Source: a virus. Taken from it: a stretch of 20,388 nucleotides of DNA. Made by a program: the position numbers and the translations under genes. Location: IMG/VR virus record IMGVR_UViG_3300025122_005324, positions 1 to 20,388 of that record. One strand, written 5' to 3'. Positions 1-20,388 of the stretch are shown here, in pieces. Position 1 is the stretch's first letter. Each line of letters opens with the position of its first letter. The notes beneath the pieces are model-generated. The model ran no database searches. It was not told where the DNA came from and saw only the letters and a program-made list of their open reading frames with translations.

Positions 1-2
1 CT

Positions 3-452
3 TCTATGCCTTATCCCATCTCGGACCTTCAGTGGGACCCTTATTACTATGTTAGCTCTGTTCCTGATCTTCAAAACTTTTCGGTGAGTTGGCGTCCCAA
101 TGTTAATCACGTTATAATTGTTTTTACGGATGAAGACGGCCAAAGTTATATGAATTCTCCCACAGTATCGCCAATTAATGGAAAGACTGCATACGGAAAT
201 GGCTACATTACTCAGCCCATATTGCTGGATTTAATTAAGCAAGATCCTAAATTATCAATCTACACATTTACACCACAATATTATAAAACATATAATTTTG
301 CTGGAAAGCCCGGCGGCTGGGAACCTCTTTCTTTAGCCAGCGCGCTCGGAAAGTGGTACGAATTAACGAATTCAGCAACTGAAATATATGCACATCTTTC
401 AGAAATCTTAAGTGAAACTGCTTGTGGCGAGGAGGCTACGCCGGCGCCATGA
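3..452 (+). CDS. C-terminal part of a von Willebrand factor A-like protein (5' truncated)
   Basis: The reading frame is open to the left edge, so the true start is probably outside the window; an ATG at 6 exists but has no visible ribosome binding site. The segment HVIIVFTDEDGQSY resembles a central strand of a vWA (Rossmann-like) fold with its acidic loop. It is followed by alternating strand/helix segments (ITQPILLDLIKQDPKLSIYTFTP). The end (residues about 115-140) looks like the last helix of such a domain. The N-terminal MIDAS motif DxSxS is not in view, so metal binding cannot be judged. Its stop overlaps the start of the next gene (ATGA), implying translational coupling to the lipoprotein. 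The fold assignment is a pattern match only; the role (adhesion or surface binding) is inference. Confidence 0.5.
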   Translation, partial: SMPYPISDLQWDPYYYVSSVPDLQNFSVSWRPNVNHVIIVFTDEDGQSYMNSPTVSPINGKTAYGNGYITQPILLDLIKQDPKLSIYTFTPQYYKTYNFAGKPGGWEPLSLASALGKWYELTNSATEIYAHLSEILSETACGEEATPAP

Positions 453-682
453 AATATCTTTATATTGTTATTGTAATTTTTTTCACCTTGTTAACAATCA
501 CTGGATGTAACATAGAGGGCAAAATTGATGATGCACGTACCGAATGTGAAGAAAAAATTTCAGAATTATTAGAAGGTGTAGAAGATATTTGCTTAACTAA
601 AGAAGATTTATTAGAGCTTATAGGCTATAGCAATTTTAACGAAGACGCTGACACGTGTAATGGGGAGGGCCCACAGGGTTGA
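449..682 (+). CDS. Small predicted lipoprotein (77 aa)
   Basis: I chose the ATG at 449 over an upstream in-frame TTG at 422. It starts right at a signal peptide: Met-Lys, a hydrophobic run (YLYIVIVIFFTLLTI), then a lipobox I-T-G-C at residues 17-20, giving a mature lipoprotein beginning at Cys20. An AGGAGG element lies about 13 nt upstream. The mature part is short and acidic with two further cysteines, and is likely helical (KIDDARTECEEKISELLEGV). It overlaps the preceding gene by 4 nt, and the next gene starts on its stop (TTGA). A small outer-membrane lipoprotein in a phage could be an o-spanin or a lysogenic or superinfection factor, but nothing here decides this. Lipoprotein call solid, role unknown. 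Confidence 0.7.
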   Translation: MKYLYIVIVIFFTLLTITGCNIEGKIDDARTECEEKISELLEGVEDICLTKEDLLELIGYSNFNEDADTCNGEGPQG

Positions 683-858
683 AATGGGTTTTAATATTAT
701 TACCAATTATATCCATTGCGCGTGGGCCACAATACGTACAAGACCCAAATGCAACAGTATTTGTCAGTTCGGAATATGATGACGGCTTTGGCAGTCTCGA
801 AATTAAATGGATATACCCATTTCAAGAGCTTCATCTTTATGAAAGTAAATTCAGATAA
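679..858 (+). CDS. Small exported or membrane-anchored protein, TTG start (59 aa)
   Basis: A TTG codon overlaps the stop of the lipoprotein gene in a TTGA arrangement, with a GGGAGG element about 10 nt upstream. The product begins with Met-Lys-Trp followed by a hydrophobic stretch (VLILLPIISIARG) that looks like a short signal peptide or membrane anchor. A 45-residue tail rich in Tyr, Phe and acidic residues follows. The same TTGA start/stop fusion is used at 16626 for a well recognised gene, which supports it as a real coupling signal in this genome. I recognise no family. Neighbouring a lipoprotein and a vWA-like protein, it probably acts in the envelope. A paired lysis function (spanin-like) is possible but unsupported. 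Confidence 0.5.
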   Translation: MKWVLILLPIISIARGPQYVQDPNATVFVSSEYDDGFGSLEIKWIYPFQELHLYESKFR

Positions 859-907
859 AAATATAATACAAATACAAAAACGTTTAACTAATTAATATGT
901 GGGAATA

Positions 908-994
908 GTGTTTTGTAAGCTTGGATATCTATGCGGATTAATTGCCGCGGGGAGTCTATGCTTGTTATACATTATATTATATAAAAAATTATGA
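908..994 (+). CDS. Possible 28-aa membrane peptide (GTG start)
   Basis: A GTG-initiated frame encodes a peptide with a cysteine-containing hydrophobic core (YLCGLIAAGSLCLLYIILY) and a basic end (KKL). Its stop TGA overlaps the ATG of the next gene (ATGA at 991-994), matching the coupling style of the region. Against it: no convincing ribosome binding site precedes the GTG, and such a short frame could occur by chance. The remainder of 859-990 is AT-rich with no recognisable promoter or hairpin. Confidence 0.3.
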   Translation: MFCKLGYLCGLIAAGSLCLLYIILYKKL

Positions 995-1494
995 AACTTT
1001 TATTTGAAAATTGGCGCAAGTACTTAAAAGAATCTGAGCGTCCGGGCCCGCGGCGCACAAAATCGCGATATGAAAAGTGCCCAGAAAATATTGCTTTTGA
1101 TGGGTTTGCGAAAGCAACATATGATGCTACTGGTGAGTCTGGTGGGTTTTTAGCGGAAGCCGAAGAAGACCCAATGGATTTGGGCTTTGATGTTGTGACA
1201 ATTGAAGATCTTACGAATCCATTTAAATATATTAATCGTCCTGATGAAAAAAAATATATTATTTTAGAATTGTTTAAAGCCTTTCGTAAGATGATTGATG
1301 CTATTGTTTCAAGAGACAAGAAAGGAATTCGATCTAGTTTGCAAACATTGGAAACTATGAGTGGCGGTGGCCTAATTTTTAAAGACGAAAAAGAAGCGTA
1401 TAGTTTTTATAATGAGAACGATTTAAACAAAGTCCATAAAAGATTCGAAAAAACTCTCAAAAGTTTAGCAAAACCAATCCATTTTTCAAAGTAA
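991..1494 (+). CDS. Protein with capsid-targeting-like N-terminus (167 aa, function unknown)
   Basis: The protein opens with a short amphipathic aromatic/basic helix, MKLLFENWRKYLKE, ending at E14 before Ser15. This resembles the N-terminal targeting peptides of T4 internal capsid proteins, which the prohead protease removes after a phi-x-E motif. A second such site (LAE then Ala) lies at residues 54-57, with an Arg/Pro-rich stretch between. Residues 60-167 look like a compact mainly helical domain (EDLTNPFKYI, YIILELFKAFRKMIDAIVSRDKKG) ending in a basic tail. I do not recognise the domain. It heads a run of similarly tagged genes and is probably a packaged or core protein; this is inference from the tag. 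It could instead be an uncharacterised marine-phage protein with no virion role. Confidence 0.65.
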   Translation: MKLLFENWRKYLKESERPGPRRTKSRYEKCPENIAFDGFAKATYDATGESGGFLAEAEEDPMDLGFDVVTIEDLTNPFKYINRPDEKKYIILELFKAFRKMIDAIVSRDKKGIRSSLQTLETMSGGGLIFKDEKEAYSFYNENDLNKVHKRFEKTLKSLAKPIHFSK

Positions 1495-1535
1495 TAAAGA
1501 AAAACTATAAACTATTTATTACAGGAGTGTATCAC

Positions 1536-3089
1536 ATGTGGAATGAAGAATCCTCTTTAGCTGTAAATCATTGGCGAGATTTCTTAAATGAAGAAAAACC
1601 GCCAGAGTTAGAAACGGCAGTAGACATTGAAGAGCCCATTGAGCCCATGGAGCCTATTGAGCCTATTGAGCCCGGCGCACCTCCGGCAACTCCACCACCG
1701 CAAACGCTAACGCCGGATGAATTACATGCGGATCTAGAATTGGCAAAACAACATTATCCAATTTGTAGAACAAAGCCTGAACTTTGCGCAACTAAGCGCC
1801 CAATCGAACTTAGTGAATTGCCAATTCCAATTTATGATAGCTCAATTTCTATAGGTCCGGACGATCTACCACGTGAATTAAATATATCAAATATGAGTTT
1901 AGCCGATACATTGAAGACACAGAATCTCTATGACCTCTTGAATCAGAAAAATGGTTGGGTGAGAATGGAGAATTCTCCTGGTGTGAAATATGTTGTTCCT
2001 AGAAATTCATGGGGAACCGTACAAACAAAAATACTTTTAACATCGTTAGGAAAATTACCTGGTGCGATTGAAAAGCCATTTGTTATAAGAGACGTTACTC
2101 AATTTGTTGATACTGGGGACTATGTTAGCGTTGGCCACCCATTTGGACATCTCTCGCATTTAGACGGTAGAGATGTTGATTTTAGCATTCCAAATAAAAC
2201 GACTGCCAGTGGACAATCGGTTGGAGAGAACGGAAAACGCTTTTTACCTCATGGGCATGAACTTTTAGGGCGACAACATTTCGATGTAGATCGAACTTTG
2301 ACAGTTTTAAGACACTATATGCCACATTCAGAAAAGGTTTTTTTGTGGACTGGATATCACCCTCAGTTAGAGAATCGCGCCAAAGAATTAATTAGAAATA
2401 ACAAAATGACCCAAGAAGAATACAATCTTATTTTCACAAGTGGAAATCTTCAAGCTGGGTGTAAGAGCGGTGTGCGCCACTGCCGAGACCATGATAATCA
2501 TTTTCATATTAGATTTAAAGGGACTCCACTACCTAAATATTCTGCAAATTATGCACCCTGGTATCATAATGTTGCAAGCTCGCCCTTATCGCGCATTTTG
2601 AGAAAACAAAGACATGAACAATTACCGGGAGGAAAGAGATCCAATATTATGGATAAAATACGCCACCTGAAAAAAGCTAGCGGAAAGGCATTCACCCGAA
2701 AACAACTTAAGGCATTAGAAAGAGGGCTTAAAGAATATAAATTTAAAGAATTAATTAATTTATTAAGAGAGTGGAAAAATAAAGAATATCTTATTGAGCA
2801 GCCAATGGACCCTGCAATGATGGATCCTGCTGCACAAAGAATGCAAATGGCAAAACAAGCTATACAAATGCAATATGCTCCACTATTTGCGCAAGCAGCA
2901 GATATTATGTATACACTAAACTCTTTAGAAGACCCGGCGGCAAAACAACAAGCTAGAATATATGCAGACAGAATCCAAAGCGAGTTTCGTGACTTTTTTT
3001 CCGGAAAAGAAGATCCAATGGAATCAATGATGGATTTGGGCCCGATTGTAGATGAAATGGGAAGAAAACTACAAAAATTCATGTCCTAG
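1536..3089 (+). CDS. Tagged M74 (MepA-like) peptidoglycan endopeptidase, 517 aa
   Basis: I chose ATG 1536 because AGGAG lies 8 nt upstream; the in-frame GTG at 1527 sits within that ribosome binding site. Order: an N-terminal helix with NHWRDFLNE (phi-x-E end at residue 19); a Pro/Glu linker with repeated EPI units (about 32-57); and a peptidase domain at about 180-340. The peptidase contains GHLSHLDGRDVDF (residues 204-216) and DNHFHIRF (320-327). In E. coli MepA the zinc ligands are the His of LSH, the second Asp of DVD and the last His of HFH, matching H208, D215 and H324 here. MepA cleaves D-Ala-mDAP cross-links in peptidoglycan. The C-terminus (about 370-517) is helical, Met/Gln-rich and unknown. 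The tag suggests a virion-carried hydrolase that acts at genome entry rather than a free endolysin; that part is inference. Confidence 0.8.
   Translation: MWNEESSLAVNHWRDFLNEEKPPELETAVDIEEPIEPMEPIEPIEPGAPPATPPPQTLTPDELHADLELAKQHYPICRTKPELCATKRPIELSELPIPIYDSSISIGPDDLPRELNISNMSLADTLKTQNLYDLLNQKNGWVRMENSPGVKYVVPRNSWGTVQTKILLTSLGKLPGAIEKPFVIRDVTQFVDTGDYVSVGHPFGHLSHLDGRDVDFSIPNKTTASGQSVGENGKRFLPHGHELLGRQHFDVDRTLTVLRHYMPHSEKVFLWTGYHPQLENRAKELIRNNKMTQEEYNLIFTSGNLQAGCKSGVRHCRDHDNHFHIRFKGTPLPKYSANYAPWYHNVASSPLSRILRKQRHEQLPGGKRSNIMDKIRHLKKASGKAFTRKQLKALERGLKEYKFKELINLLREWKNKEYLIEQPMDPAMMDPAAQRMQMAKQAIQMQYAPLFAQAADIMYTLNSLEDPAAKQQARIYADRIQSEFRDFFSGKEDPMESMMDLGPIVDEMGRKLQKFMS
1632..1673 (+). repeat. Short tandem repeat encoding an (EPI/EPM) linker
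   Basis: About five near-identical 9-nt units of the form GAGCC(C/T)ATT encode Glu-Pro-Ile or Glu-Pro-Met. They form an extended acidic proline linker between the N-terminal tag and the rest of the endopeptidase. Copy number could vary by slippage. Confidence 0.8.
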
Positions 3090-3098
3090 GAGAAAAGA

Positions 3099-3878
3099 AT
3101 GTTAACTTCTGATGAAAAACTTAAGAAAATGATAATAGAAGAAGCAGTAAATATTCTAAAAGAGGCCGAAAAACCAGGCTGGCTGCAACACCGTTTAAAC
3201 GCCCTTAGAGCGCGCGATTGGCGCCGGGCAGGTGCAGGTAGCATGAGAGACGCTCAACGCGGCAGAGAGGGCTATGAGACGGCTCCTGGGGGGTCTTTAT
3301 CTGGCTATAATCCTAGGGCTGGCTTTGGTGGCGCCATGGCAGATGTTTTTAGCCCAAGAATGCGCGCTGCGCCACCAGAAGAAGTTATGCCGGAAGAAGG
3401 AGAAGTCGCACCAGAAGGAGAAGTTACACCAGAAGAAGGCGGCTCAAAAGAAATATGGTATACTCGCGAAGGAGATATAGAAAGCCTTGCTCCGGAGGAC
3501 CCAACAGCAGAAAGGCCACCGCCTTTGCCAATTGAAGCTTTAGCACAAAGAAAAGATATTATTGTATTGCCAAAATCTACTATGAAATTAAAGGAAATAT
3601 TAAAAGATTTAATTAATAATGCAATACACTATGCTGACTCTCAAGATCCTGAAATTAAAGATGCTTTAGACTGGGCACAGGGACAAGATGACTTGCGCAA
3701 GCGCCCGGGAGTGAACGCCCTGTGGCGATTTAAAGAATCAATTATCATGAGCGTACTAAGAGATTTAAGAAATTTGAATGTGGGACAATCTTTAAAAGAG
3801 AATATTAATGATTTTGTCTATATAAAAGAATCAAGGCTTAAACAAATGTTATATGATATACTAAAAGAGGAATTGTAA
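3099..3878 (+). CDS. Linker-rich protein with N-terminal phi-x-E tag (259 aa, unknown)
   Basis: The ATG follows TAGGAG by 7-8 nt, overlapping the end of the previous gene's stop region. The first 22 residues form a helix ending ILKE before Ala23, another putative prohead-protease site. Residues about 27-75 are Arg/Gly-rich with higher-GC codons than the flanks. Residues about 90-115 are Pro/Glu repeats (PEEGEVAPEGEV and variants). Residues 150-259 are a charged helical domain ending in the helix LKQMLYDILKEEL. No catalytic motif is visible and I recognise no family. The stop overlaps the next start (TAATG). The tag, disordered linkers and helical ends suit a scaffold, core or packaged structural protein, but that is a context guess. 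Confidence 0.6.
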   Translation: MLTSDEKLKKMIIEEAVNILKEAEKPGWLQHRLNALRARDWRRAGAGSMRDAQRGREGYETAPGGSLSGYNPRAGFGGAMADVFSPRMRAAPPEEVMPEEGEVAPEGEVTPEEGGSKEIWYTREGDIESLAPEDPTAERPPPLPIEALAQRKDIIVLPKSTMKLKEILKDLINNAIHYADSQDPEIKDALDWAQGQDDLRKRPGVNALWRFKESIIMSVLRDLRNLNVGQSLKENINDFVYIKESRLKQMLYDILKEEL

Positions 3879-6800
3879 TGGACTTTAATATTGTTAACAA
3901 TGCCGGCATTGATTTAACACAGTTAATTGAACTCGCACAAGAATTACTTTCATTCTCGCAAGAAAAAGTTGGTTGGAAACGTCCACCAACGCTCATGCTT
4001 AATTCAGACCCCGAAAATGCAGAAAATCCATTAGGAAAAACTGCACATTACAATCCAGAAACATTTGAAATTGCTATTCTTGTTGACAAAAGACATCCGA
4101 AAGATATTTTAAGATCTTTATCGCATGAATTGGTGCACCACTTTCAAAACGAGAGAGGAGATTTTGATAGAGATTTTGATACTAGTTTAGGATATGCTCA
4201 AAGAGATCCACATCTAAGAAACATGGAAGCAGAAGCATATGAAACTGGAAATTTATGTTTTAGAGATTTTGAAGATGAAAGAAAACAATTAAGCGAATCT
4301 ATTTATTACACAAAACCTATTTTAGGAGGAGAAGAAGATATGTCTAATGACACTAAAAAGCCATTGAAAGAATGGAAAGATGCAGAAATTAATTTCAGAC
4401 TGATGAAAAAGTTTGGTCTAGTTAAAGAAGATGTAGATGGTGGAGCAGAACAATTGTTCCACGATGAAACAACCGATGAAAAAACAAATTTAGACGAAGA
4501 CGAAGATGGTGGTGATGACGAAGATCCCGAGAGTATTAAGGATGCTCAGGAAGAGCATCCCTTTGGATATGATATCCGCAAAAAACACAAACCATCATTA
4601 AATGAAAACGTGATAGAAGAACAAATGACCGGGAAGGAAGGGCAGACAATCGAATTGCCCAAGAAGCGGAGCGATTATGAAAAACATATGGCACAACAAC
4701 AAGCTCAATTACGTCAAGCTCTTGAGACCCAATTGAAACGAGATATAAAGCATAAAAAAACTCACGAAACTATTCACAAAAGAAATACAACAGGAAAGCG
4801 AATTCCTCATCCGAATCGCATGCGAGACGAAGACTGGAGTGTGCGGCCGGGAGAACTTTATTCATATGAAATTCCAATTGATCCTACTGGGGCGCCCTCT
4901 ACCGGCGAGTGGGGAAAAGGAATGACGCCCGGGCAGTTAGCTAGCAAGGAATTCAAGGATTGGGAAAGCGATACGAGCGGTCTCGAAAGCGCTGGAAGAG
5001 GCTTTGCGCAAATGGATTGGCCAATTACTAGTGACGATCCGGTTCGTATGCCTCATTATTACGATAAGGAACAGGATGCGTGGTATCCATTGGGGCACGG
5101 ATGGATCAAAAAAGGTCCATGGGCTGGGAAACAATATCATCCACAACCCGAGGCTTTTGTTCGTGCCCCGAGTGGATTCGAGGTGGGCTACCCCGGGCAA
5201 ACTTTTTATGGCCCAAAGTCGCCTGCAAAACCACAAGAGTCAGCAGGAGAGGAATTGGCCTGGGCCGGCGCCGAAACTGCAGCATTTCTAGCCCCAATTC
5301 CAGTTCCTAAAGGGGTTTTCCGCCTATTTCCCAGATTCAAGCCTTTGCCTAAAGGACTTACGCCGCGGGGACAATTGCCCCCAGGCGCGCCACGCCCGTA
5401 CAGATTTACACATGCCGTACCAGAAAAAGGCGCTCCTGTGGCCCCAGAAACTCTTCGCATTCCTCTGACACATTCGGCGCCGGGGATGAGCCCCGAATTT
5501 GCGGCACAACCACAAGGAGCTTTTTCTTGGAAAAGAAAATATGAGCCCTTGCCAGAAGGTGTCCCGCCAGAAATGAAAGCTGCAGACGATGCATTGCAAG
5601 CAAGAAATATACCTAGGCCATCTGAAGACCAGATCTGGGAAAGAGCGCGCGCGGTGGCTGGCCGCAAGGTGCACCGGGCTGAACAAGTGGTCATTGCCGC
5701 AGAAGAAAAAAGACTTGGCCGGCCGGTGAATCAGTGGACGGAACAAGAGTTTCTAGATGTAAATTGGCCTGATCGTCACGCCATCGGGGACTGGACGTCG
5801 AAGGAGATGTATGCAGCGGCATATGTAGATCTAGTAGATGGCCACTTTGCACACCTTGCAGCCCTAGAGCGCGGCAAGGGCTTTAAACCTTCGTCTCGTT
5901 TAAATCTTTTGGACGTTGCAGTTGCCGAGAGAGCTGCCGCGGCAGTAAAAGCAAAAAAACCATCTCTATTTAAAAGAATATTCAAGAGAAAAGAGTTGCA
6001 AAATAAACAAGTCGACGATCTTACAGACGAACTCGCCGCAGAAATGAAACGCGATTCGCCACTTGATGCTCCTATTGAACACTTTAAACCAGCAGCAAGG
6101 GAACAAGCTTTAAAAAGTTTGGATATTAAAAAGGGCCCCACCGAAGTTGGCGGAGGCACTTACGCACCAGACGTCGTTCCAGAAGCTCCGGTTGGCAGAT
6201 TACCTCATGATCTTCGTGTACACGTAGAGGCACAAATGGAGCTTGTAAATCCAATAGATCCAGTTACACAATGGATAGCTGAAAAAACGATTGGCGATAC
6301 AGGAAAATTTATTGCCGGCAGAGGAAGGGCCGGCTTTCTTTATACGAAAGAATTTGGCCCGGGTCGCCAACGTTGGGGCTGGGCACAAAACACTCGAAGG
6401 CGGTTTTCTGAGTTCGCCGGCGGCCGTAAATTTGGTCCAGAGGGCGAAGTTATCAAGGGCAGCAAGAAAGGGAAATGGGCGAAATGGATCACTATTGGAG
6501 CCGGCATTATGTCCACAATTGAAATGGAAAGTTATTTGTCCGAGTTTATTGGGGATCCCACTGATAGGGAAAAGCTTGAAAATCGCCTAGCTTGGATATG
6601 GGATCCAGTAAAAGAACAGTGGTACGACCCGCACAGACCATTTGTTGAAGATAACAATGGAAAAATCGTAGCATATTATCTAGGAAGAAAAACAGTTCGT
6701 GGCGACCCCGAAAATATTTCAAATCCATTATTATCGGGCTATGACGGAAGGGCGTATGTATTTTCATCGCTGACGCCGCCTGCGCCGCCGCCTGAAGACT

Positions 6801-8257
6801 GTGATCCTAAAAAATGTTGGAAAGTTTTTGGCCCCCAGAATTCTAGAAGAATCGCAATGCCAAAATCGATGATGGATGACTTATTATATGGATATTTACA
6901 TGATTGGAATGCGCCGCCGGCTGATTATCCAGTTGGAGAAATTCAAAAAGAACGATATGATTTAATAAGAGCAAATAAAGATCTAAGAGGGCATTATGTT
7001 TTAACTCCATGGGCAAAAGGCGAGCGAGATATTAAAGTGCCGGGAGTAAAAGGTACGGAAGAAGCGGAACTAGAAATGGAATCATATGGTGGCCCATCAT
7101 CCAAACTTCCGATGATGTACGATAAAGAAGGAAATGAAATTATTGTAGCCGGAAGCGATTGTGTTGGCCCAGAAGATCCAGAAGCAGAAGGTCATGATAA
7201 AGAATGTTGGGCTAAAGTTCCATTATATAAGGGCTCGGGCCGATGGGATGTGCTATACAATGTTCCCGGGATTGGAAAAAGATCACTAGGAAGTGAGATA
7301 CAGTGGAAATGGCATCCATATTTTATAAGCAAATCAGTAATAAACGATGATTTTGGTGGCTGGAACTTGGATCCAGTTTTTACAAGCAAGGTTATGCAAG
7401 ATTTCGTTGGCGGGAAAAAAATACCATATTTTGATAAACCATTAGCATATACAGTTACGTCATTTGATGAAAATGGTAATTGGATATTCCATAAGCCATC
7501 TGACACTTTAAAAATTGAGACTCCCGAAGATTACACTAAAGCTCTCGGTAATGAAATATTATGGATGACTGGACAATATGATGACAAAAAATCAGCCGCG
7601 GAAAATGCAAATTCCGAAAACCATAAAAAAACCATGCAAAATACTCGGGAAGATTATGAAGCTTATCTAATAGAAGAAAGAAAAGAGTGGCTAAAAAGAG
7701 ATCCCGGATTGGCCAACGATCAGGAAGCATTAAATGAATTGCTCCCAACTTACGACGAATATCTTGGCCTGGTCATAAAAAATACAGTATCAGTAATCGT
7801 GACGCTTCCGGACGGCGACAAAGTATTGCGTCTCGATCCTAGAACTGGCTATCCAATAGATCCAGAAATGCAGGAAATTGATGTCACAAGGCCGGCCGGC
7901 GAAATGACGCGTCAAAAAACAGTAAGACCAATTCCTATGAGAACGATTGTGTATACACATAAAGACTCTGAAGTATTGATTCAAAAAAGAGTTCCCCAAT
8001 ACCGAGTGCAAGGGTACGGAGAAGATGATAGCAAAGCATGTTATAAAAAACATTCGGATCCAGGACTGCAGGCTAAAGGATATTATGAATTAACCGATGT
8101 TGAATGCTTGCATTCAAATGAATACATAATAGGAAGTCCTAGGTCTCGGGCCCCGGGGCAGGCAAGAACTCCCAGGAATTTAAAACCAGTGCCAAGTCCA
8201 AAAGAATTAAGAAAGCCTGCGCCAAAAAGAGATGATGTACCATATAGTTGGGAATAA
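3878..8257 (+). CDS. Giant protein with N-terminal HExxH metallopeptidase domain (1459 aa)
   Basis: Residues 1-135 form a small zinc-metallopeptidase-like domain. HELVHH (83-88) supplies two His ligands and the catalytic Glu; E117 or E119 in NMEAEAYE is a candidate third ligand. LSE before Ser at 138-141 could be a processing site. At codon 155 a strong internal ribosome binding site precedes a Met that begins a segment like a fresh protein N-terminus (PLKEWKD, then FGLVKE). After an acidic stretch (about 195-215), residues 290-740 are Pro/Gly/Ala-rich and encoded by distinctly higher-GC DNA. The rest is Trp/Tyr-rich with two C-x(n)-C-W motifs at 975-981 and 1095-1111. I recognise nothing beyond the peptidase. 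The gene starts on the previous stop (TAATG). Likely a virion polyprotein; the substrate is unknown. Confidence 0.65.
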   Translation: MDFNIVNNAGIDLTQLIELAQELLSFSQEKVGWKRPPTLMLNSDPENAENPLGKTAHYNPETFEIAILVDKRHPKDILRSLSHELVHHFQNERGDFDRDFDTSLGYAQRDPHLRNMEAEAYETGNLCFRDFEDERKQLSESIYYTKPILGGEEDMSNDTKKPLKEWKDAEINFRLMKKFGLVKEDVDGGAEQLFHDETTDEKTNLDEDEDGGDDEDPESIKDAQEEHPFGYDIRKKHKPSLNENVIEEQMTGKEGQTIELPKKRSDYEKHMAQQQAQLRQALETQLKRDIKHKKTHETIHKRNTTGKRIPHPNRMRDEDWSVRPGELYSYEIPIDPTGAPSTGEWGKGMTPGQLASKEFKDWESDTSGLESAGRGFAQMDWPITSDDPVRMPHYYDKEQDAWYPLGHGWIKKGPWAGKQYHPQPEAFVRAPSGFEVGYPGQTFYGPKSPAKPQESAGEELAWAGAETAAFLAPIPVPKGVFRLFPRFKPLPKGLTPRGQLPPGAPRPYRFTHAVPEKGAPVAPETLRIPLTHSAPGMSPEFAAQPQGAFSWKRKYEPLPEGVPPEMKAADDALQARNIPRPSEDQIWERARAVAGRKVHRAEQVVIAAEEKRLGRPVNQWTEQEFLDVNWPDRHAIGDWTSKEMYAAAYVDLVDGHFAHLAALERGKGFKPSSRLNLLDVAVAERAAAAVKAKKPSLFKRIFKRKELQNKQVDDLTDELAAEMKRDSPLDAPIEHFKPAAREQALKSLDIKKGPTEVGGGTYAPDVVPEAPVGRLPHDLRVHVEAQMELVNPIDPVTQWIAEKTIGDTGKFIAGRGRAGFLYTKEFGPGRQRWGWAQNTRRRFSEFAGGRKFGPEGEVIKGSKKGKWAKWITIGAGIMSTIEMESYLSEFIGDPTDREKLENRLAWIWDPVKEQWYDPHRPFVEDNNGKIVAYYLGRKTVRGDPENISNPLLSGYDGRAYVFSSLTPPAPPPEDCDPKKCWKVFGPQNSRRIAMPKSMMDDLLYGYLHDWNAPPADYPVGEIQKERYDLIRANKDLRGHYVLTPWAKGERDIKVPGVKGTEEAELEMESYGGPSSKLPMMYDKEGNEIIVAGSDCVGPEDPEAEGHDKECWAKVPLYKGSGRWDVLYNVPGIGKRSLGSEIQWKWHPYFISKSVINDDFGGWNLDPVFTSKVMQDFVGGKKIPYFDKPLAYTVTSFDENGNWIFHKPSDTLKIETPEDYTKALGNEILWMTGQYDDKKSAAENANSENHKKTMQNTREDYEAYLIEERKEWLKRDPGLANDQEALNELLPTYDEYLGLVIKNTVSVIVTLPDGDKVLRLDPRTGYPIDPEMQEIDVTRPAGEMTRQKTVRPIPMRTIVYTHKDSEVLIQKRVPQYRVQGYGEDDSKACYKKHSDPGLQAKGYYELTDVECLHSNEYIIGSPRSRAPGQARTPRNLKPVPSPKELRKPAPKRDDVPYSWE
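4324..4342 (+). promoter_or_regulatory. Strong internal ribosome binding site and in-frame ATG
   Basis: AGGAGGA at 4324-4330 lies 9 nt before an in-frame ATG at 4340, codon 155 of the 1459-residue gene. It sits exactly after the metallopeptidase domain. Translation from here would give a separate 1305-residue product starting MSNDTKKPLKEWKD. The domain boundary and spacing make it look like a former or still active second start. Confidence 0.55.
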
Positions 8258-8278
8258 CAAATAGGAAATAAAAATATA

Positions 8279-8539
8279 ATGATGAATATAAATTTATTAG
8301 ACAAGATGACACGAAAATTTCTTTTAGGAGAAGAAAAAGAAGCTCCTACGATTCGTAATTGCGTTGAAAATGTAAATGAACTTTTAAATAAAATGAAGCC
8401 GCAATCTATGAGAGAAAGCAAACAAATCAATGCAGCTAAAGAGCATTTAAACGAAATTAAAAAATTAGCAAGAAGGCTTGAAGGTCAAGTACTTCAACTC
8501 GAAGAGCAAATTGAACTCTTAGAAGAGGGAAAAAAATAA
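8279..8539 (+). CDS. Small coiled-coil protein (86 aa)
   Basis: Two adjacent ATGs (8279 and 8282) could start it; a TAGGAAA element lies about 11-14 nt upstream. Residues 1-17 include KMTRKFLLGE followed by Glu, another short helix ending in a phi-x-E-like motif. Residues 25-86 are a long charged heptad-like helix (VENVNELLNKM, LEGQVLQLEEQIELLEEG), probably a dimeric coiled coil. Its stop overlaps the next start (TAATG), so it is coupled to the 1483-residue fusion and may be a partner, chaperone or scaffold for it. No family recognised. Confidence 0.6.
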   Translation: MMNINLLDKMTRKFLLGEEKEAPTIRNCVENVNELLNKMKPQSMRESKQINAAKEHLNEIKKLARRLEGQVLQLEEQIELLEEGKK

Positions 8540-11500
8540 TGGGTGGCGCCGCCGGACATATGGCACATCCTTTTGATTTGCCCGAAGTTAATACAGGTAA
8601 TGATTTAATTAATTTTTTTGAAGAAGCCGCAGAATATCTTGCGACAAATCCTGCCAGCGTAAAAATTGATGGGGTTAATGTAAGCTTTAAATTAATTGAT
8701 GGCCTTCACGGAAAAGAATTTGCTGTTGATCGCGGCAGTACAAAACCTATTGACATTGAAGGTATAACATTAAGCAGAGTTGGCGAAAGATTTCCAGAAG
8801 GCCATGGAATGCGCCCAGCAATTACAACTTTATTAAATATTTTTAATAGAGCCCTACCAAATATACAAGATGAATTACAAAGATTAGGAATGTGGGAGAA
8901 TCCTACAATATTTTTAAATACTGAATATGTTACAAAAGGCAAAACAAATGTTCAAGAGTATGATAAAAACTTTTTAGCTATTCATGGCGTTAATCAATTT
9001 TATGAAAAAACAAATGCAAGAACTGGTGCGCAAAGGCCTGGTGCAGAAAGGCCAATGGGAAATAAAGCGCCGAGTTCTGAAATATCTTACGATGATGAAG
9101 TATTCAATTCTTTAATTGAGAAAGTTAGACCAGTCGCTGCAGAATTTGATTTTGAAATATATGGCAGCGTTCCAACAACATCTGTTGCGAGTGCTGATTT
9201 TTCTTCTACTCTCGCGACTCCATTTCCTGTAAACTACGGATATGATGAAGAAGGGAAACTTTTTTCAGATACAAAACCATTAGGACAATGGTTAGATGAA
9301 ACTAACAATCCCAGAGGTGCATTTGTTGTTTTGGCAAATGGAAAGAAAGTAGGTGCTTTAAGTAAACTTATTTATACAGAAATTTTAAATGGAACACCTA
9401 TGACAGAATTGTTGGCTGTTGGAGAAGAATTTTGGGATAGCGTAAAGAAGGGTGCGCCATTGGAAGGAACAGATGTTGAAAAAGCCGTCGACGGAGCAGT
9501 TTTCTATCATACCACAAGAATGCTGGGGAACGATGTCTTAAAAACGCTAACTAGTGATATGGGCCCTGTTGAAAGCCACGAAGGAGCCGTTGTGAGAGGC
9601 ATTTCTTCCGTTCCAGTTAAAATAACTGGAGAATTTATACTTGGTGGACTTCAAACTGGCTTTCGAGAGCATAAAGAGTTAAATGAACAATTAGAAGAAA
9701 AGCGACATCTTGCATTAATTCCGGGAGGTTTTAAGCCGCCGCATAAAGGCCATTTAGAAATGGTTAAATTTTATTATAAAAATGTTGGCCGCGGCGGGAA
9801 AGTAATAGTTTTAATGGGAAGCGGCGGAAAATCACCGAGAACAATAAATGGGAGGCCAATAACTTTACAAGATTCAATGGATATTTGGGAAACTTATTTA
9901 AGAAACGACCCAGAAATCGAATGGCCATCAGATAGAATTGAATTTCAAAATGTAGAAGGCGCCGGCCCAATTGCTCCTATTATAGATTACGTAAGAGAAC
10001 AAGCAGATCCAGAAACAGAAGTAATCCATTTGGGCGCAGGCGAAAAAGATGCCGGAAGATGGAAGATGATGATGGATAGCCCAAAAAATAATCCGAGAGG
10101 TGTTGAAATACGTATTGCACCAGCACCAAATTTATTTGATGCACAAGGAAATCCTTTAAGCGCTTCAGCAATGCGTCAAGCTGTTGAAGAAAAAGATTTA
10201 GAAACTTTCAAAAATTATATTCCCGATACAAGCCTCCACATGGCTGAAGATATATATATTAAATTAAGAGGAGCTATGTTAATGGAAGGAAAGGAGGACA
10301 GCCCACTTCCGTTGGGTATATTTCTCGGGCTAATTGAAGAAACTTTAGATGAAAAAGAAAATTTATTAACAGAACGGCGGCCGCCGGACCTGGATTTGCC
10401 GCCGCTGCCACCAGATGATTGGAAAATAGAAGATAGAGAACTTTTCACTCCGCCGGCAATCAGAACAGACCCACCTGAACCAATTGATCCTTTAAGGGCT
10501 AAATTGCTTCAATCTTATACAAGCGGCCCAAATCGTGAAGCGTGGACTTGGGAGAAAGGCTATATATGGAGAGAAATAATACCGAATGAATCATGCCATC
10601 CGAATTGCACTCAAAAAGATGTTGAAAATATTTATAAAAACAAGATTTTTCCCGACATAGAAGAAGCTATATTAGAAACAGAGATAACTCATGGGATCCC
10701 AAAACGTCATCCATATAAAGACAGATACGGAATATGGCAACCTAAAAGACGTTATGAGTCCGGACCGATTGGGGATATATACCTAGCTAACGAAGAAGAT
10801 CTCAAAAAATGGGGGCACAGATCGTTGGCGCCAGAGGAAGAAAAAGAAGTAAAAAGACATGAACTTGGTGGGCATGCAGTTGATTTTTCGGCCGTAACGA
10901 GAGAGCTAAAGAACAAATCGGGATCTGTTGGGAAACCGTTGACAAAAGATATTTTATATCGATTGGCTCAAAGTGGGCGCGATCTTAAGAAAATGAAAGA
11001 AGCATTCCCATGGTTGTCAATAGGAGGAGGAGAAGATAGGTGGGAATTTCCCCAAGAATTGTATGTTGGTATAGTAACGGCGCGCCCGAATTTACCACGC
11101 TATCACCAAATAAAGGGCACGGGCAGCGATTGGAAATTTACAGCAAAAGATATCGCTGATATTCGCTCTGGTAACTTTACTTGGCCAGCTCAGGGAAAAG
11201 AATGGTCGCCCGGGCCAATACCCTATCGTGATCGACAAAGGCTGCAAAAAGCACTGCTGCACAACAAAGATCTTGGAATTGGCCCAAGCGATGAAGAGAT
11301 GGCAGATATTTTCAATCAAGTTTCACAAGTAGATCCAATTCAAGATCCAATTCAAGAACCAACAATGGTTGCAGAAAATACATTTTCATCAAATGAACTT
11401 TTACGATTAATTGAAGGTGTTATGGCACACGCTCGCAACGATGATCTTAAAATATGGAATGATGAAGCTTTAGAGGCCGCCAATAAAAATGAAGATGAAG

Positions 11501-12990
11501 AATTAGAAGAAGCGTCTTCAATGGCTGGTGGAAATGTCGCTGGTGCGTCCGGAGCGGCTGGAAACAAGCCTCCTGGTAGTCGCGATGATGAATATTTAAT
11601 TAGAGAAGAAGAGGAAGATCCGCCTGTAGAGCCCGTAAAGCCAGTTACTAGACGAGATCCTGAGCCCGAAGGTACGCATAAAGGCTCTGAGGATTATTGG
11701 CTAACAAAAAAGGGTCGTAGGCCCCTAGGAGATGTTTTTAAATCTCCGCCACCACCAAAACCTTCAGAAGATTTGATGCGGCGGTGGAAGGGCGACAAAG
11801 GTAAGAGTGATGAAGAGTGGTTAAAAAGTATGACCGGCGACGAGATGGATCAAATAATGGCTCACCGAGAGTATCACAGTGCAATTAAAAAAATGATAGA
11901 TCCATTCGGAGGGCCGCAAGCAGGGCGAAAAAGAGGTATCGAAACGACAAGCATGATGCCCGGTTATAAGCAATATTTAAAATTGTATAGCGACATAGAA
12001 CCACCAGAAAAGATTGATACTGAAAAAATAATTTCAAAACAAAAAGAAGATATGATAAATAAATGGACCAGCGGTAAAGATAAAGAAAGAATGATTAATT
12101 TTATTAAAAAAAAGCATATGATTGGCAGACCAGAACCGCTAGCTCCAGAATTGAGCATAACTAAAAGAACCGGCCGGGCATTTGTGAAATCTCAATCGGA
12201 AAAAGCACTAGAAGACCAAAGAGTAGAATATATATACCAAAAAGAATATTTGCCATTTATACTTGATGCAATAAAAAATGTTCCTATTGGGGTTGTTTCT
12301 GGCTATTCACAAGGAAAGGCTCACCGCGGCAAATATGGGCAAGAATTTGGATCACATTCCCATAAAATAGGGGGCGGTAAAGAACATCAAAAAATTAGTT
12401 TATACACAAAAGAAATACAGCAAAGAGCAAAAAAATCAGGTCGGAGTTATGAAGATCAACTTAGAAGGACCGTGAACCATGAAATTGAACATGCAATCGA
12501 TAAGCGGTATCAGCTTGAAAGAAGCCCACGAGCCGCAGAACGAGAGGCTCGCGAACCATGGCGATCTGCAGATCGCAGCGGCTGGCTATCAAGTGAACAA
12601 GCACAATTAATTAATACTGTGGCCGACCCGGGCATGGCGTATACCGAAAGTCCCCAAGAAGAAGGGGGAGGATTTATATACAATAGCTGGGTCGAATACG
12701 CGCAACGCCCAACTGAATTTCGCTCTTTTGTTAAAACAGATTTGCAAAAAGATACTCCATGGACGCCGGCAGAAGTAAAAAAAGCATGGGAAAAAGGCAA
12801 GTCTTCAAAAGGGAATAATATCTGGAAAGCTATGGATTGTAGTGATCCTGCCAAATGTGCACATGTTATTAATTCTATAGCAAAAGCAGAACCAGCACAA
12901 AAACCCACAAGAATGGTTGCAGAACAAAAAAATGATGAGCTTGTTGAAGAAGTTATGAACTATTTACTACATAAGAATGGAGCAAAATAA
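8539..12990 (+). CDS. Fusion of ligase-like adenylyltransferase, HxGH nucleotidyltransferase and two metallopeptidase-like domains (1483 aa)
   Basis: Domain 1 (about 30-375) has covalent nucleotidyltransferase motifs: K42-I-D-G (motif I), FLNTEYV with E129 (III), HEGAVVR at 347-353 (IV) and VKITGEF at 360-366 (V). These suit an ATP-dependent RNA/DNA ligase fold. Domain 2 (about 390-560) is a cytidylyl/adenylyltransferase: GGFKPPHKGH at 396-405 and the terminal SASAMR at 541-546. Domains 3 and 4 carry HELGGH (774-779) and HEIEH (1314-1318), with acidic residues downstream (E836/E840; E1386/E1393) as possible third zinc ligands. Each is followed by a similar tail (P-T-x-M-V-A-E). LIE before Gly960 and LEE before Ala992 are possible processing sites. 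Ligase-like plus HxGH fusions are, as I recall, known in marine T4-like phages and suggest RNA or NAD repair; peptidases added behind them are unusual. Substrates unknown. Confidence 0.7.
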   Translation: MGGAAGHMAHPFDLPEVNTGNDLINFFEEAAEYLATNPASVKIDGVNVSFKLIDGLHGKEFAVDRGSTKPIDIEGITLSRVGERFPEGHGMRPAITTLLNIFNRALPNIQDELQRLGMWENPTIFLNTEYVTKGKTNVQEYDKNFLAIHGVNQFYEKTNARTGAQRPGAERPMGNKAPSSEISYDDEVFNSLIEKVRPVAAEFDFEIYGSVPTTSVASADFSSTLATPFPVNYGYDEEGKLFSDTKPLGQWLDETNNPRGAFVVLANGKKVGALSKLIYTEILNGTPMTELLAVGEEFWDSVKKGAPLEGTDVEKAVDGAVFYHTTRMLGNDVLKTLTSDMGPVESHEGAVVRGISSVPVKITGEFILGGLQTGFREHKELNEQLEEKRHLALIPGGFKPPHKGHLEMVKFYYKNVGRGGKVIVLMGSGGKSPRTINGRPITLQDSMDIWETYLRNDPEIEWPSDRIEFQNVEGAGPIAPIIDYVREQADPETEVIHLGAGEKDAGRWKMMMDSPKNNPRGVEIRIAPAPNLFDAQGNPLSASAMRQAVEEKDLETFKNYIPDTSLHMAEDIYIKLRGAMLMEGKEDSPLPLGIFLGLIEETLDEKENLLTERRPPDLDLPPLPPDDWKIEDRELFTPPAIRTDPPEPIDPLRAKLLQSYTSGPNREAWTWEKGYIWREIIPNESCHPNCTQKDVENIYKNKIFPDIEEAILETEITHGIPKRHPYKDRYGIWQPKRRYESGPIGDIYLANEEDLKKWGHRSLAPEEEKEVKRHELGGHAVDFSAVTRELKNKSGSVGKPLTKDILYRLAQSGRDLKKMKEAFPWLSIGGGEDRWEFPQELYVGIVTARPNLPRYHQIKGTGSDWKFTAKDIADIRSGNFTWPAQGKEWSPGPIPYRDRQRLQKALLHNKDLGIGPSDEEMADIFNQVSQVDPIQDPIQEPTMVAENTFSSNELLRLIEGVMAHARNDDLKIWNDEALEAANKNEDEELEEASSMAGGNVAGASGAAGNKPPGSRDDEYLIREEEEDPPVEPVKPVTRRDPEPEGTHKGSEDYWLTKKGRRPLGDVFKSPPPPKPSEDLMRRWKGDKGKSDEEWLKSMTGDEMDQIMAHREYHSAIKKMIDPFGGPQAGRKRGIETTSMMPGYKQYLKLYSDIEPPEKIDTEKIISKQKEDMINKWTSGKDKERMINFIKKKHMIGRPEPLAPELSITKRTGRAFVKSQSEKALEDQRVEYIYQKEYLPFILDAIKNVPIGVVSGYSQGKAHRGKYGQEFGSHSHKIGGGKEHQKISLYTKEIQQRAKKSGRSYEDQLRRTVNHEIEHAIDKRYQLERSPRAAEREAREPWRSADRSGWLSSEQAQLINTVADPGMAYTESPQEEGGGFIYNSWVEYAQRPTEFRSFVKTDLQKDTPWTPAEVKKAWEKGKSSKGNNIWKAMDCSDPAKCAHVINSIAKAEPAQKPTRMVAEQKNDELVEEVMNYLLHKNGAK
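10267..10284 (+). promoter_or_regulatory. Possible internal ribosome binding site at a domain boundary
   Basis: AGAGGAG at 10267-10273 lies 8 nt before an in-frame ATG at 10282 (codon 582); another in-frame ATG at 10276 is too close to the element. The position is just after the nucleotidyltransferase domain. An independent C-terminal product with both metallopeptidase-like domains could start here. Purine-rich codons could mimic this by chance. Confidence 0.35.
11359..11424 (+). repeat. Tail repeat, copy 1 (P-T-M-V-A-E ... N-E-L ... V-M)
   Basis: Residues 941-962 of the 1483-residue protein (PTMVAENTFSSNELLRLIEG, then VM) follow the HELGGH domain. They match the end of the protein in order and spacing: PT, MVAE, an N/D-E-L turn, then a helix ending in VM. 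Several codons are identical, including the ATGGTTGCAGAA core. Confidence 0.6.
12904..12957 (+). repeat. Tail repeat, copy 2, at the C-terminus
   Basis: Residues 1456-1473 (PTRMVAEQKNDELVEEVM) follow the HEIEH domain and end the gene. They share the ATGGTTGCAGAA core with copy 1. Together with the two HExxH domains they suggest an internal duplication of a peptidase-plus-tail unit. Confidence 0.6.
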
Positions 12991-13772
12991 TGCAAATTAA
13001 TCGTCACAAGTTTATTGATGGATTGTTAGAAGAGCAAAAACTTCGTGCAATTATACGAAAAGGCATCGGAATAATCTTAGAAAAAAGAAAGCAAAATTCA
13101 AAATTGTTGCGAGAAGAATTGCAATTAAAACAAATAGTTCGAAGCTTAATTAAAGAAGCTACAAAGAAAAATATTAAACAACACGATAGCACTGGAATGA
13201 ATGCATTAGAAGTTTTAGTTACCTCAACAAATTTTTTGGATGAATTGAAAGGCGAGTATATATTACTGAGAACAAATGTAGAGCAAAGAGACTCTTTTAA
13301 ACAACATGTTATGAATGCAATTGAGAATATGTTTGCTCGCGATGAACTTAATAGAGAACCAGATGAAGAAGAGCGAGAAAGAGAAGAAGAAAAGCCAGAA
13401 TCTAATGTGGGAGTAACGCCTGAAAGTGATGTGGAAGATCAAGATGATATTGCAGTACAAATAACGGAAGCTTTATTGGCCCTCAATGAACAAGAAACAT
13501 CAAGTGCAGCTAAAAGTACATTTGCCGTACTTCCAGACATGGAAAGAACTGGTGCGATTCGCGCTAAAAGCGCTTGGAATAAAGTTGAAGAATTGCTTAT
13601 TTCTGCGTTGTCTGGTTTGCCACTTGAAGAAGATCGACAAACATTTAAGAAATATTTGCTATTAAACTTTACGGGTGCGCCACATCCTGAAACTGGAAAA
13701 TGGGTACCTGGATATTTTGAACAATGGGAAGCAGAAATTAGTGGTGTAACCCCAGAGGCTCCAGCAGCATAA
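12990..13772 (+). CDS. Charged helical protein, possible core or scaffold component (260 aa)
   Basis: It starts on the stop of the preceding gene (TAATG). Residues 1-60 are strongly basic and helical (FIDGLLEEQKLRAIIRKGIG, then ELQLKQIVRSLIKEATKK), with IKE before Ala at 54-57 as a candidate cleavage site. Residues 65-115 are another helical part. Residues 120-150 are an acidic Glu/Asp/Arg linker. Residues 150-260 form a second domain with aromatic residues near the end (LLNFTGAPHPETGKWVPGYF). No family or catalytic motif recognised. It is the last gene of the coupled run, with 157 nt of noncoding DNA after it. Basic helix plus acidic linker resembles scaffold-type proteins only in a general way. 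Confidence 0.6.
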   Translation: MQINRHKFIDGLLEEQKLRAIIRKGIGIILEKRKQNSKLLREELQLKQIVRSLIKEATKKNIKQHDSTGMNALEVLVTSTNFLDELKGEYILLRTNVEQRDSFKQHVMNAIENMFARDELNREPDEEEREREEEKPESNVGVTPESDVEDQDDIAVQITEALLALNEQETSSAAKSTFAVLPDMERTGAIRAKSAWNKVEELLISALSGLPLEEDRQTFKKYLLLNFTGAPHPETGKWVPGYFEQWEAEISGVTPEAPAA

Positions 13773-13929
13773 TTCACCCCCCGACATCATTTTTTCAAAT
13801 CAAAAAGAATCAATCAAAAATGAAAAGAAAAGAAAAAATCTGATAAGATTGAAAAAGGTTGAAAAGAAGTGAAATGAAATCAACCAACCGTCCGACCAAG
13901 GGTATCATGTTTTCGGAGAAATTTTAAGA
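13773..13929 (+). other. Purine-rich intergenic region with short inverted repeats
   Basis: This 157-nt gap is the largest noncoding stretch in the left two thirds. It is A/G-rich on this strand. It holds a 5-bp hairpin (AATCT-GATA-AGATT, 13837-13850) and a looser pair GGTTGA/TCAACC (13857-13862 and 13880-13885). A C6 run followed by T6 occurs near the start, without a stem strong enough to call a terminator. GGAGA at 13916-13920 is the ribosome binding site of the next gene. A promoter for that gene probably lies here, but no clear -35/-10 pair is seen. Confidence 0.4.
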
Positions 13930-14301
13930 ATGAATTGGAAAAAAAGAAAATGGCACGGCAAAAACGAGCGATACAGCCTCTCAAAAAAATTGAAGAGAGA
14001 AGAAAAAACAACTGAAGAATTTGAAATCATGCTCAATCAATTGTCACTGGAAGAAGTGATTGGTTTGAAATTGGAGTTGGCTTCTAAAGTTTTTGGTGGA
14101 AAATCCTATGGTCTTCCAATCTGGCACTCAATGAAAGATATTGTAAATGATGCAGTACTAAAATATGCTTTATCAGCTTGTAGAACCAAAAGAGAAGCTG
14201 CAAGATTTTTAGGTTTAAAACCACAGAATTTGAATAACGTACTTAAAAAGTATAATGTTGAAAGTTTTTTCGAAAAAGAGCTTAAAAAGCTTGACAAGTG
14301 A
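13930..14301 (+). CDS. DNA-binding protein with C-terminal Fis-type helix-turn-helix (123 aa)
   Basis: ATG 13930 follows GGAGA by 9 nt. Residues 1-30 are very basic (KKRKWHGKNERYSLSKKLKR). Residues 30-70 are helical. Residues 78-110 read as a Fis/NtrC-type HTH: ALSACRTKREAARFLGLK, then NLNNVLKKYNV, matching the family pattern (A-L-x-x-C/G-N-R-T-x-A-A-x-x-L-G-I-x-x-x-T-L-x-x-x-L-K-K-Y). There is no sigma54 AAA+ domain, so it cannot be an NtrC-type activator by itself; a nucleoid-like or regulatory role is more likely. The tmRNA promoter's -35 element lies in its last codons, so it may autoregulate or control the downstream cluster; that is inference. HTH assignment fairly sure, targets unknown. 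Confidence 0.75.
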   Translation: MNWKKRKWHGKNERYSLSKKLKREEKTTEEFEIMLNQLSLEEVIGLKLELASKVFGGKSYGLPIWHSMKDIVNDAVLKYALSACRTKREAARFLGLKPQNLNNVLKKYNVESFFEKELKKLDK

Positions 14302-14319
14302 TATATAATATAATATATT
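14291..14319 (+). promoter_or_regulatory. Sigma70-type promoter for the tmRNA
   Basis: A perfect TTGACA (14291-14296) is followed after 17 nt by TATATT (14314-14319), inside an AT repeat that offers alternative TATAAT hexamers at worse spacing. Transcription would start near 14326, about 20 nt before the mature tmRNA 5' end. The -35 overlaps the final codons and stop of the upstream HTH gene. Confidence 0.75.
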
Positions 14320-14345
14320 GTTTAATAACATGTTCTTTAAAATAT

Positions 14346-14725
14346 GGGGGCGAAATGGTTTCGACAAAGTAGAGAGATTGTTTTGTGCAAGACTGTGTAA
14401 GTATCACAGTAAAAATACTTAAACTTTATAAATGCCAACGATAACGTTGAATTTGATTACGCCTTAGCTGCATAATCGGAAGTTGTTAGTGACTTTCTTA
14501 AAGAACACTAATTGTTTTCAGTTTTAAAAAAAGCTGGTGGTACGCGCAAGCGGGATTTTAATTGTATAGGAAACTATATAAATTTGGTAGCCAACACCTT
14601 AAGTTGGTGAATGGATTCCCTGATTTAATCGGGTGGCTGGTACATCGGCGGTGATTGTGCCTATTCTTGTGAATGACAAGATATTTGAACTATTTTGGAC
14701 CCGAGTTCGATTCTCGGCGCCTCCA
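14346..14725 (+). ncRNA. ssrA: Transfer-messenger RNA (tmRNA), one-piece
   Basis: The 5' end GGGGGCG (14346-14352) pairs over 7 bp with CGCCTCC (14718-14724). The third pair is G-U, the alanyl-tRNA synthetase identity element. The T arm is CCGAG-TTCGATT-CTCGG (14701-14717) and the discriminator is A14725. The next bases are CTA rather than CCA, so CCA must be added after transcription. The tag frame runs 14434-14475 and encodes ANDNVEFDYALAA followed by TAA; with the charged alanine the tag is A-ANDNVEFDYALAA, ending in the usual ALAA degradation signal. tmRNA rescues stalled ribosomes with SmpB and marks the products for proteolysis. No smpB is seen here, so host SmpB would be used. Phage tmRNAs are known but uncommon. 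I did not resolve all pseudoknots. Confidence 0.95.
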
Positions 14726-14748
14726 CTATTTTTATACGGAGAAAATTT

Positions 14749-15909
14749 ATGAGTAATGAAGAATTTTTTGAAGAAGAGCTTGAAGAAGAATCTGTACAAG
14801 AAGAAGAGCCCGAACAAGAAGAGCCCGAACAAGAAGAGCAAGAAGAAGAATGGGACGTTCCAAATGATGAGCCTTTTGGTTTAAATGATTTTGATTTTGT
14901 AGAAGCATACGACGATGAACCAGCAGCTGATGATAGAATGCTGGAAGAAAATACTGCTAAAAGTGCTATAAATTGTGCCTTTCTCGGAATTGGCGGCGGT
15001 GGCGGAAAAATGGCCAAAGCCTTTTTGGACCTAGGGTTCAATAAGACTCTATTAATAAACACAACAGAGAAAGACCAACCAAATGGTGTTAATCCAGAGA
15101 ATTTTCTTTTGATTCCTGGAGCCGATGGTGTGGCAAAAGATATTAAATTAGGAAAAGAAGTACTAGGAAATAATAGCGCTCTCGTTGAAGACGCTCTTCG
15201 TACTCGAATTGGTAAAGTAGATTGGATTTTTGTTTTAGCTGGTGCCGGAGGAGGCACAGGCAGCGCAAGTCATGTTTTGCACAAATCAATGACTCGCTAT
15301 TTGTCTTCAATTGAAGCTGAAGGGAAAGTTGTTTATGTTGTCAGCAAACCTACGGCACAAGAATTGTTGAATCCAACTATTAAAGCAAATTGTGGAGTGA
15401 TGTTAAGAGACATAAAGAATCATCCTCACATTGTTATTGATAACGAAAAACAATTACAGCTTTTACGCGGAAAAGTGGGTATGCTTAATATGTACCCTGC
15501 CGCAAACACGAACTTTGCAAAACTTCTTGGCCAAGTGCTTAAGCTGGCTGACGAGCCTTCTCCAATTCAAGCTTTTGATTCAAAAGATCTTGAAAGATGT
15601 TTATCATCGAATGGTAGAATGCTTTTAGGAAGTACTGTTGTGAGAGATGCAACTAAACAAGATTTAGGAGCATCAATATTTCAAGGATGTTTAAAATCCT
15701 CGCCTTGCGCAGCACCTTCTAATCAGCCAAAAACAGGAGTTTTGCTTTTAATCATAACACCGGAAATGGGCGATAATCCCCAAATTAGTAATCGAATGGA
15801 AGCCGCCTTCTCTTATGTTGGTGGCCGAGCAGAAACTTTATTTTCTGGAGTGTATGTAAATGATAGATTGCCAGGTTTAATTGCTTTGACATTGCTTGGT
15901 GGAATGTAG
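14749..15909 (+). CDS. FtsZ/tubulin-family GTPase with acidic N-terminal tail (386 aa)
   Basis: ATG 14749 has CGGAGA 6-7 nt upstream; the frame extends 18 codons further left but only into the tmRNA. Residues 4-60 are an extremely acidic, low-complexity tail with EEPEQ repeats. The GTPase domain follows: T1-like GIGGGGGK (80-87), LINTTEKDQ at the position of FtsZ NTDAQAL, tubulin signature GAGGGTGS (165-172), and synergy loop AFDSKDLERCLSSNGRMLLG (275-294), which aligns with FtsZ NVDFADVRTVMSEMGMAMMG. D277 and D280 match the catalytic aspartates. The signature's last Gly is Ala and the T1 Asn is Lys. It lacks the usual C-terminal FtsZ tail and ends LLGGM. The loop is more FtsZ-like than PhuZ-like. 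It probably forms filaments that position phage DNA or alter host division; the role is inferred. Confidence 0.85.
   Translation: MSNEEFFEEELEEESVQEEEPEQEEPEQEEQEEEWDVPNDEPFGLNDFDFVEAYDDEPAADDRMLEENTAKSAINCAFLGIGGGGGKMAKAFLDLGFNKTLLINTTEKDQPNGVNPENFLLIPGADGVAKDIKLGKEVLGNNSALVEDALRTRIGKVDWIFVLAGAGGGTGSASHVLHKSMTRYLSSIEAEGKVVYVVSKPTAQELLNPTIKANCGVMLRDIKNHPHIVIDNEKQLQLLRGKVGMLNMYPAANTNFAKLLGQVLKLADEPSPIQAFDSKDLERCLSSNGRMLLGSTVVRDATKQDLGASIFQGCLKSSPCAAPSNQPKTGVLLLIITPEMGDNPQISNRMEAAFSYVGGRAETLFSGVYVNDRLPGLIALTLLGGM
14803..14838 (+). repeat. Tandem repeat encoding EEPEQ units
   Basis: Two exact 15-nt units (GAAGAGCCCGAACAA) and a partial third encode the Glu-rich N-terminal tail of the FtsZ-like protein. 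Length could vary by slippage between related phages. Confidence 0.8.
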
Positions 15910-15932
15910 ATTTTTTAAAAAAGGAGAAAATC

Positions 15933-16013
15933 ATGGGTTTAGTAGGATATTTAGTAGTACTTGCAGCGGGAGTTGCAGTTGGTGTCGTTTTGGCTAAGAG
16001 AGGAGTAGTATAA
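15933..16013 (+). CDS. 26-residue membrane peptide
   Basis: AAGGAG lies 7 nt before the ATG, one of the best ribosome binding sites in the window. The peptide starts MGLVGYLVVLAAGVAVGVVL and ends with a basic AKRGVV, a single Gly/Val-rich transmembrane helix with a positive C-terminal side. It starts 23 nt after the FtsZ-like gene and its stop overlaps the next ATG (TAATG). Its last codons carry the next gene's ribosome binding site. It could anchor the filament system or act as a small holin-like or regulatory peptide; only its membrane nature is supported. Confidence 0.65.
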   Translation: MGLVGYLVVLAAGVAVGVVLAKRGVV

Positions 16014-16189
16014 TGAATCAAAGAGAAGCTTTAAGTGTATTAATCCAAGCAGCTAATATTGCTCAAAATAAAGGGGCTTTTAATTTACAAGAAGCTCAGA
16101 CTGTTGCGACTGCAGTATCAACTTTTATAACGCCACCTGAAACTTCCTTGGAAGAAGAAACAGACTCTACCGAGGAAGTAAATGACTGA
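16013..16189 (+). CDS. Small helical protein with acidic tail (58 aa)
   Basis: The ATG overlaps the previous stop and has GAGGAG about 8 nt upstream. Residues 1-40 look like two amphipathic helices (NQREALSVLIQAANIAQNKG, then NLQEAQTVATAVSTFI). Residues 41-58 are an acidic disordered tail ending EEVND. The end overlaps the next gene by 8 nt. As I recall, small proteins of this form are common in marine T4-like phages with no assigned role. I recognise no specific family. Confidence 0.6.
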   Translation: MNQREALSVLIQAANIAQNKGAFNLQEAQTVATAVSTFITPPETSLEEETDSTEEVND

Positions 16190-16481
16190 AGTAGTATCTA
16201 AAAAATCTTGGGATACAGTTGCAACTTTTTCCACATATGAAGAAGCAGATCTTCGACGAAAACAACTTTTAAATGTATATGATCAAGTAAAAGTTAAACG
16301 TGGCGTGTCTGATGGCGAAGTTTTTAGAGTGAAGGTGTGGAACGCACCAGTAATTAAAGAAAAATTACATAAACCTAAAAATAAATTTAAAAAGAAACAA
16401 AACGTAAAAAGGGCACAAAGAGATGATAACAAGAAGATACGCGCTAGACGAAAAGAGTCGCAAGATTTTTATCGGGAGTAA
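16182..16481 (+). CDS. Small protein with strongly basic C-terminal tail (99 aa)
   Basis: It starts inside the end of the previous gene, with GAGGA 6 nt upstream. Residues 1-55 look like a compact alpha/beta unit (WDTVATFSTYEEADLRRKQL, then VKVKRGVSDGEVFRVKVW). Residues 56-99 are dominated by Lys/Arg/Gln (NKFKKKQNVKRAQRDDNKKI) and probably disordered. That composition suggests nucleic-acid binding, but no motif proves it. It overlaps the following frame by 59 nt, the largest coding overlap in the operon. Confidence 0.6.
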   Translation: MTEVVSKKSWDTVATFSTYEEADLRRKQLLNVYDQVKVKRGVSDGEVFRVKVWNAPVIKEKLHKPKNKFKKKQNVKRAQRDDNKKIRARRKESQDFYRE

Positions 16482-16629
16482 AGTAAAATATAACAATCGT
16501 ATTTTTCTTGTCGAAGACATCCAGTATTTAGATTGGACTATCAAGCAATTTTTAACACTTTCGGACCACAAGAATAAAAATAAAAAACTAGAGTTTATTG
16601 CTCCTAGTGAAGTAAAGGCTATTCGTTGA
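16423..16629 (+). CDS. Small beta-rich protein (68 aa)
   Basis: The ATG lies 59 nt inside the preceding gene with only a weak purine stretch upstream, so the true start may be later (near 16470). The clear part is GSKVKYNNRIFLVEDIQYLD followed by QFLTLSDHKNKNKKLEFIAP, an SH3-like or KOW-like set of strands. The stop overlaps the TTG start of the GAPDH gene (TTGA). Function unknown. Confidence 0.5.
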   Translation: MITRRYALDEKSRKIFIGSKVKYNNRIFLVEDIQYLDWTIKQFLTLSDHKNKNKKLEFIAPSEVKAIR

Positions 16630-17678
16630 AAAAAAATATATTAGTTGTTGGCACTGGCACAATTGGGGAGCCCCTGATTGGTCTTTTAGCAGATCTTAGA
16701 AAAAAATTAAATATTGGACATGTGATTTTTCACAAGCGCACTCCTTTAATAGATGAAGTGGCAAAAGTCAACAGTTTAATAAAAAGAGGGGCCCGCCTGG
16801 CCGTAAATGAGGATTCAATTCCAGCTTTTAAAGAACTAGGGCACGATGTAAAATATGATTTTCAGGCAGCCTTGAAAGCGGCGCATGTTGTAATTGATTG
16901 CACTCCTGCAGGAAATGATCATAAAAAGAAACATTATGTAAAATACCCAGAGAAAGTTTTTATAGCACAAGGGAGTGAAAAAGACTTTGGTGTGCCATAT
17001 GCTTATGGTATTAATGACGAAGTGCTTGATAAAAAACCAGCCTTTATTCAAGTTGTTAGTTGCAATACTCACAATATCGCCTCTATTATAAATTCGATTG
17101 ATCCAAATGTTGATGGTATTGAGCGTGGAGATTTCGTTTGTATTCGGAGAGCCAACGATATAAGCCAGGAAGGAAATTTTATTGCCTCACCGCGTGTAGG
17201 ACCCCATTCAAATGAAAAATTTGGCACACACCACGCCAAAGACGCATACGATCTATTTCGTACAAAAAATAAATTTGTCAATATCTTTTCAAGTGCGTTA
17301 AAAGTTAATTCTCAATATATGCACGTTATTCGTTTTAATTTGGTAGTTTGCGGTCATGTATCAAAAGAAAATTTGATTAATAGATTTAGAGAGAATAAAT
17401 TTGTGGCTCTTTCTCATAAAACAATAGCAAATAAAGTGTTTTCTTTTGGGCGAGATCACGGGTACTATGGAAGAATTTTCAATCAAACAGTAGTGTCGAT
17501 ACCAACTTTAACAGTTGACAATCTTCCAGGTAAAACAAAAATAAGTGGATTTTGCTTCACTCCGCAAGATGGAAATTCACTTCTTAGTAGCGTAGCAGCT
17601 GCGCTGTACGGTCTTCATGAAGATTCTTATACTGACTATTTAAAAGCTTTTGATAAGTTTTTATTCCAAAATATATAA
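16626..17678 (+). CDS. Type II (archaeal-type) glyceraldehyde-3-phosphate dehydrogenase, 350 aa
   Basis: The start is TTG at 16626, fused to the previous stop; the product begins at once with the dinucleotide-binding strand KKNILVVGTGTIGE. The catalytic Cys lies in VVSCNTHN (C146), where archaeal GAPDH has VVSCNTTG near residue 140. The segment IRRANDISQ matches archaeal V-R-R-A-A-D-P. H233 in YMHVIRF fits the catalytic His of LMHMH. GRDHGYYGRIFN matches the conserved G-R-D-L-G-R-L region. The family oxidises glyceraldehyde 3-phosphate with phosphate and NAD(P)+. Length (350) suits the family (about 335-345). Encoded in a phage-like operon, it may be an auxiliary metabolic gene that steers carbon or NAD(P)H; substrate change is possible since the sequence is divergent. 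Confidence 0.8.
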   Translation: MKKNILVVGTGTIGEPLIGLLADLRKKLNIGHVIFHKRTPLIDEVAKVNSLIKRGARLAVNEDSIPAFKELGHDVKYDFQAALKAAHVVIDCTPAGNDHKKKHYVKYPEKVFIAQGSEKDFGVPYAYGINDEVLDKKPAFIQVVSCNTHNIASIINSIDPNVDGIERGDFVCIRRANDISQEGNFIASPRVGPHSNEKFGTHHAKDAYDLFRTKNKFVNIFSSALKVNSQYMHVIRFNLVVCGHVSKENLINRFRENKFVALSHKTIANKVFSFGRDHGYYGRIFNQTVVSIPTLTVDNLPGKTKISGFCFTPQDGNSLLSSVAAALYGLHEDSYTDYLKAFDKFLFQNI

Positions 17679-17680
17679 CA

Positions 17681-18028
17681 ATGAGACGAAGAACAAATAA
17701 AAAACAATCAATTGATTTTGTAAGCTATGTGTGTGAGCCTAGAGATATAATAATTGAAGCTAGCAGGCCAGTTGATTCTGCACATTTAAAGGTTGAATTA
17801 AAAGTTGCTGATAAAGTTGCTTTAGTTGGTAGATATAGAATTGGCTTTACTGATGATATGGATATTATCCACGAAAAAATAAAAGTATTTTGTAACGCAC
17901 TCAGTAAATTTACAGATAAAGACATACAATATCATGTTATTGCAGAACGAATAACTCTAGCACTAAATGCAAAAAAATCCCTAAAAGAAGTTAGAGCCAA
18001 AACTGGTAGATTAATTTGGCGTCGCTAA
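17681..18028 (+). CDS. Conserved-looking small protein, function unknown (115 aa)
   Basis: It starts 2 nt after the GAPDH gene, without an obvious ribosome binding site, so it is probably coupled. It looks like a compact alpha/beta domain: strands in the first half (DIIIEASRPVDSAHLKVELK, VALVGRYRIGF), then helices (IIHEKIKVFCNALSKFTDKD, ERITLALNAKKSLKEVRAKT), and a basic end (GRLIWRR). No catalytic motif recognised. It is the last plus-strand gene before a convergent gene, and the two stops overlap by 4 nt with no terminator between. Confidence 0.55.
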   Translation: MRRRTNKKQSIDFVSYVCEPRDIIIEASRPVDSAHLKVELKVADKVALVGRYRIGFTDDMDIIHEKIKVFCNALSKFTDKDIQYHVIAERITLALNAKKSLKEVRAKTGRLIWRR

Positions 18029-18798
18029 GAATTAAAAATATCTTTTAGGTTTAATATGCGCATCACTTCTTTGTATGCCATATATTTTTTCAAATTGTAT
18101 TTAATGAAATGTTTTAAATCTTCATATCTTGTCGACAAAGTCATCACATGAAAACGGGTAAAAACAGAATGAACCATTCCAACCAATTGTCCGCCCTCAT
18201 TAACTATCATAGATCCTGAACTACCAGGCGCCGCCGGAAGGGTGTAAAGTGCGACGTTTTCGTCTTCACCATTATATCTTCCTTCCAATATGGGCACTAT
18301 ATTAGGCTTGTATATTCCTACGGGCGCGGCAATATTGTAGACCTTGTCACCAGGCTTTGGAGCCCTTCTGGAAATTCTTACGGCTTCAACATTTTCTGTT
18401 AAATCTGCAATAAAAATAATACAAGCATCAATTTTCATATCATATTCTAAAACGCTGGCTTTATATTCTTCTCCATCCAGTCGATATGCAAGGTATTTAG
18501 ATGTAACATTTTCTGGCTTAACAGTTGGTGATTTTTCATTTTTGCAAACATGGGCGGCTGTTATGGCAAAAGACCCATCATCAATTGTTTTTACAACATA
18601 GCCAGAAGCTGAATGTTTTAAATCTACTGATGTACATAAATTATTTTCACATTTGTGCACTGTTAGGACTTTTCTTAAAAATACAAATGATTCACGTGGC
18701 GCAATGTCGCTAACAGTATGTTTGTTTGTGCCGCTACATGAAAAGAGGGGAAACATAAACGATAAGATGAGGAATAATTGTGTTATTTTTTTAAACAT
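18025..18798 (-). CDS. Lipoprotein trypsin-like serine protease (257 aa)
   Basis: I chose the ATG at 18798 because TAGGAGG lies about 10 nt upstream; the longer frame to 18876 would put unrelated residues before the signal peptide. The N-terminus is a lipoprotein signal (FKKITQLFLILSFMFPLFSC, lipobox L-F-S-C). The catalytic triad is readable: His in ITAAHVC, Asp in YDMKIDACIIF and Ser in APGSSGSMI, the order and spacing of the S1/V8-like trypsin fold. A membrane-tethered periplasmic or surface protease is expected. It is the only minus-strand gene in the window, with its own promoter, and looks like a moron-type insertion. A role in host-envelope change or superinfection exclusion is a guess. 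Confidence 0.8.
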   Translation of the reverse strand: MFKKITQLFLILSFMFPLFSCSGTNKHTVSDIAPRESFVFLRKVLTVHKCENNLCTSVDLKHSASGYVVKTIDDGSFAITAAHVCKNEKSPTVKPENVTSKYLAYRLDGEEYKASVLEYDMKIDACIIFIADLTENVEAVRISRRAPKPGDKVYNIAAPVGIYKPNIVPILEGRYNGEDENVALYTLPAAPGSSGSMIVNEGGQLVGMVHSVFTRFHVMTLSTRYEDLKHFIKYNLKKYMAYKEVMRILNLKDIFNS

Positions 18799-18847
18799 GC
18801 ACAGTGACCTCCTATTGTAACTATGACGAAAAAAAACAATCGTTCTT

Positions 18848-18876
18848 TTTATAAAAATAAAATAAAAAGAAGTCAC
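18848..18876 (-). promoter_or_regulatory. Sigma70-type promoter for the serine protease
   Basis: Read on the minus strand, GTGACT (18876-18871) is followed after exactly 17 nt by TATAAA (18853-18848). That leaves a leader of about 40 nt before the TAGGAGG and ATG of the protease gene. The spacing is ideal; the -35 matches the consensus in four of six bases. Confidence 0.5.
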
Positions 18877-18902
18877 GTATTACTATTTATAAATGAACAT
18901 TA

Positions 18903-20219
18903 ATGGCAAAGAAAACTTATATTTTAGATACTAGTGTTTATTTAACTGATGCAAATTCTATTGGATCTTTTGGGAATAATGACATAGTTATACCCTTTAA
19001 GGTTTTGGAAGAAGTAGATAATCACAAAAAACGCCAAGATAGTGTCGGAGCAAACGCCCGCAGAATTATACGTAAATTAGACTCCTTGAGAGAGAAAGGC
19101 AGCCTTCACAGAGGAGTACGCATAGAAAGAGGCAAGGGCCGGGTTTTTGTAAAAAATTGTGAATATTCCGCAGGAGATCTAGATTTGTCAATAGCCGATA
19201 ATGAAATTATTGGCGTTGCTTTAAGTGAAAGAGAGCTTAATCCAAAAAGAAGAGTTGTTGTTGTATCTCGCGATATTAATATGCGCGTGAAATGCGATGC
19301 TTTAGGCTTGCTAACTGAAGACTATGTTTTAAATCAAGTTGTTAAAGATGCCACTCGATTGTATACCGGCTTCAGAACACACTTGGTTGATGAAGAAATA
19401 ATTGATCAATTTTACAGTGGAGAGCAAATATATTTGGATAAAGAGGATATTTCCCCACGTCCAAATGAATTTTTGATGCTGGTATCTAATGCAAATGAAA
19501 AAAAGACAGCATTGGCCAGATTCTACAATCACTCAATACCTCTTAAAAGAATTAACGGCGAACACAAAAGAGGAGTGTGGGGAGTTCGCCCCCGCAACAA
19601 AGAACAGAATTTTGCTTTAAATTTATTATTAGATCCAAACGTGCCGATTGTTACATTGGTTGGCAAAGCTGGAAGCGGCAAAACTCTATTGGCATTAGCC
19701 GCCGGATTAGCCCAAGTGGTCGAAAGCAACGAAGAAACCAGATATAAACATCTGGTTGTCTCAAGACCTATTCAGCCAATGGGAAAAGATATTGGCTATT
19801 TACCTGGAACAATGGAAGAAAAAATGTCTCCCTGGTTGGCGCCAATACAAGATAATTTAAAATATTTGATGGGAAACGATAAAGAAACTTTGCAAATGTA
19901 TACTATGCAAGGTACAATAGAAGTTGAAGCTTTAACATATATAAGAGGCCGCTCCATTGCAAATGCATTCATAATTATTGATGAGGCACAAAATTTAACC
20001 GCCCATGAACTTAAAACAATTATTACGAGAGTTGGAGAGAATACAAAAATTGTTTTAACTGGCGACGTCGAGCAAATTGATAATGTATATGTTGATGAAA
20101 CATCGAATGGTTTAACATATGCAATAGAAAAATTTAAAAGCTATGATCTTACTGGTCACATGACTTTGATGAAAGGCGAACGAAGTAGCGTTGCAACCCT
20201 CGCAGCAAAAATTCTTTAA
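18903..20219 (+). CDS. PIN-PhoH fusion ATPase (PhoH2 type), 438 aa
   Basis: The N-terminal PIN domain (about 1-130) starts KKTYILDTSVYL with the first acidic residue D9 and continues with VIPFKVLEEVDNHKKR, typical of PhoH2/YlaK proteins. The PhoH P-loop domain (about 225-438) has Walker A GKAGSGKT (254-261), SRPIQPMGKDIGYLPGTMEE and Walker B IIIDEAQN (D360, E361). Length is normal for the family. PhoH2 proteins are described as RNA helicases joined to a PIN ribonuclease; PhoH genes are very common in marine phages, where their role is not settled. No clear ribosome binding site precedes the ATG, which lies 8 nt after a TATAAAT element; the message may have little or no leader. Confidence 0.9.
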   Translation: MAKKTYILDTSVYLTDANSIGSFGNNDIVIPFKVLEEVDNHKKRQDSVGANARRIIRKLDSLREKGSLHRGVRIERGKGRVFVKNCEYSAGDLDLSIADNEIIGVALSERELNPKRRVVVVSRDINMRVKCDALGLLTEDYVLNQVVKDATRLYTGFRTHLVDEEIIDQFYSGEQIYLDKEDISPRPNEFLMLVSNANEKKTALARFYNHSIPLKRINGEHKRGVWGVRPRNKEQNFALNLLLDPNVPIVTLVGKAGSGKTLLALAAGLAQVVESNEETRYKHLVVSRPIQPMGKDIGYLPGTMEEKMSPWLAPIQDNLKYLMGNDKETLQMYTMQGTIEVEALTYIRGRSIANAFIIIDEAQNLTAHELKTIITRVGENTKIVLTGDVEQIDNVYVDETSNGLTYAIEKFKSYDLTGHMTLMKGERSSVATLAAKIL

Positions 20220-20266
20220 ATTTTAACTACATATCCTGTATAATTATACAAATAGAGGAGTAACTA
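20220..20266 (+). promoter_or_regulatory. Short intergenic region with -10-like element and ribosome binding site
   Basis: It contains TATAAT at 20239-20244 preceded by TG, with no good -35, and AGAGGAG at 20254-20260 six nt before the next ATG. The ribosome binding site is convincing; the promoter is tentative. Confidence 0.4.
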
Positions 20267-20388
20267 ATGGAACTAGAGAACCCAGAATTATTACAACCAG
20301 TAGAAAAAACAAATGAATTAAAAGAGTGGCTTGTCGATTATGTTGGCCAAAAGCACAGTCCGGAAAATGGAGAAGTAAATGTTGAAAT
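20267..20388 (+). CDS. Start of a small acidic protein (3' truncated)
   Basis: ATG 20267 has an AGAGGAG ribosome binding site 6 nt upstream. The visible 40 residues include TNELKEWLVDYVGQKHSPEN followed by GEVNVE, and the frame is open at the right edge. The style (acidic start, L-x-x-W-L-V-x-Y-V-G, then P-E-N) resembles short conserved hypothetical proteins of T4-like marine phages as I remember them; I cannot name the family. Confidence 0.6.
   Translation, partial: MELENPELLQPVEKTNELKEWLVDYVGQKHSPENGEVNVE

Follow-up and report, generated by a model that had tools for sequence, protein, structure and literature searches.

The question raised by this locus is whether the gene at positions 14749-15909 encodes a tubulin-like GTPase standing apart from the named families of phages, plasmids, archaea and bacteria, and what such a protein could do in an infected cell. 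The gene is located on the plus strand of a virus record of 20,388 bases, here called the window, and it runs from ATG to stop, encoding 386 amino acids. A Shine-Dalgarno sequence GGAG on the same strand (14738-14741), 7 nt before the ATG, supports this start codon and hence the N-terminal tail of the protein. The window protein matched TIGR00065 (ftsZ) with an E-value of 8.2e-11 (41.8 bits against a curated cut-off of 295.2), FtsZ sequences of the PDB with an E-value of 2.5e-8, and the Pfam family Tubulin with an E-value of 6.5e-6, slightly under the cut-off of that family. The TIGR00065 and PDB matches, together with the Foldseek results given below, place its similarity to the tubulin/FtsZ superfamily far above chance.

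The residues of the active site could be assigned on the plus strand. The T1 loop GIGGGGGK comprises residues 80-87 (14986-15009), the T4 tubulin signature GGGTGSA residues 167-173 (15247-15267) and the T7 synergy loop DSKDL, with the catalytic D277 and D280, residues 277-281 (15577-15591); N232 (15442-15444), invariant in alignment A1, is the counterpart of the guanine-contacting N165 of FtsZ. Alignment with fetched reference sequences equated D277 with D209 of E. coli FtsZ, D280 with FtsZ D212 and PhuZ D190, K87 with FtsZ N24 and CetZ K14, and A173 with FtsZ G111 and PhuZ V97. The original prediction that both catalytic aspartates of FtsZ are kept, while T1 has Lys for Asn and the signature ends in Ala, was therefore correct as to the residues. 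As marks of a separate branch, however, all three are shared with other families: PhuZ also keeps the aspartate pair (D187/D190), the alanine mutant of its D190 being catalytically inactive (PMC4244570), CetZ also has Lys in T1, and PhuZ also ends the signature in a residue other than Gly.

Structure prediction gave a confident tubulin fold for two family members, AlphaFold2 reaching a mean pLDDT of 85.8 with the window protein and of 92.2 with the second. According to the models and to Foldseek, a Rossmann GTPase domain, a long H7 helix and a C-terminal activation domain are combined in one chain. CetZ, FtsZ and TubZ were near-equal Foldseek matches (E 6e-20 to 5e-19, TM up to 0.79), CetZ being the best, and no PhuZ was found among the top 50 matches of the window protein. 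In a tree built with fetched FtsZ, CetZ, TubZ and PhuZ sequences, the family formed one clade outside all four (support 98/96, stem of 1.8 changes per site) and FtsZ a separate one (100/100); in a second tree, without PhuZ, the support for the family clade was 99/97. The protein is thus a superfamily member that lies outside the PhuZ clade and that of host FtsZ, and it appears to belong to none of the four named families. Profile comparison ranked TubZ first (E 1e-17), followed by FtsZ and CetZ (both 2e-8) and PhuZ (2e-7). TubZ was sister to the family at 92/80 in one tree and without support in another, and AU tests rejected no sister pairing (PhuZ p 0.40, CetZ p 0.26, TubZ also kept). A branch distinct from PhuZ and TubZ, as had been proposed, is therefore found in the sense of a clade of its own; TubZ is nevertheless the nearest family by profile, and the separation from it is one of clade only.

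These results bear directly on the reading of the protein as a divergent form of PhuZ, with which nucleus-forming jumbo phages build their spindle. Both are phage-borne members of one superfamily and the AU test keeps them as possible sisters, but the family lies outside the PhuZ clade, has its lowest profile similarity of the four families to PhuZ, and keeps the guanine contacts E205 and N232, which are missing in the aligned PhuZ sequences.

A scan of viral contigs using the family alignment recovered relatives on at least 276 IMG/VR contigs, and among the aligned members identity to the window protein ranges from 54 to 90%. No tblastn match to different family members used as queries was obtained in 50,697 GenBank phages, a collection that returned 141 PhuZ records to a PhuZ query, and no account of the family was found in the open-access literature. 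The family is apparently undescribed and consists of hundreds of uncultured giant-phage sequences, with no cultured phage among those searched. Its loop residues in T1, T3, T4, T6 and T7 are fixed in the alignment: all 96 distinct members have Lys in T1 and GGGTGS in T4 (GGGTGSA in 92, GGGTGSS in four), and T7 reads FD(S/T)xDL in 95. Comparison of the window protein with its nearest relative gave a dN/dS of 0.04 for the core and of 0.24 for the tail. Fixation and the core value of 0.04 indicate that the T1 Lys and GGGTGSA are family characters under selection rather than signs of decay, and a degenerate copy or pseudogene was ruled out on the same grounds. Among GTDB genomes, just four contigs carried the gene, in Flavobacteriales and Halobacteriovorax bins; since in all three bins searched a genuine, separate FtsZ is present in addition to the phage-type copy, the phage-type genes appear to lie on stray phage contigs. 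A host FtsZ fragment or prophage contamination was ruled out by this finding together with the viral nature of the record and the hundreds of viral relatives. At one locus (L146, 3990-5722) a complete tubulin gene of one variant comes after the truncated N-terminal part of another, which breaks off behind GGGG; recombination may have replaced the gene here, or the assembly is chimeric.

Intact loops, T7 aspartates that would act in trans and strong selection argue for GTP hydrolysis at subunit contacts, so that the protein probably forms a dynamic polymer. Such a polymer could in principle be aimed at the host, mimicking FtsZ so as to join the Z-ring or block it and thereby halt division. The overall fold and the catalytic pair are FtsZ-like, and phage proteins targeting FtsZ are well known, among them T5 Hdi (PMC10714956) and P1 Icd (PMC11897509). 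Those known inhibitors, however, are small peptides, and poisoning a ring needs no fully conserved hydrolysis site; with an identity to FtsZ of about 20%, a TIGR00065 score of 41.8 against 295, and no FtsZ-type C-terminal linker and peptide, the family protein is improbable as a mimic of this kind.

The acidic N-terminal tail comprises residues 1-64 (14749-14940, plus strand), of which residues 1-42 are predicted to be disordered (pLDDT <50 in the AlphaFold2 model of the window protein). A lineage-specific 15-nt tandem repeat on the plus strand (14801-14850) codes for EEPEQ units, which are missing from most members in the family alignment. The nearest relative, 94% identical over residues 38-386, likewise has a Glu-rich N-terminus, and this, with the dN/dS values of core and tail, establishes the tail as real coding sequence. 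The Glu-rich N-terminal tail that had been described for this gene is consequently genuine, but the Glu repeat is limited to the nearest relatives of the window. What is found family-wide is a shorter acidic segment with a DFDF-type motif, represented here by DFDFVEAYDD (residues 47-56, 14887-14916, plus strand), in which F50 is invariant. Tail length varies from 28 to 153 residues across the family, whereas the 30 residues preceding the domain always have a net acidic excess of 6-13 in the 96 distinct members. Most of these have one copy of the motif and ten have two; members scored as zero and inspected carry EFDF instead. Both monomer models place the motif with low confidence (pLDDT in the 50s). 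At the other end, alignment and model agree that the chain stops at the last strand of the fold, leaving no tail at the C-terminus. To judge from the sequences, an acidic-aromatic motif that is short and conserved and sits on a variable, disordered linker has the appearance of a binding peptide, and for this reason an adaptor role is proposed. Of the 96 members, 26 (e.g. L023, L026, L031, L053) begin with an additional basic leader, MAS(S/T)xK..., ahead of the acidic tail.

The carriers of the gene are large myoviruses with a T4-type capsid, a DnaE-type polymerase and usually a chaperonin; we assume from the sampled collections that they are marine. Carrier contigs reach 293 kb, and each of 19 large viral contigs holds exactly one tubulin copy. 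Of 20 carrier records, 16 encode a T4-type capsid protein; a DnaE-type polymerase (PF07733) is present in 15 of 19 contigs and a GroEL-like chaperonin in 14 of 19, counts that have no background rate, as the carriers were picked for having the tubulin gene. Family-B polymerase, looked for as a test of T4-likeness with no T4 positive control alongside, was found in none of 19 carrier contigs. Portal, head protease, terminase, neck and sheath genes are located near the tubulin gene in several lineages. The lineage of the window is represented by fragments only (73-118 kb), none of which covers the capsid gene, so a T4-type capsid is ascribed to it from its relatives; one 118 kb contig of this lineage carries both the DnaE-type polymerase and the chaperonin. 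In each of the records G017 and G018 (IMGVR_UViG_3300012952_003952 and 3300007513_000001), a pair of T4-type major capsid genes lies side by side on the contig.

The gene content of the carriers can also be set against that of PhuZ phages. Genome size is similar and a chaperonin is present, and chaperonin genes co-occur with tubulin in phiKZ-like phages also (PMC7824862). A multisubunit RNA polymerase, however, was detected in none of 20 carrier contigs (three of four phiKZ-type controls were positive) and chimallin in none of 15, by a test that was moderately sensitive since three of five controls were positive; a T4-type capsid protein is found instead. Taken with the phylogeny, this makes a divergent PhuZ highly improbable.

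Flavobacteria hardly use Shine-Dalgarno sites. In the loci carrying the tubulin gene, such sites precede 25-86% of genes per locus, typically over half, against a background of about 13%, which makes the Bacteroidota host hinted at by the Flavobacteriales bins unlikely.

In the window, a tmRNA (14346-14726, plus strand; tag ANDNVEFDYALAA) is situated directly upstream of the tubulin gene, and a PhoH2-type helicase with PIN and PhoH domains is encoded at 18903-20219 on the plus strand. The order tmRNA, tubulin gene, PhoH recurs in two lineages; the tmRNA lies directly 5' of the tubulin gene in two lineages, at a dozen loci (L003, L005, L009, L010, L012, L018 and L019, and further L026, L028, L030, L034 and L077). 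Depending on the lineage, the tubulin gene is found between major capsid and neck genes, between portal and head protease genes, upstream of terminase, or between tmRNA and PhoH, and these differing neighbours show that it is kept independently of any one of them. T4-type late promoters were not enriched upstream (2 seen, 2.2 expected), so that late timing is suggested by gene neighbours, in some lineages only.

A small Fis-like helix-turn-helix protein is encoded upstream of the tmRNA (13930-14301). Such a gene upstream of a tubulin with TubZ as its closest profile match (E 1e-17), and with the FDSx(D/E) T7 motif in common, is what might be expected of a TubZ-type partition motor segregating the phage genome in a plasmid-like carrier state. 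The helix-turn-helix gene, however, is restricted to the lineage of the window (6 of 40 loci), and the adjoining partner is the tmRNA rather than a TubR gene. The region 13700-16300 contains no iterons, just the repeats coding for the tail. As the protein also lacks a C-terminal tail and the contigs carry myovirus head, neck and tail genes, a partition motor is quite unlikely.

Several other genes of the window and its relatives deserve mention. The protein encoded at 16626-17678 (350 aa), conserved in seven related loci, is a distant relative of type II (archaeal) glyceraldehyde-3-phosphate dehydrogenase (E 6e-24, under the curated cut-off). A trypsin-like serine protease (Pfam Trypsin_2, E 7e-15) with an apparent lipoprotein signal is encoded by the only sizeable minus-strand gene here (18025-18876) and has a homologue in ten loci. 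The 1483 aa protein at 8539-12990 weakly resembles a cytidylyltransferase-like domain and also a zincin metallopeptidase. Many otherwise unrelated proteins of these phages start with a short amphipathic leader ending in (L/I)xE (MKLLREYIRxLLxE, MKLLFENWRKYLKE, MKITKSQLKQIIKEEL), including those at 991-1494, 1527-3089 and 12990-13772 of the window, at 11776-21023 of L019, and in L055, L061 and L076. The pattern, which was drawn after the leaders had been seen, occurs in 48 of 666 ORFs versus 7.6 in shuffles. The leader resembles the T4 capsid-targeting sequences cut by the prohead protease and, if this likeness is true, would single out a large number of proteins as packaged and injected.

The location of the tubulin gene directly between major capsid and neck/sheath genes in one lineage could point to a GTPase that does not polymerise alone but serves head and neck morphogenesis, either as an assembly factor or as a component of the virion. 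Other lineages have the gene elsewhere, though, the tubulin protein has no LxE-type leader of the kind seen on many neighbouring proteins, and the T7 aspartates, acting in trans across the subunit contact, are fixed. An assembly factor is therefore considered unlikely.

The most economical role, and one we moderately favour, would be the intracellular organisation of DNA or capsids. GTP would be bound between the T1-T6 loops, and subunits would stack head-to-tail, D277 and D280 of one subunit completing the hydrolysis site of the next. The resulting filament, treadmilling or dynamically unstable, would be present in the infected cell, and the acidic tail, displaying DFDF once or twice per subunit, would project from it to recruit cargo or provide an anchor. 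By positioning replicating DNA, capsids or assembly sites, the filament may organise late infection in these large, lytic-type myoviruses, in which no phage nucleus is detectable. Taken as a whole, a GTP-driven cytomotive filament that organises infection with no phage nucleus and whose N-terminal motif serves as the peptide for cargo or anchor appears somewhat more probable than its negation.

In a survey of marine jumbo phages, homologues of tubulin and shell proteins were unique to the phiKZ-like cluster PGC_B, while PGC_A was the largest cluster, with infection strategies described as as-yet unidentified, and PF07733 was the sole PGC_A-unique gene found in over half of its genomes (PMC9123017). 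The presence of a tubulin, conserved and single-copy, on hundreds of contigs, with PF07733 on most of the large ones, points to a cytoskeletal component in PGC_A. That a second, larger set of marine giant phages, of the DnaE type and lacking a phage nucleus, possesses a tubulin cytoskeleton of its own, made from an independent branch of the superfamily and linked to cargo by an N-terminal motif, is possible, if slightly on the doubtful side; if true, the DnaE-type phage tubulin cytoskeleton would supply part of the infection strategy of the PGC_A-type group. The family makes it testable whether the use of tubulin by phages requires a nucleus. For work on the origin of tubulins, it adds a branch of a depth comparable to FtsZ, CetZ, TubZ and PhuZ.

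Tubulins of huge phages have been described as PhuZ (PMC7162821), and an overview from 2021 refers to two different FtsZ/tubulin representatives of jumbo phages, giving too little detail for a match to this family (PMC7824862). The databases already contain unstudied phage tubulins other than PhuZ. The best viral structural matches in BFVD, A0A6J5RW92 (uncultured Caudovirales phage, annotated 'FtsZ'; E 8e-22) and A0A8S5UFG9 (Myoviridae sp. ctcyQ27; E 7e-18), both ranked ahead of PhuZ entries; the names given to these two proteins are 'FtsZ' or 'cell division', and with an identity of only 18-19% they do not belong to the same family. PhuZ itself (201phi2-1 gp59, phiKZ gp39) is likewise a phage-encoded GTPase of the superfamily that keeps the T7 aspartates and occurs in large genomes, but it forms a separate clade, lacks E205 and N232, and has its tail at the C-terminus instead of the N-terminus; its phages differ from the present carriers, which combine a T4-type capsid with a DnaE-type polymerase and have no detectable chimallin or multisubunit RNA polymerase. 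TubZ, the tubulin that partitions plasmids in Bacillales, comes closest in profile comparison and shares FDSx(D/E) in T7 and N-T-x-x-x-D in T3, yet identity is about 20% and the family has no C-terminal tail, iterons or conserved adjoining TubR gene. CetZ, the haloarchaeal cell-shape tubulin, gave the best Foldseek match and shares the T1 Lys and the GGGTGS signature; it differs in forming a separate clade, in a T7 reading D..E rather than D..D, and in having no similar N-terminal motif. Bacterial FtsZ has the fold, the catalytic aspartate pair and the guanine contacts in common with the family, but identity is about 20%, the score lies far under the TIGR00065 cut-off, and the C-terminal linker and conserved peptide of FtsZ are absent from the family, in which the N-terminal DFDF tail would do the job of that peptide.

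Follow-up and report, generated by a model that had tools for sequence, protein, structure and literature searches.

Carbon metabolism is a known target of phages: in cyanophages, the phage protein CP12 inhibits the glyceraldehyde-3-phosphate dehydrogenase (GAPDH) of the host (PMC5083919, PMC10452541). Among described enzymes, the closest to the protein reported here are the archaeal type II GAPDHs (TIGR01546/NF003251; PDB 1b7g, 1cf2, 2czc, 2yyy), followed by type I GAPDH and erythrose-4-phosphate dehydrogenase (E4PDH), which have the superfamily and a Cys-based chemistry in common with it. We know of no phage-encoded GAPDH: no report of one was found in the open-access literature (the coverage of which is incomplete), and no protein encoded in 50,697 annotated phage records matched the protein described below, consistent with the preliminary description of this DNA, which knew of no well described phage copy. 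When an archaeal homologue was used as the query against the annotated phages, only a weak match (24%) was returned, and the BFVD viral structures gave no convincing GAPDH match (best TM under 0.45).

Here, we propose that a 20,388-bp IMG/VR virus record (the window) encodes what is probably a working phosphorylating GAPDH of a distinct type II-like clade, which T4-like phages would have obtained from a bacterial source in the distant past and retained as an accessory gene of the auxiliary metabolic kind.

The gene and its neighbourhood

The GAPDH-like ORF (16626..17678, + strand) encodes 350 aa from a TTG start that overlaps the stop of the preceding 68-aa ORF, and ends 2 bases before a 115-aa ORF. 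This start is supported by close relatives, which use TTG (L001, L003, L004, L010) or ATG (L007, L008) at the equivalent place. From the left end of the module, the gene order is a Fis-type HTH protein (13930..14301, +), a complete one-piece tmRNA with the tag ANDNVEFDYALAA (14346..14726, +), an FtsZ/tubulin-superfamily protein (14779..15909, +; start uncertain, with the ORF opening at TTG 14695), two small ORFs of 99 aa (c14; 16182..16481, +) and 68 aa (c26; 16423..16629, +), the GAPDH-like gene, the 115-aa ORF (c5; 17681..18028, +), a trypsin-like peptidase (Trypsin_2; 18025..18876) on the opposite, minus strand, and a PIN-PhoH (PhoH2-like) ATPase (18903..20219, +). The peptidase and the ATPase are conserved neighbours, and the 99-aa ORF is kept in phages with and without GAPDH. 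The GAPDH-like gene lies in a compact + strand run (16182-18028), behind which comes the minus-strand protease.

The FtsZ/tubulin-superfamily GTPase carries a GAGGGTGS box, adjoins the tmRNA, and has FtsZ, CetZ and TubZ as its best Foldseek matches (E about 1e-20). It has 82 viral relatives in IMG/VR (55-94% identity in the full-length ones kept) and none that we could find among annotated phages; GAPDH is present at a minority (10 of 76) of the loci with this gene, which is possibly the more unusual one of the module. The tmRNA is kept at the equivalent place in most of the GAPDH-bearing phages. A tmRNA is present in only about 2% of sequenced phages, and the one-piece type is seldom marine (PMC9004378). 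Further to the left, a 1483-aa ORF (8539-12990, +) has a nucleotidyltransferase-like stretch (GGFKPPHKGHLEMV ... LSASAMRQ) and otherwise looks like a virion-type protein, and a 1459-aa ORF (3878-8257, +) has a zinc-protease-like motif, LSHELVHHF, close to its N-terminus; neither was matched in Pfam searches. Finally, the related contig L006 matches the window at about 65% before approximately 16895 (L006 positions 1-160 against 16738-16895) and almost perfectly after it, a mosaic inside the GAPDH gene that reflects either a recombination break or an assembly chimera at a contig end.

Fold and active-site residues

The GAPDH-like protein has no Pfam match. The NCBIfam type II GAPDH model NF003251 matches it with an E-value of 6e-24 (84.7 bits against a curated cut-off of 185), and TIGR01546, also type II, with 64.6 bits against a curated cut-off of 232.9. 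A profile built from 18 phage sequences and searched against the PDB returned the four archaeal type II GAPDHs first (E 7.5e-18 to 1.5e-13), as did an AlphaFold2 model of the window protein (mean pLDDT 85.4, with low confidence at 178-185 and 270-284) when run through Foldseek against PDB structures (TM about 0.8; E about 1e-18). Based on these three sets of E-values and on the 62 IMG/VR viral contigs that carry the GAPDH-like gene, the homology is far beyond chance. The window protein is a GAPDH-fold dehydrogenase, in agreement with the preliminary description. Aspartate-semialdehyde dehydrogenase, which that description had named as a family whose better match would count against its reading, is ruled out by the NCBIfam and Foldseek matches. 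Type I GAPDH and E4PDH are likewise ruled out by weaker model scores (30.7 bits against a cut-off of 367 for TIGR01534, and 24 against 539 for the E4PDH model) and by weaker matches overall (E 2e-7 and 1e-5; TM about 0.65).

The catalytic Cys146 and His233 and the nucleotide-binding glycines, all listed in the preliminary description, are seen in both the ORF and the alignments. C146 and H233 align with C139 and H219 of 1b7g (numbering counted from alignments), and the Rossmann glycines are kept as GTGTIG. Arginine and histidine residues bind the phosphates in GAPDH. The putative phosphate-site residues, the possible loss of which had been raised as grounds for doubt, are kept: R174/R175 align with R166/R167 of 1b7g and H202/H203 with H192/H193. 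Neither these nor the catalytic residues vary in the phage alignment or among canonical type II enzymes, and both sets are at least 98% conserved in the cellular members of the clade described below. In addition, K37 is common to the window protein and canonical type II enzymes and, with the adjacent R38, suggests a preference for NADP(H). As a side observation, some of the phage GAPDHs (L014 and L016) have a cysteine-rich insert (e.g. KCKDKGCMVNECEGRFC) near residues 105-110, before FIAQGSEK, which could be a metal binder.

A clade outside the curated families

The preliminary description had considered the enzyme to be of the archaeal type (type II), which is mainly archaeal and sparse in bacteria. 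Our findings do not bear this out. A canonical archaeal type II GAPDH is ruled out by two defining tests, scores far under the curated cut-offs and a separate clade in the tree, and for this reason we do not file the window protein under the type II family. A two-motif scan of 84,980 species genomes (E <= 1e-3) found cellular relatives on at least 256 contigs, and the best 80 of these 256 are 49-55% identical to the window protein over nearly the full length. Among these 80 are members from Marinimicrobia, Acidobacteriota, Entotheonella, Bdellovibrionales, Krumholzibacteriota and other bacteria, and from Thermoplasmatota, making the clade widespread in bacteria. Every cellular copy tested falls short of the type II cut-off. 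In the tree, 98 rows of the clade are parted from 8 canonical type II rows by a very long branch (100*). The window protein's clade is therefore a separate one, without a name in the curated family models.

The clade is recognisable by its own signatures (SCNTHN, QYMH, FSFGR..G..GRI and CFTPQDGN), in which several canonical motifs have been exchanged (SCNTHN stands in place of SCNTT, and TPQD in place of HQES), and its C-terminal third diverges from canonical type II. The phage copies keep 82 of the 94 conserved columns of the clade and 31 of the 101 of canonical type II. In Marinimicrobia and Acidobacteriota, the homologues (L079, L100, L054 and their relatives) adjoin hydrolase genes of the metallo-beta-lactamase fold, which belong to two distinct families.

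Function of the clade in cellular genomes

What reaction might the clade catalyse? The cellular genomes speak for GAPDH activity. Across 60 Thermoplasmatota genomes, canonical type II GAPDH is present in 33 and the clade in 14, with none having both (counts that ignore relatedness). Type I GAPDH is absent from 12 of these 14, in which the clade member is the only GAPDH found, and in 7 of the 14 the clade gene directly follows pgk. Similarly, two Entotheonella chromosomes with pgk and the clade gene have no other GAPDH match that we could find. Because the clade replaces canonical type II in Thermoplasmatota and follows pgk in 7 of the genomes, GAPDH activity is the likely function of the clade, more so than any other that we considered.

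The strongest alternative, although an unlikely one, is that the same fold and chemistry serve another substrate, such as erythrose 4-phosphate or another small phosphorylated aldehyde, with the phage using the enzyme in cofactor, nucleotide or sugar-nucleotide synthesis. The position of the clade well outside the curated GAPDH families and the exchange of several canonical motifs are consistent with this, as are the sugar-nucleotide and glycosyltransferase genes in the phages. In addition, type I GAPDH coexists with the clade in most bacteria, being present in 17 of the 20 clade-bearing genomes first tested (1 or 2 copies, often as two adjacent genes), and in such bacteria the clade member may have a role other than GAPDH. 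Another substrate would, however, leave unexplained the adjacency to archaeal pgk and the mutual exclusion with canonical GAPDH, and the scores from the models of E4PDH and type I are far below the type II ones.

The phages that carry the gene

The gene resides in a group of uncultured phages which are T4-like, as judged from their gene content. Terminase is encoded on 8 of the 12 larger related contigs tested (107-190 kb), and the syntenic contigs of 131-190 kb carry a phage terminase. One of 186 kb (G022) encodes the T4-like portal gp20, capsid gp23, prohead protease, tail sheath and UvsX, along with RNR, IMPDH, GroEL, NeuB, sugar-nucleotide genes and a full-length DnaK. The G022 terminase shares 43% identity with that of Flavobacterium phage immuto and 42% with that of Microcystis phage Mel-JY01. 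The same contig (L208-L217) also has Clp-type proteases and parts of a Pol III alpha-type polymerase. Glycosyltransferase genes are found in these phages too. With the exception of a transaldolase in 1 of the 12 related contigs, no partner glycolytic gene was seen. Two approaches to naming the host were set aside: the tmRNA tags of the phages differ from those of the clade-bearing cellular genomes, bacteria among them, and the phage DnaK is 60-65% identical to that of all candidates, making it uninformative.

The main viral group forms one clade of 29 rows (support 100/100) that lies beside bacterial and not archaeal members of the tree. The phylogeny, of the kind called for in the preliminary description, groups the phage copies on the bacterial side. 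At the level of a donor phylum, the viral clade falls in a bacterial polytomy. Five divergent viral rows (L134, L135, L136, L137 and L139) are unplaced in the tree and may be separate acquisitions. The main viral clade is also found in other gene surroundings, from which we infer that the gene has moved between phage backgrounds.

Using the PhoH-like neighbour as an anchor, the GAPDH-like gene was scored as present in 20 and absent in 35 of 55 phage loci, with the 115-aa flanking ORF kept in 19 of the 35, which rules out this ORF as an obligate GAPDH partner. In locus L239, the FtsZ-like protein of which is 94% identical to that of the window, both ORFs that flank the gene (the 68-aa ORF on the left) are about 17 bases apart with no GAPDH between them, a precise empty site. 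The gene is accessory in these phages. Where present, it is under strong purifying selection, with dN/dS between the window and its relatives at 0.06-0.09 (approximate as dS is high, 1.3-2.2). The gene is phage-encoded, nested among bacterial homologues, accessory and intact, and is in these respects an auxiliary metabolic gene, as the preliminary description had suggested and as the IMG/VR record, the synteny, the terminase genes and the dN/dS of about 0.06 support. That description had also read the compact operon as a sign of selection rather than carriage; the compact run and the low dN/dS agree with this, with the qualification that the gene, although well preserved in the phages that have it, is missing from the equivalent site in many sister phages. 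That a decaying host gene was caught by chance, or that a contig from a host was wrongly classed as viral, is scarcely credible: the patchy presence (20/55 loci) and the L006 mosaic are the points in its favour, but the conserved phage synteny and the single old phage clade refute it for the phage group, and the 62 viral contigs, the dN/dS of about 0.06, and the fact that related contigs encode terminase and capsid proteins further oppose it.

Proposed role during infection

In light of the above, what might the enzyme do for the phage? Cys146 would attack the aldehyde of glyceraldehyde 3-phosphate with the assistance of His233, the Rossmann domain would present NAD(P)+ to accept the hydride, and phosphate, positioned by Arg174/175 and His202/203, would release 1,3-bisphosphoglycerate. 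The step would then be completed by host phosphoglycerate kinase, on which the phage enzyme would depend since PGK was not found in the 12 related phage contigs. During infection, triose phosphates would most likely be drawn through lower glycolysis to yield reducing power and ATP for replication, free of the control exerted on host GAPDH. Taken alone, the oxidative direction of the reaction has somewhat less than an even chance of being correct. The activity itself is deduced from homology along with the archaeal pgk linkage and GAPDH replacement, and the benefit to the phage is likewise presumed. Through this gene, the virus can probably steer the energy metabolism of the infected cell.

One other option, quite improbable, is that the protein is a GAPDH whose value to the phage lies in the reductive (gluconeogenic) direction, in NADP(H) balancing, or in a moonlighting (binding) role. 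Lys37-Arg38 and the lack of a PGK match in the related phage contigs are compatible with this, as is the fact that sequence does not reveal direction, but the catalytic residues are fully conserved and dN/dS is low, which favours catalysis rather than binding alone.

A broader and more tentative reading, which we think possible but doubtful, is that phosphorylating GAPDHs come in a third class beside types I and II, represented by this clade. Some archaea and bacteria would have it as their sole GAPDH and others as a second system beside type I, while T4-like phages would carry it as an NADP-linked GAPDH that does not depend on the host and takes charge of the triose-phosphate step during infection.

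Comparison with known systems

The clade has no name in curated models even though some archaea appear to have no other GAPDH. An active phage enzyme would define an overlooked GAPDH class and provide a concrete test of phage control over the glycolytic redox step. Sister phages that have or lack the gene offer natural controls. Like archaeal type II GAPDH, the window protein has the fold (TM about 0.8), the catalytic Cys and His, the Arg-Arg and His-His pairs, and the cofactor-site Lys, and in archaeal members of both clades the gene is found adjacent to pgk. Unlike archaeal type II GAPDH, the window clade is mainly bacterial and viral, has about 25% identity to that family, sits on a long separate branch, and differs in the motifs around the Cys and in the C-terminal third. 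Type I GAPDH and E4PDH are more distant, with weaker sequence and fold matches, and type I is a separate gene beside the clade in most bacteria. As with the cyanophage carbon-metabolism genes (cp12, talC), T4-like phages would here be altering host central carbon metabolism; unlike cyanophage CP12, which acts on the enzyme of the host, these phages bring a GAPDH-like enzyme of their own.
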